Below the pieces are notes generated by a model. It ran no database searches, had not been told where the DNA came from, and worked only from the letters and a program-made list of their open reading frames with translations. Made by a program: the position numbers and the translations under genes. DNA of 64,000 nucleotides from Candidatus Scalindua japonica (GTDB lineage: Bacteria; Planctomycetota; Brocadiia; Brocadiales; Scalinduaceae), in the NCBI RefSeq assembly GCF_002443295.1, contig NZ_BAOS01000029.1:62001-126000 (forward strand), given 5' to 3'. Below, one piece after another: positions 1-64,000 of the stretch (position 1 is its first letter; the number at the start of each line of letters is the position of its first letter).

Positions 1-257
1 GTGATTATAATACTAAGATGCTGTTTAAATTACAAGATTCAATATAATTGGCCGATAACATACAAACCGTGTTACTGCATTAATACGCATCATTGTCGAT
101 AATCCACTCCATATTTCCCTCTTAATTCAATGACATTGCTTCCAATGGGATTGTATTAGGAGCACGTGTATTAGAAAAGCCTTGCAAGGGTTATTTGTTT
201 TTGTTACCATTGATCATAAAGCCTTATCACTCTTTCTCTTAATTAGGAGATAAACCC
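1..257. other. Leading non-coding stretch before ribH
   Basis: I see no gene here with homology I can recognise. A short open frame on the plus strand runs from about 122 to 240 but has no recognisable product. The only clear signal is the ribosome binding site AGGAGA at 245-250 serving ribH. Confidence 0.4.
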
Positions 258-725
258 GTGGGAAAAACTTTTGAAGGCAACCTTGTAGGTAATAACAAAA
301 CATTCGGAATTGTTGTTAGCAGGTTCAATAGCTTTATTACAAAGAGGTTGTTGGAAGGCGCTCAAGACTGTTTTGTCAGACACGGTGTAAATGCAAATAA
401 CATCGATGTTTTTTGGGTTCCAGGTGCATGTGAGCTGCCTATTACTGCTATGCGATTGGCTAAGAACGCTAAGCACGATGGGATTATTTGTCTTGGTTCT
501 GTAATACGTGGTGAAACACCCCATTTTGATTATGTATCCAATGAGTCAGCAAAAGGTATTTCTGAAGTTGGACTTAAAACAGGTATACCAACAATATATG
601 GTGTTATTACAACTGAGACACTGGAACAAGCCATAGATAGGGCTGGCGCCAGGGTTGGTAACAAAGGTGCTGAGGCCGCACTTACCGCCTTGGAGATGGT
701 GAATCTCTTTGATGAAATAGATTAG
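258..725 (+). CDS. ribH: 6,7-dimethyl-8-ribityllumazine synthase
   Basis: The protein condenses 5-amino-6-ribitylamino-uracil with dihydroxybutanone phosphate in the penultimate step of riboflavin synthesis, in the cytoplasm. It has 155 residues, the usual length of the family. Visible signatures are the N-terminal SRFNSFIT segment, the substrate loop VPGACELP and the LGSVIRGETPHFDYV active-site region with its histidine. The start is GTG at 258, chosen because AGGAGA lies seven bases upstream and an ATG of comparable quality is absent. It is followed 175 bases later by nusB, a neighbour pairing (ribH-nusB) that is very common in bacteria and supports both calls. Confidence 0.96.
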   Translation: MGKTFEGNLVGNNKTFGIVVSRFNSFITKRLLEGAQDCFVRHGVNANNIDVFWVPGACELPITAMRLAKNAKHDGIICLGSVIRGETPHFDYVSNESAKGISEVGLKTGIPTIYGVITTETLEQAIDRAGARVGNKGAEAALTALEMVNLFDEID

Positions 726-733
726 TGTTTTTT

Positions 734-877
734 GTAAGTTCTCAAGAAATTGGTAAAAATCTGATCCGCTCCGCACAAAAGGCACCGAGGGCTTTAATCC
801 ACACCTGCACACGTCTGCAAGGAAGGGTATTGATGGTTGAAAATATATAAGCCTTTCTTGATTTATTGAGAACTTAC
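734..877. repeat. 144-bp segment bounded by a perfect 12-bp inverted repeat
   Basis: GTAAGTTCTCAA at 734-745 is the exact reverse complement of TTGAGAACTTAC at 866-877. The segment lies between ribH and the nusB fusion, has no open frame of note, and is followed by a run of T. It may be a small non-autonomous mobile element (MITE-like) or a long-stem RNA structure; I did not see another copy in this window. Confidence 0.45.
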
Positions 878-900
878 TTTTTTATTATGGAGATTTATGG

Positions 901-2208
901 ATGCGGAAAAGAACGCGGTCCCGAGAAATTGTATTACAGGTTCTTTATCAATTAGAGGTTCGGGGCAATGACGTTATAGACGAGGTAGACGCGTTCTGTA
1001 TTGAACAGGGTACGGATGCCGAAGTAAGCGATTTTGCCATTAAATTGGTAAATGGCTGTATTCAGAAAATGGGAGAAATAGACCGGAGGATAACCAGTAT
1101 TTCTGAAAATTGGGAACTGCAGAGGATGCCGGTTGTAGATAAAAATATTTTGAGGTTGGCATGTTATGAACTATTTTATGTGGATGACATTCCTCCAAAG
1201 GTATCTATCAACGAGGCGATTGATTTAGCGAAAAAATTCAGTACTGAGAAATCTGGATTATTTGTAAACGGAATATTAGATAAAATATATTCACTAAATA
1301 TAAAGAATGATAATAATCTTCGGAAAACTATAACAAGTGTAAGAGAGGTAAATGCTTCAGGAAAAGGAGGACGTACCGGGGCTGATTTGCATATCCATAC
1401 TGATTTTTCAGATGGGACCATGTCTCCTGAACAAGTGATTAAAGAGGCGTCTAAACTAAATCTTCGTACAATTGCGATAACCGATCATGATACTATTGAT
1501 GCTGTTGAGTTTGCCCAACACATTGGAAACAGGGAAGAGATTGACGTGGTTCCCGCAATAGAGCTTTCTTCGAATTATTGTTCGGCAGATATTCACCTTT
1601 TAGGCTATTTTATTGATATACAGAACAGTGCGCTTCTGGAAAAATTAGCGGAGTTGCGTTCTGAAAGAGTAGAGCGAATTAAGAAGATTACAAAGAAGCT
1701 CAGAACCATAGGTGTAAAAGTGGAGCACCAGGAAGTTTTTGATGTTTCTAAAGAAGGTTCGCCCGGACGGATGCACATAGCTGAGGTTTTGTGTAATAAA
1801 GGTTACTGTAGTGATATTCGGGAATCTTTTCAAAAATATCTCTCTGATAATGGACCGGCTTATGTGTCCAAGGAAGCGTTAGCATTAAAAGACGCTATAG
1901 AACTTATAATTTCTGCTGATGGTGTTCCAGTCCTTTCACATCCTGGTGTTACCAAGAGAGATTCGTTAATACCCAAGATGGTGGAATATGGCCTGCAGGG
2001 GATAGAGGTTTATTACCCTGCACATCAACCGCAAGCCGTAAAAAGATATTTGCGGATTGCAAAAAAATATGATCTTGTAGTTACCGGTGGCTCTGATTGC
2101 CACGGTAATCGGAAACCTGATATCGCATTGGGGAGTGTAAATATAGGTGACGAACTGGTTACTAAGATTAAGGATAGGTGCGGCAGCATGGTTGGCGCCT
2201 TGAACTGA
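901..2208 (+). CDS. NusB antitermination factor fused to a PHP-domain phosphoesterase
   Basis: One uninterrupted frame of 435 residues carries two families. Residues 1 to about 137 match NusB, the RNA-binding antitermination factor that works with NusE in rRNA transcription: RKRTRSREIVLQVLYQLEV at the start and the INEAIDLAKKFS and FVNGILDKI helices at the end. After a linker of about 20 residues, residues 160-435 are a PHP domain of the TrpH/YciV type: DLHIHTDFSDG with the HxH metal ligands, AITDHDT, PAIELS, VLSHPGV and GGSDCHG. TrpH-type proteins hydrolyse 3',5'-nucleoside bisphosphates or short RNA 5' ends. The ATG at 901 follows a GGAG-like sequence. No frame break or internal start signal separates the halves, so a real fusion is likely; an internal translation start for the PHP part cannot be excluded. 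Confidence 0.9.
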   Translation: MRKRTRSREIVLQVLYQLEVRGNDVIDEVDAFCIEQGTDAEVSDFAIKLVNGCIQKMGEIDRRITSISENWELQRMPVVDKNILRLACYELFYVDDIPPKVSINEAIDLAKKFSTEKSGLFVNGILDKIYSLNIKNDNNLRKTITSVREVNASGKGGRTGADLHIHTDFSDGTMSPEQVIKEASKLNLRTIAITDHDTIDAVEFAQHIGNREEIDVVPAIELSSNYCSADIHLLGYFIDIQNSALLEKLAELRSERVERIKKITKKLRTIGVKVEHQEVFDVSKEGSPGRMHIAEVLCNKGYCSDIRESFQKYLSDNGPAYVSKEALALKDAIELIISADGVPVLSHPGVTKRDSLIPKMVEYGLQGIEVYYPAHQPQAVKRYLRIAKKYDLVVTGGSDCHGNRKPDIALGSVNIGDELVTKIKDRCGSMVGALN

Positions 2209-2243
2209 AAGAGAATAGTATAGAGATTGTTCCGATACGTTTC

Positions 2244-2291
2244 GCTGGATTAAAGTCCTCGGCGCTTTTTGTCAGGGGAAGCGAATCCAGC
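2244..2291. other. Hairpin between nusB-PHP and ftsY
   Basis: GCTGGATT at 2244-2251 pairs exactly with AATCCAGC at 2284-2291. It has no T-run after it, so it is not a classic terminator; it may be a processing or regulatory structure in the leader of ftsY. Confidence 0.35.
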
Positions 2292-2328
2292 CAGTATTAA
2301 ACCCCAGTTATTCTGGTTAGATAAAATT

Positions 2329-3302
2329 ATGGGTTGGTTTTCAAAAAAAAATCAGTAACAGGGAAAAAAGAAGACGCAAAAAATAAATCGTGGTCTCCAT
2401 TTCAAAAGCTCAAAAACAGCCTGCTAAAGACACGCAGTAAAATATCTTCCAGAATTAAGGATCTTCTCGCATTAAAGAGAAATATTGATGAAGGTGTATT
2501 GGATGAGTTAGAGGTCGTGTTGCTTGAGTCAGACATAGGGGTTGGCTTGGTAACTAAGATAATAGAGGATGTTAGATGTGCCTGGAAAGCGAAGAAAGTT
2601 GAAGATACAGAGGGCGTTTACGATTTTCTGAAAAATGATCTCAAGCAAAGCCTCAAAGGTGGAGATTCATCATTACAGATTGCGGCCGCTCCTCCAACTG
2701 TGATTATGGTTGCGGGTGTCAATGGTGTCGGCAAGACTACATCAATCGCGAAGCTTGCAAATTTATTTATCAAGCAGGGTAAAAAGGTAATGTTAGCAGC
2801 CGGTGATACCTTCCGAGCTGCAGCGACGGAACAACTGGATATATGGAGCAAAAGAATTGGCGCTGATATAGTTAAACATCAGGCTGGTGCCGATCCCTCT
2901 GCAGTTACGTTCGATGCACTTGAAGCCAGTCTGAGCAGGGGAACAGATGTGTTGATAGTGGATACGGCAGGGCGTTTACACACTCATGAAAATTTAATGA
3001 ATGAGTTGACAAAAATGAAACGGGTAATATCAAAAAGAATAGAGAATGCTCCGCATGAAGTGCTCATGGTCCTGGATTCAACAACAGGACAAAATGCCAT
3101 TTCTCAGGCAAAACTATTTAAAAAAGCGGTTGATATTACGGGGATATTTCTCTCAAAACTCGATGGTACCGCTAAAGGTGGAGCAATTCTGGGAATGCGT
3201 AAAGAGATAGACATACCGGTAAAGTATGTTGGCCTTGGTGAAGGTATCGATGACATTCAGGAATTTGACGCGGATAAGTTTGTGGATGCTTTGTTTGATT
3301 AG
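2329..3302 (+). CDS. ftsY: Signal recognition particle receptor FtsY (apparent frameshift in an A9 run near the start)
   Basis: FtsY is the SRP receptor GTPase that delivers ribosome-nascent-chain complexes to the membrane. The NG domain is complete: P-loop GVNGVGKTTS, DTFRAAATEQL, DTAGR and SKLDGTAKGGA. The continuous frame (322 residues) can only start at TTG 2334, which lacks a good ribosome binding site. An ATG at 2329 in another frame encodes MGWFSKK, the typical start of this family, and runs into a stop at 2356. The two frames meet in nine consecutive A residues (2343-2351); one extra A would join MGWFSKK to the rest. I therefore annotate from 2329 and regard the TTG start as an artefact of slippage or of a sequencing error. 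Confidence 0.93.
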
Positions 3303-3344
3303 AGAAAAAGGTAATTGCCGGTTTCCTTGAGTAAAATATTCACT

Positions 3345-3372
3345 CAATCCCCTCCTTATGAAGGGGGGAAGG
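3345..3372. terminator. GC-rich hairpin after ftsY
   Basis: CCCCTCCTT pairs with AAGGGGGG across a three-base loop at about 3350-3369, shortly after the ftsY stop. There is no strong T-run, so termination is probable but not certain. Confidence 0.4.
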
Positions 3373-3527
3373 GATGGTCTTAAATAAATTTCCCTCAGAT
3401 TGCTGAGCAGTTACAGAAGAAGCGTAGAACATGCACTCCCATTTTACAATCTTTTCTTCTCTCCAAACATTCACAAATAATACACACAAATACATACATT
3501 AGCGTTATCAACAGGGACAGATTTATT

Positions 3528-4517
3528 ATGAAGAAAGATAATATTTCCAGAAGGACTTTCCTCAAGACAGGCATCGCCGTTGGTACAGGACTTTGCGGCC
3601 TCTCATTTTTAAGTTCATTTGAGAGGCAAAGGCCTCTGAAGGTGTGGAAAAGAAATAGATTAAAAAAAGGCCTGGTCGTTGTTCATGGTAATGTTCACGA
3701 AAGGAGTGGTGAACGTTCTGTAATAAAAGAAATGGTGAACAGGGGGATCAGGGCCATTGGTGGAATGGATAAACTGGTTTCCAGAGGTGATAACGTTGTC
3801 ATCAAGCCAAACATAGCATGGGACAGATATCCTGAGTATGCGGCAAACACAAATCCCTTTGTCGTTGCCGCATTGGCAGGATTATGTATAGAGGCAGGGG
3901 CGAATAGAGTAAAAGTGCTTGATCATACTTGCGCTGAAAACCCAGGTCCTTCTTATCTAAACAGTGGAATAGAAAAGGCGGCAAAAGAGGTTGGTGCAGA
4001 TGTCCGCTTTGTTAGTAAGAATCTGTTTAAAGATATCAAAATAGCGGGTGGAAAAGTCCTTGATTCATGGCCTTTTTATGAGAAATTAATCTATCAGGAC
4101 AAAGTAGACGTATTAATAAACGTTCCAATAGCAAAGCATCACAGCGCTTCCCTTCTATCTATGGCGCTTAAAAATACTATGGGAATGATAGGTGGTAACA
4201 GAGGTTCAATACACAAGGACATACACCCAAAAATAGCAGACCTTAATAGAGTTGTAAAGGTCGATCTTACAGTCCTTGATGCATTCAGGATTTTAAAACA
4301 CCATGGACCAACTGGTGGGAGATTAGGGGATGTAGATAACACTTTTGAAAATGCTCGGCGATTAGTTTTTTGTGTTGATCCGGTGGCAGTGGATTCTTAC
4401 GGGGCAACCCTGTTTGGTTACCAGGGCAGGGAGATAGGTTTCATCAGAGAATCGTATGAGGCGGGGCTGGGAGAGATTGATTATACATTAAACGGATTTG
4501 AAGAAATAACAGTTTAA
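3528..4517 (+). CDS. Tat-exported DUF362 family protein
   Basis: This 329-residue protein starts with a twin-arginine signal (SRRTFLKTG followed by a hydrophobic stretch to about residue 27), so it is probably exported folded by the Tat system. The rest matches the DUF362 family, whose members are often linked to iron-sulfur proteins and reductases but have no established general activity: GDNVVIKPNIAWDR, the AKHHSASLLSMALKNTMG segment, and VFCVDPVAVDSYGATLFG near the end. I see no CxxCxxC ferredoxin motif, which some relatives carry. It stands alone between ftsY and a long non-coding region. Confidence 0.82.
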   Translation: MKKDNISRRTFLKTGIAVGTGLCGLSFLSSFERQRPLKVWKRNRLKKGLVVVHGNVHERSGERSVIKEMVNRGIRAIGGMDKLVSRGDNVVIKPNIAWDRYPEYAANTNPFVVAALAGLCIEAGANRVKVLDHTCAENPGPSYLNSGIEKAAKEVGADVRFVSKNLFKDIKIAGGKVLDSWPFYEKLIYQDKVDVLINVPIAKHHSASLLSMALKNTMGMIGGNRGSIHKDIHPKIADLNRVVKVDLTVLDAFRILKHHGPTGGRLGDVDNTFENARRLVFCVDPVAVDSYGATLFGYQGREIGFIRESYEAGLGEIDYTLNGFEEITV

Positions 4518-5119
4518 GGGCTGTTCTGCCAAACCTTAATTGGGCTCATCTCGAAAGAGAGGTCGGCTTTTTGTCTTTGTGGCAAAGAAAAGGTATAATA
4601 TATGCAAGCTCTAGCTAGCTTAACTATGTATGCGCTTGAACAATACGATATGAAATAAAAAAAAGACTTGACGGTGAATATTATTTTGTGTATATTTTGA
4701 TAAACGTTTAAAGTTGTAGTGGATAATAGTTGTTAGGTAAATCAAGGATATGTATCTGGAATAGTATGTATAGGTTTTTTTGTTTTTTGCTTTGACATTT
4801 TTAATGCATTCACTTATCATCAATAAGGACTGTATATTTTAATCTGGTATATTATTAATAAGAAGAAAGAGGGCTTCAGAAATTTATTGATAATGTAGAA
4901 AAACGTCTCCTCTGGGTGAGGTCGGAGAGTTTATACTACAATGGTTATTCTGCTATGCTAAACACAACGGATCCGGTTGTGTAAAAGTACCTAGTACATT
5001 ATTGATATATTTCCTGTTTTGTTTTGAATCCGTATAAATCTCAGATAGGTTCACTTTTAGTAGAAAGTAATGATATAGGATAGTATTATTTACTATAATG
5101 GTTGGAAAGGAGAGAGATT
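4518..5119. other. Long non-coding leader region upstream of the PEP-CTERM gene
   Basis: No convincing gene. It holds a TCTCGAAAGAGAGGT palindrome-like stretch (4550-4564) resembling other repeats in the window, a strong sigma-70-like promoter at 4668-4696, and a small stem (TCTCC/GGAGA) near 4907-4930. If the promoter drives the PEP-CTERM gene, the untranslated leader would be about 400 bases. Confidence 0.5.
4668..4696 (+). promoter_or_regulatory. Sigma-70-type promoter
   Basis: TTGACG at 4668-4673 and TATATT at 4691-4696 are separated by exactly 17 bases, close to the consensus for a vegetative promoter. It points towards the PEP-CTERM gene. Confidence 0.5.
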
Positions 5120-6025
5120 ATGAAGAAAGGCTTATTAATCGCAGCAATGGCGTTAGGGCTTGGTGTAGGTAGCATGTGTGTAGAGTTAAATAGAGCTGAG
5201 GCTGCAGTTTCAGCAGTACAACTTGACGTTGTTGATCTAATGGATTGGGGTAGGTCGTATGACTATGATCTCGGCACTAACACTTACACACCTGCTGCTG
5301 GTTCCGATAATCCATGGAATCCAGGTGGTGTAAACAATCCAGGTGTGTCAATGGTAGCTGATACATTTGGCAATCATGATGGAACGGAAGATACATGGGG
5401 AATTGCGCAAATTGATCAGATCACAAATACCGCAGGAACAATATCATTATTTGATAAAGATCTGAGCAACTTTGAGTTGACGATGTTTTTCTGGGGCTTC
5501 GATGACGATATTATTACAGCACCAAATGTTTTGGGTAATTCAAACATCGGTGCAGTTGGTGGCCGTGTACAAGTTTGGAAGGATTTTGCACAAGATTTTG
5601 ACCCTACAATTGGGACAGCCGGAAGAACAGGCGGTTCAACATTCACTACCGCCACAGAGGGTGAGCTAGTACTTGATTTAATACCTCATGCATTTGCGAA
5701 TGGAACGACTTTAAATGCTAATTTTAATTTTATATCTAATACGGGAAGCGGTGTCGTTTATCTTGACACCTCAGGCGCCGGTTCATGGGACGCTTTTTAT
5801 GACACTGATTCACAATTAATGGGTTCTGATTTCCTCTTTCAATGGACAGTTGAAAATAATGCACAAGGGGATACAGTTGCTGACTGGACAGTTCGTGGAG
5901 ACGGACGACAGGAAGCTGCACTTGTTCCTGAAGCAACAACAGTTGCACTACTCGGAATAGGTTTAGTAGGAATGGCTGGTGTGGCGGTAAGAAAAAAATT
6001 AAAAAAGAACGTAGAAAGAAGCTAG
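5120..6025 (+). CDS. PEP-CTERM sorting domain protein
   Basis: The ATG at 5120 has an excellent ribosome binding site (GGAAAGGAGAGAG just upstream); an in-frame TTG at 5102 is rejected. The 301-residue product has a signal peptide (MKKGLLIAAMALGLGVGS, probable cleavage near AEAA). The middle is a secreted, Asp/Asn/Gly/Thr-rich domain I do not recognise. The C-terminus has the exosortase sorting signal: VPEATTVALLGIGLVG, a hydrophobic helix, then the basic tail RKKLKK. Such proteins are processed by an exosortase and exported to the surface or extracellular matrix. No exosortase gene lies in this window. A decayed copy of the exosortase-associated acyltransferase lies 300 bases downstream. Confidence 0.88.
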   Translation: MKKGLLIAAMALGLGVGSMCVELNRAEAAVSAVQLDVVDLMDWGRSYDYDLGTNTYTPAAGSDNPWNPGGVNNPGVSMVADTFGNHDGTEDTWGIAQIDQITNTAGTISLFDKDLSNFELTMFFWGFDDDIITAPNVLGNSNIGAVGGRVQVWKDFAQDFDPTIGTAGRTGGSTFTTATEGELVLDLIPHAFANGTTLNANFNFISNTGSGVVYLDTSGAGSWDAFYDTDSQLMGSDFLFQWTVENNAQGDTVADWTVRGDGRQEAALVPEATTVALLGIGLVGMAGVAVRKKLKKNVERS

Positions 6026-6050
6026 TTTTCTATATTTCAGATTTACATTA

Positions 6051-6085
6051 AAAAAAGGGCAGGACAATCATTCTGCCCTTTTTTT
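6051..6085 (+). terminator. Rho-independent terminator after the PEP-CTERM gene
   Basis: GGGCAG (6057-6062) pairs with CTGCCC (6073-6078), flanked by an A-run before and a T-run after, so it could act in both directions. Confidence 0.85.
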
Positions 6086-6321
6086 GATTATATAAGGACC
6101 AGACATATCATAGCTTTCTTTCAGTTGTCTATATTTTGTTGTATAAACTCCGGCAAGTAGGTTTGCTTTCAGCGGAATATAAACAAAAAATACTTTAGGA
6201 TAGCCGTTTGCAACTCGCAAGATATCGACCTATCTAAGGTGACCAAAGCTTAAATAATTCTAGGTTTTTAATCTTTGCGTATTTCTCACCAACCCTGTTT
6301 TTCTCAATCTAAATTGATGTA

Positions 6322-6800
6322 GCTGTACTTTCTGGGCTTCTCATATCCACTTTTCTTCTATAATGCTTTAGATATAGGGATTTGCATTTTTATAATTCTT
6401 CTATATTTTGTATTCCCATCATACAGGCGGCACCAAATCCAAAATCAGGATGGTACATACTTTCTTGACCTACTTTATAATCGAGACGGATGAAAAAATG
6501 GTACTTTATCTTCCATGAAATCAATAAAAAGAATACATGATGTTATTTTCTGTTTGTTGGACTCTCTTAAGTTGCACAAGCAAGTCTAAGTGTTATCCTT
6601 GAAGATCTATAGCCTTTTCTAACTTGTTTATTTGAAAAGGTTTTTTGTGTTTAATTGTATGTATGAATGCCTTTTGTGTATGATATATCCTGCAGTTTGG
6701 GATATGATGAGGGATAGTGAAACGAAAATATACGTAACTTCCTTTGCAGAAAATGTCTATTCTGTCAACATTATTGTCTAGTTTGATTACCAGCATTCAT
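6322..6800 (-). pseudogene. Decayed copy of the PEP-CTERM/exosortase-associated acyltransferase
   Basis: Read on the minus strand, this stretch encodes fragments clearly matching the intact gene at 14346-15005. The C-terminal part reads GQESMYHPDFGFG, then IQNIEEL, a stop codon where the intact gene has Glu, then SLYLKHYRRKVDM; the intact protein has SQKNMSHPEFGHG, LQNIEELEK and SLYLKHYRRTVDM. Frame changes occur around 6480-6560, and the middle (IYHTQKAFI, INKLEKAID) aligns only weakly. Nucleotide similarity continues beyond the stop into 6237-6320, matching 14282-14345. This is a duplicated and inactivated gene. Confidence 0.85.
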
Positions 6801-7242
6801 CAGTTTGTTCATATGTTTTTGTAATGGTTAACTATATTTTTCTACTAGTTATTATCAAATATATGCTTACGACAAAACCACATAAAAATCATTAAACGGT
6901 GACAAAACGGTATCCCGATTGCGAGTCAAACAATAATCTTCTTTCGGCAAATAATATGAAAATAGAGAAAGCTTCGTTTTGTAAACGTTCATTTAGCAGT
7001 TATAGTTTACTCTGTTTGTATATTTGTAATAGAAATGTAAAGTGGAATTTGCTATGAATTTCTTATTTATTTTGTATTGCTTGTAAATTAAGATATTAGA
7101 TATCTATAAATTTATAATAAATGCATTACAAAACTACAACTTTAAATTAATGTTTGTATACTAATTGAACGGCATAAAAAACAGATTAAATTGTCATTCA
7201 GGATTATTTTAATCTAATACAATATAGTATTTGGAGATGATT
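6801..7242. other. AT-rich non-coding stretch before the radical SAM gene
   Basis: Very AT-rich with no recognisable gene. It probably contains the promoter of the five-gene cluster that follows; I could not single one out among many AT-rich candidates. Confidence 0.4.
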
Positions 7243-8676
7243 ATGTTTGATAGAAATAAAATAAGAAAAATAGTTCTTGTTAATCCTCCCATGAATATTG
7301 AAGAGGTTTATGGGAAATTTTCTGAATTAGGAGGAGCTTCGCCTCCAACGGGATTATGTTACTTGGCAGGTTATTTACGTGACTTTGGTTATGATGTTTC
7401 AATCATAGATGGAGAAGCATTAAGGTTATCGTGTCATGACACTGTGAGTAAAATACTAACAGAACAACCTGATTTTGTGGGTCTTTCTTGTAAAACTTTG
7501 TGGGTTACTAATGCTGGCAAGATTGCTAAGCTTATCAAAGAAAAAAATCGTGATATTATTGTTTCTGCGGGAGGACATCATGTTACCTCTCTACCTAAAC
7601 AATCTTTACAAGAATTCTCAGGGTTTGATTCTATTATTATTGGGGAAGGAGAAATAACCCTTCTTGAATATATTAATACAATCAATGAAAATAGTGATTA
7701 CTCCAGTGTTCAGAGTCTTGCTTATAGAGACGGTGCAGATATTAAAGTAAATTCAAGAAGAGAAGAAACAATAGATATCAACAAATTACACAAGCCTGCG
7801 TTTGATTTACTACCAGATCTTGCAACACACTATAACCCGAGCATTATAAATGTAAAAAGCCTTCCCGCATTTCCTCTAATCACTTCACGTGGTTGCCCTT
7901 TTCAATGTGCATTTTGTGATAGAAATGTTTTTGGAAACACGACACGTATTCCTTCTGCAGAGTATACTTTTTCTATTGTAGAAGAATTATATTATAAATA
8001 TGGAATACACAATTTACTTTTTGATGATGATAATATCATGATAAATAAAACGATATTTCTAAAATTAATGAATTTTATTAAAGAATCAGATATGAAATTA
8101 TCATTTTCATGCCAAGCAAGAGTTAATTCCATTGATGAAGATTCTCTGAAAATATTAAAAGAAAGTGGATGTTGGCAATTAATGTTTGGAATTGAATCTG
8201 GAAGTCAAAAGATGCTTAAAGCAATGAAAAAAGGAACAAAATTACATCAAATTGAAAATGCAGTTTCTATGTGCCGTAAGATTGGTATTAAAACACTTGG
8301 TATGTTTATTTTTGGATATCCTGGAGAAACGATCGAGACACTTCAAGAAACAGAAATGTTTATTAGAAAGTTAAAATTAGATGATTTGGCTAGTTTTTTC
8401 TTTACACCTTTACCTGGTTCAGATGTATATGATGATATAGAAAAATATGGAAAATATGAAAAGCAATGGAATAAAGGTAATAGCCTGGACCACGCTCTTT
8501 TTATTCCTGACGGTTTAGATGAAAAAACACTTAAAAAATTTGTTAATCTATGTAATAATGCATGTTATTCAAATCTGCGTCAACTTATTAGAATTCCAAC
8601 ACGATTTACTTCTTTAACACATACAAAAGCATTTTTACAATCAATACCGAAATTAATGTTTTCATCCCACAATTAG
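7243..8676 (+). CDS. Cobalamin-binding radical SAM protein
   Basis: ATG 7243 is preferred because GGAG lies six bases upstream; earlier in-frame starts lie on the binding site itself. The 477-residue protein has an N-terminal B12-binding fold (GGASPPTGLCYLAGYLRDFG, then VSAGGHHVTSLP and IIIGEGE) and a radical SAM core with the cluster motif CPFQCAFCD (cysteines at 218, 222 and 225), GIESGS and FIFGYPGE. The family (BchE/methyltransferase-like class) does methylations, ring closures or rearrangements on small molecules or peptides; the substrate cannot be read from sequence. It opens a five-gene plus-strand cluster and ends inside a long AT-rich hairpin. Confidence 0.88.
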   Translation: MFDRNKIRKIVLVNPPMNIEEVYGKFSELGGASPPTGLCYLAGYLRDFGYDVSIIDGEALRLSCHDTVSKILTEQPDFVGLSCKTLWVTNAGKIAKLIKEKNRDIIVSAGGHHVTSLPKQSLQEFSGFDSIIIGEGEITLLEYINTINENSDYSSVQSLAYRDGADIKVNSRREETIDINKLHKPAFDLLPDLATHYNPSIINVKSLPAFPLITSRGCPFQCAFCDRNVFGNTTRIPSAEYTFSIVEELYYKYGIHNLLFDDDNIMINKTIFLKLMNFIKESDMKLSFSCQARVNSIDEDSLKILKESGCWQLMFGIESGSQKMLKAMKKGTKLHQIENAVSMCRKIGIKTLGMFIFGYPGETIETLQETEMFIRKLKLDDLASFFFTPLPGSDVYDDIEKYGKYEKQWNKGNSLDHALFIPDGLDEKTLKKFVNLCNNACYSNLRQLIRIPTRFTSLTHTKAFLQSIPKLMFSSHN

Positions 8677-8692
8677 ATGAAAACATTAATTT
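8650..8692 (+). terminator. Perfect 17-bp AT-rich hairpin over the radical SAM stop codon
   Basis: The 17 bases at 8650-8666 are the exact reverse complement of 8676-8692, with a nine-base loop. The stop codon of the radical SAM gene (8674-8676) ends in the loop and first base of the right arm. The stem is AT-rich and followed by TTG TTT rather than a pure T-run, so attenuation, RNA processing or mRNA stabilisation are as likely as termination. Confidence 0.6.
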
Positions 8693-8809
8693 GTTTCAAC
8701 ACAGGTTTTCATGGTAAATATGTGTCTCTAATTTTATGAAGAAGAGGCACCTTATGTGATTTTTTGATTTTTTCATCAATCAACATTACATTAATTATAA
8801 GAAAAACAA

Positions 8810-10222
8810 ATGAGCCAATTGAAGAATGTATGTACAGAAAGAAAGAATGCCATCAAGTTTCTCACAGGTTCTGATCCTTCGTATATAGAAAACTTGGGCA
8901 AAAAACTCCTGATACCGGCTTTTAGAAGAGCGGCAACAAAGATGCCTGCTTATGCTAAACTTTTAAATGATAAAGGGATTAATCAGAAAGATATTAACAC
9001 TATTGATGATTTTCAAGAAAAAGTCCCATTTTTTACAAAAAAAGACTTCTTTGTTGATACACCTATGGAAGAGCTATGTGTTGACAAGAACATTCAGTCT
9101 TTAAAATTGGCTGTAACCAGTTCGGGATTCTCTGGAGTATTCTCTTTAGGTATGAGTACTGAACAAGATCAAAATCAAAGCATTTTTGCAGTTGATACAC
9201 TTCTTGAATATCTCATAAATATTTCAGAAAAAAAAACGTTTTTGATCAATTGCGTTCCTATGGGAGTAAAAATTCCAACTAGCCTACCAATAGCTGAAGT
9301 AAGTGTAAGGAGCGATATGGCCCTGGCGCTAATTAATAAATTTACTCCATATTTTGAGCAGATTCTTATAATAGGCGATCCACATTTTTTAAAAAAAATT
9401 ATTGAAGATGGCTTGGAACAAGGGTTAGATTGGAAAAATTTATCAGTCAATTTTATTACTGGTGAAGATTGGTTTTCAGAAAATTTTCGTTTATATTTAG
9501 CTGATCTTCTAGAAATTGACTTTAATCGTTCTGATAGTGGTTTTTTTGGAGCAAATTTTGGGATAGCCGAATTGGATTTAAGCCTTTTTCATGAAAGCAT
9601 TTATACAATTCGTTTGCGCCAGGAATTACAAAAGAATACACGTTTAAGAGAAAAGATTTTTGGGAAAAACACAAAAATTATTCCCCTCATCTTTCAATAT
9701 TATCCACATAAAGTTTTTCTTGAAACTACACAGGAAAATGAGCTTCTTTTTTCAATGCTTAACCCTGATATTCTTATGCCTCTGATCCGCTATAATAGCC
9801 AGGATCAAGGTGCTATTCGATCATATGAAGAAGTTAAAAAGATTTTAACAGAAGAAAATTGCCAGCATCTTATTCCAGACCTTAAACTTCCTTTAGTGAG
9901 TGTTACTGGAAGGTCAGGCAGATCTTTGACCGTTCATGGAAAGACAGTAACGCCTGAAGAGATAAAAGAGGGATTGTATAGTGATTATGAGGTCGCATTT
10001 TTAACAACAGGTTATTTCAAATTAAGTCAAATGGCTGACAATGAAGGAAAAATTGAGATACAACTTAAAAAGGGTGTGATGAAAACTGCGGAGTTAAAGA
10101 CAAGGTTTACGAAGGCTCTTTTAAAGCATGTCGATGCGGACATTGAAATTCATTTTTATGATTACCAGGATTTTCCTTATGGAATGGATTTGGATTACGA
10201 AAGAAAATTCAAATGTATTTAA
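8810..10222 (+). CDS. PaaK-like adenylate-forming ligase
   Basis: This 470-residue protein resembles the phenylacetate-CoA ligase branch of the ANL (adenylate-forming) superfamily. Seen in the sequence: an N-terminal helical region with AFRRAATKMPAYAKLL and VPFFTKKDFF, a nucleotide-binding loop VTSSGFSG (residues 102-109) standing for the usual SSG(T/S)TG, LMPLIRYNSQDQGAI (the RY and acidic residues near the ATP ribose) and a C-terminal VSVTGRSGRSLTVHGK hinge. Such enzymes activate a carboxylate as AMP ester and pass it to CoA, an amine or a carrier. The substrate is unknown. It is the second gene of the cluster. Confidence 0.75.
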   Translation: MSQLKNVCTERKNAIKFLTGSDPSYIENLGKKLLIPAFRRAATKMPAYAKLLNDKGINQKDINTIDDFQEKVPFFTKKDFFVDTPMEELCVDKNIQSLKLAVTSSGFSGVFSLGMSTEQDQNQSIFAVDTLLEYLINISEKKTFLINCVPMGVKIPTSLPIAEVSVRSDMALALINKFTPYFEQILIIGDPHFLKKIIEDGLEQGLDWKNLSVNFITGEDWFSENFRLYLADLLEIDFNRSDSGFFGANFGIAELDLSLFHESIYTIRLRQELQKNTRLREKIFGKNTKIIPLIFQYYPHKVFLETTQENELLFSMLNPDILMPLIRYNSQDQGAIRSYEEVKKILTEENCQHLIPDLKLPLVSVTGRSGRSLTVHGKTVTPEEIKEGLYSDYEVAFLTTGYFKLSQMADNEGKIEIQLKKGVMKTAELKTRFTKALLKHVDADIEIHFYDYQDFPYGMDLDYERKFKCI

Positions 10223-10259
10223 AAGTATTGAAATTTTAATTTTAAACTAGGATAATATA

Positions 10260-11141
10260 ATGAAAATTGTGAATGCCCATGTTCATATGATTGAACTGGA
10301 AAAAATGGTAAAAAAAAATGCAGGTCATAAAGTTCCTGGTGGTATATCAGTTTTACAGGACATAGAAGCCACGATGCCTCTCCTGTCTCCCGAAGTCTTA
10401 ATTGGTCAAATGGAAGATGCAGGGGTTTCTCAGTCAGTTCTTTATGCCGTAGATGCCCCTATAGTTTATTCCTCTAATGAGTATGTACAAACCCTCTGTG
10501 CGCAGTTCCCCGATCGTCTTATGGGTTTTGCCTCAGTGAATCCCAATGATAAGGATGCTGTTGAGAGGCTTGATAAAGCGGTTAATGAACAGGGGCTGCG
10601 CGGACTTAAACTGCACCCCCCTCTACAAAATTTCTTCCCTAATAATGAGTCTGTTTTTCCGATTTACGAAAAGGCAGTTGAATTAAAAATCCCGGTTGTT
10701 TTTCACGTTGGGACGACTCCATTTGGAAGCCTGGCACGCCTATCACAAGCAAACCCTATTCTTATAGATGATGTCGCAGTGGAATTTCCGGATTTAAGGA
10801 TTATGTTAACTCATCTTGGCACACTTTCCCACTTAGAGGCGTTCATGGTAGTTGAAAAGAACCCAAATGTTTATATTGATACTTCCGCCTATCTATATGA
10901 AATTAAGGAGCTCCTTACCATGAACCTTATTACGCGATTGGGACCTCATAAAATTATTTTTGGAACAGATTATCCCATGCCTTATGCCGGCTTGATCCAT
11001 CAAATGAAAGATTTTGTAGAGTGTTTGAAAGGTTTAAACCTTACTGAAGATATTTTAGAAGGTATCTTTTATAAAAATTTTGAAACTTTTATGAATTATG
11101 AATCTTCGAATGAAGACATAGATTTTCAACAATTCATATGA
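10260..11141 (+). CDS. Amidohydrolase family 2 (metal-dependent TIM-barrel hydrolase)
   Basis: This 293-residue protein has the layout of amidohydrolase-2/ACMSD-like enzymes: NAHVHMIE with the N-terminal HxH, LRGLKLHPPLQNFFP, VVFHVGTTP, IMLTHLGT and the C-terminal metal aspartate in IFGTDYPMPYAG. Members decarboxylate or hydrolyse cyclic or aromatic carboxylates. The gene starts 37 bases after the ligase, so they are probably co-transcribed. The third member of the unrecognised cluster. Confidence 0.85.
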   Translation: MKIVNAHVHMIELEKMVKKNAGHKVPGGISVLQDIEATMPLLSPEVLIGQMEDAGVSQSVLYAVDAPIVYSSNEYVQTLCAQFPDRLMGFASVNPNDKDAVERLDKAVNEQGLRGLKLHPPLQNFFPNNESVFPIYEKAVELKIPVVFHVGTTPFGSLARLSQANPILIDDVAVEFPDLRIMLTHLGTLSHLEAFMVVEKNPNVYIDTSAYLYEIKELLTMNLITRLGPHKIIFGTDYPMPYAGLIHQMKDFVECLKGLNLTEDILEGIFYKNFETFMNYESSNEDIDFQQFI

Positions 11142-11251
11142 ATTTGAATAAGATAAATTATTTGTTATAGCTCGCGAAAATTTTTATTCACGTGTAAATT
11201 TTATGTTGGATCAACTAAAACTCACAAACTACAGAAAAAAGGAGAAATTTT

Positions 11252-12076
11252 ATGTGGTCTGAGTACTACAAAAACATTGCAAACAGAAATATTGGACTTT
11301 TAAATAAAGAGCAACAAGAAGAATTAAAAGGATCATGTGTTGCGGTATGTGGAGTTGGAGGATTAGGTGGTGTGATTTCAGAAATATTAGCTCGGACTGG
11401 AATAGAGTCTTTTAAATTGCTTGACAATGGAAAATTTGAGCCAACGAATTTAAATCGTCAGATATATTCTTTTAATGATACAAATGACTGTTACAAAATT
11501 GATGTGACTGAAGAATATCTCAAAAAAATTAATCCTGATATTAAGATAGTGAAAGAACTGGAAATAACAGAAGAAAATGTTGACAATTTCCTTGAAGGTG
11601 TAGATGTCATAGCCTTATCGATTGACTCAGTCTTACCTGTTCTTATATTGAGCAGGGCAGCAAGAAGATTAAATATTCCACTTGTTGAGGGTTGGGCAGT
11701 TGTTTTTGGTAATGTCAGAGTTTTTAATGATCAAACCCCATCTGTTGAGGAGATGTATAAATTCCCAACTATTGGAAGAGAGATATCTAGCATTACAGAA
11801 GAAGAAGCCCGGAAATTGATGTATCAATCTGTTTTAAGCTTGGAAACAATTGATGGTCTGCTAGAGCATTATCCCGAATCAGCATTTAAACGTCTACAAG
11901 AAAAAGGTGAAGGGACAACCTTAGCGCCTATGGTCTGGATGACATGTGTGATGATGGCCTTAGAAGTTTTCAAGATTATTTTGAATTGGGGCAAAATTGC
12001 CTTAGCACCTAACTATGCAGTCTATGATGGTATTAATCATCAAATAAGAAACCAACAGAACAATATCGATGAGTGA
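11252..12076 (+). CDS. E1-like ThiF/MoeB family adenylyltransferase
   Basis: The 274-residue protein has the Rossmann ATP site of E1-like enzymes: CGVGGLGGVISEILARTG (residues 33-50), LLDNGKFEPTNLNRQ with the arginine that contacts ATP, and IALSIDS where the Mg-binding aspartate normally sits. It adenylates a carboxyl group, usually the C-terminal glycine of a ThiS/MoaD-like protein or, in MccB-type enzymes, a peptide. The two CxxC zinc pairs of MoeB and ThiF are absent, and no ubiquitin-like partner is encoded nearby, which favours an unusual substrate. It is preceded by AAAAAAGGAG and overlaps the next gene by eight bases, so the two are translationally coupled. Confidence 0.85.
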   Translation: MWSEYYKNIANRNIGLLNKEQQEELKGSCVAVCGVGGLGGVISEILARTGIESFKLLDNGKFEPTNLNRQIYSFNDTNDCYKIDVTEEYLKKINPDIKIVKELEITEENVDNFLEGVDVIALSIDSVLPVLILSRAARRLNIPLVEGWAVVFGNVRVFNDQTPSVEEMYKFPTIGREISSITEEEARKLMYQSVLSLETIDGLLEHYPESAFKRLQEKGEGTTLAPMVWMTCVMMALEVFKIILNWGKIALAPNYAVYDGINHQIRNQQNNIDE

Positions 12077-13415
12077 GCAAACCAACACCGAGAATTTTTT
12101 TTTACGCCTACATCGCCTTGGATTAATTCGTCCCTTTATTCGTTTCTCTCTTCGCCTGCGTAAAGTAATTCTTCAAGGGGTTCATTACAATACTGATATG
12201 GTGACAAATCAGCTTACGTATGTTGACTTTGTCACCGATTCGTTCAAAGAGCGTACTCTTCCCCAACACGACTTTCAATCCAAAAGCGCCTTTGAGGCTT
12301 CGTTTATTTCCTTAGCCGATACCTTTCATCAATTGTTTGGATATCGATACTCCCTTCCTGTTTCCCAGGGAAGAAGCGCTGAGTTGATTCTGGCCAAGGT
12401 GCTTGTAAAACCTGGAATGGTTATTCCAAATAACCTTCTTTTTATATCAACAAGCTATCATCAGACATTGGCCGGAGCTGAACTCATAGAAATACCTGTA
12501 GTTGAGGCCTACGATCTTATTAGCGACTCACCTTTCAAAGGAAACATTGATACTAAGCAATTAGAGGTGGTGATTCGTAAGTATGGGAAAGAAAAGATCC
12601 CTTATGTACTGATAGAGACCGCGGTGAATGCCTCCGGAGGTCACCCTGTCTCAATGGAAAACATTAAAAATGCCTATAATATTACCAAAGAGCATAATAT
12701 CCCTTTAATATTAGACGCATGTAGATTGCTTGATAACGCCTGTTTGATACGGCAAAGAGAGCAAGGTTATTCTCACAAATCACTTAAAGAGATAGTCATG
12801 GAGTTCTGCTCATACACGGATGGCTGTGTGATGAGTGCGTCAAAAAACTACTATATTGATACCGGAGGGTTTATTGCAACTAATATCGAACAGCTATTTA
12901 ATCAGTTTATGGATGTCGTTATGGTGTATGGAGACGGTCTTTCAGTCAGGGCCAAGGGAAAACTAAATACAGCGATCAAATACCCTTTTAAAAACGAACG
13001 AATTATTAATGACCGGGTAAATATAACTTCTTATCTGTGGAAAAAACTTGAAGAAGCAGGAGTTCCTGTCGTTAGACCTGCTGCAGCATGTGCGGTTTTT
13101 ATAGACACATATCAACTTTCTGAATACATCGCCCCTGATCAATTTCCAGAGAAATCTTTTCTTGTCCACCTTTATCTGAAATCAGGTATTCTCGGAAGTG
13201 AGAATTTGATAACAACGGGACAAGGCAGGAAAGGAATCAGAATGGTACGGTTTGCATTACCATTAAGAAGCTATAAAATTCGTCATATGAACTATGTAGC
13301 CAAACATATTATCCAGGCATGGAAAGAGAGAAAACAGATAAAAGGGTTGAAAAAGACTTACGCGGCTCCATGTCAAAGCGGACAATTCATGGCACAATAC
13401 CAGATTATTGAATAA
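12069..13415 (+). CDS. Tryptophanase/tyrosine phenol-lyase family PLP enzyme
   Basis: The 448-residue protein shows the beta-eliminating lyase layout: PVSQGRSAE (phosphate-binding loop; PTHQGRGAE in tryptophanase), ETAVNASGGHPVSM, LDACRLLDNA (the aspartate that contacts the PLP ring nitrogen) and TDGCVMSASKN with the likely PLP lysine at residue 259, followed by TGGF. Classical members cleave tryptophan or tyrosine to indole or phenol, pyruvate and ammonia. The active-site neighbourhood (SASKN for SGKKD) is clearly diverged, so the substrate may differ. It overlaps the E1-like gene and ends the cluster. Confidence 0.83.
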   Translation: MSEQTNTENFFLRLHRLGLIRPFIRFSLRLRKVILQGVHYNTDMVTNQLTYVDFVTDSFKERTLPQHDFQSKSAFEASFISLADTFHQLFGYRYSLPVSQGRSAELILAKVLVKPGMVIPNNLLFISTSYHQTLAGAELIEIPVVEAYDLISDSPFKGNIDTKQLEVVIRKYGKEKIPYVLIETAVNASGGHPVSMENIKNAYNITKEHNIPLILDACRLLDNACLIRQREQGYSHKSLKEIVMEFCSYTDGCVMSASKNYYIDTGGFIATNIEQLFNQFMDVVMVYGDGLSVRAKGKLNTAIKYPFKNERIINDRVNITSYLWKKLEEAGVPVVRPAAACAVFIDTYQLSEYIAPDQFPEKSFLVHLYLKSGILGSENLITTGQGRKGIRMVRFALPLRSYKIRHMNYVAKHIIQAWKERKQIKGLKKTYAAPCQSGQFMAQYQIIE

Positions 13416-13426
13416 TGGATATACAA

Positions 13427-14212
13427 TTGAAACTTAAAGAAAAACACGCTATTGAGTTTTTAGGCATCTCTGGTATTACATTTGACTCATGGTATGCCTC
13501 AACAAAAACACCTGGAATACATCGACTATAAAGAAAAAATCTTTTTCTCTGAAATAAAATCTAATAGAAATATCTTCATGTGCCATCCTGCAAAGAAGAT
13601 CCATTGTGTGGTCAAACCAGATGAGCTTGTCACCCTTATCAAAAAGTATTATTGAGGCACAAGGTACAATACGTTAAACGTATAAATCAGGGTGGTAGTG
13701 GATTTTCATATTAAACGTACTCGTTCGAAGCTAAAACTAAAGATTGTAAGATCCCCCATTAAATTCGTAGTAGTCTTTGGCCAACGGAATAAGGATCACG
13801 ACAAAAAATATTATATCCTCATTACGGATCAACTGTAAGCATATACCGGAACTATTATAAAAAACTACTTACTCAGATGTGGTATTGAGTATTGTTTCAA
13901 GGAACTAAAAGATATATTCTGCCTTGACCACTATCAAGTCAGAAATATTGACAAAATTGAAAGATACTGGAAACTATATCTCTGATTGCATGGGCTCTCA
14001 CTTACTGGACAAAACAAAACGTGTATCTTGATAAAATCTTCGCAACTAAGCCTGTTGGCTTTAACGAATTTAAGCAAGCTATCAACTCCTTGCTTGAATT
14101 TTCTGCGGCCAGTGAACTTTCAAAGAATGCAACACTTGCCAACGGGTATTTCGGAATAAAATCGGCCAGGGGTGGAAAAAAATTGCCACCTGACATTTTT
14201 TTAACAAAGTAA
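13427..14212 (+). pseudogene. Decayed DDE-type transposase (IS4-like)
   Basis: Successive fragments in different plus-strand frames assemble into one transposase: GISGITFDSWYAS (about 13463-13501), then PQQKHLEYIDYKEKIFF to a stop near 13656, then VDFHIKRTRSKLKLK to KKYYILITDQL, then NYLLRCGIEYCFKELKD to WKLYL, and last IAWALTYWTKQNVYLDK to the stop at 14212. Motifs such as TFDSWYAS and the C-terminal IE.CFKELKD...H.QVR helix are typical of IS4/IS701-like transposases. At least four frame breaks or stops make it inactive. I could not define terminal repeats or a target duplication. Confidence 0.8.
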
Positions 14213-14345
14213 TGTTAAAAACAAAAAATCTAAGCAAAATCTTCCAATTGTAAAATAAATTTAAAAAAAATTGGAATACTCCCCTTGTCACCGGTGTGAT
14301 AAGCTTTAACAATTCTCTGGTTTTTGTGTATTTACCAAAAGGGTG

Positions 14346-15005
14346 TTAAGCAGCTATTCTTGCTCGGTTCCACATATCCACTGTCCTTCTATAATGTTTT
14401 AGATATAGGGAATTTTGTTTTTCCAGTTCTTCAATATTTTGTAATTCAATCACTAATGCCACTCCATGCCCAAACTCAGGATGAGACATATTTTTTTGAC
14501 TCACTTTAAAACCTAGACGAACAAAAAATGGTACATTTTCAGGTATACAATCAATAAAAGAATACATAATATTGTCTTCTGATTGTTGGGTTAATGTCGC
14601 ACACGCAAGCTTAAACGCGATATTTGAAGACCTAAAGTCCTTTCTGACAATAAACTTTGTAGAAATAGAAGAATCAAAATATGAGCTATTAGCGAATTCA
14701 TGCATTTTGTATAGCTCAGGATAGTATCCTAAATCAGAGTGCTTAGTATAATTGGTTAAAAGCGTGCCAATAGCTTCGTTATTTTTAAATACTCCATATA
14801 AATGTCCAGTGTTGTCTAAAGGGTCTTTGAGTATTTTTAATTTATGGTCAGCATGCGGTTGTTCATATTTAAGATCCTTTATATATACAGAATATCTTAG
14901 TTTATAAAGTTGGTAAACTTCATCTTGTTGCTGCTCTGTAAGAGGTTTAGAGATATCGTATTTTTTAATCTCTAACTTGCTTTTGTGTCCATTATTGTTG
15001 AGCAT
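14346..15005 (-). CDS. PEP-CTERM/exosortase-associated N-acyltransferase (GNAT fold)
   Basis: The start at 15005 is chosen because AAGGGAAGGAG lies just upstream of that ATG; an earlier in-frame start at 15041 has none. The 219-residue protein resembles the acyltransferase that accompanies exosortase systems and the related N-acyl amino acid synthases (FeeM-like, GNAT superfamily): VYQLYKLRYSVYIKDL, IGTLLTNYTKHSD, KFIVRKDFRSSNIAFKLAC (acyl-CoA/ACP-binding region) and CIPENVPFFVRLGF. It probably transfers a fatty acyl chain from acyl-ACP to an amine such as an amino acid. A damaged copy in the same orientation lies at 6322-6800, so the five-gene cluster sits between the two copies. Confidence 0.72.
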   Translation of the reverse strand: MLNNNGHKSKLEIKKYDISKPLTEQQQDEVYQLYKLRYSVYIKDLKYEQPHADHKLKILKDPLDNTGHLYGVFKNNEAIGTLLTNYTKHSDLGYYPELYKMHEFANSSYFDSSISTKFIVRKDFRSSNIAFKLACATLTQQSEDNIMYSFIDCIPENVPFFVRLGFKVSQKNMSHPEFGHGVALVIELQNIEELEKQNSLYLKHYRRTVDMWNRARIAA

Positions 15006-15399
15006 AACATTCTCCTTCCCTTTAAACTTAAATAGATACATTAAAACAAAAATTACTAATTAATAAATGGATTTTATGCTTTTTCGCTTTTTAATAAAAA
15101 CTGCTTAACGTTAGTTGGTTAAAGCAATTGTAATGCCATTGTGTGTTAATTAACCATAAGGCACATGCCAGGCAGAGCTTAGTACAATTTGACAGCTTTG
15201 TTTTCTACCGGAATTATATATCAGTATGGGGCATATTTAGTTGTTATAAACCAAAAATTGACCCATTCTGGGGAACTTCGGTTTTAGAAAGAGATGGATA
15301 GGCATCTCAATTTAATATTGAGATAATACTTATCAAGTTGCTTTCCATCCGTTGTCAGAAGATGCACATCAAACATCTGTATCTTCTTGAACTTTTCTA
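15006..15399. other. Non-coding stretch between the acyltransferase and the PHP-ATPase
   Basis: No gene seen. It must contain the promoter of the acyltransferase (minus strand) and the 3' end of the neighbouring gene's message; nothing distinctive stands out. Confidence 0.4.
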
Positions 15400-17433
15400 T
15401 TAACGCCCTTGGTGTAAACCCAGGTGATAGTGGCCTGATCTTTTGTCATAAGAGGAGACTCCTCCTTCCAGGATATTTATCACTTCATCTTTTTTATCAC
15501 TTTTTTCGATCGAAAATCCTGAAGTAATTTTGGTCTTAGTAATAGACTTTGGTTCGAGTAAAATAAAGTTTTCTGGATCGGAATTCACCGCAATCGTAGG
15601 GTTCGAAGTGAACAGGATGATCTGCCTGAAGTCCTTATGTTTTATAATTATGGGGACTAAGAAATCCGATATATCTATGTTGTCTATACTCTCTTCAGGG
15701 GAGTCGATTATGACTGGGCCGAATCGGTCATTCATGATAATCATCATAATCATAACCGTTCTTTTCAGACTTCTTCTCAGTTTTTGAAATTCCATTCGTC
15801 TGGTTTCCCCTTTTTTCCAGTTTATATTCAGGAATAGCTTTAAGTGGCCATTTTTCTCTAGAAACAGAAGTTCCTCTTTTTTTGGATCGAGGAAACCAGA
15901 AGTTGTATATTTTTCATTGAATTTTTTAATACCCTCTTTTTTATCAACACCAAAGTTATTTACTAAAAATTCTTCCAGCTTTTTTCTCGATGCAATAATC
16001 TCGTTTATTCTATCAGGGTTATAAAAATTTACTTTAACAGGTGATTTTTGCCAATTGTCAATATTATCTTTTCTTAAAATTTTGCCGTCATCTGTACTCG
16101 TGAAGAGGAACGGATCATCACCGTTATTGTTTCTGGTAAAACATTTATAAGAGGATTTTGCATCTTTCATTATCTCTACAAATAGTTTAACCTTGCTGCC
16201 TGGTTTGATAAAATCTTTATTTACCGCACTTTTCATGGCTTGACATATATTGCTTTTGCCAGTCTCCTTTTTGCCGGTTATACAGTTTAAATGCCTGTTA
16301 AAGCGGACAAGTTGTTTACCAAACTGTTTGCTGTCAATTTCAACTCCATAAACAAACAGGCCGGATTGGACAGGGCTAAAGGTAGTTGAAATTCTCACCC
16401 TTGTGGAAGGATTGTGAATACAATTTTCCAGTCCTTCAAAAGAGGGTTCCGTCATTTTTACATAGGCATACCTTTTTCCAATGGTTTTGTAGTCATGTGC
16501 GTCTGATCCCTGAAAATAAGCGAGCGGCGTAAGATTTTTTTTTCTTCTTAATGAGTCAATCAAATTTTTTACACTTACTTTAAGTGTCTTGTCTAATTTA
16601 GAAAATTTTCCAGGGTTAACGATTTCTACTGCGGACAGGTTTTTATTGTAAAACACGTTTTTCATAGCACCACTTTTTAGTTTATATAATTGCAGTGTGG
16701 CCTGGTCACTACCATCTATATGGGCGAGGCATGGTATTCCTCCTTTCCTTTTGATCAAATTAACCGCATCAATTAGGCTCCGTTTTCCTACCTTGGGATT
16801 CTTCCCCCATTCTTCGATTTTAAATCCGATTTCATTGAGTAGTTGGCAGATAATAAAGTGGTTAGAACGGCGTGGTGTCGTGGGTGGAAAAACTGCAAGG
16901 ATGTGTACACCCGTACAGCTTATTTCCACACTCGGTAAAATGGTTAATACTATTTTACCGGCCTTTTCATTTGCTTTTTGTGCAGCGTCGTCGATAATTT
17001 CGTACCATGTTGGCGCTGTTAAATCCATTGTCTTTTTTGTGGACTCAGGGTATGCCCATATCGTCCCAATGCTATTATGGTCGCTTATTGCTACGAGAGA
17101 AAGGTTTTCTTCAAGGAATCTTTGAATAATTTTTTCAGCAACTTCTCGTGAATTGAACAAAATATCATTCTGCTTCTGTTTTATATTCTTATAATACGTC
17201 TGTTCGTTGCCTTTTTTAGGAGGGTATTTAATATTGTAAGGATTAAAGTTGTACTTATTTCTCCCTCGGGCATCTTCTGATGCAGGGGTATGAAAATGAA
17301 GATCTGCTTTGAAAAACCTTGCTCCTATTGGGCGCTTACTCATTTCGAGAAAGCTTTTATTTATTTCATTTTCCAGTTTCATTGTGAAGTTTTTGGCAAA
17401 ACAAAATTTATTATAATACGACGCCAGGGTCAC
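15400..17433 (-). CDS. PHP domain plus ABC-type ATPase (TrlF-like), probably damaged
   Basis: The 677-residue product has an N-terminal PHP domain (residues 40-345: KADLHFHTPAS, LVAISDHNS, PSVEIS, GIPCLAHIDGSD, YFQGSDAHD) and an SMC/RecF-like ATPase with P-loop GKKETGKS (387-394) and Walker B VIIDSPEES (574-582). This is the TrlF-like architecture, associated with nucleic-acid processing and found in defence contexts. Two oddities: the stretch between the ATPase halves (about 500-550) is far shorter than I expect for the family, and where the ABC signature (LS-G-Q) should stand the sequence reads LRRSLKRT (552-559). I suspect an internal deletion with loss of function, although the frame is open. 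The true start may be Met18 or Met31. Confidence 0.7.
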   Translation of the reverse strand: MTLASYYNKFCFAKNFTMKLENEINKSFLEMSKRPIGARFFKADLHFHTPASEDARGRNKYNFNPYNIKYPPKKGNEQTYYKNIKQKQNDILFNSREVAEKIIQRFLEENLSLVAISDHNSIGTIWAYPESTKKTMDLTAPTWYEIIDDAAQKANEKAGKIVLTILPSVEISCTGVHILAVFPPTTPRRSNHFIICQLLNEIGFKIEEWGKNPKVGKRSLIDAVNLIKRKGGIPCLAHIDGSDQATLQLYKLKSGAMKNVFYNKNLSAVEIVNPGKFSKLDKTLKVSVKNLIDSLRRKKNLTPLAYFQGSDAHDYKTIGKRYAYVKMTEPSFEGLENCIHNPSTRVRISTTFSPVQSGLFVYGVEIDSKQFGKQLVRFNRHLNCITGKKETGKSNICQAMKSAVNKDFIKPGSKVKLFVEIMKDAKSSYKCFTRNNNGDDPFLFTSTDDGKILRKDNIDNWQKSPVKVNFYNPDRINEIIASRKKLEEFLVNNFGVDKKEGIKKFNEKYTTSGFLDPKKEELLFLEKNGHLKLFLNINWKKGETRRMEFQKLRRSLKRTVMIMMIIMNDRFGPVIIDSPEESIDNIDISDFLVPIIIKHKDFRQIILFTSNPTIAVNSDPENFILLEPKSITKTKITSGFSIEKSDKKDEVINILEGGVSSYDKRSGHYHLGLHQGR

Positions 17434-18133
17434 AGAAAAACCAGGACGCGGATCTGTATATAAGGTAAAGACTGACTAAAAAAACCTTATTCTAATAATA
17501 TAATAATGCCTCAATACTGTCTCCTTTAATAAACTAAGCAACTAAATATATTTATACTTTCCAAAGATGATTACAACTTAATAAAAATCAGAATGAAAAT
17601 CAAAGAAAATAATACATATTTAGGAAAGCAGGAATTACGGAAGTGGGCCAATTGCAACTATCAGCAATATGTAGAAATGGCTAAATGTTTTTGCCAAATC
17701 CAATAAAATTGGACCAGCAATAGTTAGTTGTTTTGCCGGAATATACAAATGCGCTGAGAAATATGCTTGTGCTGATAATCAGGATGTTTTCATTATATCA
17801 GGATAAATATTCTCGTCTTTAACTACTTCATAAATAAATGGAATGCTGATTTTTAATGACATTATTGATGAGAAAATATAAGATATTGACTTATGGGAAA
17901 TTTAAAAAAGCGCACGGCACACCCGCTCCCCGCCAGAATGCGGCGGGCTGATGCACGACTTTGGCCGAACGAGTAGCCTGATTGTGCATGGGTAGAGGTG
18001 CTTGTTTGCGATAGGAAGCGCCATCATGTGGGTCGGGGAGGTTTGTTCGCTGTCAGGGCGCTAATCAAAACAGGCCATGCGATAACTATTCCTTCGCAGA
18101 TGATACTACAAGATCAGAAGAGAATGTTTATAG
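17434..18133. other. 700-base intergenic region, AT-rich then abruptly GC-rich
   Basis: The first 470 bases are AT-rich without a recognisable gene. The last part (17911-18090) is visibly GC-richer and strongly structured; it is listed separately. Confidence 0.5.
17911..18090 (+). ncRNA. Candidate structured leader RNA upstream of the ferredoxin fusion gene
   Basis: Several stems lie in a row: CCCGCC/GGCGGG (17929-17934 with 17942-17947), ATGCAC/GTGCAT (17951-17956 with 17984-17989) and GGTGCTT/AAGCGCC with one G-T pair (17997-18003 with 18016-18022). AGCGCC at 18017-18022 can instead pair perfectly with GGCGCT at 18057-18062, giving two mutually exclusive folds. The strand is inferred from its position before the gene at 18134. 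It could be a regulatory leader, a stand-alone RNA, or the remnant end of a mobile element. Confidence 0.4.
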
Positions 18134-20599
18134 ATGAGTAAGGTAAAAGCAAAACAAGGTTTTACAAATTATAAGATCAGGTTGGTGGTCCAGGCACTAA
18201 TATTTGCAGCATTTATCTGTCTGTTGATATTTGCTGATCCTGTTGCTGAAAAGGATGGGATGGTAGATGTTTTTCTTCGCATGAGTCCGCTCTCTGCAAT
18301 CGGTGCAATGGTGGCGGCAAAGGAGTTTATTTTAAGGTATTGGCCGGCTTTTATCATCTTGGCGGCTTCTCTGTTTCTCGGTCGTTTCTTCTGCGGCTGG
18401 GTATGTCCTCTCGGAACTACTCTTGATGTTACCGATGGTTTACTTAAAAAACAGAGAAAGAGAGTATCGCATAAGATTTATGATGGCAAAAGGCTGAAGT
18501 ATTATATATTGGCCTTTCTCCTATTAAGCCTGTTTATAGGCCATCAGATGGTTGGCTGGTTTGATCCGATTAGTATTGCGACAAACGCGTACACTGTTGT
18601 TATCCATCCTTACTTCGTTTCGCTCATCAATTCACTTTTTAATTTTCTCCATAAAATTTATTTTATCAGTTTTGTAAGTGACCCTGTCCATGCTTTGTTA
18701 AAGGAGGCGTTATTCGCGTTGCACGCGCCGTTTTTCAGAGGTCATCTTGTTTTTCTCATAGTTTTATCTGTAATAATACTGTTGGGGCTGTTTTACAAGA
18801 GGTATTGGTGCAGGAACCTGTGTCCATTAGGGGCGCTGTTTGCTCTCTTGTCAGGTTGGTCGATCTTTAATCGTGTGGTGGGAGAAAGTGTTTGCGATAG
18901 TTGTGACAGGTGTAATGTTGATTGCAAGATGGGGGCTATAGATGAGACAGGAATGAAAACCCAGGCGGGCGAGTGTGTTCTATGCATGAAATGTCAGGAA
19001 ATATGTCATACCAGTGCTGTCAGGTTTACGGGAAAACAACCGCCGGCGCAGGACATTCCGGTTAATTTGACAAAGAGGGGCTTTGTGGCTGCATGTGTTT
19101 CAAGTGCAGTTATTACACCTCTATTATCAATGAACTTTAGAAAGAAGAAGAACCAGGGTAATCTTGGGATTATACGCCCTCCAGGATCGGTTCCTGAAGA
19201 TGAATTTCAGGCCAAGTGTGTAAGGTGTGGCGAGTGTATGAGGGTATGCAAGACAAATGGTCTGCACCCGACAATTTTGGAGGCAGGATTGAGTGGAGTG
19301 TGGACCCCGCAGCTGATGCCTCGGATCGGATATTGCGCGCATGATTGTGTGCTTTGTACAAAGGTGTGTCCTTCGGGGGCAATTACCAGGCTTTCTAAAG
19401 AGAAGAAGCAGCGTCTGGCAATAGGAAAAGCGAGAATAGACAGGAACAGGTGTATTCCGTGGGTAGGTTATGCGCGATTGCCGGATTTAGATAAGAGTTG
19501 GGAGGATGTCAGTTGCGGCGTGTGTGAAGAGGTCTGTCCTGTCCCAACAAAGGCGATCCATTTTAATACATATGTCCATGGTAATGGCAAAGAGATAAGA
19601 AGAGTGTATGTGAGAGAAGAATCCTGTATCGGATGCGGTTTTTGTGAGAAAGTCTGTCCTGTAAATGGACGTTCCGCAATAGTCGTTGAAGGGATACAGC
19701 CCCAGGTAATGACAAGGGAGATTGAAATAATTGAGAAGGAGATCTTTCCTGCTACTATTGACCAATGGAAAATGGAAGAGAGGTCAAAAGTATATGCCGG
19801 TAAAGACAAACTTTTTGAATACATTAATGGCGGTGCCGAAGTTTATTTGTCTTACTCATTTATTCAAGTATCAACAGCCATATATGTAAATAAGGATAGT
19901 GGCAGTTCTGTAAAAATTGATATCTGGGAGTTTGGTAGTTCCGATGATGCCTATGGTGTATTTGCAAAAGACAGAGCGGGGAAAGGCGTAAACATTGGTA
20001 ACGAAGCCTCGTTATACGATAATTACCTGTGGGTCTGGAAAGAGAGATATTTCATAACTGTTGAGCCTTATAACGGTAGTGTCAGCCCTGATGATGTCAC
20101 CTTTGTCGGGACTTCCGTTGCAGGTAATTTCCCTGCCGGTAAAGTTAGTTTGCCGTATATATTCAGGTATCTGCCTGAGTATGGATATGTCCAGGGGAGT
20201 TCAAGGTACTTTCATAAAAAGATAATCCTTGATAATTTATATATTTTTGGCCGGTTTATTGAAAAAAATGTATTTAACCTGAGCGTGCAGACAGATGCAG
20301 TAGTTGCAGGCTTTAAGCCTGACAAAGATCGTTCACCTTTCAAAATGTTGTTCGTTAAGTATTCCGATAATCAAGTTGCGATTGAATCATTAAATAATTT
20401 CGTTGCATTGAGAGAATCATGGGGAGAACAATATCTGAAAACAGGACAGGTACATACATTTGAGGATTTGAAAGGTAAATTCAGCAGTGTGACATGTGTC
20501 AATAGTCTTGTCATTGCCACGTTCTTTGTAGAAACAAGAGAGGAATCGGAATTATATATTGATAAGGTTGTATCGAAGGTTAAAGGCCCTCAGTACTAA
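18134..20599 (+). CDS. NapH-like polyferredoxin membrane protein fused to a DUF6599-type domain
   Basis: The 821-residue protein begins with four or five membrane helices containing the NapH/NosR-type cysteine loops FCGWVCPLG and WCRNLCPLG. Soluble ferredoxin motifs follow (CDSCDRCNVDC, CVLCMKCQEIC, CVRCGECMRVC, CVLCTKVC, CGVCEEVCP, CIGCGFCEKVCP), enough cysteines for several 4Fe-4S clusters. From about residue 540 the C-terminus is a different domain containing YINGGAEVYLSYSF and WEFGSSDDAYGVF, which I recognise as DUF6599-like. The first part should move electrons between the quinone pool and soluble or periplasmic partners; the added domain has no known activity. It stands alone, 70 bases before rpsO. 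Confidence 0.85.
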   Translation: MSKVKAKQGFTNYKIRLVVQALIFAAFICLLIFADPVAEKDGMVDVFLRMSPLSAIGAMVAAKEFILRYWPAFIILAASLFLGRFFCGWVCPLGTTLDVTDGLLKKQRKRVSHKIYDGKRLKYYILAFLLLSLFIGHQMVGWFDPISIATNAYTVVIHPYFVSLINSLFNFLHKIYFISFVSDPVHALLKEALFALHAPFFRGHLVFLIVLSVIILLGLFYKRYWCRNLCPLGALFALLSGWSIFNRVVGESVCDSCDRCNVDCKMGAIDETGMKTQAGECVLCMKCQEICHTSAVRFTGKQPPAQDIPVNLTKRGFVAACVSSAVITPLLSMNFRKKKNQGNLGIIRPPGSVPEDEFQAKCVRCGECMRVCKTNGLHPTILEAGLSGVWTPQLMPRIGYCAHDCVLCTKVCPSGAITRLSKEKKQRLAIGKARIDRNRCIPWVGYARLPDLDKSWEDVSCGVCEEVCPVPTKAIHFNTYVHGNGKEIRRVYVREESCIGCGFCEKVCPVNGRSAIVVEGIQPQVMTREIEIIEKEIFPATIDQWKMEERSKVYAGKDKLFEYINGGAEVYLSYSFIQVSTAIYVNKDSGSSVKIDIWEFGSSDDAYGVFAKDRAGKGVNIGNEASLYDNYLWVWKERYFITVEPYNGSVSPDDVTFVGTSVAGNFPAGKVSLPYIFRYLPEYGYVQGSSRYFHKKIILDNLYIFGRFIEKNVFNLSVQTDAVVAGFKPDKDRSPFKMLFVKYSDNQVAIESLNNFVALRESWGEQYLKTGQVHTFEDLKGKFSSVTCVNSLVIATFFVETREESELYIDKVVSKVKGPQY

Positions 20600-20668
20600 A
20601 ATTTTTGTTGGAAATCTAAGTACTGTTGTGATATATTATGCGATACTATATATTTAAAGGAGATTAAT

Positions 20669-20938
20669 ATGGGCATAGCAAAAGAGTTGAAGACAGAATT
20701 AATTGAGGGTAATAAAGTTCACGATACCGACACGGGTTCTCCGGAAGTACAGGTTGCTTTATTGACGGAACGGATAAAACATCTGAGTGATCATCTGAAA
20801 GAGCACAAAAAGGACCATACGTCCAGGCGTGGGTTACTTATGATGGTTGGTAAAAGAGCAAGGTTGTTGAAATATCTTAATAGAAAAAATGAAGAAGGTT
20901 ATAAGAGCCTGATAAAGAAGTTGGGCATACGTCGTTAA
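20669..20938 (+). CDS. rpsO: 30S ribosomal protein S15
   Basis: The 89-residue product has the usual length and the family signature [16 protein letters not shown], followed by [16 protein letters not shown] and the KYLNRKN segment. It binds 16S rRNA early in 30S assembly. AAGGAG precedes the ATG. It is followed by pnp 24 bases later, the classic rpsO-pnp pair. Confidence 0.98.
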
Positions 20939-20962
20939 ATAGGTTGGTGAAAGGATTTTATA

Positions 20963-23065
20963 GTGAAAAATATAGTTGAAGAGACGATTGGCGGAGAGAT
21001 TATGAGCATCGAGTCCGGCGAAGTTGCAACGCAGGCGGATGGCTCTGTTATCGTTCGTTATGGAGATACGGTCGTTCTGACTACGGCGGTATGTGGTGAT
21101 CAGAAGGGAGGTGATTTCCTCCCTATGACAGTTGATTATAGAGAGAAAACTTACTCCGTAGGAAAATTTCCAGGTGGTTTTTTTAAGCGTGAAAGTAGAC
21201 CTTCAAACAAGGAAATTTTAACAATGAGGATGACAGACAGGCCAATGCGTCCCCTTTTTCCAAAAGGTTATACAAATGAGGTACAAGTAATGTCTGCAGT
21301 CTTATCTGCTGATAAAGAGACCGATCCTGATGTTATTTCTATGGTTGGGGCATCTGCTGCGGTATCTATATCAGGTATGCCATTTAACGGCCCTACCGGT
21401 TCAGTGAGGGTTGGTTTAATAAATGATGAATTTGTAATTAATCCTAAAAACTCGGAACTTGAATCCAGTAGTATCAACCTGGTTGTATCCGGAACGGAAG
21501 ACGCGGTAATGATGGTGGAATCTTCCGGGAAGGAGGTTTCTGAGGATAAGTTTGTTGATGCGATAATGTTTGGTTTTGAAGAGATAAAAAAGATTGTGCG
21601 TATGCAGAAAGAGTTGGTTGCAAAATGCGGGAAGGAGAGACAGGAACATGAGGAGCCAACGCTGGATACCGCGCTTTATGATGACATAAAGGCAAAGGCG
21701 TATGAAGAGATCAAGGTGAAATCTTTAGTCAAAGGTAAGCATGCCCGTAAAAAAGCTATAAAAGAAGCGCGTACCAAATTTATTGAAGAGTATTGCACCG
21801 AAGAAGACGAAGAAGGTAAAGAGGATAGGGTAAAGGAAGTTTATGGAGCTCTTGTAGAAGCGGCAGTGCAGGAACAAATTATTAATGAGAAGACAAGAAT
21901 TGACGGTAGAGGTCTCACTGATATAAGGCCCATTACAAGTAAGGTTAGTTTTCTGCCGAGGACCCATGGCTCTGCCCTGTTTACCAGGGGAGAAACTCAG
22001 GCGCTTGTTGTGGCAACGCTGGGAACATCAATGGATGAACAGCGTGTAGATGGTCTGGTAGATGGTTATACGAAAAAGTTTATGTTGGATTATAATTTCC
22101 CACCATTTTGTGTCGGTGAAGCGAAACCGATCCGTGGACCGGGTAGACGCGAAATTGGGCATGGTACTTTGGCTGAAAAGGCCCTTGAGCCAATGGTGCC
22201 AGCTTTCGAAGATTTCCCTTACACAATACGGATAGTATCTGATATTCTCGAATCAAATGGGTCTTCTTCAATGGCGAGTATTTGTGGTGGTACACTTTGC
22301 ATGATGGATGCGGGGATTCCGATGAAACGACCGGTTGCGGGTATAGCAATGGGGTTGATAAAAGAGGGTGATGAGATCCGAATACTATCTGACATTTTAG
22401 GTGATGAGGACCATTTGGGGGCTATGGACTTTAAAGTTGCCGGAACAGAGGTTGGTATTACTGCCCTTCAGATGGACTTAAAGATAAAAGGTATAAGTGA
22501 GCAAATTATGAGAGATGCGCTTGCTCAGGCGAAAGAGGGCAGGATGCATATCTTAAAGGAGATGCAAACTGCTATCGAGGGGCCTCGCAGCGAGATTTCA
22601 GTTCATGCTCCAAAGCTGGTTAAAATTAACATAAATCCGGACAAGATAGGATTGGTTATCGGCCCTGGCGGAAAAAATATTAAGAAGATTCAGGAGGAAT
22701 CATCGTCACGAGTGGAAATAGAAGATGATGGTACTATCGTAATTTCTGCGGCGACTCTTGAATCAGTAGAGCTTGCCAAGACATATATTAAGGGACTTAC
22801 TGATGATGCTGAGGTAGGGAAGATATACAATGGAAAGATTGTTTCCGTTAAAGAGTATGGTGTCTTTGTTGAAATAATGCCGGGAAAAGAAGGCCTGGTG
22901 CACATTTCCGAACTTTCTAATGATTATATTGAGAAAGTGGAAGATGTGGTAAAAATGGGTGATGAAGTTAAAGTAAAGCTGATAGGTATAGATGATCAAA
23001 AAAGGCTGAAGTTAAGTAGAAAAGCCGCTCTTAAGGACGAAGGTACTGTTCCGACTAGTACATAA
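20963..23065 (+). CDS. pnp: Polyribonucleotide nucleotidyltransferase (PNPase)
   Basis: This 700-residue protein is full length: two RNase PH domains (first with GDFLPMTVDYREK and FPGGFFKRE; second with RTHGSALFTRGETQ and DILGDEDHLGAMDFKVAGT), a KH domain (IGLVIGPGGKNIKKIQEES) and a C-terminal S1 domain (GKIVSVKEYGVFVEIMPGKEGLVHISEL). It degrades RNA from the 3' end by phosphorolysis as part of the degradosome. The start is GTG 20963, with AAGGA eight bases upstream. Probably co-transcribed with rpsO. Confidence 0.98.
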   Translation: MKNIVEETIGGEIMSIESGEVATQADGSVIVRYGDTVVLTTAVCGDQKGGDFLPMTVDYREKTYSVGKFPGGFFKRESRPSNKEILTMRMTDRPMRPLFPKGYTNEVQVMSAVLSADKETDPDVISMVGASAAVSISGMPFNGPTGSVRVGLINDEFVINPKNSELESSSINLVVSGTEDAVMMVESSGKEVSEDKFVDAIMFGFEEIKKIVRMQKELVAKCGKERQEHEEPTLDTALYDDIKAKAYEEIKVKSLVKGKHARKKAIKEARTKFIEEYCTEEDEEGKEDRVKEVYGALVEAAVQEQIINEKTRIDGRGLTDIRPITSKVSFLPRTHGSALFTRGETQALVVATLGTSMDEQRVDGLVDGYTKKFMLDYNFPPFCVGEAKPIRGPGRREIGHGTLAEKALEPMVPAFEDFPYTIRIVSDILESNGSSSMASICGGTLCMMDAGIPMKRPVAGIAMGLIKEGDEIRILSDILGDEDHLGAMDFKVAGTEVGITALQMDLKIKGISEQIMRDALAQAKEGRMHILKEMQTAIEGPRSEISVHAPKLVKININPDKIGLVIGPGGKNIKKIQEESSSRVEIEDDGTIVISAATLESVELAKTYIKGLTDDAEVGKIYNGKIVSVKEYGVFVEIMPGKEGLVHISELSNDYIEKVEDVVKMGDEVKVKLIGIDDQKRLKLSRKAALKDEGTVPTST

Positions 23066-23215
23066 ATAGTTGAATAATATTACGACTTTTTTTCTATATT
23101 AAATCATTGAATCTTGTAATAGGAAGAAACGTGAGTAAGAATATAAAATAGGTTTTTCTTAGTAAGTCATTATTTTATATTTTTGTAAGTGTACTATGTA
23201 AAATAAGGAGTTGAA

Positions 23216-23434
23216 ATGATTAAGAAGGGTACTGTAAAGTGGTTTGATGTGAAAAAAGGCTTTGGCTTTATTCAACAGGAAGATGGAAGCGACATATTTG
23301 TTCACTACTCGAATATCTCTGGGAATGACTTCAAAGTATTAGAAGATGGAGAAAGTGTAGAATTTGAAGTTATAGACGGCCATAAAGGGTTACAAGCTCA
23401 AAATGTAACAAAAGCGGAAGAAGCAAAGACATAA
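23216..23434 (+). CDS. Cold-shock domain protein
   Basis: The 72-residue protein is a single cold-shock domain with both RNA-binding motifs, KGFGFI (RNP1) and DIFVHYSNI (RNP2), after the typical KKGTVKWFD start. It acts as an RNA chaperone. GGAG precedes the ATG, and a 150-base leader separates it from pnp, a length compatible with the leader regulation known in this family. A strong terminator follows. Confidence 0.95.
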
Positions 23435-23453
23435 ATCTCTGTTTTTTATTAAT

Positions 23454-23503
23454 ATAAGCCAGGAAAGTAAATAAATATATATTCTTTCCTGGCTTATTTT
23501 TTT
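23454..23503 (+). terminator. Rho-independent terminator after the cold-shock gene
   Basis: A perfect 14-bp stem (23454-23467 with 23484-23497) is followed by a run of T. One of the clearest terminators in the window. Confidence 0.92.
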
Positions 23504-23538
23504 GGGTCTTCCTTTTTTTTACAAATTTTTAAGGCAAG

Positions 23539-23590
23539 CCTCTCTTCCCCGGACAAAATACGCGGGGAACTTGTGTCCGGGGAAGAGAGG
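23539..23590. repeat. Perfect 17-bp GC-rich inverted repeat before the histidine kinase
   Basis: The 17 bases at 23539-23555 are the exact reverse complement of 23574-23590, with an 18-base loop. It ends immediately before the kinase reading frame, so in the mRNA it would be a stable hairpin in the leader. It may be a second terminator lacking a T-run or a regulatory structure. Confidence 0.7.
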
Positions 23591-23625
23591 TGGGTCATGT
23601 TTATGTAATGAGAGGCTTGGAAAGT

Positions 23626-24339
23626 ATGTCAGAGAATAATTTCAATTCAGGTGAATTAAATTATCTTAATACGTTAGCTGCCGGTTTAGTTCATGAAATC
23701 AAGAATCCATTGAATGCGATAAGCATAAATTTACAATTGTTGAATGAAGATTTACAAGATCAAGACTCGGAGAGAGACAGAAAAATGTCAAACAGGGTTC
23801 AATTGTTACAGAAGGAAGTTGGCAGGTTGGATCATATTCTCAGTGATTTCCTGAGATTTGCCAAGACACCGGTACTTCATTTCGAGAAATGTGATATTAA
23901 TGGCGTTATAGAAAGTGTGCTGGACTTTATTGGTCCTGAAGCCATGCAGAATTCCATCAGGATCCTTAAAAGCTTTGATACAACGCTACCTAAATGTAAC
24001 CTGGATAGTAGCGTAATAAAGCAAGCCTTGCTAAATGTAATACTTAATGCGCAACAAGCGATGCCGAACGGGGGAGAGCTGATGGTAAGGACTTATCAAA
24101 ACGGTGAGAATGTTTTTATAGATATTACAGATACTGGTGTTGGGGTTCAAGAAAACAAGATTGATAAAATATTTCAAGTATACTATTCAACAAAAAAAAA
24201 TGGGACAGGTCTTGGGTTGCCGACTGCCAGGAGAATTATTGAAGAAAACAGAGGTACGATAAACATACGCAGTGAAGATGGTAAAGGGAGTAGTTTCTTA
24301 ATAAAATTACCTGTTAATTATAAACCGGAAGCAAAATAA
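23626..24339 (+). CDS. Sensor histidine kinase (NtrB-like)
   Basis: The kinase has no membrane segment and no obvious PAS domain, so it is probably cytoplasmic. The phosphorylated histidine lies in AAGLVHEIKNPLNAIS, followed by the dimerisation helices and the ATP-binding domain (NVILNAQQAMPNGG as N box, DITDTGVGV as G1, GTGLGLPTARRIIEE as G2). The frame is open from GTG 23590; I prefer ATG 23626 because a GGAAAG stretch precedes it, but ATG 23608 is possible, and the length is then 237 to 249 residues. The response regulator starts two bases after its stop, so the two form one unit. The signal is unknown. Confidence 0.9.
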   Translation: MSENNFNSGELNYLNTLAAGLVHEIKNPLNAISINLQLLNEDLQDQDSERDRKMSNRVQLLQKEVGRLDHILSDFLRFAKTPVLHFEKCDINGVIESVLDFIGPEAMQNSIRILKSFDTTLPKCNLDSSVIKQALLNVILNAQQAMPNGGELMVRTYQNGENVFIDITDTGVGVQENKIDKIFQVYYSTKKNGTGLGLPTARRIIEENRGTINIRSEDGKGSSFLIKLPVNYKPEAK

Positions 24340-24340
24340 A

Positions 24341-25693
24341 ATGGACGCAAGTATTTTAATCATCGATGATCAAAAAGACCAGGCTGAAGCGATAGCAGAG
24401 AGTTTGGGAAATGCAGGCTATACATGTTCAACCACTACGAGTGGCAATAATGTCGTAGATATGATCAGAAGAGATGGGATAGACGTGGTGATTACGGATT
24501 TGGTTATGCATGAGTTTGATGGGATGAGGATTTTGAAGGAAACCAAAGAGAACTCACCTGAAACAGAAGTTATTATAATAACCGGCCATGGTAGTGTTGA
24601 GAATGCGGTTACTGCCATGCAGAAAGGGGCAGCTACATATCTGTTAAAACCTATAAATATAAACCATTTAAGGGCTGTTGTGGGCAAGGTTGTTGAGAAG
24701 CAGAATATAGTAAGAAGTAATATAGAATTGCATAAACAGCTTGAAGAAAAATTTGGCTTTGCCGGTATTATAGGTAATAGCCAGCAGATGCATAGGATCT
24801 TCAGTATATTGAAACAGATTGCATCTACTACTGCGACCGTTTTGGTTGTGGGTGAAAGTGGCACGGGTAAAGAGTTAATAGCCAGGGCAATCCACTATAA
24901 TGGACCACGAAAAAACAATCCTTTTGTTGAACTGAATTCTGCCGCTATTTCAGAGTCACTTCTTGAAAGCGAGTTGTTTGGGCATGAAAAAGGAGCATTT
25001 ACAGGGGCTTTGCAACTGAGGAAAGGGAAGTTTGAATATGCGAATAATGGTTCTCTTTTTCTGGATGAGGTTGGTGACATGCCCCTGACAACACAGGCAA
25101 AACTGTTAAGATTGATAGAAGACGGAAGGATTGTACGTATTGGCAGTAATGAATCAATAAAGATAGATGTAAGGATTATAGCGGCTACTAATAAGGATTT
25201 GGGAGAGTTGGTTAAAGAGGGTAAATTCAGAGAAGATTTATATTTCAGGTTTAATGTTATATGTCTCAGGCTACCACCATTAAGGGAGAGGCAGGAGGAT
25301 ATTTTCCTGTTGATGGATTCTTTTATTAAGGAGTTCTCTAAGAAAAATGGTAAGAACATTAAAGATATAAGTCCTGAAGCCAGGAAAATTTTATTTAGGT
25401 ATGACTGGCCGGGAAATGTAAGGGAACTTCGAAATTGTATTGAGAGTATGATTGTCTTTAATCAAAACGGAGTACTTGATATTGATGATATACCCGAGCA
25501 TATTTATAAGAGTAATAGGACGGCTTTAACAGGGCCAGTTTTTCCTGTTGGGGTGACTCTTGATGAAATGGAAAAAGAACTGATAAAAAACACGCTGGCA
25601 TATGTGGGAGGAAACAGAGGAGAGACAGCAAAGATACTGGGTATTGGAGAGAGAACGCTCTATAGGAAGCTTGAGAAGTATGGTCTGAAGTAG
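24341..25693 (+). CDS. Sigma-54-dependent response regulator (NtrC/AtoC family)
   Basis: The 450-residue protein has the three expected parts: a receiver domain (DDQ at the start, phosphorylated Asp in VVITDLVMHEFDG, conserved Lys in YLLKPI), a AAA+ domain (Walker A GESGTGKE, the sigma-54-contacting loop ELFGHEKGAFTGA, Walker B GSLFLDEVGDM, arginine finger region REDLYFRFNVI) and a C-terminal Fis-type helix-turn-helix (GNRGETAKILGIGERTLYRKL). It activates sigma-54 promoters when phosphorylated by the kinase just upstream. In PEP-CTERM organisms a similar pair (PrsK/PrsR) controls surface-protein genes, but this kinase lacks the membrane part, so that link is only a possibility. Confidence 0.95.
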   Translation: MDASILIIDDQKDQAEAIAESLGNAGYTCSTTTSGNNVVDMIRRDGIDVVITDLVMHEFDGMRILKETKENSPETEVIIITGHGSVENAVTAMQKGAATYLLKPININHLRAVVGKVVEKQNIVRSNIELHKQLEEKFGFAGIIGNSQQMHRIFSILKQIASTTATVLVVGESGTGKELIARAIHYNGPRKNNPFVELNSAAISESLLESELFGHEKGAFTGALQLRKGKFEYANNGSLFLDEVGDMPLTTQAKLLRLIEDGRIVRIGSNESIKIDVRIIAATNKDLGELVKEGKFREDLYFRFNVICLRLPPLRERQEDIFLLMDSFIKEFSKKNGKNIKDISPEARKILFRYDWPGNVRELRNCIESMIVFNQNGVLDIDDIPEHIYKSNRTALTGPVFPVGVTLDEMEKELIKNTLAYVGGNRGETAKILGIGERTLYRKLEKYGLK

Positions 25694-25750
25694 GTGGCAG
25701 GAGAGAGATGGCCTGAATATTGTCAGGCGGGTGTTTGTATCGCCCTGATG

Positions 25751-25809
25751 ACAAACCTCTTTTTCGAGAGGATCTCAGAGTTTGGAGTCCTCTCGAAAAA
25801 GAGGTTTGT
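25751..25809. terminator. Perfect 22-bp inverted repeat after the response regulator
   Basis: The arms 25751-25772 and 25788-25809 are exact reverse complements, loop 15 bases. There is no T-run after it. Its core CCTCTTTTTCGAGAGGA recurs exactly at 55813-55829, so it belongs to a dispersed repeat family as well as a possible terminator. Confidence 0.7.
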
Positions 25810-25921
25810 AGTGATTGTTAAATGTCGGGCTTAATACATATGGATGAACTTGACATTCTAAAATCTTTATGTTAGTTTTGGCTGAAGTTTAACCATTCTA
25901 TTTTGTGTAAAATACTGGTAA

Positions 25922-26803
25922 ATGTCTATGAAATATCAAGTAACTGTGAGATATGGTATTTTAAGAAATGTAGAAAAAGCTTTAACTCAAGATGCCGATT
26001 TGAGAAAGGGTGATAAGATTGTTGTTCGGTCTACCCGTGGTGTAGAATTAGGTGTCGCAATTTCACGTCCGCTGGAGTTGAATGCCGAAAGTGACATTTC
26101 CGGAATGGGTGAGGTGTTGCACAAGGTAACTGAAGAGGAAGAGAAAAAACAGGAGGAAATTGAAAAAGAAACAATCCCTTCAGAATATAGCTTTTGCCAG
26201 GAGAAAATAAAAGAACATGAGTTGCCAATGAAACTTGCCAGTGTTGAGCATCTGTTTGGAAGCAAAAAAATAATTTTTTATTTTCTGGCTAAAGGAAGGG
26301 TTGATTTCAGAGAATTGGTTAAGGATTTGGCCAAAAAATATAAAGCGAGAATTGAGATGAAACAAATCGGTGTTCGAGATGAAGCTAAGTTATTAGCCGA
26401 ATATGAACATTGTGGTAGAGAGCTTTGTTGCAGGACTTTTTTGAAGAACCTGGAACCGGTTACCATGAAGATGGCTAAGAATCAGAAAGCGACTCTTGAT
26501 CCATCAAAAATTTCCGGTAGATGTGGCAGGTTAATGTGTTGCTTGAGATATGAGGATGCTGCATATGAAGAAATGAAACACAAACTTCCAAGAAAAGGGA
26601 CGTTAATCGCTACTACCAAGGGTGTTGGAGAAGTTGTGGATTATGATATCCTGCAACAAAAAATAACCATGGAATCAAAAGATAAAAAGTTGATTGTTGT
26701 AAAGAAAAATGAAATTTTAGAGCAAGTAAGAGGGGCTAGATCCGGTACAAAAAAAGGGTGCGGATCTGAAACCGGCTCCGGTTGCGGGAACCACAGTGGA
26801 TAA
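25922..26803 (+). CDS. ricT: PSP1-domain protein RicT/YaaT
   Basis: The 293-residue protein belongs to the PSP1/YaaT family. In Bacillus, RicT forms a complex with RicA and RicF that carries iron-sulfur clusters and adjusts RNase Y activity. Signatures are KGDKIVVRSTRGVELG, DFRELVKDLAKKYKARIEMKQIGVRD split across the core, and the cysteine-rich core CGRELCCRTFL with SGRCGRLMCCLRYE. The C-terminal tail is Gly/Cys-rich. It overlaps metG by eight bases, a pairing widely conserved in bacteria. Confidence 0.92.
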   Translation: MSMKYQVTVRYGILRNVEKALTQDADLRKGDKIVVRSTRGVELGVAISRPLELNAESDISGMGEVLHKVTEEEEKKQEEIEKETIPSEYSFCQEKIKEHELPMKLASVEHLFGSKKIIFYFLAKGRVDFRELVKDLAKKYKARIEMKQIGVRDEAKLLAEYEHCGRELCCRTFLKNLEPVTMKMAKNQKATLDPSKISGRCGRLMCCLRYEDAAYEEMKHKLPRKGTLIATTKGVGEVVDYDILQQKITMESKDKKLIVVKKNEILEQVRGARSGTKKGCGSETGSGCGNHSG

Positions 26804-28337
26804 AGAGATATTTTATTTAACTACGCCGATTTATTATGTGAATGATATTCCTCATATAGGTCATTCATACACGACAATAGCTGCTGATACTTTAGCAAGA
26901 TATAAAAGGATGCGAGGTTATGATGTCTTCTTTTTAACAGGAACGGATGAACACGGACAGAAGATAGAAAAGGCCGCCAAAGTGAATAATGAAGATCCTG
27001 TTGAGTTAGCGGATAGAGTGGTGGATAGGTACAAAAATTTATGGCAAACACTTGATATAACCAATGATGACTTTATCAGGACCACGGAAAACCGTCATGT
27101 AGAACAGGTACAAAATGCATTTAAGAAAATGTATGAAAATGGAGATATCTATCTAGGAGAGTATGAAGGGTGGTATTGTATCCCATGTGAGAGTTTCTGG
27201 ACATCAGCACAGTTGTCCCTGAATAACTGCCCGGAGTGTGGACGCTCTGTTGAAAAAATAAGAGAAAAAAATTATTTCTTCAGATTATCAAAATACCAGA
27301 ATTTACTTATAGAATATTTTGAAAAACACCCGGATTTTGTTAAACCGGAGTCGAGACGGAATGAATTATTCAGAAGATTAGAGGGTGGTATAGATGATAT
27401 CAGTGTGAGCAGGGCCGCAGTTGAATGGGGAGTGAATGTTCCAATGGACAATACGCATACCATTTATGTGTGGGTTGATGCCCTTTTTAATTATATAACG
27501 GCTTTAGGATTTGATGTCTCTGGAACAAGAAAGAAATATTGGCCTGCCAGAGTGCACATAATCGGTAAAGAGATATTATGGTTTCATGGAGTTATATGGC
27601 CTGCAATGTTGATGTCGTTGGGTATAGAAGTACCTCACCAAGTTTTTGCTCATGGTTGGTGGACACTTGAAGGAAAAAAAATATCAAAATCATTAGGTAA
27701 CGCGATTGACCCTGTTGAGATTACGAAAACATACGGTGTAGATCCATATAGATATTTCTTGCTGAGAGAAGTCCCATTTGGACTGGATGGTAATTTTTCG
27801 TACGAAGCTATGGTTAACAGGATAAATTGTGATTTGGGGAATGATCTCGGGAATCTTCTCCATAGAACATTGACGATGATTGAAAAGTATTGTGATGGTA
27901 TTGTGCCGGAACATGAGGGCCCATTATCAACCGAAGGGAAAGGATTGGCCGAGAGGTCTAAGGTGCTATGTGATGAAGTTGATCATGCAATGAACAACTT
28001 ACAATTTAGTAAGGCGTTAGAGTCAATATGGGAATACATCGGGCTGGTTAATAAATATGTGGAGATTTCAAAGCCATGGGTCTTGGCAAAAGAATTAAGC
28101 ACGAAAAACAGGCTTAATGAAGTCCTATACAACCTTGCCGAATCGATAAGAGTAGTTTCGCTGTTTGTTTTGCCATTTATGCCAAACGTAGCTGCTGAGA
28201 TGAGCAAGCAGTTGGGGTTGTCTTCAGATGACAAATCATCTGGGAATAATTTTACGTGGGGAGGGATGCGTCCCGGGACCAGAGTGTGTAAAGGCTCTCC
28301 GGTATTTCCCAGGTTTGAATATTCTGTAGAGAATTAG
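26796..28337 (+). CDS. metG: Methionyl-tRNA synthetase
   Basis: This class I synthetase charges tRNA-Met. It shows the HIGH motif as HIGHSY, the connective-peptide zinc cysteines (WYCIPCESFW and NNCPECG), the KMSKS motif as KISKSLGNAIDP and the anticodon-binding helix bundle. At 513 residues it is the short form without the C-terminal dimerisation (Trbp111-like) domain. The start is GTG 26796, overlapping the end of ricT; no ATG gives the conserved N-terminus. Confidence 0.97.
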   Translation: MDKEIFYLTTPIYYVNDIPHIGHSYTTIAADTLARYKRMRGYDVFFLTGTDEHGQKIEKAAKVNNEDPVELADRVVDRYKNLWQTLDITNDDFIRTTENRHVEQVQNAFKKMYENGDIYLGEYEGWYCIPCESFWTSAQLSLNNCPECGRSVEKIREKNYFFRLSKYQNLLIEYFEKHPDFVKPESRRNELFRRLEGGIDDISVSRAAVEWGVNVPMDNTHTIYVWVDALFNYITALGFDVSGTRKKYWPARVHIIGKEILWFHGVIWPAMLMSLGIEVPHQVFAHGWWTLEGKKISKSLGNAIDPVEITKTYGVDPYRYFLLREVPFGLDGNFSYEAMVNRINCDLGNDLGNLLHRTLTMIEKYCDGIVPEHEGPLSTEGKGLAERSKVLCDEVDHAMNNLQFSKALESIWEYIGLVNKYVEISKPWVLAKELSTKNRLNEVLYNLAESIRVVSLFVLPFMPNVAAEMSKQLGLSSDDKSSGNNFTWGGMRPGTRVCKGSPVFPRFEYSVEN

Positions 28338-28404
28338 AGCTCGGCTAATGCCGTCCATCCGGTTAAGAATAAAAATTGTTTATCTTCGGATCCAGGAATG
28401 AAAT

Positions 28405-28854
28405 ATGAGTAAAAAGAATGTACATGACACGTGGAAAAAACTTCAAGGATTAGTTAATAAAGATTGTCGCTATTCAATGCAATCATATCAATTCATTTTT
28501 GAAGCACTTGATTATACCGTTTCTCAGCTTGGTAAAAAATACAATAGTTCAATAGAGCAAGAACGTCATGTCACCGGGCAGGAACTTTCGGAGGGGATTA
28601 AACAATTTGCAATGGAAAAATTTGGCTATATGACAAGGATTGTTTTTGAACAGTGGGGTATAACTAAAAGTGGTGATTTTGGAGAAATAGTTTTTAATTT
28701 GGTTGAAAGTGGATTAATGGGTAAAACAGAAACGGACTCTTTAGATGATTTTAAGGAACTTTACGATTTTTATATAGAATTTGATGAAAAATTTAAAATT
28801 GAAGGAGATTTTGACTTTTCATACTCTTGGGATTTTTTAAAGTATAGTGGATAA
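28405..28854 (+). CDS. Minf_1886 family protein of unknown function
   Basis: The 149-residue protein matches the small family called Minf_1886, found in Planctomycetes, Verrucomicrobia and others: YQFIFEALDYTVSQLGK, HVTGQELSEGIKQFAMEKFG, and WGITKSGDFGEIVFNLVE. It has no signal peptide or membrane segment and no known activity. It is convergent with the SUMF1-like gene. Confidence 0.85.
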   Translation: MSKKNVHDTWKKLQGLVNKDCRYSMQSYQFIFEALDYTVSQLGKKYNSSIEQERHVTGQELSEGIKQFAMEKFGYMTRIVFEQWGITKSGDFGEIVFNLVESGLMGKTETDSLDDFKELYDFYIEFDEKFKIEGDFDFSYSWDFLKYSG

Positions 28855-28872
28855 GGAATTACTCTTCTAAGT

Positions 28873-29532
28873 CTAAGTTGCGTCTTTGACACAACGGTAA
28901 CCAACGTTGTTGTCCTTGCCAATCGGGACGCTGCAGCTTCTATAGGAACAGCTTAAAATATTCATGTGATTTATCCACGAGCCTCCACGCACCACACGGT
29001 ATTTTCCTTCAGTGTACCATTCCTGGCACCATTCCCAGATGTTTCCTGCCATATCATAACAACCAAAAGGGCTGACTCCTGAAGGATGAGTTCCAACGTT
29101 TGTAGGGGCACCTTTCGAAATATCTAAATCAAAAACAGCGAGGCTTAGATCCGGTTTCACATTTCCCCATGGATATTCCCTTCCATCTGTTCCTCTGGAA
29201 GCTTTTTCCCACTCCTTTTCTTGCGGCAGTCTTTTCCCAGACCAATTCGCATAAGCAACAGCATCATTCCAATTCACTCCAACCACAGGTTGATCCGGGT
29301 TGTTAAATTTTTTTTCATTCCAGAACGCCGGTTCAACATAATTTGTTTCTGACATAAACTTCTTGTATTGGTTATTTGTTATTGGATACTTATCAATGTA
29401 AAAAGCATCAACATTTACAGAATTTTTCTCAATTCCCATCAAAAATATTCCAGCGGGTATATAAACCATCACTGAACCGTCTTTTTCATTAACGATTTCC
29501 TTTTTCTGAGTTATATTACTCTTTTCTTCCAT
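28873..29532 (-). CDS. SUMF1/formylglycine-generating-enzyme-like domain protein
   Basis: The 219-residue protein is a single FGE-sulfatase domain: FYIDKYPITNNQYKKFM, PVVGVNWNDAVAYANWSGKR, LPQEKEWEKASRG, YPWGN, GCYDMAGNIWEWCQEWY and RVVRGGSWIN, ending NNVGYRCV. True formylglycine-generating enzymes need two catalytic cysteines; here the C-terminal region reads LSCSYRSC and only one appears to align, so sulfatase activation is doubtful. The wider family also includes ergothioneine-type oxygenases and structural domains. No signal peptide and no sulfatase gene nearby. Confidence 0.85.
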   Translation of the reverse strand: MEEKSNITQKKEIVNEKDGSVMVYIPAGIFLMGIEKNSVNVDAFYIDKYPITNNQYKKFMSETNYVEPAFWNEKKFNNPDQPVVGVNWNDAVAYANWSGKRLPQEKEWEKASRGTDGREYPWGNVKPDLSLAVFDLDISKGAPTNVGTHPSGVSPFGCYDMAGNIWEWCQEWYTEGKYRVVRGGSWINHMNILSCSYRSCSVPIGKDNNVGYRCVKDAT

Positions 29533-29965
29533 AATTGTAGCTGTTCTTATTAATTAATAAATTGAATTTCTATTTTTTATTACCTGTTCACTTTTTTCAA
29601 GAATGATTTTGCATTCATAATGTTGTGTTTCATTGTACTAATATAATGGCAAGACAAAGCATGATAAATATACAGTGTCTTGAATATTATTCAGCAAATT
29701 TACAAATTTTAATATCGACGTTGTGGTTTGTAAATTACGATAGATGTGTTATTTAAGTCTGATAAGGACGTGCTTAATCTACATTTATTAAAGTAGTTTG
29801 TCAAGGACAAAGAGTGCAAAATGAAAGTTGAATTATGTGCTGGAATACTTCCAGGATAAAAATAAACGACTATGTCTTCATTGTTTATGTTTTAAACACA
29901 CGTAAAGTGTCCTGTATTAAGTGAATTCTAAAATTATATTATTATTAACCCGGCAATTATACAGA
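29533..29965. other. Non-coding stretch between the SUMF1-like and HtrA genes
   Basis: AT-rich, no gene or clear hairpin seen. It should contain the promoter of the minus-strand SUMF1-like gene. Confidence 0.4.
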
Positions 29966-31096
29966 CTAATTAATTGACTGAACAGCTATCCGGAGTGATT
30001 TTCTTACGCCATTTCTGATAATGACAATATCTACTTCGTCACCAACGTCATGCCTGTCCATAATTCTGACAAGGTCGGAACTTTTGCTCACCTTGGAACC
30101 GTCAACTTCAATTATTATATCTCCCATCTCTATTTGTCCGTTCGGCAGGCGTTTCACTTCCCGCAGCCCGGCTTCTTCCGCCGTGCTTCCTTTAAACACT
30201 TCAAGTATTCCCACACCTTCAATTCCTAATCTTGACATAATGTGTTCCGGTATAATCGAGATGCCAAATCCCGGACGTCCTACCTTTCCATAATTGATCA
30301 GTTTCGTGACAACCCGGTTTACCGTATCTACAGGTACCGCAAAACCAACACCGGAATAAGTCCCGCTGGGACTTATGATAGCGGTGTTTACACCAATCAA
30401 CCTGCCGAAGGAATCAAGGAGAGGACCGCCGGAATTTCCCGGATTAATGGCTGCGTCCGTCTGGACAACATCGTAAATATACCTTTTGGTCATAGACTGA
30501 ATTGTCCTGTCCAAGGCGCTGATAATACCGGTAGTCAAGGTGGAATCCAATCCAAAAGGGTTTCCGATGGCCAGTACCTTTTGTCCGACCCGTAAATCGC
30601 TGGAACTTCCTATCATCAAAGGCGAAATATTAAGGTTTGCAGGATTAATCTGTAATACTGCCAGATCATGGTCGGGATCAGCGCCAACGATTGTAGCATC
30701 GTAAGTTTTTCCGTCCATCAGCTTGACTTCAATTTCATCTGCCTCATAAATAACATGAAAATTTGTAACTATATGGCCCTTACTGTCCCACAGAAAACCA
30801 GAACCGGTTCCCTGGGGTATCTCCATAACGTTAAAAGAGAAAAAATCCCTCTGAAACCTCTTGTTGGTTATATAAGTGACAGATGGTGAAGATTGTGCAA
30901 AGACCTCCATGTTTACTCTTTCATCAGCGCCTAACTCACCCACCGGTTGTGTTACCGGGCGTATTGCAACTTTTGGCTGGAAAAAGCTTGTAGGCTTGAT
31001 ACCAAAAAAATCGGCAACTATCCAAACGATTACGATAATAATCAGGACTCTGGCCAGCTTTACCATTTTTGGATTTGTAAAAGTGTCGTTTTGCAT
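29966..31096 (-). CDS. HtrA/DegP-like S1C serine protease
   Basis: The protein has an N-terminal membrane anchor (LARVLIIIVIVWIVADFF), a trypsin-like domain with the catalytic triad visible as NFHV, DPDHDLAVL and GNSGGPLLD, and one C-terminal PDZ domain (about residues 270-370: RPGFGISIIPEH, GDIIIEVDG). At 376 residues it fits the single-PDZ DegS/HtrA type. It would degrade or sense misfolded proteins outside the cytoplasmic membrane. The start may be Met1 or Met11; neither has a strong ribosome binding site. Confidence 0.95.
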   Translation of the reverse strand: MQNDTFTNPKMVKLARVLIIIVIVWIVADFFGIKPTSFFQPKVAIRPVTQPVGELGADERVNMEVFAQSSPSVTYITNKRFQRDFFSFNVMEIPQGTGSGFLWDSKGHIVTNFHVIYEADEIEVKLMDGKTYDATIVGADPDHDLAVLQINPANLNISPLMIGSSSDLRVGQKVLAIGNPFGLDSTLTTGIISALDRTIQSMTKRYIYDVVQTDAAINPGNSGGPLLDSFGRLIGVNTAIISPSGTYSGVGFAVPVDTVNRVVTKLINYGKVGRPGFGISIIPEHIMSRLGIEGVGILEVFKGSTAEEAGLREVKRLPNGQIEMGDIIIEVDGSKVSKSSDLVRIMDRHDVGDEVDIVIIRNGVRKSLRIAVQSIN

Positions 31097-31500
31097 TAAT
31101 TTAGTGGAATTTCAGTGTCGATAACACTTCGACTCCATTCAGTGTGACATCGTTCATAACTCTATCATCTGGTGTCATCCTGAGCGGAGTCGAAGGACAG
31201 CCTCTTTCGTGAAAGCTGACTAACTTGTAATAATATAGTTACAGGGCCAAGATATTACAATGATTTTTTTTTATGAAAGTAATACTGTTTACTCGATAAA
31301 GTCATAAACAGCAACCTTGCGAACGAGTGGTTTGAGTGTTTTTTCGACTGTTTTTTGTGTATCGGATGATTAAGGTATTCAAACAGTTTCTGCTTGTTTT
31401 CAAAAGAGAGATAGATTGCAACGTCAAAACAAGGTATCATAATGCATATGGATACAATGCATTGGTGTACGGCGTATAAAGGGCACGTGGCAATATGCTC
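31097..31500. other. Intergenic region with an imperfect inverted repeat
   Basis: Apart from the repeat at 31128-31194, no gene is supported. A minus-strand open frame at 31255-31440 has no recognisable product. Confidence 0.45.
31128..31194. repeat. Dispersed intergenic palindrome (TTCGACTCC...GGAGTCGAA type)
   Basis: TTCGACTCC at 31128 and TGTGACA at 31144 form the left arm; the right arm 31173-31194 ends GGAGTCGAA. The 22-base arms pair with four mismatches. Related fragments occur at 34727-34757 and 44846-44935. Confidence 0.6.
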
Positions 31501-32610
31501 CTACGCAGAACATACTTCTTTCCTCACGGTAATGCTTTCGATATATTCCTCTTTTGGTTCATAACCGGTTCCGGGTGCCCGTGGTATCTTGATAAATCCA
31601 TCTTTGTTGACGGTGACGGGTGGTTCGATGATGTCCTCTCTATAGTATCTCTCGCTTGCCGATACATCACCGGGCAGAATGAAACCGGGGAGTGTTGACA
31701 TCGCTATATTATGGGAACGTCCAATGCCAGCCTCTAACATCCCTCCGCACCAGACCGGAATATTGTGTTTATAGCAGTAGTCGTGTATCTTAATGGCCTC
31801 ACTGAAGCCGCCCACACGCCCCAGCTTTATGTTGATAATCCTGCCACTTTTTAATTCAATTGCCTTGCGAGTTTTATCGAGTGAGGTAATCGGTTCATCC
31901 AGGCAAATGTCAGTATTAATCTGTCTTTGTAAATATGAATGATCAATAATATCATCATGGCTTAACGGCTGCTCTATCATGAGAAGATTAAATTCGTCAA
32001 GGCGTTTCAAAAGATTCAGGTCAGCGAGTGAATATGCGGCATTAGCGTCTGCAGTGAGTGTGATATCGGGAAAAGTTGTACGGACAAGTTTAAGGATATC
32101 ATAATCCCATCCCGGTTTTATCTTAATCTTTATTCTCTGGTAACCGGCTTCGATTTCAGCCCTGATTTTATCTAAGAGTTGCTGAGGGGTGTCATGTATT
32201 CCTATAGATACTCCACAGGGGATATCTTTGCGTGTTCCACCCAGCAATTCATACAGGGCTATTTTGTTGGCTCTTGCAGTCATGTCCCAACAGGCATTTT
32301 CTACTGCAGCGCGTGCCATCTGATGCCCTCGGATTTGTTTGAAATAATGTCCAACTTCTGATGGTGTTTTCCACTCTTTTCCAATTGCGATTGGCGCTAA
32401 GATATCTTTGATAATAATCCAGGCAGTATTTACAGTCTCATGAGAGAAAAAAGGTTTTTCTCCGGTTGTACATTCACCATAACCAACGGCACCATTACAA
32501 TATACTTTTGTCAAGAGTATACGGCGTTTTTCAGTCCTTCCAAAGCTGGTTTCAAAATAGTGAACAAGGGGTAGATTTATTTCCCGTATTTCAAGCTGTT
32601 CAATTCTAAT
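31501..32610 (-). CDS. Enolase-superfamily o-succinylbenzoate synthase / N-succinylamino acid racemase
   Basis: The product (369 residues from the chosen start) matches the MenC2/NSAR branch: INLPLVHYFETSFGR, YGECTTGE, the KIKIKPGWD catalytic lysine pair, TADANAAYS, MIEQPLSHDD, CLDEPI, INIKLGRVGG and WCGGMLEAGIGRSHN with LPGDVSAS. These enzymes make o-succinylbenzoate for menaquinone, racemise N-succinyl amino acids, or both. No other men gene is nearby, whereas a COG3375-type acyltransferase (37017-37880) is, which favours the racemase. I place the start at an ATT codon (32610): AAGGAG lies six bases upstream, this is exactly where the family's N-terminus begins, and no ATG, GTG or TTG is nearby in frame. 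The longer frame from TTG 32736 has an unrelated 42-residue extension. Confidence 0.88.
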   Translation of the reverse strand: MRIEQLEIREINLPLVHYFETSFGRTEKRRILLTKVYCNGAVGYGECTTGEKPFFSHETVNTAWIIIKDILAPIAIGKEWKTPSEVGHYFKQIRGHQMARAAVENACWDMTARANKIALYELLGGTRKDIPCGVSIGIHDTPQQLLDKIRAEIEAGYQRIKIKIKPGWDYDILKLVRTTFPDITLTADANAAYSLADLNLLKRLDEFNLLMIEQPLSHDDIIDHSYLQRQINTDICLDEPITSLDKTRKAIELKSGRIINIKLGRVGGFSEAIKIHDYCYKHNIPVWCGGMLEAGIGRSHNIAMSTLPGFILPGDVSASERYYREDIIEPPVTVNKDGFIKIPRAPGTGYEPKEEYIESITVRKEVCSA

Positions 32611-33000
32611 ATTTTGCTCCTTAAAAAAAATTAATGAATAGGCCGTGCTTATTAAGTAATACGGGCGGAGAAGAAAGCTCAAAAACCAGTCTGACTCTTC
32701 CACGGTGGAGGGGAGAGACAGGATAGAAATATCCAATGAGGAACCAAGTATATCAATCCCGGTTGAAATAATGAAGGATTTTGTGTTCGGAACGAAATTA
32801 TTATAGCTTGAATAACCTGTAAATTTCTATGCGCTATAATCTTTGTGATTTTAATGTGTTTCTTTGTTTTCGGTATTCGCAGGCTTACAACTTGGCTTTA
32901 CCTGCCTGATGTAAGAACGAAACAAATTTTTTTCTGGAAATATTTTCTTCAAATAGTAAAGTGTGTTCTTGCCTGATATTCATTAAAATAATTTATTCTG

Positions 33001-33726
33001 ATGTTGATAAAAAATATTTTGGCTGTCTTATTTATCCTGGTAATCGGTTTACAAGCAGGCTGTTGTTACCATAGTTCAAATCTTCCTATGTTACTCAAAA
33101 CCTGGTTTTGTAAAGAATGCAACGTGAAAAGTCTGGATGATAATCCTGAGCAGGCAAAGCTCCATGTGATGGTTATGTATAGTGGAACGTCTTGTGAGCA
33201 CAATGCTTTGCAAGTGTATAGCCGGACAAATGGTCCTGTTTTCTGGGATCCGGCAGGTAGTTTTGCTTCCCACCGCCGTTATACTGGTCGGATGGGAAGG
33301 CGTGTTACGGTGCTCCGGTAAAAGATGGTCCTGTGCGTGAAAATGATGTATTTGTAGAGAAAGTTCTCGGAATCAACCAATATTTGGATTGGCGGAAACG
33401 TATTAACACGCAAGCTGTTGAAATTTTTGAATTTAACGTTTCTGATGAGCAGGCCGAAGAAATCTGGACTATTCTTCGATATGGTACTAAACGTCCACAT
33501 CCTAAAGGCCGTTTCAGCACGAATTCAATGGGAGGACTGTGTGGTTTCTCGGTTGCGAAAAATTCTTCACCGATTTGTTGATGATATTGTCACAGTGGAT
33601 ACGGTTTGGGACCCTCACAACCTGGCAAAAAAACTTTATCAAGAAAATCCGGATAGTGTAGTTGTTTATAAAGATGGGCATTTGTATCATTATTTCCCTT
33701 CAGTAAATTATATTAGAGAACACTGA
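33001..33726 (+). pseudogene. Frameshifted paralogue of the exported protein at 34884
   Basis: Three plus-strand fragments together match the intact 266-residue protein: MLIKNILAVLFILVIGLQ to about 33300, then YGAPVKDGPVRENDVFVEK to GLCGFSVAK, then RKILHRFVDDIVTVDT to the stop at 33726. The first frame change is near 33300; the second is near 33560 in a run of A, where one A fewer would restore ILHRFVDD. Either the gene is dead or these are sequencing errors; both candidate catalytic residues (His in SCEHNAL, Cys in GLCGFS) are still present. Confidence 0.8.
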
Positions 33727-33945
33727 AAGAGTAAAAAATATTAGATTTTTCATATAATTTGAAGATATGGTTGTAGATTAATTGACATTGAGACTGGAAA
33801 TCTTAAAAGGAAATTGTTATGTTCATAAGTATTAATTTTTTATAAATGATAGTGGAGAAACCCACCATTCGTTTCTACGGTATACCAGACAGTAAAGACT
33901 CTAGGTTGGTAAATGCATTACATTAGGACTAATAGGTGTAATTAT

Positions 33946-34593
33946 ATGAAAATACTGAATTCCTTTATTCTATTTTTTGTGTCAGTTATTATCTGTGCAA
34001 ATGTCCATGCTGGCACAAGTACTCCTAAGCGCTACCCAAAGTCATTTTCCGGAATTATTAATTACGAAATATCCGGTTCTACCATAACAGGAACTGAGGT
34101 TGTTTATTATGACGATTGGGGAAGACGTGAGGCAATATATACAAAAACAACTATGGATCTGGCTGGAGTAACAGTGGATCGATATACATTAACTATTCTC
34201 GAAGAAAATGGACAGTGGATAAATACTATTGATCTTAATGCGAGAACGGGAATGAGGATGAGGAACCCAAGGTATAAAGATTATGTTGGAAAATCCAGTA
34301 GAGAATTGGAAAAGATTACGAAAAATAATTTAATAGATGCTGGTGCTCATAAGGCTGAATTTGAATGGATTGCGGGTAAAACCTGTGTTGTCTGGGAAAA
34401 AAAATATACCAGTGTTAAAACCTGTACATGGAATGGAATAATCCTGAAAAAAATAACCGGGACCGGGTTTTCCAGGATAACCAAAGTTGCAACTGAAATA
34501 AAAGAACATGTTACTATTCCTGAGGAAAAATTTACCATTCCTCCAGACATTGAAATGAAAACGGTGAATATATCTACATTGCATGGCAACTGA
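33946..34593 (+). CDS. Exported protein of unknown function (DUF4412/LolA-like appearance)
   Basis: From ATG 33946 the 215-residue product has a signal peptide (MKILNSFILFFVSVIICANVHA, cleavage after AHA or HAG). The mature part alternates beta-strand-like stretches: FSGIINYEISGS, EVVYYDDWGRREAIYT, TIDLNARTGMRM, CVVWEKKYTSVKTCTWNGI, and KFTIPPDIEM near the end. This pattern resembles DUF4412-type proteins with a LolA-like fold, but I cannot confirm it. It lies between the two paralogous exported genes. Confidence 0.6.
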   Translation: MKILNSFILFFVSVIICANVHAGTSTPKRYPKSFSGIINYEISGSTITGTEVVYYDDWGRREAIYTKTTMDLAGVTVDRYTLTILEENGQWINTIDLNARTGMRMRNPRYKDYVGKSSRELEKITKNNLIDAGAHKAEFEWIAGKTCVVWEKKYTSVKTCTWNGIILKKITGTGFSRITKVATEIKEHVTIPEEKFTIPPDIEMKTVNISTLHGN

Positions 34594-34883
34594 ATAGTGA
34601 CACCTGTTTCATTTGTATTCAAGACATCTTTTTTTCACAAATATTTCGTTTATAAGAGTAAAGTTACTATTGTAACCTGTGTGGAAGAAAGCGTAATATA
34701 TCGACTTTAATGATTTTCATCGATTAGATTCTTCGCTACATTCAGAATGACATAATAATCTTAACTTTGAAATTTCTCATATGATAATATATTAACTTAT
34801 TAACAGTGTATTACCGATTTGGTTACGATACGGTCTTTGAGAACTTAACAGTAGGGAAATGTTTTCTTTAGACAGCACACACT
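34594..34883. other. Intergenic stretch with a repeat half-site
   Basis: No gene. TTCGCTACATTCAGAATGAC near 34731-34751 is related to the dispersed palindrome at 31128. Confidence 0.4.
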
Positions 34884-35684
34884 ATGTTTTTGTTGAATAA
34901 ACTTATGGAAATTTATTTCAATGCCAAAAAAATTATAATGGTATTGCTTTTTCTAGCTGTCGGTATTAATACCGGCTGTTGTTTTCATCGTTCATATCCT
35001 CCAATGCTGCCTGTGAGTTGGAAAGCCAACGAATGTGACCCAAAAAGCCTGGAGGACAATCCTGAACAGGCAAAACTTCATGTAATGGTTATGTATCATA
35101 CGACGTCTTGTAAGCATACTGCATTACGCTTATATTCTCCGTCAAAAGGTCCACTTTTCTGGGATCCGGCTGGAGCTTTTGCCACTCAAATCCGTTATTT
35201 AGGTCCGGCGGCACGTCATAATAGGGATTACGCAACTAAACGCTATATGGATGCGAAACGCAGGGATGATGTGATGAGCGAAAAAGTCCCAAGTCTTAAT
35301 CAATATCTGGACTGGCGAAAAACTATTAACACACATGCTGTTGAAATTTTTGAGTTCAATATTACAGGTAGTGAGGCGGAAGAATTTTATGCTATTCTTC
35401 GCTTTGGCACCAAGCGTTCACATCCAAAAGGCCGGTTTAGTACAAAAGCAATTGGATTGACATGCGGGTTATCTGTTGCGAGATTTCTGCATCGCTTTGC
35501 TGAGGATGTTGTTGAGGTGGATACCGTCTTTTTCCCTCATAACCTGGCAAAGCAACTGTATAATAAAGATCCGGATAGAGTTATTATCTATAGGGATGGG
35601 CAGTTGTTTTATTATATACCTGCATATAACTTGTTGAGTAATCATCTCATCAATTGCTGCCGCAGGAGCTTACGGTATGGGTGA
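34884..35684 (+). CDS. Exported protein, possible permuted NlpC/P60-like thiol hydrolase
   Basis: The 266-residue protein has an N-terminal hydrophobic segment ending in TGCC, perhaps a weak lipoprotein signal. The core contains SCKHTALRLYSPSKGPLFWDP (His78), LNQYLDWRKTINTHAVEIFEF, and GLTCGLSVARFLHRF (Cys194). A histidine in the first half and a cysteine at the start of a helix in the second half is the order found in circularly permuted NlpC/P60 (LRAT/PPPDE/YaeF-like) hydrolases. Both residues are kept in the broken paralogue at 33001. I do not recognise the family by name; the fold assignment is an inference. A start at Met8 (34905) is also possible. Confidence 0.6.
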   Translation: MFLLNKLMEIYFNAKKIIMVLLFLAVGINTGCCFHRSYPPMLPVSWKANECDPKSLEDNPEQAKLHVMVMYHTTSCKHTALRLYSPSKGPLFWDPAGAFATQIRYLGPAARHNRDYATKRYMDAKRRDDVMSEKVPSLNQYLDWRKTINTHAVEIFEFNITGSEAEEFYAILRFGTKRSHPKGRFSTKAIGLTCGLSVARFLHRFAEDVVEVDTVFFPHNLAKQLYNKDPDRVIIYRDGQLFYYIPAYNLLSNHLINCCRRSLRYG

Positions 35685-35705
35685 TTAATCATAGACGGTG
35701 GACAG

Positions 35706-36830
35706 TTATTCAGGAATATATGGAATATAAAGAGTCTCACCCTTATAACTTTCTAGTTTGTAACGCTCTCCACCATTTCCTTTAATATAATAATCCGGCA
35801 TTAATGGAATTTTTCCAACTTTTGTGGAAACAGCATACATCGGCTGTGCTAATCCGGTTGTATGGCCACGGATTCCGTCTCTAATTAATTCTGCTCCTTT
35901 CTCCACAGGTGCCCTGAAATGGTCAACACCGGGTGCAAGCTGACAGTGGAACATATAATATGGTCTTATTCGGACAGACAGAAGTTTCTGGTGAAGTTTC
36001 TGGAAGGTTTCGACATCGTCATTTATACCCTTAAGTACTACACCTTGATTCCCAACGTTAATGCCCGTGTGAAGCAGATCCCAGATCACTTTTCTTATTT
36101 TGTCAGTAATCTCTTTTGGATGGCAAATATGTACATTTATCCAGATTGGTATATCATGCTCCTGACCTAATATGTCGAGAAGACTTTCCGTTATTCGATG
36201 TGGGCAGGTAATTGGCATCTTTGTGTGGATACGTATCATTTCAAGATGTGGAATACTTCTAAGACTTTCGATTAAGTACCTTATGTTCTCATCTGACAAC
36301 ATAAATGGATCACCTCCGGTCAGTAACACATCCCGAATCTCTTCGTGTTTACGAATCCATTCTAATCCTTCATCAACATCGAATCGTAAGCGCAGGTCCT
36401 TGTCAATTACGGCTTCTCTTCTAAAACAGTACCTGCAATAGCTTGGGCATACATCGGTGATAGTAAACGCGACACGGTCTATATACTGCCGGGCCACACT
36501 GTCCGGTCTTTTTTCATCTTCTCCAAACCTGTCAGTTTTCTCTCTATTCTCTTTAATTACTAAATAATTTGGAATTCCATAAGTGTTTTCAGTTTCCTTC
36601 ATTGAAGGGATAATCATTTTTCTTACAGGGCAACAAGGATCGTCTCTATCCATAAGAGAAGCATAGTATGGTGTTGTTCCCCATCTCATTTTTAATGTAT
36701 TTATCGCATCCTCTTCGTCAGGAGTAATATTTATATATTGTCTCAGTTTTTCTATAGTATCAACCTGGTCTCTAATCTGTTCCTGCCATTGTCCGTCTTC
36801 CTGCCAGGGTTCTTTTCTAAATTTGTACAT
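35706..36830 (-). CDS. KamA-family radical SAM aminomutase
   Basis: The 374-residue protein has the lysine 2,3-aminomutase layout: RYPxR-region equivalents, the cluster motif CPSYCRYCFRR (Cys128, 132, 135), VLLTGGDPFMLSD, IRIHTKMP, and a C-terminal STKVGKIPLMPDYYI segment with the likely PLP lysine. It interconverts an alpha- and beta-amino acid using SAM and PLP; lysine is the usual substrate, but glutamate aminomutases are close relatives. It is somewhat shorter than classical KamA. It lies 186 bases downstream of the GNAT gene on the same strand, so may belong to the same operon. Confidence 0.9.
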   Translation of the reverse strand: MYKFRKEPWQEDGQWQEQIRDQVDTIEKLRQYINITPDEEDAINTLKMRWGTTPYYASLMDRDDPCCPVRKMIIPSMKETENTYGIPNYLVIKENREKTDRFGEDEKRPDSVARQYIDRVAFTITDVCPSYCRYCFRREAVIDKDLRLRFDVDEGLEWIRKHEEIRDVLLTGGDPFMLSDENIRYLIESLRSIPHLEMIRIHTKMPITCPHRITESLLDILGQEHDIPIWINVHICHPKEITDKIRKVIWDLLHTGINVGNQGVVLKGINDDVETFQKLHQKLLSVRIRPYYMFHCQLAPGVDHFRAPVEKGAELIRDGIRGHTTGLAQPMYAVSTKVGKIPLMPDYYIKGNGGERYKLESYKGETLYIPYIPE

Positions 36831-37016
36831 TTGCCTCTTTCAAAATTATTATACAGCTAATAGGTAAACGGTATTCTTTGCATTTCTCAATTTTCAAAAT
36901 GTCACGGATTATACTGTAATTTCTTAAAAATGTCTTTAAAAAATCTGACTTTTCTTACTATATTTAGTGGAAAAAACGTGTATGTAAGATTTTTACAGCA
37001 TGTTATGGTTTGCGCT

Positions 37017-37880
37017 TCAGTAGAGAGTTATAGGTCTGTATTGCGTTGTCAGACGTTCAAAAACATAGTAGACTCGTCGAGTGTTGCCCTCTTGTTCTAC
37101 TTGTAAATAGTTAATGTAATACCTGGCATTAAAATAATTAATGAATGATTTCTGGACGACTTCTCGCCATTTGCGTGCAGTTTGTATGTTTAAGCCCTTA
37201 ATTTTTTCAATATCATCCGGTATTTCCAGCAGTAGCTTATCAGCTGTCTGTGATAAATCCGGATCTTGAGGGATAAGCAGGCCCTGCTTATCATGTTCTG
37301 TTCTATTAATTTTAACACCATTTACACTTCTCTTCTTTACCGTGTCATGATCATGTCCGCCAATAATGGTATTAACTTTATCACTGACAAGCCACCATTC
37401 AGCAAGAAGGCGGTCTGTACCCAACCCGCTATGTAGTTTACTTGAAGAGCTCTCTCCATACAGATTAATATCGTAACTGCAGGCTATGGCTCCGAGCTTG
37501 TTAATATTCAGGTGGGCGTTCCTGGATTGCAGTGGATCAAAAGTCCATGTTATAAGATCTATATTGCGGCTCAGGGCATCTTCTCGTTGTGCTAACTTCA
37601 ATTTGTAGCCTATGTTATGATTGCGATATTCTGGAAGGACCGCAAGCAGATGTGAATGTTGGGACGGTCTTTCATAATGGATTGCTGGAACACCAAATAC
37701 AAAACCTACCATTTTACTCTCATCAAAAGCTCCCATTGCAAACCCGCCATGTTTGCATAATATCCTCATGAATCTTGGAGGTATTATATCACTTTTGTTG
37801 AATTTCCATACTGCTTCCTGCAGGCCTTCACAAGGGGTTAAATCTTCAAGCGTTTTTAATTGTTTATACGTAATAGACAT
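37017..37880 (-). CDS. COG3375-type GNAT acyltransferase (possible D-amino acid N-succinyltransferase)
   Basis: The 287-residue protein carries the GNAT acyl-CoA loop in LLAVLPEYRNHNIGYKLKLAQR and the characteristic ITWTFDPLQSRNAHLNINKLGA segment, which I recognise from COG3375 proteins. In Geobacillus a relative succinylates D-amino acids and works with N-succinylamino acid racemase. A racemase-like gene lies at 31501, supporting that function here. It follows oppF by 33 bases and is probably the last or penultimate gene of the opp operon. Confidence 0.8.
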   Translation of the reverse strand: MSITYKQLKTLEDLTPCEGLQEAVWKFNKSDIIPPRFMRILCKHGGFAMGAFDESKMVGFVFGVPAIHYERPSQHSHLLAVLPEYRNHNIGYKLKLAQREDALSRNIDLITWTFDPLQSRNAHLNINKLGAIACSYDINLYGESSSSKLHSGLGTDRLLAEWWLVSDKVNTIIGGHDHDTVKKRSVNGVKINRTEHDKQGLLIPQDPDLSQTADKLLLEIPDDIEKIKGLNIQTARKWREVVQKSFINYFNARYYINYLQVEQEGNTRRVYYVFERLTTQYRPITLY

Positions 37881-37913
37881 TTGTCACTTCCGTTTACTCA
37901 TTGTTAAAGCATA

Positions 37914-38879
37914 TTATATGTGGACCTCATGGCAGGCGACTTGATGACCTTCCGAAATTATCCTCAGCTCAGGTATTTCTATCTTGCATCTTTCTACCAT
38001 TATAGGGCAACGGGTATGAAAGCAACAGCCGGATGGAGGTGAAGAAGGAGATGGAATATCACCTTTCAGCAATTCCCTCTTCTTACGTTTGCCCGGCGTA
38101 ATTTCTGGAATGGCAGAGAACAATGCCCTGGTATATGGATGTCTGGGATCTGAGAAAAGAGTGTCCCTGTCTGTCAACTCCATGATCTTGCCCAGATACA
38201 TTACCGCGATCCGGTCCGCAATATGTTCAACTACTGAAAGGTTGTGTGCAATGAAGAGATAGCTTAGATTAAACGCCCTCTTTAAATCCGTAAGTAGATT
38301 CAATACCTGGGCCTGGACCGAAACGTCTAACGCCGATACTGCTTCATCACAAATAATAAAGTCTGGATTAAGAGAGAGTGCTCGTGCAATTCCTATTCGC
38401 TGCCGCTGCCCGCCGGAGAATTCATGGGGATGGCGTTTCATATAATCTGGAGATAACCCAACTTTTTTTAATAATTCCGCGCTCTTCTCACGTCTCTGGG
38501 CAGATGTTCCAATACGATGAATTATTAAGCCTTCTGAAATTAATTGTCCAACTGTCATGCGTGGGTTTAAAGAAGAAAAAGGGTCCTGAAAAACAATCTG
38601 CATTTTTTTTCGCAAATTAAAAAGAGATTTCCTGTCAGCAGTAAGAACATTCGTACCATTAAAATTGACACTGCCCTCAGTAGCTGGAATTAACCTTAAA
38701 ATAGTCCTGCCTATTGTAGTTTTGCCGCAGCCTGATTCACCGACCAGTGCCAGCACCTCTCCCCTGCCAATATCAAAGCTCACTCCATCAACGGCCTTGA
38801 CATGGCTGGTAGTTCTGGAAAACATTCCTTTCTTCGTAGTGAAGTATGTTTTTAGTCCTTTTACCTCCAGAAGATTCAT
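37914..38879 (-). CDS. oppF: Oligopeptide ABC transporter ATP-binding protein OppF
   Basis: The 321-residue ATPase has Walker A GESGCGKTT, Q-loop FQDPFSSLNPRMT, signature SGGQRQRIGIARAL, Walker B IICDEAVSALDV and the switch histidine in LFIAHNLSV. The C-terminal oligopeptide-transporter extension (GCCFHTRCP) with cysteines is present. It overlaps the stop of oppD by four bases and energises peptide uptake with OppD. Confidence 0.93.
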   Translation of the reverse strand: MNLLEVKGLKTYFTTKKGMFSRTTSHVKAVDGVSFDIGRGEVLALVGESGCGKTTIGRTILRLIPATEGSVNFNGTNVLTADRKSLFNLRKKMQIVFQDPFSSLNPRMTVGQLISEGLIIHRIGTSAQRREKSAELLKKVGLSPDYMKRHPHEFSGGQRQRIGIARALSLNPDFIICDEAVSALDVSVQAQVLNLLTDLKRAFNLSYLFIAHNLSVVEHIADRIAVMYLGKIMELTDRDTLFSDPRHPYTRALFSAIPEITPGKRKKRELLKGDIPSPSSPPSGCCFHTRCPIMVERCKIEIPELRIISEGHQVACHEVHI

Positions 38880-39853
38880 TTTTCCTCCTCATATAAAAAG
38901 CAGGAAACATAATGATCAGTGCCGACTTCCGTTATTCCAGGGTCCTTCTTTCGGCAGATATCCATGACCTGAGTACAACGGTCAGCAAAATGACAGCCTT
39001 TTGGATAATTCTGAGGTTTCGGTACCTGGCCCGGAATCTCATTTAATCTGTCCACCCGGTTTCCCAGTTGTGGGACGGCCTCTATAAGGCCCTGTGTGTA
39101 AGGATGTTTAGGGTTCTGGAATACTTCAATAACTCTGGCTTTCTCGACTACCTTGGAGGCATACATTACCAGGACCTCGTCAGCTACCTCAGCTACCACC
39201 GCCAGATCGTGAGTAATCAACAAAATAGACATCCCTTCGGTTGATTGGAGGTGCTGTAAAAGATCAAGTATCTGCGCCTGAATTGTCACATCAAGAGCCG
39301 TGGTCGGTTCATCTGCTATCAGAACATCCGGGTTGCAGCTCAGGGCCATTGCTATCATGACTCGTTGCTTCATGCCTCCTGACATCTGGTGAGGATATTC
39401 ATCAACTCGCTTTTCAGCATCAGGAATCCCAACTTTTGTAAGCATTTTGATGGCACGCTTCCTGGCCTCCTTTGGTTTAACCTGTTGGTGAATCACTATT
39501 GCTTCAATGATCTGATTGCCGATAGTATAAACAGGATTGAGTGAGGTCATTGGCTCCTGAAATATCATGGCTATTTCATTACCACGGATGTTACGCATCT
39601 CGTTTTCTGTCAGCTTGACGAGGTTTTTCCCTTTGTAAAGGATCTCTCCGCTTTCCACTTTTCCAGGAGGCATCGGGATCAGACGCATGACAGTATATGC
39701 TGTCACAGATTTACCACAACCGGATTCACCCACAACACAAAGCGTTTTGCCCTTTTTAAGAGTAAAATCAACTCCGTCAACAGCAGGCACTACCCCTTCA
39801 TTCGTATGAAAGTGGGTTTTCAGGTTTTTGACTTCAAGGACAATTTCGTTCAT
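38876..39853 (-). CDS. oppD: Oligopeptide ABC transporter ATP-binding protein OppD
   Basis: The start at 39853 gives the family N-terminus [15 protein letters not shown] and overlaps the oppC stop as ATGA; a longer frame to 39961 lies inside oppC and is rejected. The 325-residue ATPase shows [49 protein letters not shown] and LLITHDL, with the C-terminal GCHFADRC cysteine motif. Confidence 0.93.
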
Positions 39854-40992
39854 TTCTGCCCTCTCATTTTTGGGTCGAGGGCATCTCTGAGGGTGTCTCC
39901 AAACAGGTTTACCGGCAATACCAATGCCATCATAAATATAAATGCTCCCAACAGGTTCCACCAGACTACAGGTTCGCGAGCCAGTTCCAGATTCGCCTGA
40001 TTAATCATATTGCCCCAACTATAAGTACTTTGTCCCACTCCAATTTTCAAATAACTCAAAACAGCTTCTGCCAATACTAAATGGCTGAAACCCAGAACAC
40101 TCGTTATCAGGACAAGATGAAAAATATTGGGTACAATATGCCTGAAGAGGATTCGTATGTTGCTTGACCCTAACGCAATAGCTCCCTGGACATAATCCAA
40201 TTCTCTGGTCTTTAAAGTCTCTCCTCTGAGAAGTCGGCACAGGGAAGTCCACCCTGTTACTCCCATAATTACACAGAGGTTGAATATGCTTGCTCCCTGA
40301 ATCAAAATATAAGCTGCTGCAATCAGCACAAATGGAATAGATCCGATTGTGGAATAAACAAACTGCACTGATACATCCGGCCATCTACCAAAATATCCGG
40401 CAATAACACCCAGGATTAAGGCGATCGGTATTGATATCATAGTCGTAAATCCGCCGATGATAAGAGCTGTCCTGATCCCTTTAAGACAGATATACAAGAC
40501 GTCTCTTCCTACAACGTCCGTACCTAGAATATGTTTTCTGGGATAATTAAGTTTTTCCTGATACCAGACACTTTCCCCTTTTTCATTTTGTATGAGATCT
40601 TTGGTAAATTGATGGTCAGAGATTGGAGCGGAATAGGTCTTTTCATTATTAGTACGAATACCGGTACAGACACGATCTAATATTGAAAGTGCACTATTTT
40701 GATATATAACCTCACCTTTTGAATCGAGGGAAACATCCCCTGTATTGTCAAGAAGTGGATCTCGCCACTTAAAGCTATCCGCAATACCAACCAACACGAA
40801 GAAGCAGAGGATAAAAAAAGATACGGCTGCCAGCTTCCTTCTAAATATGTAACGCCATATTTCCCTCCTTCTTTCGTCATTGATCGAATTATAAATAAAA
40901 TAGATAATTGCGAGGGAAACAATAGTAGCAATCACATTTTGCAGAGAGTAATTATATTGAATAGATTCTGACCATGTTTTAGCTGTTATCAT
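39850..40992 (-). CDS. oppC: Oligopeptide ABC transporter permease OppC
   Basis: The 380-residue membrane protein has an N-terminal OppC domain (helices at about 17-35 and 52-70), a long extracytoplasmic stretch with the HILGTDVVGRDV motif of this family, and the permease core with five helices and the EAA-like loop (ALGSSNIRILFRHIVPN). It pairs with OppB; three bases separate their genes. Confidence 0.92.
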   Translation of the reverse strand: MITAKTWSESIQYNYSLQNVIATIVSLAIIYFIYNSINDERRREIWRYIFRRKLAAVSFFILCFFVLVGIADSFKWRDPLLDNTGDVSLDSKGEVIYQNSALSILDRVCTGIRTNNEKTYSAPISDHQFTKDLIQNEKGESVWYQEKLNYPRKHILGTDVVGRDVLYICLKGIRTALIIGGFTTMISIPIALILGVIAGYFGRWPDVSVQFVYSTIGSIPFVLIAAAYILIQGASIFNLCVIMGVTGWTSLCRLLRGETLKTRELDYVQGAIALGSSNIRILFRHIVPNIFHLVLITSVLGFSHLVLAEAVLSYLKIGVGQSTYSWGNMINQANLELAREPVVWWNLLGAFIFMMALVLPVNLFGDTLRDALDPKMRGQK

Positions 40993-40995
40993 GTT

Positions 40996-41982
40996 TCACC
41001 TAAACCTTATTCTTGGATCTACCAGTGTATAACTGATATCTGTCAAAATTAAACCTACTATGTAAAGTAGAGATCCCAGAAAAACCATCGACCTGACAAT
41101 CGCAAAATCTTGTGCGTCAATAGCTTCTATGGTAAAATTTCCTAATCCCGGAATCCCGAAAAAAATCTCCAGAAGGAAAGAGCCCATAAATAAGAAAGGA
41201 ATGCTCATTACAATATTTGTAAGGAGTGGGATCATAGCATTTTTCAGGCAATGCTTGAAAAGTATCACACTCTCAGACAACCCCTTTGATCTGGCAGTCC
41301 TGATATAGTCCTTATTTATCTCTTCCAGAAAGACCGTCCGGTAAAATCTGACACTCGCGCCAATACCGGAGATTACTCCGACAACTACTGGCAGGAAAAC
41401 AAATTTCCAGGAGTAGACACCGGATTCATAACCTGATATTGGGAACAGTTTCAATAATTTTCCAAATATAAACTGTCCCCCGATAATATAAAACAGCATA
41501 GAGACTGACATCATGAAGACACAGAGGATTAAAGCCCATAAATCTACATATGTTCCCCGGTAAAAAGCGACAATCAACGCCGTGCTGATGCATACTATCA
41601 AACTCAAGAATAACATTGGGACTGTTATTGTCAGGGAAGGTACCATTCGGTGTCTGATCTCTTTTCCGATATCAAGATTATTTCTGTCAGATTTGCCAAA
41701 ATCAAATTTTAAAAGCCTTACCGATTTCTGGACAAAAATTGTCTGTGTAATCTTAGATAGCCCCTTTTCTTCTGAATTAAAGACGCGGGGTAGATGATAA
41801 CTGTGGTCCTTTTTCCACTTCTCAATCGCTTCGGGTGTTACATTTTTATCACCAAGAATTTTCTTTGCCATCATATCAGGTGGATTCAGTACAAAAAACA
41901 GGAAAAATGTCAGAAGGTTTACCAGAAAAATAACCGGTATAAAGTAAAGAACTCGCCTGAATGTAAATCTGAATAGATTCAT
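40996..41982 (-). CDS. oppB: Oligopeptide ABC transporter permease OppB
   Basis: The 328-residue protein has six predicted helices, the N-terminal RRVLYFIPVIFLVNLLTFFL helix and the EAA loop DYIRTARSKGLSESVILFKHCLKN. It overlaps the oppA stop by four bases (ATGA). Its extracytoplasmic loop after the first helix is typical of the family. Confidence 0.92.
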   Translation of the reverse strand: MNLFRFTFRRVLYFIPVIFLVNLLTFFLFFVLNPPDMMAKKILGDKNVTPEAIEKWKKDHSYHLPRVFNSEEKGLSKITQTIFVQKSVRLLKFDFGKSDRNNLDIGKEIRHRMVPSLTITVPMLFLSLIVCISTALIVAFYRGTYVDLWALILCVFMMSVSMLFYIIGGQFIFGKLLKLFPISGYESGVYSWKFVFLPVVVGVISGIGASVRFYRTVFLEEINKDYIRTARSKGLSESVILFKHCLKNAMIPLLTNIVMSIPFLFMGSFLLEIFFGIPGLGNFTIEAIDAQDFAIVRSMVFLGSLLYIVGLILTDISYTLVDPRIRFR

Positions 41983-44198
41983 GCTGTAGCCTTTCCGCGG
42001 CGGCGAATAGTGTTAATAGCCGGTACTGTTCCCAGACCCAATAAAATCAATGCTAAAATCACGGGCCAGAATCTGGGTTGGTTCCATGCTGCTCTTTTTT
42101 CTTCACGTAGGACATGGTCAATCCTTTTGAACTTCAAAGCACCTCTGTACATTGCGTTTGGTTTCGCATTTGAGTACCACTCATGGAACAACCCATAAGC
42201 AACAGGGTTAAGTCCTCCTGCCCAGGGGCTGTCCCTGTACAGAATCTCTTTCATCTGTCTGATAATCGCCAGACGCTCCGGATCACTAGGCATAGTCTCC
42301 ATCTTTTTGAATAGTCTATTGAATTCAGGATTATCATAGTTTGAAGTATTTTCACCTTTGTATTTCTCTCGGGAGTTCGGGCCGTAGAGCAGAAAAAGAA
42401 AATTCTCAGGATCGGGATAATCCGCATTCCAACCCCACATGGTAAACTGGTAATTTCCCTGATCTATCTTTTCTCGATAACGATTATAATCAGAAGTCTC
42501 ATTTTTCATAACAACACCGAGCTTTGTAAACTGTTTCTCAAACCATATTATACGTGGTCCAAGTGCCGGTGAATACCAGGAATTAACAAACGTGATCTCC
42601 AGAGGATGTCCGTCCCTGTCTTTTCCATTCGGATACCCTGCTTCTGCTAATAGCTTTCTGGCCTCTTCTATTTTTCTGCGCTTTGCGCTTTGAGATTTTT
42701 CATCCCAATAATATGCCACAGGGTTCATACCTGCCTTCTCCTTTTCATAACCGAATATCCCTGGTGGCAGTGGGCTATGTGAAGATGTACCACGCCCATT
42801 AGCAAATATTTGAATATATTCCTCCATGTCAATTGCAATGGAAAAAGCCTGTCTCAACTTTCTCTGCTTTTCGGTGTATCCTCCAACAACCGGATCGCTC
42901 ATATTGAACGCTATATACATGGTCGATGGACTGACACTCGTTAGCAGGCTGATATTCCTCTGTTTTAAAAACTCTGAAGCTTCAACATTTCCATGGGTTG
43001 AAATCTGTATTGCCTCTCCAAAGCTGTCCTTGGAGATACCCGAAGTGTCGTAGTAACCTTGAAGGAATTTATTCCACAATGGTATCGACTCCTTCTCCTT
43101 CTTAAAAATAATTTTCTTCAGAAAAGGGAGCTTTTTACCCGCGTCCCTGAGCAGGCCTTTCTCCCTGTCTCCATCTTCTCCTCTTGATGGATATAATTCG
43201 TTATGGAAGTTTTCATTAGCCACAAAAACATATTCCAGATTAGGATTATATTCCTCAATTAGATAAGGCCCTGTTCCCAGAGGGTAACGGTCAATAGTGA
43301 TCCCCTTGTCACGGAGAACTCCCTGTTCAAAGAAATCTATGGCCTCCTGAGGCATAGGTGCGAAAAAAGGCATCGCCAGCCAGTAAAGGATCTGAGGGTA
43401 TGGTCTTTTCAAAACAATTTGATACGTATATTCATCTATTAATTCAACTCCTGGAAAAGGATGTTTATTCAAATCCAGATGGATTGGGTTTGCCTTTTCA
43501 TCCTGTTCCCGGTTATAAGTCGCCCCATGTTTCTCGCGTCTGCGTTCTCTCTCGGCTGTAAGATCTTCAGCTAAAGCGTCTGTAAACTCTCTGAGGCCAT
43601 CAATGTACTTTGCCATGATAGGGAGAATCGGGCATGGCAATCTCGGATCGCCCAGTCGTTTGATCTGGTTGATATAGTCAATTGCTTTGAGTTCCCGAGT
43701 TGCAACTTCAGGAAAATCCGTAATACTATCAACGCTCTCTAATGTCTCTTCAGGCCATTCTGTTTTCACAAAGCAGGGATGGTCCTGATATTCAATATCC
43801 TTTTTAATCTCTATTGTATAGACAACTTTTTTAACCTGCTTCATATCAGTATTGGCAGGTAGTTTCCTGCCATCAGTGTCAAAATACTCAGCAACCGGAA
43901 TTCTCTTCGCCGTTAACGGTTCTAGTTCATAAGGTCGTTTCAGGAAGTGATATTGAAAAGGAGGCTCATAAACCAGTTCCAGAAACGCGTACTCGTCCGA
44001 AGAGTAAGAGATAGCCGGATCCAGATGCTTCGGTGGCTCAGAATAGACCGAATAAAAAATCGGCTGGGCTCTCTCCGATTTTGGATATGGATGATTAGGC
44101 GTACAGGAAACCTGCCCCAATAATACCAATAACAAACTTAACATCAAGGAATGTTTCAATGCGCTTTTTACAACTGAATAATCTATCATTTTGTTCAT
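41979..44198 (-). CDS. Oligopeptide-binding protein OppA-like, with a C-terminal membrane anchor
   Basis: The 739-residue protein is an SBP_bac_5 family solute-binding protein: LDPAISYSSDEYAFLELVYE, the PLGTGPYLIEEY segment, LRQAFSIAIDMEEYI and NADYPDPENFLFLLYG. It has a signal-like N-terminus ending LLGQVSC, probably a lipoprotein. Unusually, a hydrophobic helix (FWPVILALILLGLGTVP) and the basic tail RRRGK end the protein, so it may be anchored at both ends. It is also longer than standard OppA (about 540 residues), with an inserted region around 120-260. Its start overlaps the vapC stop by four bases. Confidence 0.9.
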   Translation of the reverse strand: MNKMIDYSVVKSALKHSLMLSLLLVLLGQVSCTPNHPYPKSERAQPIFYSVYSEPPKHLDPAISYSSDEYAFLELVYEPPFQYHFLKRPYELEPLTAKRIPVAEYFDTDGRKLPANTDMKQVKKVVYTIEIKKDIEYQDHPCFVKTEWPEETLESVDSITDFPEVATRELKAIDYINQIKRLGDPRLPCPILPIMAKYIDGLREFTDALAEDLTAERERRREKHGATYNREQDEKANPIHLDLNKHPFPGVELIDEYTYQIVLKRPYPQILYWLAMPFFAPMPQEAIDFFEQGVLRDKGITIDRYPLGTGPYLIEEYNPNLEYVFVANENFHNELYPSRGEDGDREKGLLRDAGKKLPFLKKIIFKKEKESIPLWNKFLQGYYDTSGISKDSFGEAIQISTHGNVEASEFLKQRNISLLTSVSPSTMYIAFNMSDPVVGGYTEKQRKLRQAFSIAIDMEEYIQIFANGRGTSSHSPLPPGIFGYEKEKAGMNPVAYYWDEKSQSAKRRKIEEARKLLAEAGYPNGKDRDGHPLEITFVNSWYSPALGPRIIWFEKQFTKLGVVMKNETSDYNRYREKIDQGNYQFTMWGWNADYPDPENFLFLLYGPNSREKYKGENTSNYDNPEFNRLFKKMETMPSDPERLAIIRQMKEILYRDSPWAGGLNPVAYGLFHEWYSNAKPNAMYRGALKFKRIDHVLREEKRAAWNQPRFWPVILALILLGLGTVPAINTIRRRGKATA

Positions 44199-44569
44199 AT
44201 TTCTTTATTTTTAGTAATACTCAATCCAAGTTTTATAGATATTTCATTAAGTTTTTTGTCAAGCGTCCAGATAGGAGTTTGTTCCAATACAGCCGAAGCA
44301 AGCAAATGGATGTCAATATATCCTAATCCTTTTCCCATCAATTTATTATTCTCAATAAAAAGCAGAACCTCTTCATGCTCCGCCTGGACCACCATGGGTA
44401 GGGTTTGAAGGAGTGAAAGTATCTCTGATCTGTTTCGGAGATGTCCACAAGCCAGCTCGCCAATAATGAATGGATGACAGATCACATCACCATTGTTCAA
44501 TGAGTTCGTAAGCCCGGCATTACCTTCTCTGAGGTGAGATACCCACACTGACGTGTCAACAAGAAGCAT
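44195..44569 (-). CDS. vapC: VapC-like PIN-domain toxin
   Basis: The 124-residue PIN domain shows the acidic metal-binding residues: LLVDTSVW, FIIGELACG, GKGLGYIDIHLLASA and TLDKKL. VapC toxins are ribonucleases that usually cut tRNA or rRNA. The antitoxin gene ends one base upstream. Its stop overlaps the start of the opp binding-protein gene, so toxin and transporter appear co-transcribed. Confidence 0.92.
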   Translation of the reverse strand: MLLVDTSVWVSHLREGNAGLTNSLNNGDVICHPFIIGELACGHLRNRSEILSLLQTLPMVVQAEHEEVLLFIENNKLMGKGLGYIDIHLLASAVLEQTPIWTLDKKLNEISIKLGLSITKNKEI

Positions 44570-44570
44570 T

Positions 44571-44768
44571 TTATACGTTTCCTGCTTTTCTTCTGGGTAC
44601 CATTTTCAACTTCTTCTCAGTACCTCCCAATTTAGCAAGTCTCTTGCTACTCTCTATTGCAATCAGGGCTTCTAACCCCAATTTTACAAGGGCTGTCTTT
44701 TCCTTGACACCGGTCAATTTCGATGCTTTACTGATTAATTTATCTTCAATATTTAACGTTGTTCTCAT
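44571..44768 (-). CDS. vapB: VapB-like antitoxin
   Basis: The 65-residue protein has a ribbon-helix-helix-like start (MRTTLNIEDKLISKASKL) and the GLEALIAIESSKRLAKLGG helix of type II VapB antitoxins, ending in a basic tail. It would bind VapC and repress its own promoter. The palindrome ACATATATGT at 44822-44831, just upstream, is a plausible operator, though unproven. Confidence 0.88.
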   Translation of the reverse strand: MRTTLNIEDKLISKASKLTGVKEKTALVKLGLEALIAIESSKRLAKLGGTEKKLKMVPRRKAGNV

Positions 44769-45073
44769 AATTGAGTATCTTTCAATGTGTTTTTTTATGT
44801 GTATAAATATGCATCAATAACACATATATGTCAAGAATATTTTCACTGGTTTTTACTCAGTGTGACATCATCTTCTGAGTGTCTGCCCGTGCCAGATTGG
44901 ACGGGGGGGGGGTAGTCGAAGGATGGTTTTGTCACAATAACTACCTGGCTTGGAAAAGGAGCCAAGAAAATGATTGCTAACGATTGATAATGGGAATTAT
45001 CTTTAATTGTTCTACAGAGTTGCGGTTCAGTGTTTTGTAGTACGGTAACCGTGTTGCCTTTAGATACAAAGAG
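44769..45073. other. Divergent intergenic region with a dispersed-repeat fragment and a G10 run
   Basis: It contains CTCAGTGTGACATC near 44856, GTAGTCGAAGGA near 44913, and ten consecutive G at 44903-44912 between them, a decayed copy of the palindrome at 31128. The vapBC promoter must lie at its left end. Confidence 0.5.
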
Positions 45074-45271
45074 TTGAATGAAAAGAGAATTGCGCCAGAG
45101 CTCTTAGATGCTATACAAAGTAAACTTGCCAAATCAAGTGAAGAAATGAAAAAAATGGATATTCCAAGACTAAAAGGAATGCCTATGTTTGTTGCAAACA
45201 TAACCTCTGATGACAATGAATTCCAGGAAACTATTGACGATTTGGAAGTGATGTGGGAAGACATTAATTAA
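45074..45271 (+). CDS. Small hypothetical protein or gene remnant
   Basis: A 65-residue frame from TTG 45074 (ribosome binding site weak) encodes a charged helical peptide, ELLDAIQSKLAKSSEEMKKM and a C-terminal acidic ETIDDLEVMWEDIN. The frame stays open upstream to a stop at 45038, and the sequence there (NRVAFRYKELNEKRIAPELL) reads like protein, so this may be the end of a truncated gene. No recognisable family. Confidence 0.4.
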   Translation: MNEKRIAPELLDAIQSKLAKSSEEMKKMDIPRLKGMPMFVANITSDDNEFQETIDDLEVMWEDIN

Positions 45272-45279
45272 TTAATTAA

Positions 45280-45329
45280 TTCATAGATATATTTTACTGC
45301 AACATCTGTAATAAGCATATATCTATGAA
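45280..45329. repeat. Perfect 13-bp AT-rich inverted repeat
   Basis: TTCATAGATATAT at 45280-45292 is the exact reverse complement of ATATATCTATGAA at 45317-45329. It lies directly after the small gene ending at 45271 and overlaps the start of a short Cys-containing frame. Confidence 0.55.
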
Positions 45330-45399
45330 GGACTTTGATACTATGGAAAATAAGATAAGGTGTGCTTGTGGAAAATTAAGATACGATTTGACAGCTTAA
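45325..45399 (+). pseudogene. Short remnant with a CxC-G motif
   Basis: A 24-codon frame encodes MENKIRCACGKLRYDLTA at its end. This resembles the N-terminus of larger proteins that begin with a cysteine-rich zinc-type motif, so it is probably a truncated gene fragment. No ribosome binding site stands out. Confidence 0.25.
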
Positions 45400-45439
45400 A
45401 AAGTAAAGAAAATTGTGATGTGTATTGCAAAATGTAATC

Positions 45440-45808
45440 CTACCATTCAACCTTTGGGGCATCACCCCAGAGTAGTTCAAGGTCGTAGTAACTTCGTATC
45501 TCTTTATCAAAGATGTGGACTGTGAAATCGCCGTAGTCGATAAGGACCCATTTTGCCTCACGATATCCTTCCATTCCATATTTCTTTACTGAAAGCTTCT
45601 TCAGCTCTTTATCTATCTCATCAGCGATGGCATGAAGTTGACGTTCATTAATTGCTGAACAGATTACAAAATAGTCTGTTACAGATGAAATCTTGTCTAC
45701 TTCAAGTATAACTATATCCTGTGCTTTTTTATCATCTGCAATTTTTGCACATGTAATTGCAATTTCTTTTGAATCCAATGTGTTTAAAGCCTCTCTATCC
45801 GTGCTCAA
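45440..45808 (-). CDS. rsfS: Ribosome silencing factor RsfS
   Basis: The 122-residue protein matches RsfS (YbeB/Iojap family), which binds L14 on the 50S subunit and blocks subunit joining in starvation. Signatures are VTDYFVICSAINERQLHAIADEI, GYREAKWVLIDYGDFTVHIFD and YYDLELLWGDA. Translation starts at TTG 45808, overlapping the TGA of the upstream zinc-ribbon gene. Confidence 0.95.
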   Translation of the reverse strand: MSTDREALNTLDSKEIAITCAKIADDKKAQDIVILEVDKISSVTDYFVICSAINERQLHAIADEIDKELKKLSVKKYGMEGYREAKWVLIDYGDFTVHIFDKEIRSYYDLELLWGDAPKVEW

Positions 45809-46047
45809 TTACCGGCATCTCCATATTGTCCTTCAATTGATCTGAGTTCCTGCAGACTCGTACCGCAATAGTGGCAGAACATCGCGTATTTTGGATTAGA
45901 GGTCAGGCAATCATCACATCTCTGGTATAGTAATGTACCGCAAAGCATGCAGAAATTTGATCCTTCCAGATGGTGATTATATTCACAGTTCGAGTTTGGA
46001 CAGGCCGTAGAAATTACTTTGTTTAAATCTTTATCCATTTTTGTCAT
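45805..46047 (-). CDS. Double zinc-ribbon protein
   Basis: The 80-residue protein has regular cysteine pairs: CPNSNC, FCMLCGTLLYQRCDDC and FCHYCGTSL, consistent with two or three zinc ribbons. It has no membrane part. Translational overlap with rsfS suggests a shared message and perhaps a ribosome-related role, an inference from position only. Confidence 0.8.
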   Translation of the reverse strand: MTKMDKDLNKVISTACPNSNCEYNHHLEGSNFCMLCGTLLYQRCDDCLTSNPKYAMFCHYCGTSLQELRSIEGQYGDAGN

Positions 46048-46060
46048 TTTATTTAACCTG

Positions 46061-46100
46061 AAAAAAAATTCACCGCACCCGCTTAAACGGATGCGGTGAA
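46061..46100 (-). terminator. Terminator after the pyrophosphatase gene
   Basis: TTCACCGCA.CCG (46069-46081) pairs with CGG.TGCGGTGAA (46088-46100); on the minus strand it is followed by eight T. Confidence 0.85.
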
Positions 46101-46174
46101 TAGTTACTCCTTTTTAAATTGCCAGAATTTGTCCCTTTATGTCTTAAACTGGGATTAATAAACAACCTTCGGCT

Positions 46175-48547
46175 CTATTTAGTCATAATATGTAACAGCT
46201 CTCCGATCTTCGGTGAGAACTTTACAATAAGTCCGGCAAAAACTACTGAAACAATTGACATTAACTTGATAAGAATGTTTAGTGATGGTCCGGATGTGTC
46301 CTTAAACGGATCACCTACGGTATCACCAACAACAGCCGCTTTATGCGCATCTGAACCCTTACCGCCATGCTGTCCGGTTTCAATATACTTTTTTGCGTTG
46401 TCCCAGGCGCCACCTGCATTTGCCATGAATATGGCCAGGAGAAAGCCTGTTGACAATCCGCCAGCCAGGAGACCCATACTTCCGGGAACGCCTAAAACCA
46501 GCCCCACAGCAATAGGAATAAATATTGCCAGTAATGATGGAAGCATCATCTCCTTCTGAGCGCCTTTTGTACTTATGGCAACACATGACGCGTAGTCAGG
46601 CTGACCGGTACCGTCCATTATTCCAGCTATCTCCTTGAACTGCCTCCTTACCTCAGCTACCATCTGCGCCGCGGCCCTTCCGACGGCCTTCATCGTCAAT
46701 GCACAGAATACAAATGACACCATGGAACCCAGGAATAACCCGACAAGTACCTTAGGGTTCATCAGTGTTACTTTGTAATAACTCATCAGGTCTGCTATCT
46801 GTAGAGAGGTTGTATCTACCATGCGACCTGCTATTTCCACAGCGTGGACACCTGTCCTTTCAAGGCCAATTTTAACCTCTTCAACATACACTGCAAGTAA
46901 TGCCATAGCTGTTAATGCTGCTGAACCTATTGCAAAACCTTTACCTGTGGCTGCAGTTGTATTGCCAAGAGAATCGAGGGCATCCGTTCTCTCCCTTACT
47001 ATTGGTTCCTGCTCGCTCATCTCGGCGTTACCACCAGCATTATCGGCAATCGGGCCGTAAGCATCAGTAGCGAGTGTAATTCCAAGTGTTGACAGCATAC
47101 CCACTGCCGCAATAGCAATACCATAAAGCCCCATAGACGTATTTGAAAATCCACCGGCAAACATAAAGCTCAATATAATGGCTACGGCAATAGTTGTTAC
47201 AGGAATTATGGTTGACAGCATACCTGTAGCAACTCCATCTATAATCAGTGTAGCAGAACCTGTTTCTGCCTGAGCGGCAATACCTTTTGTCGGGCCATGA
47301 TCTGCTGATGTAAAGTATTCAGTTCCTTTACCTATCAAAATGCCGGCGATCAACCCTGTAACGATCGAACCCCAAATCCCAAAATGTCCAGGAAGCAGGA
47401 ACTTAATTATTACTGCAGAAGCTATCACAATCAGGATTGAACTAAGGTTTACCCCTTTTGACAGAGATTTGAGAAGTTCTTTCTGGGTTGCGCCTTCTTT
47501 TGTCTTGATAACTCTTATTCCAAAGATAGAGAGAATAATTCCAATACCTGCAATACACATGGGTAATACAAGTCCGGCAACGCCAAGACCACATGCAACA
47601 CCCAACGCCGCGCTTGCAAGTATTGAGGCGTAATAAGATTCATACAGATCCGCTCCCATTCCGGCCACATCACCAACGTTGTCACCAACGTTGTCAGCAA
47701 TAGTTGCGGGGTTTCGAGGATCATCTTCCGGGATGCCGGCTTCAACTTTCCCTACAAGGTCAGCTCCAACATCTGCTGCCTTTGTGAATATGCCTCCTCC
47801 GACTCTTGCGAAGAGCGCCTGGAAGCTTGCTCCCATACCAAAACAGGGGAGAATTACCGCTATTTCAGTCAGTGAAACATCTGTAAATTTTCTAAGGAAA
47901 AAGAACCAGATAGATACATCTAGAAGGCCCAATCCAACAACAATTAAACCCATTACCGCACCACTTCTGAAAGCTATCTTCAATCCCTGGTCGAGTGACT
48001 TCTTTGCTCCTTCGGTCGTCCTTGCACTCGCATTTGTCGCCATCTTCATGCCCAGATAACCGGCAAGTCCGGATAGAAACCCACTGGTGAGAAACGCAAA
48101 CGGCACAAAATTGGATTGTATCTTTAATCCAAAGGAGAGTGCGGCAAGAGCGAGAAATACAAATATGAAGAATATTGCTACAACCTTGTATTGCTGTTTT
48201 AAATATGCGTAAGCACCTTCACGGACATGCCCCGCGATTTCGACCATCTTTTTGTCGCCTTCGGGGTAACCCATCACTTCTTTATAGAATTTACGAACAA
48301 AGATCAGCGCGCAAACCGCTCCAAGAGGTGCAAGCCACCATAGCATGGGAATTGATTTGTCATGATAGGACTCATCTCTGTGAGCACTTTTAGCCGCTAC
48401 TGAATCTGCTTTGACTTGTTCGAGATGGGCCATGTCCTCATGGCCATCCAGTGACGCATATACTGCGCCTTGCGACATAAATATTGTAAAAATAAATAAT
48501 AGGATTACCTTACTCAGTAACCTACACCGGAAAAATTCTTTTACCAT
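46175..48547 (-). CDS. hppA: Membrane-bound ion-pumping pyrophosphatase
   Basis: The 790-residue integral membrane protein couples hydrolysis of pyrophosphate to ion pumping. Catalytic loops are visible: DVGADLVGKVEAGIPEDDPRN without the rest of the run, NVGDNVGDVAGMGADL, TDAYGPIADNAGG and VVGDTVGDPFKDTSGPS. The sequence GNTTAATGKG has alanine where potassium-independent enzymes have lysine, so a K+-dependent enzyme is expected; whether it pumps H+ or Na+ cannot be settled here. An N-terminal signal-like helix and a 40-residue hydrophilic insert precede the core. In anammox bacteria such enzymes have been placed in the anammoxosome membrane. Confidence 0.96.
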   Translation of the reverse strand: MVKEFFRCRLLSKVILLFIFTIFMSQGAVYASLDGHEDMAHLEQVKADSVAAKSAHRDESYHDKSIPMLWWLAPLGAVCALIFVRKFYKEVMGYPEGDKKMVEIAGHVREGAYAYLKQQYKVVAIFFIFVFLALAALSFGLKIQSNFVPFAFLTSGFLSGLAGYLGMKMATNASARTTEGAKKSLDQGLKIAFRSGAVMGLIVVGLGLLDVSIWFFFLRKFTDVSLTEIAVILPCFGMGASFQALFARVGGGIFTKAADVGADLVGKVEAGIPEDDPRNPATIADNVGDNVGDVAGMGADLYESYYASILASAALGVACGLGVAGLVLPMCIAGIGIILSIFGIRVIKTKEGATQKELLKSLSKGVNLSSILIVIASAVIIKFLLPGHFGIWGSIVTGLIAGILIGKGTEYFTSADHGPTKGIAAQAETGSATLIIDGVATGMLSTIIPVTTIAVAIILSFMFAGGFSNTSMGLYGIAIAAVGMLSTLGITLATDAYGPIADNAGGNAEMSEQEPIVRERTDALDSLGNTTAATGKGFAIGSAALTAMALLAVYVEEVKIGLERTGVHAVEIAGRMVDTTSLQIADLMSYYKVTLMNPKVLVGLFLGSMVSFVFCALTMKAVGRAAAQMVAEVRRQFKEIAGIMDGTGQPDYASCVAISTKGAQKEMMLPSLLAIFIPIAVGLVLGVPGSMGLLAGGLSTGFLLAIFMANAGGAWDNAKKYIETGQHGGKGSDAHKAAVVGDTVGDPFKDTSGPSLNILIKLMSIVSVVFAGLIVKFSPKIGELLHIMTK

Positions 48548-48560
48548 TTAATTCACCTTT

Positions 48561-49379
48561 CTAAACTTTTTGTTCAAGTTGTAACATCTTTTCACTAATC
48601 TTCTCTATAAATTTCCCGGCTATCCCACCGGGATCGTCAGGATGCCTTTTCAGATAAGCATTCCATTCTTTTTTTGACTCGTTTGCATATGAAAACGCTT
48701 CTTTCTGCTTACCATCTTTTTCAGCCTGTAAAGACGCATGCCACAAAATGTGACACACCGTCCGTTCAATCACAATTCTTTTGCGAAGTAATGTATTATA
48801 ATTTAAAGATTTTCGTACCCAGTAAAGCGACTGTCTGTAATTATCCTTTCCGGTTTCCTCTTTAAGATGTTTTCTGTAGTAACTTGTATATTGAAAACTC
48901 TTTGAATCGAATTTGTGAAAGTATATATAACCAATTTCAAAGAGTAAATCACCATTTGTCGGATTTCTTGTAGCACCTTTTTCTGCAAACTCTAATCCAG
49001 CTTTAATCCATCTCCATTTGTTTTCCGGAGATTCCCACTCAAAAGCAATGTTATAGCACATATTCCACGCCTGAAATATCCACACAGCCGAGAAATGAGG
49101 CTGTAATTTTGCAATCATATTGTTTATGGCAAGCAACTCATAAAACTTTTTCTCTTCATACCTGGCGATACCCCGAATCCACAACAAATCTACCAGAATA
49201 CCCCTGAAACTGCCAAGAAGTGCTGTTGGTATAACTTCTAATGGTGCAAGGTCTGTATGGAGAGCATCAGGCCCCCTCCTGAAATGATCAATTTTGTATT
49301 GTAAAAAGAACAATCCTGAAAGTAATAGTACTATTAATAATGGTATTATTGCTATTTTTGGTAATGAGTACTTTTTCAT
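48561..49379 (-). CDS. Membrane-anchored TPR-like protein of unknown function
   Basis: From Met at 49379 the 272-residue protein starts with one membrane helix (KIAIIPLLIVLLLSGLFFL). The rest is alpha-helical with repeat-like segments: SFRGILVDLLWIRGIARYEE, LQPHFSAVWIFQAWNMCYN, KWRWIKAGLEFAEKGATRNP, LLFEIGYIYFHKF. The pattern suggests tetratricopeptide-like repeats in a periplasmic domain. A longer frame begins at 49412. The gene lies just upstream of hppA on the same strand (13-base gap), so co-transcription is likely. No specific family recognised. Confidence 0.75.
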   Translation of the reverse strand: MKKYSLPKIAIIPLLIVLLLSGLFFLQYKIDHFRRGPDALHTDLAPLEVIPTALLGSFRGILVDLLWIRGIARYEEKKFYELLAINNMIAKLQPHFSAVWIFQAWNMCYNIAFEWESPENKWRWIKAGLEFAEKGATRNPTNGDLLFEIGYIYFHKFDSKSFQYTSYYRKHLKEETGKDNYRQSLYWVRKSLNYNTLLRKRIVIERTVCHILWHASLQAEKDGKQKEAFSYANESKKEWNAYLKRHPDDPGGIAGKFIEKISEKMLQLEQKV

Positions 49380-49621
49380 ACCAAGTACAACCTGCCTGTT
49401 ACAGACAAGCAACTATCAAATAAACATTTATTATAAAAGAATAGCTAAATTAATACATAAAAATTCCCTGGTTACCAGAAATTGTCAGTGGACAGCCTGC
49501 CGGACACTACTTGAATACAACGTTATCAAATAATTTTTTCTTTAGTACCTCTAAGATGTTGTATAATAATGTATTAAGATCACATTTGGTAGCTAAAAAA
49601 AGAAATTTTTGGCTTACTGGA

Positions 49622-50911
49622 CTAAGCTACCTCTTTTTTCTTAAAAACTATAAACGATAGGGGAAAACAAACGATAGTATATAAAACCGCATAACCAAAA
49701 CCCATAAATATTTTTTTAAATGGGATGTTTATACCATCAATAAAATACTTTTCAACACTGAAATATCTGAAATCAGGCAGGATATAGCTTAGTAAAAGTA
49801 TCGGGTTTTTAATAATATTATTTAGGTATATTAAAAAAATATTCGATTTCCGTATTACCTTGGATATTCCGTACTCATGTTCACTTATCTCAAAAACATT
49901 AATAACTGTTGATATGTCGCGCATAAAGTCGGTTATATTACCACAAAAGAAGACAAATAAACAGAAGAGAATATTAACAGGAAGAGAAAGGAAAGTAGAT
50001 CCAAATACAGCAATTATCATCATTAAAAAAAATTGAATTGCTATTAATATTAATCCTTTCATATAATTATATCCAAAACTTTTTCCCCCCCAGAAAATCC
50101 TTAAACTTCCTTCACGCATACCTAAATAATCGCCTGAATTTCTAGGCGATACGACTATCGTCAATTCGCCACTTCCATCCAGGGATTTACCATTTAATCT
50201 CAAATAGAACGGTTTATTACGCGATATTTCTATTGATTTGTTCAATACTTTTGCTGAGTTTGGATTGATAATCTTTATTTTTACCGGAAATTTTCTGCTG
50301 GATTTCTTTTGACCTTCTATTAAGAAGTCAGCTTCAATCACCAGGTCATCGTTTTTGTCTTTAGTATATAATCCCTCAAATTTCCACACTGAGGCTTCGT
50401 TTCCTCCTCCTTCTATCCATGAAACATTTCCAATTTTTTTTACAGAATCGCCTGTTGTCTCTAATTTTACAGGACCAAACAGTTCCCTGGCCGGAAGCCC
50501 GCAACTACCATTGCCGGTTTGTTTAAAGGCTGTAGATCTGATCAATGCATAGCTTGCACTACCCATTATCAGTAGCAATACTCCAATTATATATATAAAA
50601 CCAATTATTTTCCCAAAAATAATATTGATTCGATAAACAGGCTTTGTAGTTACCGTAGAAAGGATCCTGTTCTCTATATCAGACGGAATTGATGATGCCG
50701 AGAGTAAAATTGCAGCCAGTGTACCAAAAAAGGTAATAGAACGGAAGCATATAGATTCAACGATCTTTATTTTTTCCCTGCCATCACCAACAACCGGCAT
50801 GAAGACGGAGCAGTAGATCGAAACTAGGCCAAGAGTAATAAAGATAAGTAATGTCTTATTTCTAACTGCTTCCTTAAACGTCTGTTTTGCTATTACTAGT
50901 ATTTGTTGCAT
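49622..50911 (-). CDS. ABC-2 type transporter permease
   Basis: The 429-residue membrane protein has a first helix at about 20-42, helices near 60-80 and 100-125, then a large soluble extracytoplasmic region (about 130-275, with a beta-rich WKFEGLYTKDKNDDLVIEAD segment), then further helices at 285-345 and 395-425. This is the layout of ABC-2 permeases related to copper/NosY and gliding-type exporters. It follows the ATPase gene with a 38-base overlap, so the pair works together; the substrate is unknown. Confidence 0.85.
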   Translation of the reverse strand: MQQILVIAKQTFKEAVRNKTLLIFITLGLVSIYCSVFMPVVGDGREKIKIVESICFRSITFFGTLAAILLSASSIPSDIENRILSTVTTKPVYRINIIFGKIIGFIYIIGVLLLIMGSASYALIRSTAFKQTGNGSCGLPARELFGPVKLETTGDSVKKIGNVSWIEGGGNEASVWKFEGLYTKDKNDDLVIEADFLIEGQKKSSRKFPVKIKIINPNSAKVLNKSIEISRNKPFYLRLNGKSLDGSGELTIVVSPRNSGDYLGMREGSLRIFWGGKSFGYNYMKGLILIAIQFFLMMIIAVFGSTFLSLPVNILFCLFVFFCGNITDFMRDISTVINVFEISEHEYGISKVIRKSNIFLIYLNNIIKNPILLLSYILPDFRYFSVEKYFIDGINIPFKKIFMGFGYAVLYTIVCFPLSFIVFKKKEVA

Positions 50912-51770
50912 AGATTCTTAAGAATAAGTCTTCAAGTGTTCCAGAAGAATTTTTGATTGAGACAACTTCGCCATGTTTTGCCTGTATAAACCCCTTAACT
51001 TCCTCTATTGCCTCATTTGAAAGATTGCGAACCAGTATTTCTGCAATCTCTTTGCTGGAAATCAAGTCACCAATTGTGCCTGATATTCGGAGTTCGCCTT
51101 TATCGAGTATCGCAACTCTATCACAAATATCCTGTACGTCGGACAAAAGATGTGAGCACAAAAGAACGGTTTTTCCCTGGGCTTTTAATTCAACAATTAG
51201 GTCCTTTGTTTCTTTAGTACCGATAGGATCAAGCCCGCTGGTGGGTTCGTCAAGGATTATTAAGTCAGGATTATTTATCAGTGCCTGTGCAATGCCAATT
51301 CTCCGTAACATTCCTTTAGAATATTGTTTAAGAGGTCTTTTCCTCACAAATTCCAGCCCTACCCGCTTTAAGAGACTGTTTATCCTTAATTTCCTCTCTC
51401 TTCCCGGTATTCTAAACAACTGACCATAAAAGTTTAAGGTTTCATCCGCATTGAGAAACCTATAAAAGCAGGATTCTTCAGGTAGAAAACCGACTCTGTT
51501 TTTTACGGACACATCATCTGTTGTCTTTCCTAAAATGTTTGCCTTGCCTTCTGTGGGAAATATTAATCCTAAGAGAAGTTTTAACGTAGTTGTTTTTCCG
51601 GAACCGTTAGGGCCAAGCAGGCCGAAAATTTCGCCTTTTTGAATGACGATATTTAATTTATTAAGAGCTAATACCTTTCTGCGTCCCCAAAAATGTTTGT
51701 ACGCCTTTGTCAAATTCTCAGTTTTTATGGCAATATCGTCGTTCAATTTCCAGGCCTTTCCAGGTAACAA
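50874..51770 (-). CDS. ABC transporter ATP-binding protein
   Basis: The ATPase has Walker A GLLGPNGSGKTT, signature YSKGMLRRIGIAQAL, Walker B LIILDEPTSGLDPIG and switch histidine in LLCSHLL. It is of the ABC-2 (CcmA/NatA-like) class and partners the permease downstream. The frame opens at TTG 51770; TTG 51746, closer to the family N-terminus, is also possible. No ATG fits. Confidence 0.92.
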   Translation of the reverse strand: MLPGKAWKLNDDIAIKTENLTKAYKHFWGRRKVLALNKLNIVIQKGEIFGLLGPNGSGKTTTLKLLLGLIFPTEGKANILGKTTDDVSVKNRVGFLPEESCFYRFLNADETLNFYGQLFRIPGRERKLRINSLLKRVGLEFVRKRPLKQYSKGMLRRIGIAQALINNPDLIILDEPTSGLDPIGTKETKDLIVELKAQGKTVLLCSHLLSDVQDICDRVAILDKGELRISGTIGDLISSKEIAEILVRNLSNEAIEEVKGFIQAKHGEVVSIKNSSGTLEDLFLRIYATNTSNSKTDV

Positions 51771-52100
51771 CAGGGTTGTTTACAGTTAAGCAATATTATT
51801 ATACAGAGAATATCCTTGTTTTTCGCTAAGTGTGCAAAAATACACAATTTAGCATAGAAGTCAAGTGAAATATCGCTGTACAATCTGAAGGTATGAGGTG
51901 CACAAACATTAAATAAAAAAACAATCATAAGCACTTGTCGTTAATACACTAAGATACCAGAAATAATAATCTATTCCAATCTGGACGACTTGTAATTGAA
52001 CACCGGTAAATATATAATACTATGAATGCAATTATTAAAACCCGGATGATGGGAACAATGTTAGCCAGAATATTGTATGTATGGTTAAGGAGGGAAAAAT
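51771..52100. other. Intergenic region between divergent genes
   Basis: AT-rich, no gene. It holds the promoters of the ABC genes (minus) and of the zinc-ribbon gene (plus), neither identified with confidence, and the strong ribosome binding site AAGGAGGG at 52088-52095. Confidence 0.4.
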
Positions 52101-52373
52101 ATGAAGAATGTCTCTGATTATTCAAAACCAAATAGCAAAAAGGTGAAATTAAAAGGTGAAAGCAAGGCAGGTATTATTAAAGGTGCTATCTCAAAGCAAA
52201 AGAGGATATGTTTGAAATGTGGAGAGAAATTCCCTAGTAAAGGTCCTTATAACCGTATTTGCGATAAATGTAGCTCAACGAACGAAAGAGTTGCATCAAG
52301 CACATATGCCGTAAGGAATAGTACTCCTTCGGAGCCAAACACTTTAGAAAAGCGTTTTTATGGACAAAATTAG
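52101..52373 (+). CDS. Small basic zinc-ribbon protein
   Basis: The 90-residue protein has one CLKCGEKF and CDKCSS pair, a four-cysteine zinc ribbon, within a lysine-rich N-terminal half (KKVKLKGESKAG). AAGGAGGG precedes the ATG. Probably nucleic-acid binding; I recognise no named family. A terminator follows. Confidence 0.7.
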   Translation: MKNVSDYSKPNSKKVKLKGESKAGIIKGAISKQKRICLKCGEKFPSKGPYNRICDKCSSTNERVASSTYAVRNSTPSEPNTLEKRFYGQN

Positions 52374-52411
52374 TAATTTACTTTTAATTTCTTGACAAAG
52401 TATCAACCCGG

Positions 52412-52521
52412 CAGGTTGTCCGAGGATAGATAAGTATTAAAACTATTTATATCTATTACTCCCCCTTTTGTTAATAGGTAAGTTTTAGAAGTTTATATTC
52501 TCGGACTGCCTGTTTTTTTTT
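52412..52521 (+). terminator. Long-loop terminator after the zinc-ribbon gene
   Basis: CAGGTTGTCCGAG (52412-52424) pairs with CTCGGACTGCCTG (52500-52512) at 11 of 13 positions, followed by nine T. The intervening 75 bases are AT-rich and could form an inner stem. Confidence 0.65.
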
Positions 52522-52603
52522 ATCCACAATGGTTTCTTAAACACCATCTATTTAGATACCCAACCGTCAAATCATTGGCTCTTTCTTTTTTCGTTTGCAT
52601 AAA

Positions 52604-53002
52604 TTAAATAATCTTATTATTTATCATATCCTGGTTTTTCAAACTACCATGTACCTCACTAAAACAAAGCAAAAATGAGGTTTCATTGCCTATATTTTCT
52701 ATCGCATGCGTAACCTCCGGAGGGATAATAAACAATTTTTTATCACTATTTTCTATTATTTTTTCTTCTTTCTCATTTGTGTTGTTATCTACAACCAGTA
52801 ACCTGCAAGTGCTTCCTATGATCAGAATGTTTTCAGTCTTATTAATATGATAATGGTTTCCCCTTACTGCTCCGGGTTTCATACTCACCATATGAATATC
52901 ACTTATTTTATCGTTTTTTATGTCATCATCCGTGATCGGCCTTATGCACCAGCCGCGATCATCCTGATAAAACTCAATATTTTTAATTTGAATAATACCC
53001 AT
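52604..53002 (-). CDS. Cupin-domain sugar-epimerase-like protein
   Basis: The 132-residue protein is a single cupin: VSMKPGAVRGNHYHINKTEN (metal-site histidines HYH), VEG-type LLVVDNNT and FIIPPEVTHAIENIG with the second histidine. This resembles WxcM/FdtA-like and dTDP-4-dehydrorhamnose epimerase-like cupins. It lacks neighbouring sugar genes, so the substrate is unknown. Confidence 0.8.
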   Translation of the reverse strand: MGIIQIKNIEFYQDDRGWCIRPITDDDIKNDKISDIHMVSMKPGAVRGNHYHINKTENILIIGSTCRLLVVDNNTNEKEEKIIENSDKKLFIIPPEVTHAIENIGNETSFLLCFSEVHGSLKNQDMINNKII

Positions 53003-53232
53003 GCCAGAACATCATTAAAAAAGTAAAAACTCACTATTCATTCAGATAAAAAATAAACATCTTTTCATTGATCAATTTTCCAATAACATCATTTGTCATT
53101 ATCAGATAAAAACTCGGTTACCTTTTCTCCGATTTCGTGTGTAGTACGGAAGTATGTCCTGTTTTTTTTTGAGAGGATAAACAGGCCATTTCCAGTCATC
53201 AAAAGAAAATGCGCATGTTCCAATTTTAATCA

Positions 53233-54459
53233 TTAATAACTTACCCTTCTTATACCTGCAGGTCTCCATGCGGGGGCAATAACTCCTTTATGTGAATACC
53301 TGTCAAGAAGCCTTGCCTGTGTTATACTGAATTCACCGTATCTGTCATTTATTTTATCCATGGCTTTCAAGACAGATATTCTGTCTCTGTCTTTTTTGAA
53401 AAGGGGTATCTGGCAGTAATCGGTTACAAGGTTTGAGACACTCACACCAAGTAATCGTACCGTATATTTAAGCCTTACCCTTTTTACTATATCGAGTGCC
53501 ACAAGGTATATTTCAAATCCGTCGTTTATATATTCTTTAATAGTACATCTTTTTGTAAAGGTGTGAAAATTCGAATATCTTATGGTCATGGTTACCGTTT
53601 TGCCGAAATAGTGACTGCGGCGTAATCGCCTTCCCACCATTTCCGAGAGTTGTAATATATACCTCTCCATCTCTTCACCGTTTGTTACATTTCTCGCAAG
53701 GGTCATGCTATGGCCCACAGATTTTGCATCCGGCGTGTCCTCAATCGGGACAACGGGGCCTTCGTCTATTCCCAGGCCCATCTGGTGAAGTTTGTTGCCG
53801 ATAATACCAAATTTACTTACCAACTTTTTTATCGGGAATCTCCCCAGCTCTCCACACGTCTTAACGCCCATAGCATCAAGATGTTTTTCCAGTCGTGACC
53901 CTATCCCACAGAGTTCGCTTACCGGTAAGTCTTCAAGGATTTCAGTAACAGCTCCGGGGTGTATTGTCGTAAACCCGTCCGGTTTCTGCATATTGCCGGC
54001 CAGTTTTGCCAGCAGCTTGTTAGGCCCCACGCCGATGGAGCAGGTAAGCCCAAATCCTCTCCTGATTTTTTTCTTAATCAGCATGGCAATAGCTTCCGGT
54101 TTACCAAAAAGATAGAGAGACCCCGTTATATCAAGAAATGCCTCATCAACTGAGTATACTTCCACCAGCGGTGTATAGTCCCCGTAAAGCCGGACAAGGC
54201 GTGTACAGGTGTCTGTATACATTTTATTATTACCAGCAACAAATATTATGTCAGGGCAGAGTTTCTTTGCCTCCGGGACAGTCATGCCAACCTTAACACC
54301 ATAAGCCCTGGCTTCATATGAAGAGGTGGTAATAACAGTCCTCTGCTGCGCACCGATAACAGCCACGGGCTTGTCCCTGAGTGACGGCTTAGACTGCTGC
54401 TCCACAGAGGCAAAAAAGGCATTCATATCTACGTGCATTATTGTTTTGTTGTTGGACAT
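53233..54459 (-). CDS. dinB: DNA polymerase IV (Y-family)
   Basis: The 408-residue Y-family polymerase has the catalytic loops: MHVDMNAFFASVEQ (first metal Asp), SYEARAYGVKVGM, YSVDEAFLDITG (second metal Asp-Glu pair), GLTCSIGVGPNKLLAKLAGN and the little-finger domain (KSVGHSMTLARNV). It performs translesion synthesis. It lies downstream of lexA and a small gene on the same strand, and is probably SOS-induced through the box upstream of lexA, although a promoter in the 300-base gap cannot be excluded. Confidence 0.96.
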   Translation of the reverse strand: MSNNKTIMHVDMNAFFASVEQQSKPSLRDKPVAVIGAQQRTVITTSSYEARAYGVKVGMTVPEAKKLCPDIIFVAGNNKMYTDTCTRLVRLYGDYTPLVEVYSVDEAFLDITGSLYLFGKPEAIAMLIKKKIRRGFGLTCSIGVGPNKLLAKLAGNMQKPDGFTTIHPGAVTEILEDLPVSELCGIGSRLEKHLDAMGVKTCGELGRFPIKKLVSKFGIIGNKLHQMGLGIDEGPVVPIEDTPDAKSVGHSMTLARNVTNGEEMERYILQLSEMVGRRLRRSHYFGKTVTMTIRYSNFHTFTKRCTIKEYINDGFEIYLVALDIVKRVRLKYTVRLLGVSVSNLVTDYCQIPLFKKDRDRISVLKAMDKINDRYGEFSITQARLLDRYSHKGVIAPAWRPAGIRRVSY

Positions 54460-54766
54460 TGTATTTATTACTATTACCAGTTAAAATAAATACGAATTTC
54501 GAATATCGAAATTCGAAACAAATACAAAACTCGAATATCAAATGATCAAGACTTTATTTGCTCTTACGCAATATAGAGCCAACAATATTCATTAGCTCTG
54601 TAATTGTATGTATTAACGTTTTCTTTTCTCTCTATATTATATTTATATAGGAGGCTAAAGAGATTCCAAGGTGCGATCTTGCAAGTCATACGGTTTTGAA
54701 TTTCTCATTTTTGCTCTTCGACTTTGTTTCGTATTTCGTGCTTCATTCTTTCAGTTTTCTCTATGA
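54460..54766. other. Gap between dinB and the small SOS gene, with a palindrome
   Basis: No gene is supported. CGAATTTCGA (54493-54502) and TCGAAATTCG (54506-54515) form a perfect 10-bp inverted repeat with a 3-base loop, followed by a partly repeated TCGAATATC. An overlapping longer frame at 54705-54977 is a shadow. Confidence 0.45.
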
Positions 54767-55030
54767 CTACCCTTCCACCTCCACAGCCATAAGCTTCCAT
54801 ACCATAGTCTCTGTGTTGTATGCGATTTCGTACAGGTCCTGACCGTCTGTAACTGAAAAATAGTGAATAGAGGCTTTCCCCTCTCTGCCGGTCCACGTAT
54901 AGGTCACTTCCTTGATACGATACTGTCTTTCTCTCCATATAAACCATACCGGCTTTATCTTCTTCCCGCCAATACAATCAGCGCCAAAAACCACTCCTGC
55001 TCTTATAGGTTCACCTATTTCCGTAATCAT
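54767..55030 (-). CDS. Small conserved-looking protein between lexA and dinB
   Basis: The 87-residue protein starts three bases after the lexA stop: MITEIGEPIRAGVVFG, then KIKPVWFIWRERQYRIKEVTYTW, then FSVTDGQDLYEIAYNTETMVWKL. The tryptophan-rich beta pattern resembles small proteins often seen next to dinB or imuA in SOS operons. It is soluble. I do not assign a function; its place suggests a role in the SOS mutagenesis module. Confidence 0.7.
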   Translation of the reverse strand: MITEIGEPIRAGVVFGADCIGGKKIKPVWFIWRERQYRIKEVTYTWTGREGKASIHYFSVTDGQDLYEIAYNTETMVWKLMAVEVEG

Positions 55031-55033
55031 AAT

Positions 55034-55654
55034 TTATTCAATTTGCCTTAACACTGTCACTACCTTTCCAGCTATCATCATCTCATGTGTCTGGTTTCCT
55101 CTGATAACTATTGGCTTCATGGTTGGATTTGCCGGCTCCAGGTAAACATTATTGTTCCCCTTGATAAATCTCTTAACCGTTGCCTCTTCATTAATAATGG
55201 CAACTACTATATCACCATTCTCCGCAGTTTGCTGGGACTTAACTAATACAAAATCACCGTCCTGGATATGAGCATCTATCATGCTGTCCCCTTCTACTCT
55301 CAGAAAAAAGGTATTATCCCAACGGGCTATCGATGTGTCTATGGCCAGATGTCCGGTAATATCTTCAACTGCAAGGTGAGGTAATCCAGCCCTGACCCTT
55401 CCGATGACGGGTATCAGTTTTGTATGGTTTTCCGGTGTTTCCACACAAAGTTCGATTGCCCTTGGGCTGTTTGGTATCCTCTTTATGTAGCCTTTACGCT
55501 CAAGTATGTCCAGATACTTCTTTACACTATTGGTACTCGCCAGTTTAAGGTGATATACCATCTCCCGAATAGTAGGCGGATAGCCGTTTTCCCGGATATA
55601 TTTCGTCAAAAATGACAGGAAATTATGTTGTTTCTTTGTAAGTTTATCTTTCAT
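55034..55654 (-). CDS. lexA: LexA SOS repressor
   Basis: The 206-residue protein has the winged helix-turn-helix (RENGYPPTIREMVYHL, then STNSVKKYLDILERKGYI) and the self-cleavage domain: cleavage bond Ala89-Gly90 in VRAGLP, nucleophile Ser124 in EGDSMIDAHI and general base Lys161 in TVKRF. It represses DNA-damage genes until RecA filaments trigger cleavage. A matching SOS box lies seven bases upstream of the start, so it represses itself. Confidence 0.97.
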   Translation of the reverse strand: MKDKLTKKQHNFLSFLTKYIRENGYPPTIREMVYHLKLASTNSVKKYLDILERKGYIKRIPNSPRAIELCVETPENHTKLIPVIGRVRAGLPHLAVEDITGHLAIDTSIARWDNTFFLRVEGDSMIDAHIQDGDFVLVKSQQTAENGDIVVAIINEEATVKRFIKGNNNVYLEPANPTMKPIVIRGNQTHEMMIAGKVVTVLRQIE

Positions 55655-55661
55655 AATAAGG

Positions 55662-55675
55662 TAAACACATGTTCA
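55662..55675 (-). promoter_or_regulatory. SOS box (LexA operator) before lexA
   Basis: On the minus strand, TGAACATGTGTTTA fits the Gram-positive-type consensus CGAACRNRYGTTYC at 12 of 14 positions, with the GAAC-N4-GTT core intact. Confidence 0.7.
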
Positions 55676-55812
55676 CTCAATATATTCTTCGATTATATAT
55701 CTGTCAAGGATAAATTCCTGTATGATATTTTCAGATATCCGACTACGTTATAATTGCCGGGCTTTCTGTCAGTGTAATTTGTGGGCAAAAAATGACTTAC
55801 GTTATTGGTTAG

Positions 55813-55829
55813 CCTCTTTTTCGAGAGGA
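55813..55829. repeat. Second copy of the CCTCTTTTTCGAGAGGA palindrome
   Basis: These 17 bases are identical to 25756-25772. Here the right arm has decayed (AATCGAAAAGAGACTCC), so this copy no longer forms the long hairpin. It lies between murD and lexA. Confidence 0.6.
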
Positions 55830-55906
55830 CTCCAGAATTGGAATAAATCGAAAAGAGACTCCAGGTGAGAATAGTTAAAAAGTAAAGATACTGCTATGAG
55901 GCGATT

Positions 55907-57325
55907 CTATTTTGTATTTCTCAACTCTTCCTTGAATAGGTTCTTTACTTCATCTTTAAATTGATTTCCTCTATCCTTGTAATCTGTAAAAAGGTTAAAA
56001 CTTGCACTTGCAGGGCTTAGAAGGATTGTGTCTCCTTCTGACGCCATATTATATGCCTTTTGAACAGCTTCTCTCATATTTTCAGAATAACAGTGTTTGG
56101 GCAAGTTGCCCCTAACATTTGCTATTTCTACAATATTGTCCCAAAGCCTGTTTCCTGTTGTTGGAAATAAGATTAAACCTTTTATTCTACTTTCGATAAT
56201 TATCCTGGCCAGTCCAGTTAAATCGAGCCCCCGATCAAAACCTCCCACTAAAAGGATTAGTCCTCTTTCAGAGAAAACTGAAAGCGCTGCAATTGTTGCT
56301 TCCGGGACAGTGGCTAGACTATCATTATAAAATGATATACCGTTGCAGGTTTCGACATACTCAAGGCGATGTTCAAGAGGCCTGAAGTTCTGAATAGCTG
56401 TTGCAATATTATTATCAGGGATATTAAATAATTTTCCAACTATTATGCCGGGCATAACATTTTGCAGATTGAAGCTTCCTTTAAGATGAATTGACTTAGT
56501 TGATACTATTTTTTCTCGTTGTTCTTTTGAGTGAAAAAGCAGGAAATTGTTTTCCATAAAACAGGAGGTGTGTATAGTCTCCTGAAACCCGAAAGAGAGT
56601 TTTTTTGCTTTGCTGATGTTTGCAATTTCCGTTGAAATTTTATCGGAAGAATTGAAAATGATAAAATCGTTTTCATGTTGGTGTTGAACAATAGACCTCT
56701 TGGCCTCGACATATGCCGCAAAAGTTCCATGGAAATCAATATGTTCCGGGGTAATGTTTAAAATGACAGCTATGTGAGGGCTTTTATGAAGGTCTTTCAG
56801 TTGATAGCTGGACAGCTCCACGATAAAAACAGTTGATGAAGTTGTGCCTTCCAGCGAGGATAAAGGAGGTGTTCCGATGTTTCCTGTTAAACGGACATCA
56901 ATTCCACCAAGTTTAAGGATCTCATATATTAAGGTAGCCGTTGTGCTTTTACCCTTTGTCCCGGTCACGCCTATAATAGTCGATGAACAGCATTCAAAAA
57001 AGAGACCGGTATTAGATGTGGTTTTTATGCCTTTATCCTTTGCATCGTCCAATTCAGGAATGGATGGTTTAATCCCGGACGATTTACAGATGATATCAAA
57101 TTGGCTGATATTTTTAAGGTAATCATTACCTGAGATCAGAATTACTCTTTTATCATTTTCAACAATTCTTCTTGTTGGTTCGTCAAGTTGATTCTTCGAA
57201 AGTTTATCAGCTAAACCGATAACTTTCTCAGGAAAACGTCTCCTTAAAAATTGGAAAGAACTTACACCTTCTCTTCCGAGTCCAAGAACAAGAATTTTTT
57301 TGTGTTCAAGTTCCTCTATAAGCAT
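55907..57325 (-). CDS. murD: UDP-N-acetylmuramoylalanine-D-glutamate ligase
   Basis: The 472-residue protein shows the Mur ligase pattern: N-terminal VLGLGREGVSS, ATP loop VTGTKGKSTTATLI, LELSSYQL as VELSSYQL, ITPEHIDFHG, GSFNLQNV, RPLEHRLEYV, FYNDSLATVP and the C-terminal SPASASFNLFTDY. It normally adds D-Glu to UDP-MurNAc-L-Ala. Next to murL, it may be the MurD2 type that adds L-Glu, later epimerised by MurL. The start overlaps the murL stop in the sequence TAATG. Confidence 0.95.
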   Translation of the reverse strand: MLIEELEHKKILVLGLGREGVSSFQFLRRRFPEKVIGLADKLSKNQLDEPTRRIVENDKRVILISGNDYLKNISQFDIICKSSGIKPSIPELDDAKDKGIKTTSNTGLFFECCSSTIIGVTGTKGKSTTATLIYEILKLGGIDVRLTGNIGTPPLSSLEGTTSSTVFIVELSSYQLKDLHKSPHIAVILNITPEHIDFHGTFAAYVEAKRSIVQHQHENDFIIFNSSDKISTEIANISKAKKLSFGFQETIHTSCFMENNFLLFHSKEQREKIVSTKSIHLKGSFNLQNVMPGIIVGKLFNIPDNNIATAIQNFRPLEHRLEYVETCNGISFYNDSLATVPEATIAALSVFSERGLILLVGGFDRGLDLTGLARIIIESRIKGLILFPTTGNRLWDNIVEIANVRGNLPKHCYSENMREAVQKAYNMASEGDTILLSPASASFNLFTDYKDRGNQFKDEVKNLFKEELRNTK

Positions 57326-58738
57326 TATAAAATGGTCTCTTTCTTAAGTAAATTAATCAGCTCTTCAGGTACATTATGATGCTCGTTCCACGCACTTAAA
57401 ACTGCATCTGCTTTTTCTTCTAAATCCTGTTTGTTTACAAGTACTTTTTCTTCTACTGATTTTAATACTACCGGAACAATGCTGCTTGTCTTTTTCGCTT
57501 TTTTTCCAGCAGAGATAGAAAGCAACTGCTGTCTCATCCAGGGATCCAACACATTCAAACGGCTTAGTGTTTTCATGACCCAATAAGCTGAATGCTGTGC
57601 TTATTAACTCTTCCTTATTAAACAGGTTCTCGGAAAAGATATTTATTGTAAGAATTTTCTCTTCTACAAACGGATAAAGAAAAGTAAAAACAGATAAACA
57701 TTTCGGGCAATTGTTACACCATGAGTTCGTTTTCTGCCCTTGGTTACAACTTCTGAAGATTGGGAAGTAATGGGAAAATCGTGAAAAATTATTTGAGATT
57801 TGTAGCTCATAAAAAGGTCTCAACAGGCTGAAATAATCAATGTTCTCACCAAGATAAACATTTGAATATTCTCTGAATCTGTTTTCAAAATGGTAGCTTT
57901 TGGAGTACTGATGGTTGACCTCCGCTCCTCTATAATTAACATTACCTTCATTAGAACTCCTTTCATTCGAAAGCGCAATGTGCTTTCCATCAAAAAGTAT
58001 TGCACACGAAGCGCTCAAGAAAGCCAGGTACGCGGAAAAAGGAGTATGCCCGTTCAGATATCCATCAGCATTTAATACCAAAAGCCTATTATCAATAGTT
58101 CGGTTGACAATAATTGGGTTCTTATGCTTGCTATTTTCAATAATATCCAGGGCTGCCTGGGTGGGGTTTAAAGATAAGGGACATATACTTATGTTAGAAT
58201 TTTTCAGCAATTCAATTGTTAACGCCGAGTCCTTTCCACCACCAATCGGGACAAGTATTTTACCAATATCAAGAGCGCCCTTATATTTTACGGTTTCAGG
58301 AATTGAATTGCCAGTGGTTTTGATAGCAACGAAATCATGTATAGTGAAATCGATTTCATTAATAAAGAAGAATTCTCCCAATCCATTAATCAGTAATGAT
58401 CTCCACCATGAAATCTGATATTCATCTAAAGACCCGGCACGGATAATGATTTCCGGCGAACAGGAAGTCTTCCAATAGCTTGGGATCTCCATTAAGCCAA
58501 GATGAAAGGCAATATTGTTAAGACATTTTTCCCCGATGTTTTTTATTCGCTCACGCTTTATACCATTAATGACTAATCTGGGAGAAAAAGCAATACCAGG
58601 TTCAATTTCGAAGTTAAATTCAAATACCAGGCTATCCTTTACTATTTCAACTGAGTAACGATGGTAGATGAATTTTGGGTGCTTTCTCCTGAGATTAAAG
58701 AAGAGTTGATCTGATTGCTGCTTTTTAAATTTCTCCAT
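57325..58738 (-). CDS. murL: MurL-like UDP-MurNAc-L-Ala-L-Glu epimerase, frameshifted in an A7 run
   Basis: The protein has a PP-loop-like GGGKDSALTIELL (about residues 168-180), LSNERSSNEGNVNYRG, and the cysteine cluster CNNCPKCLSVF near 340, matching MurL, which epimerises the terminal L-Glu of UDP-MurNAc-L-Ala-L-Glu. The main frame runs from 58738 to 57374 and ends in a low-complexity basic tail. Removing one A from the seven-A run near 57500 joins FYLCWKK to AKKTSSIVPVVLKSVEEK in the frame that ends at 57325, exactly at the murD start (TAATG). That coupling argues that the longer product is the real one; the break may be slippage or a sequencing error. Confidence 0.75.
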
Positions 58739-58781
58739 CTGAATACCTACTTCTATTCCTATTTACTCTAATAATTTACTA

Positions 58782-61691
58782 TTATATTTCAATACTTTTA
58801 ATCAACTCGTATGCAATATTGTTACTTACAAGACGCATAATACTCTCTTCCGCACTGCCAAAACTTAATAAGTTTATACTGCCATACCAGACAGTTTTTT
58901 GATCAATAATTGCAAATTTCTGATGGATATTTGATTTTAGTATCACTTTAATTCCCACGCCCTTTAAAACCTCAAAAATTTGCTCTAAAGCAGGTATCCT
59001 GGTATCTTTAAAATCTTCAGATGGTCTTGTTACAACGGTTATCTTTACTTGTTTATTGACTATATTATTGAAATATTGAAGCATCTGTGTGACACGCTTA
59101 TAGGTAACAAAAGGGCTGACAATTACAATTTCTATTGACGCACTTAGTATATCATTACGATAAATTGGAAGGAAACTATTCTTATCAAAGATTATATCTG
59201 ACGGTTCCGTTCCGATATTTTCTCCTTTTACTTTATAGCCAATAGATGCATATCCATTTAGCCTTTTTCCATACATTTTTTCCAGCATTCTTACATGGGT
59301 ATCAACGTAGTCATATATCTGTACGTCATTCTTTTTATCATACAATCGATGCAGCCTGCCGGCATATTGCTGTAAAGTGCCTTTCCATGAGATTGGCATA
59401 GACAGAAACAGTGTATCAAGTCGAGGCTCATCAAATCCCTCACCTACAAACTTTCCTGATGCAACTAATGTTAATTGCTTATCAGTCGGTATTGCTGATA
59501 TTTTAGTTAATATCTCTTTGGTTTTCTTAGTACCCATCCCACCCATCAAGGTTAATACTTCCGGGACCCTCTCTTTTAACCTCTTTGCGAGCAGCATAAC
59601 ATGAGCGGTCCTCTCTGATAATACCAGTGAATTCCTGCCATTCTCATAGCTATTAAAAACGTCATCTACAATTAACTGATTACGTATTTCATCAACAGTG
59701 ATTTCAGTATATAATTCCTGAATGGTTAATTCTTTACTGTTTTCATTAATCGGTATTCTAAAACTTGTAAACCTTGGAACAACATAATGATCGAAAGGCC
59801 TTTTTTCAGCTTGTTTTTTTGCGTCAACCCTGAATCTCTCAGCTCCACAATGCATAAATATTATTGGATGGTGGCCATCCTTCCTTGTTGGAGTCGCGGT
59901 TAATCCATAAACAAATTTTGCGTTGACCTTTTTAAGTATCTGTTCAAAGCTAAACGCGGGTACATGATGACACTCATCAACAATTACCATCCCATAGTTT
60001 TTTACACACTCCTTCACCTTGCCGGTGCTATTTAATGATTGTATAATTGCAACATCAATGATAGAGCTTAAACTGTCCTTTCCAGCCCCTATCTGTCCGA
60101 TTAAACCTCGTTTCTTTCTCCTTCCACGTTTTTTCTCCTGAACCGGTAACTCTTCGTTAATCCTTAAAAATTCAGACAATCTGGCAATCCATTGTAAAAG
60201 GAGTTGCTGTCTATGTACCAATATAAGTGTATTTCTCTTTCTTGCAGCTATCAGTTTAGCAGCCACAACTGTTTTTCCAAAGGCGGTGGTTGCTGATAAT
60301 ACTCCGGTATCATGATTTAGCAGTTCATCTATTACTTCCTGCTGTTCGTTCCTGAGGGTTCCATTAAATTCTACGTCAATGTTTCTTCCATGATTAGTTT
60401 CATCAATCCAGGTAACATCAATATTAGATTTACTTAGTAAACTGTGAATCTCTTCTTGGCAACCTCTGGGCAGGCACAAATATCTTTCAAGGTCTTCACA
60501 ACACGAGATAACCCTCGGTTTGTTGTAAGTTGGCATTCGCATAGCTTGCGCTTTATAAAAATCGGGATTTTTAAAAGCAGCTAACCGCTTTAACGTATTT
60601 AATGTCTTTTGAGAAAATCCATTTTTAGGGATATACACCATGTTGGATTTTATGATTACAATTTTTTTTGGAAAATCATGTTTACTCAATCTAATCCTGG
60701 CAGTTGGCCATGGCCTTTGCAGTTCATCATCATCTTTTCTCAATTCACCCAATTCATTGCGTTTACATGTACGGGTTATTAAAGCATCTACATTATCTTC
60801 AGAAAGTTTAACTATGCCGCCTAAAAATTTCCACTGATCAGCATAAGGCTCAAAATTGTCATCAATAAAAACCGTGTTACCGTTTTTTCTTGCAGCCATC
60901 TGTAGCGGGAGGGCTATCAGATTCCCAAGGCCACCTTTTGGCATAATATCCTGATTAGGAAAAAGTCTGTCGTATGACTTGAACTTGATCTCATGTCTTT
61001 TATTCATGGAGCAAGTAAGTAATGCCGTTCCAAATTTTCTTGCTAAGGCTGATGATATTTGATTTTCAAAGAAAAACCAGGCGTGGGCCCCGTTACCCGA
61101 CCTTGAACGTTCAATTGCATACGGAATTTCAAATTCATCGCATACATTGCGCAATACTGAAATATCCTTTTGCCAGCCGGTATCATCAAAATCGATAGCT
61201 AGAAAATAACACATTTCATCAATGCACAGAGGATATATTCCGACTACAATATTTCCTCTAAGATGCTCTTCCACAATCTTTTCGTCAAATTTTGCATATG
61301 ATTTATGTGAACACTCTGAACACTTTACTTTTGGTTTATAGCATACACCGGGTTCCCATTCATTCAGACAGACAGGCGAATACCCGGACTTTCCCGCTTT
61401 ACTCTGCCACCGTTTGGCGAACACATCATCTCTGCTTCTGAAAAGAGACATAAACAAATTGACTTTATCTTTATCCTCAGAAAAGTTGTGGAGAATAGGG
61501 TGTAAAGCCTTAATGTTATTGTGATGATTCGAAATTTGATCTGAAGAACTTTCTGTGTTAATTTCACTGGCAACTTCCTTTTGTGGTTTGGAAATAGAAA
61601 GTAGTGCCTTTAACCGTTTTATTTCAGCTTTCAAGCCGAAATTTTCATTAAGCAGGGTCTGGTATTTTACATATAATTCCTCATAGTCCAT
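58782..61691 (-). CDS. TOTE-type conflict protein: primase, SF2 helicase and PLD nuclease
   Basis: The 969-residue protein starts with a coiled coil (ELYVKYQTLLNENFGLKAEI), then an archaeo-eukaryotic-type primase domain with zinc cysteines (CYKPKVKCSEC), catalytic FLAIDFDD and RSGNGAHAWFFF. A superfamily 2 helicase follows (Walker A TTAFGKTVVAA, DECHH, GLTATPTRKDGH, then YAGRLHR) and a phospholipase D-type nuclease at the end (NIHQKFAIIDQKTVWYGSIN, with the HxK-type motif). This is the architecture of the TOTE conflict systems, thought to act against mobile elements or phages. It is 70 bases downstream of the topoisomerase VI A gene. Confidence 0.88.
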   Translation of the reverse strand: MDYEELYVKYQTLLNENFGLKAEIKRLKALLSISKPQKEVASEINTESSSDQISNHHNNIKALHPILHNFSEDKDKVNLFMSLFRSRDDVFAKRWQSKAGKSGYSPVCLNEWEPGVCYKPKVKCSECSHKSYAKFDEKIVEEHLRGNIVVGIYPLCIDEMCYFLAIDFDDTGWQKDISVLRNVCDEFEIPYAIERSRSGNGAHAWFFFENQISSALARKFGTALLTCSMNKRHEIKFKSYDRLFPNQDIMPKGGLGNLIALPLQMAARKNGNTVFIDDNFEPYADQWKFLGGIVKLSEDNVDALITRTCKRNELGELRKDDDELQRPWPTARIRLSKHDFPKKIVIIKSNMVYIPKNGFSQKTLNTLKRLAAFKNPDFYKAQAMRMPTYNKPRVISCCEDLERYLCLPRGCQEEIHSLLSKSNIDVTWIDETNHGRNIDVEFNGTLRNEQQEVIDELLNHDTGVLSATTAFGKTVVAAKLIAARKRNTLILVHRQQLLLQWIARLSEFLRINEELPVQEKKRGRRKKRGLIGQIGAGKDSLSSIIDVAIIQSLNSTGKVKECVKNYGMVIVDECHHVPAFSFEQILKKVNAKFVYGLTATPTRKDGHHPIIFMHCGAERFRVDAKKQAEKRPFDHYVVPRFTSFRIPINENSKELTIQELYTEITVDEIRNQLIVDDVFNSYENGRNSLVLSERTAHVMLLAKRLKERVPEVLTLMGGMGTKKTKEILTKISAIPTDKQLTLVASGKFVGEGFDEPRLDTLFLSMPISWKGTLQQYAGRLHRLYDKKNDVQIYDYVDTHVRMLEKMYGKRLNGYASIGYKVKGENIGTEPSDIIFDKNSFLPIYRNDILSASIEIVIVSPFVTYKRVTQMLQYFNNIVNKQVKITVVTRPSEDFKDTRIPALEQIFEVLKGVGIKVILKSNIHQKFAIIDQKTVWYGSINLLSFGSAEESIMRLVSNNIAYELIKSIEI

Positions 61692-61761
61692 GATTGAATA
61701 TTGTACTATCGTAATATGTAAAATTCAAAGTATTTGGTTTACAGGTTAAAGCAAGGCTTAT

Positions 61762-62844
61762 CTAAGGTAGAAAACTGTCAACATTCTTCAGTTTTTGAGG
61801 AAGGTACTTTTCAATCACATAGTTCAGGCCATGTTTTGCAAGAGCCTGCTGTTCTGCCCTTACTCCCATTTTCAGCATCTGGTTAATCGCCTTCTGCCAT
61901 TCCTTGTATTCTTTTATAAACGGGTCATTTTTCAGGGCATCTTTTGCCCTCTTAATATCTACTTCTTTTAACGGATGGGTAGGGAGTTTATAATCGATGA
62001 TATCCTGCGGTGTAATGCCAAGGTATCGTGCGTTTGGTACGCAGAAATACTGGTTAATGTGTGCCGCATTTCCTGATCCCACCTTCAGGGTCCTGTATAT
62101 GTTGCTGATGCCATAAGGGTCTCCATCAACAAAAACATAAACAGGGATCTTCTTTCCTTCTGATAAACGCCTGATGAATCTTCTGCATGCCCTGGTTGGT
62201 ACGCCTCCCATGGAGATTAATATGCAGTTTGCCTTCTTCCAGTAGTTGTGTTTAACAAGCCGTTGGAACATACCGGCAGTTTCTATAACCAGTACAAACT
62301 TTGCGTTGGTTTCGAATTTCAGATCTTCTGTTGAAATGGGAATAGAGTATGCGCCTGAGCCGAATTTAGTACAGTCGATTTTGAGCTGCTTGCCGGTTTC
62401 CTGGTCCCTGTCTATTACTATCAGTTTTCCGGCGACATCCCCTCCCTTCTCTTCCGGGATAAAACCCAGTTGCTCTCTGTTAACTTCAAACATTGCTTCA
62501 ACATCGTCAATTACGGTGTCTGATTCGGGCTGTTCCTCAAAACGTGCATCGTCCCAGTTCTTGGATACGTAATATGCCTCCCTTTTTGTAGCTATATCAT
62601 CTTTTTCAATGAGTTCCTTGGAAAGTGACATCACTCTGAGTGTCTGGGCAAATGTTTTTACAGTATTTACTGTTAAGGTGCGGGATTTTTTCTGTCCGAT
62701 AAGTTCCAGGAAACCTCTCTTTGGAGTATATTTGACATTGCTCAGTGCACGAATCGGAAAATCCATGCTGGGTTTTTGTTTCTTGTTGATTTTGTTGTGA
62801 ATAGTTGAAGCAGATTCTTCTATTTTTTTCAGTGTTTTTGTCAT
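61762..62844 (-). CDS. DNA topoisomerase VI subunit A (Spo11-like)
   Basis: The 360-residue protein has the winged-helix domain with the catalytic tyrosine in TKREAYYVSKNW (Tyr91 or Tyr92) and the Toprim domain with VLVIETAGMFQRL (metal glutamate) and VYVFVDGDPYGISN (DxD). It relaxes and decatenates DNA by double-strand passage together with subunit B. Archaeal enzymes are well known; bacterial ones are uncommon, being reported from Planctomycetes and a few other groups. It overlaps the B gene by four bases (ATGA). Confidence 0.92.
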   Translation of the reverse strand: MTKTLKKIEESASTIHNKINKKQKPSMDFPIRALSNVKYTPKRGFLELIGQKKSRTLTVNTVKTFAQTLRVMSLSKELIEKDDIATKREAYYVSKNWDDARFEEQPESDTVIDDVEAMFEVNREQLGFIPEEKGGDVAGKLIVIDRDQETGKQLKIDCTKFGSGAYSIPISTEDLKFETNAKFVLVIETAGMFQRLVKHNYWKKANCILISMGGVPTRACRRFIRRLSEGKKIPVYVFVDGDPYGISNIYRTLKVGSGNAAHINQYFCVPNARYLGITPQDIIDYKLPTHPLKEVDIKRAKDALKNDPFIKEYKEWQKAINQMLKMGVRAEQQALAKHGLNYVIEKYLPQKLKNVDSFLP

Positions 62845-64000
62845 GATCTACTCCTTTCAAGGACATCTGTCAGGTTATTAATTATTTTTAGTTCCTGTTT
62901 GTCGTTTAAATCTAATATTTCTTTTAATGCTATCCCTATATGAGGAATGTATTTTTTTATATACGATTTTTTCTTGAACTCTTCCGCCGCTCTCTTTTTC
63001 CTCTTAATAAATGTAGATAGGTGGCGCCCGCATTCCTGTAAAGCCAACTTTATCTCTTTCTCGATTTCAGGGTAATGTGCAATTGCCTCTTTGCTTTCTG
63101 ATGTAAAGGGTACCCATACAGATGCGAGGTGTACCATAAGGAGTATCGGCCCGGAGGGAAGCGCGCCTGTAGATTGCGGAAGTCCATAATTTCTCCATGA
63201 AGTATTTATTGCTGATTCGGTAACAACACATGCGGATTGTTGATACAGCAAAGGAACTCTATTGGCAAATCTCAGTAGTCTTATTAAGCCTTCTTCCGGC
63301 AAATCTCCTCCGTATGCCAGTCCGACTTCAATCTGAAAAGGGTTACCTCTGTATACCGATGGAGGTCGCGTATTTGATGTGAAGAAATCTGCATTGATCT
63401 GTTTTTTGAGCCCTTTTATTATGGCATCTTCTCCAATTGGAGAGATACAGTCGGTAGGGGGGTTCATGATTTTCGTTAGCTTGATTGTCTTAAAAAGTGC
63501 GTCGGCTTCCTGGACTGCGATCCTTGAAGGTCGGGCTTTTTCGTATAAGCCGGCTTTTTCACAAATCTCATTTGCAACCCTTGTGCTCACTCTGGAGAAA
63601 TCATTAGTAAGAAAGGAGCGCAGGTTTTTTGTCTTTGTATCATGCAGCATTTTTATCAATATTCCCAGTTCAACACCATAAGGATGCGGTTTTATTTCCT
63701 TCGGTTCTATCGGCAGTTCCTTTGACGCTCTTGGATATCTTATCTCTTTCTCTTCAGGATTGATGTATGTTATATCTGCATGTGGGTTGGCGATGGATGT
63801 CTGTTCAATGTATCCGTCAACAGATTGTCGGCCTTTCTGGTATCTTGCCTCCAGTTCAATAACTACTTTTGTTCCTCGTTTGACTTCGTAATCTACTACC
63901 TCCTCTTTTATAATTCGAGGTTCATTCTTATGTGTATCAACGACAAGGCTATAATGGTGTGCAGGTTTCTTTGGTGAAATTTTCGATGTTATCAGTATTG
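62841..64000 (-). CDS. DNA topoisomerase VI subunit B, partial at the right edge
   Basis: The frame is open to the end of the window, so the N-terminal GHKL ATPase domain lies outside. Visible is the transducer part: VIELEARYQKGRQSVDGYIE, QTSIANPHADITYINPEEKE, ELPIEPKEIKPHPYGVELG, and FQIEVGLAYGGDLP and RFANRVPLLYQQSACV, all characteristic of TopVIB. ATG 63659 is an internal methionine, not the start. Together with subunit A it forms the heterotetramer. Confidence 0.92.
   Translation of the reverse strand, partial: ILITSKISPKKPAHHYSLVVDTHKNEPRIIKEEVVDYEVKRGTKVVIELEARYQKGRQSVDGYIEQTSIANPHADITYINPEEKEIRYPRASKELPIEPKEIKPHPYGVELGILIKMLHDTKTKNLRSFLTNDFSRVSTRVANEICEKAGLYEKARPSRIAVQEADALFKTIKLTKIMNPPTDCISPIGEDAIIKGLKKQINADFFTSNTRPPSVYRGNPFQIEVGLAYGGDLPEEGLIRLLRFANRVPLLYQQSACVVTESAINTSWRNYGLPQSTGALPSGPILLMVHLASVWVPFTSESKEAIAHYPEIEKEIKLALQECGRHLSTFIKRKKRAAEEFKKKSYIKKYIPHIGIALKEILDLNDKQELKIINNLTDVLERSRS

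Follow-up and report, generated by a model that had tools for sequence, protein, structure and literature searches.

The window analysed here, a 64-kb stretch of Candidatus Scalindua japonica DNA, contains a gene cluster that most likely makes a small, lipid-like compound of the modified N-acyl amino acid type, possibly an oxazolone and undescribed in anammox bacteria, given that the core of the cluster recurs beside a fatty-acyl amino acid synthase in distant planctomycetes. Judged from sequence, we consider it probable, with some reserve, that the cluster encodes a variant of the N-acyl amino acid/oxazolone-type pathways, with a predicted product and a predicted reaction order, that lacks the nitroreductase otherwise typical of them and has gained three enzymes: a PaaK-like adenylating enzyme, an amidohydrolase dedicated to the pathway, and a remodelled PLP enzyme that is no longer a tyrosine phenol-lyase (TPL).

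Gene content of the window

Open reading frame calls combined with Pfam and NCBIfam profile matches confirmed the description of five genes in one orientation with one overlap given by the first-pass annotation: all five lie on the same strand within 7231/7243-13415, and the E1 and TPL-like genes overlap by 8 bases. The ATG at 7243 is a better fit for the start of the radical SAM gene than the upstream TTG. Three entries of the following list are absent from that annotation, namely the PEP-CTERM gene, the FeeM-like gene downstream, and its decayed upstream copy.

5120..6025, + strand: PEP-CTERM secreted protein, PepA-like (floc_PepA 43.8 bits, below the cut-off of 80)
6321..6623, - strand: decayed FeeM-like gene copy with internal stops (likeness to 14352-14648)
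7243..8676, + strand (ORF from 7231/7243): B12-binding radical SAM protein (B12-binding 80 bits, Radical_SAM 79 bits)
8650..8692, + strand: 17-pair hairpin (inverted repeat) over the radical SAM gene end, putative transcript end
8810..10222, + strand: PaaK-like ANL adenylating enzyme (weak NCBIfam PaaK matches, 30-36 bits)
10260..11141, + strand: Amidohydro_2 metal-dependent hydrolase/decarboxylase (Pfam 140 bits)
11252..12076, + strand: ThiF-like (E1-like) adenylating enzyme, proposed N-acyl amino acid cyclase (ThiF 134 bits)
12069..13415, + strand: PLP enzyme of tyrosine phenol-lyase/tryptophanase fold with remodelled active site (Beta_elim_lyase 152 bits)
13415..13454, + strand: stub of a sixth gene (MDIQLKLKEK...), with an intact counterpart in S225
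14346..15041, - strand: FeeM-like N-acyltransferase (Pfam FeeM 26.4 bits, cut-off 27)

A conserved unit of four genes

The real unit consists of the PaaK-like ligase, the Amidohydro_2 protein, the ThiF-like E1, and the TPL-like PLP enzyme. The same four genes occur in the same order in "Brocadiaceae bacterium S225" (G048), a second member of the genus, where protein identity to the window is 74-90 % (74 % for the PaaK-like protein and 83 % for the amidohydrolase) and the dN/dS of 0.07-0.14 shows that the unit is under purifying selection. Since this shared order and low dN/dS are accompanied by an amidohydrolase-PaaK-E1 arrangement in the planctomycete genomes G542 and G418, the set is beyond chance. 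The unusual small-molecule gene cluster proposed in the first-pass annotation, which had suggested looking for its recurrence in Planctomycetota, is thereby upheld, albeit for four genes recurring together and not for the first of the five. That first gene, the B12 radical SAM gene, was rejected as a cluster member because it is missing from the S225 locus, where the top match to its protein in that genome is just 35 % identical, and because it ends in a hairpin of its own (MFE -18.6 kcal/mol, z -3.75), which carries no strong T-tract and is thus not a canonical terminator.

DNA homology between the window and S225 begins within the PaaK gene, at 8900. In the genus tree, the two genomes with the cluster do not form a sister pair; S225 groups with G055, an 86 % complete draft that yielded neither PaaK nor TPL. 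Querying the genome contigs with the E1 returned S225 plus only distant E1s of 30-34 % identity. The sixth gene encodes a 178-aa HExxH protein in S225 and was found nowhere else in the genus. Our literature search found nothing on the combined PaaK-like/amidohydrolase/E1/TPL-like gene set.

The core is linked to FeeM-type acyltransferases in relatives

The FeeM-like gene of the window lies 0.9 kb downstream of the cluster in convergent orientation, and its S225 orthologue scores 36.6 bits against Pfam FeeM but is located on a separate contig from the cluster. Within the genus, this FeeM-like subfamily is restricted to the two genomes (of 13) that possess the cluster. Over 304 bases, the DNA of the decayed copy is 74 % identical to 14352-14648, and its translation, which contains stops, retains 50 % protein identity. 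Beside it lies the PEP-CTERM gene, whose full-length homologue (46 %) occurs in the genus only in S225, 4.4 kb from the cluster; relatives of the PEP-CTERM protein are encoded beside FeeM/PaaK genes in G418, G450, G569, and G542.

Loci from another planctomycete class, to which G542 and G418 belong, were retrieved by the PaaK-like query alone. In both genomes, the amidohydrolase-PaaK-E1 genes are followed by a convergent, strongly matching FeeM N-acyl amino acid synthase, with which the window FeeM-like protein shares no more than about 17 % identity. The query gave nine strong PaaK-like loci, each of them next to FeeM (five) or a nitroreductase (four), and two also carry an E1, while an earlier search yielded further PaaK-like loci with FeeM (twice, in G249) and with E1 plus nitroreductase (G291). 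No FeeM, E1, or nitroreductase partner was found at the PaaK-like loci of G132 and G149, one of which is on a contig of only 3 kb. Starting from FeeM, an E1 of the cluster kind was present at 7 of 20 loci, with 0 matches in 278 kb of control DNA. Furthermore, NCBIfam model PRK14852 represents FeeM and E1 in one chain, as the G418 FeeM matches residues 2-281 and the E1s match from about 310. Plasmid searches returned distant PaaK-like matches (25-27 %), E1s (about 30 %), and ordinary TPL; the plasmid PaaK-like loci and the Kovacikia TPL locus had no linked partner gene, and the Shinella and Ensifer plasmid E1 loci had GNAT neighbours, with a nitroreductase-like neighbour also in Ensifer. Outside the window and S225, none of the clusters included a TPL-like gene.

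The PaaK-like enzyme and its position in the pathway

The PaaK-like protein resembles the phenylacetate-CoA ligase PaaK in its PaaK-type N-terminal region and in the ANL motifs SSGxSG, RYxxxD, and GR and the C-terminal K466, which are conserved throughout the PaaK-like family. It differs in that its identity to E. coli PaaK is 20 % over the alignment (hhalign probability 98 %) and its NCBIfam scores of 35.8 and 30.0 bits are far below the curated cut-offs of 700 and 646. An AlphaFold2 model built from two sequences was unusable (pLDDT 40).

We favor a role for this enzyme in supplying the acyl donor. A possible but distinctly less probable alternative is that it acts after FeeM, whereby PaaK and E1 would both activate the carboxylate of the N-acyl amino acid and the PaaK adenylate or CoA ester would be coupled to another molecule, so that an amide or ester would result in place of an oxazolone. 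In favor of the alternative, acyl-ACP is the classical substrate of FeeM enzymes, which do not need a CoA ligase. Moreover, PaaK-like genes accompany FeeM without E1 in G593, G450, G569, and G249, and stand directly behind a nitroreductase without E1 at four loci, as if PaaK could replace E1. Against the alternative, both genes occur together in the window, S225, G542, and G418. It is also countered by TyzA and TrzA, which take acyl-CoA (PMC10404671, PMC12856293), a substrate that the ligase could supply.

A remodelled PLP enzyme and an amidohydrolase with a conserved metal site

The PLP enzyme is 33-35 % identical to TPLs and keeps the PLP lysine K259, D216, R219, and the substrate carboxylate-binding R394 (window numbering). 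However, both anammox copies show deletions or replacements at the loop of the leaving-group acid Tyr71, at Lys256, and at the Arg381 loop (TPL positions), and T124 is lost or replaced as well; most planctomycete homologues, like E. coli TnaA, retain the Tyr71/Tyr74 and Lys256 positions. Because the catalytic loops of the lyase are deleted, the likeness is at the level of the fold only: the earlier label of tryptophanase-like lyase stands for the fold and fails for the function, and a plain TPL or tryptophanase identity was rejected. A single-sequence AlphaFold2 model was unusable (pLDDT 34). The amidohydrolase is 62-64 % identical to its G542 and G418 orthologues, and its metal ligands H7xH9, H149, H185, and D237 are kept in all four orthologues.

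The presence of aromatic-acid enzymes in each of these families could point to catabolism or salvage, in which the TPL-like lyase, the Amidohydro_2 decarboxylase, and the PaaK-like CoA ligase would degrade an aromatic amino acid or acid. We regard this as improbable, given the lost lyase loops, the absence of downstream catabolic genes, the lack of a role for the E1, and the linkage to FeeM, E1, and nitroreductase in relatives.

The E1 groups with acyltransferase-linked ThiF-like proteins

The adenylation residues R12, R69, K82, and D125 of the E1 are kept, and its best NCBIfam model is PRK08223 (118 bits, below its cut-off). In the phylogenetic tree, it falls outside the MoeB/ThiF clade (100/100) and groups with amidohydrolase/PaaK-linked E1s (98.7/99). 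By this placement, the E1 is near the ThiF-like family that includes the acyl-oxazolone cyclases (TyzB/OxzB/TrzS and those of the stieleriacine clusters), as positioned through FeeM/nitroreductase-linked E1s and the PRK08223, PRK14851, and PRK14852 models in a tree without TyzB and TrzS. The alignment contained no zinc CxxC pairs and the ORF list no ThiS/MoaD-like carrier at the cluster; both absences had been noted in the first-pass annotation and, together with the tree, led us to reject a MoeB/ThiF sulfur-carrier role. A ribosomal peptide route in which the E1 would activate a peptide C-terminus as MccB does, akin to the hint at peptide or small-acid activation in that annotation, is highly improbable and was rejected, for although the missing zinc cysteines and carrier, the adjacent B12 radical SAM gene, and PDB matches to MccB and PaaA would fit, that radical SAM gene is not conserved, the E1 groups with acyltransferase-linked E1s, and neither the window ORFs nor the S225 spacers (40, 15, and -14 bases, leaving no room) hold a conserved small ORF or precursor gene.

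Comparison with described pathways

The biochemistry of TyzA/B/C and TrzA/S (PMC10404671, PMC12856293) and the planctomycete FeeM-type/ThiF clusters (PMC12479983) have been described. Since the E1 is near this cyclase group, whose members act together with N-acyltransferases of FeeM type and with nitroreductases in the tyz, oxz, trz, and stieleriacine systems, the earlier statement that no described pathway exists was too strong. The cluster shares with tyzACB, trzAS (Mycobacterium tuberculosis), and oxzAB (P. rubra) a ThiF-like protein with the conserved adenylation Asp of the cyclases, and the nearby FeeM-like gene, just under the Pfam cut-off in the window, is a candidate for their N-acyltransferase of FeeM/AHL-synthase fold. 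In place of a flavin desaturase, the cluster has the PaaK-like ligase, the amidohydrolase, and the TPL-like PLP enzyme; the nitroreductase profile had no match within the 64-kb window, so the tyz gene set is incomplete. The stieleriacine/thalassotalic acid/kyonggic acid clusters (NasY + ThiF + nitroreductase) likewise combine a FeeM-type synthase with a ThiF protein in Planctomycetota, as do FeeM loci L102, L103, and L117; the stieleriacine-type clusters are described with a nitroreductase and a methyltransferase, and the paper names no ligase, amidohydrolase, or TPL. As far as they are covered by the citation in PMC4897644, the PEP-CTERM/exosortase-linked N-acyl amino acid synthases (Craig, Cherry and Brady 2011) resemble the window in that a FeeM-like gene adjoins a PEP-CTERM protein gene, to which the window adds the PaaK-like, amidohydrolase, and E1 tailoring set.

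Proposed pathway and implications

In the proposed N-acyl amino acid pathway, the PaaK-like enzyme, with its conserved motifs, would adenylate a carboxylic acid to give an activated acyl donor, or might activate the product instead. The TPL-fold PLP enzyme, which keeps its PLP- and carboxylate-binding residues but is not a tyrosine or tryptophan lyase, may prepare the free amino acid building block, and the FeeM-like acyltransferase, by its family, would join donor and amino acid into an N-acyl amino acid. By analogy with TyzB/TrzS, and in line with its placement and residues, the E1 could then adenylate the free carboxylate, leading to oxazolone closure or to hand-on of the activated acid. 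With its intact metal site, the amidohydrolase could decarboxylate or hydrolyse a building block or open the ring. Several observations count against this reading: the missing nitroreductase, the convergent position and sub-threshold score of the FeeM-like gene and its low identity to the G542 and G418 FeeMs, the separate contig of its S225 orthologue, the E1 score under the PRK08223 cut-off, the partnerless PaaK-like loci of G132 and G149, and the lack of a TPL-like gene in the remaining clusters.

The loci of relatives carry a PEP-CTERM surface protein, and a MacB-type pump probably exports the product there. A speculative and rather unlikely extension is that the product of the amidohydrolase/PaaK-like/E1/FeeM set is a lipo-amino acid that is exported and serves the PEP-CTERM/exosortase system, e.g. 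as the lipid anchor of a dedicated PepA-like PEP-CTERM protein or as a co-made matrix surfactant, with the former tyrosine phenol-lyase acting as a dedicated amino acid supplier in anammox bacteria.

If correct, the proposal would bring uncultured anammox bacteria into the range of the N-acyl amino acid/oxazolone pathways, which were elucidated only recently in mycobacteria and have been proposed in planctomycetes. Three enzymes with which such pathways have not been described would join them: the PaaK-like adenylating family, the dedicated amidohydrolase, and the PLP enzyme of remodelled TPL fold. A gene set that previously could not be read now yields a prediction of its product that can be tested. 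The tailoring enzymes would also give independent, second support to the as yet unexplained association of N-acyl amino acid synthases with surface proteins of the PEP-CTERM type, which is relevant to how aggregates and biofilms form in anammox reactors.

A four-gene unit shared by two anammox genomes

The five genes reported in the first-pass annotation were all found in the window, where Pfam assigned families to all but the second, and they are flanked by further genes of interest:

5120-6025 (+), PEP-CTERM protein
6321-6623 (-), decayed FeeM-like copy
7243-8676 (+), radical SAM protein (B12-binding, Radical_SAM)
8810-10222 (+), PaaK-like protein (no Pfam family)
10260-11141 (+), amidohydrolase (Amidohydro_2)
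11252-12076 (+), E1, a ThiF-like adenylating enzyme (ThiF)
12069-13415 (+), PLP enzyme resembling tyrosine phenol-lyase (TPL; Beta_elim_lyase)
14346-15041 (-), FeeM-like N-acyltransferase

Within the order, two of 62 genomes encode the PaaK-like protein: the window's and Candidatus Brocadiaceae bacterium S225. In the latter, four of the genes recur in the same order with 74% (PaaK-like), 83% (amidohydrolase), 90% (E1), and 87% (TPL-like) identity and dN/dS values of 0.14, 0.09, 0.07, and 0.13, respectively. DNA homology between the two is confined to 8900-13454, and the radical SAM gene, whose closest S225 match reaches 35%, is therefore excluded from what had been proposed as a five-gene unit. 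In the window, this gene ends in a 17-pair hairpin lacking a strong T-tract. S225 carries a sixth gene 3′ of the set (178 aa, HELVH motif), of which the window keeps the first codons only. Since the two genomes are not sisters in a PNPase tree, the set is patchy yet held together.

Where the sixth gene is cut off, broken ORFs (~13465-14200) resemble a transposase remnant by eye, and an insertion-type transposase ORF lies directly upstream of the S225 cluster. Elsewhere in the window, one ORF (901-2208, +) joins NusB (130 bits) and PHP (45 bits) domains, an unusual fusion that may reflect a genuine bifunctional protein or else an artefact of assembly or reading frame. Adjoining the cluster, a short or truncated defense gene (15400-17433, -) encodes a relative of TrlF/Ppl-type anti-phage ATPases (TrlF 207 bits, below the cut-off of 350; 677 aa versus 944 aa in the model).

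Diverged enzymes of the set

The PaaK-like protein matched NCBIfam PaaK models weakly and E. coli PaaK with 98% probability by profile comparison; SSGxSG, RYxxxD, GR, and a C-terminal lysine are conserved across its family, and assignment as PaaK in the strict sense was rejected. The E1 had been suspected to differ from MoeB/ThiF, and our tree bears this out: four amidohydrolase/PaaK-linked E1s form one group (98.7/99), all outside MoeB/ThiF (100/100). Its Asp125 is conserved and is likely equivalent to the adenylation-motif Asp required in the tryptophan counterpart (TrzA/TrzS) of the Tyz route (PMC12856293). Bdellovibrionota and Rhizobiaceae share a distinct conserved cluster (L050, L051, L125, L126; ~320-aa unknown, ThiF-like E1, GNAT, nitroreductase-like protein), probably encoding another oxazolone-type pathway.

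The PLP enzyme, found only in the two anammox clusters, had been called a tryptophanase-like lyase. It is 33–35% identical to TPLs and retains the PLP lysine, Asp and Arg residues that contact PLP, and the Arg for the substrate carboxylate; both anammox copies have the Tyr71 segment deleted and replaced, Lys256 changed to Ser, Thr124 to Ile, and the Arg381 loop deleted. E. coli TnaA lacks these changes, its own specificity residues differing from those of TPL. TPL identity was rejected; judging from these residues, the enzyme should bind an amino acid as an aldimine, without releasing phenol or indole the TPL way.

Linkage to N-acyltransferases across the phylum

Among 13 genomes of the anammox-like planctomycete genus, including the window's, the window's FeeM subfamily and full-length relatives of its PEP-CTERM protein are confined to the two cluster-bearing genomes (Fisher p 0.013 for co-occurrence, weak alone, as only two genomes contribute). 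This co-occurrence is supported by loci outside the genus. E1s of the window's kind lie within the same 3–15 kb stretch in 7 of 20 FeeM loci sampled across the phylum, 278 kb of control DNA gave zero matches to any of the profiles, and PRK14852 (NCBIfam) joins FeeM and E1 domains in one chain. In L119 (5385-7703, contig C21), a second FeeM gene of the window's genome (72 bits, stronger than the window's) lies directly behind a gene weakly similar to the B12 radical SAM protein.

In an independent test, the PaaK profile was the sole query against 397 genomes of another class. Pathway genes adjoined all nine strong loci (not counting the previously known G249): amidohydrolase-PaaK-E1 with convergent FeeM in G542 and G418, extending the recurrence, and PaaK with FeeM in G593, G450, and G569. 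The G542/G418 amidohydrolase orthologues are 62–64%, and their E1s 41–44%, identical to the window's. A nitroreductase lies immediately upstream of PaaK at four of the nine; of two checked, one passed the Pfam cut-off, the other being known from our own profile alone. Found before this search were G249 (PaaK with two FeeM genes) and G291 (PaaK-E1-nitroreductase); the G132 and G149 loci showed no partner gene within the sequence available.

Relatives of the PEP-CTERM protein at G418, G450, G569, and G542 share its EDxWGI motif region and C-terminal sorting signal but are only 24–28% identical to it, and a HlyD-FtsX-ABC pump adjoins the set in G542 and G450. PEP-CTERM/exosortase-linked N-acyl amino acid synthases were the subject of a 2011 study (Craig, Cherry and Brady), to which PMC4897644 and PMC12078418 refer. 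In S225, an FtsX permease, ABC ATPase, porin-like protein, and truncated second PaaK-like gene (36%) are grouped roughly 5.5 kb upstream of the cluster (L007, 6011-10016), resembling the way pump and PaaK genes are placed in G542 and G450.

A proposed variant of N-acyl amino acid pathways

TyzA/TyzB/TyzC convert acyl-CoA and an amino acid to acyl-oxazolones: the amino acid is N-acylated, TyzB, which is ThiF-like, cyclizes it in an ATP-dependent step, and a flavin enzyme carries out a desaturation (PMC10404671). Genes for NasY, ThiF, and a nitroreductase are present in planctomycetes that produce stieleriacines (PMC12479983). In common with the tyz, trz, and stieleriacine systems, the anammox set has a ThiF component and a putative FeeM component; relative to tyz, it lacks the desaturase and adds the ligase, amidohydrolase, and PLP enzyme. 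It was not classed as tyz-type because no desaturase was found in the 64-kb window and the FeeM test there was marginal. By inference, the set would work like a tyz cluster as far as the cyclase step. The tailoring set appears undescribed in the open-access literature. By analogy, we read the anammox set as probably a variant N-acyl amino acid pathway, in which the PaaK-like enzyme may activate either the acyl donor or the product, and whose end product may be an oxazolone, its ring-opened form, or a conjugate.
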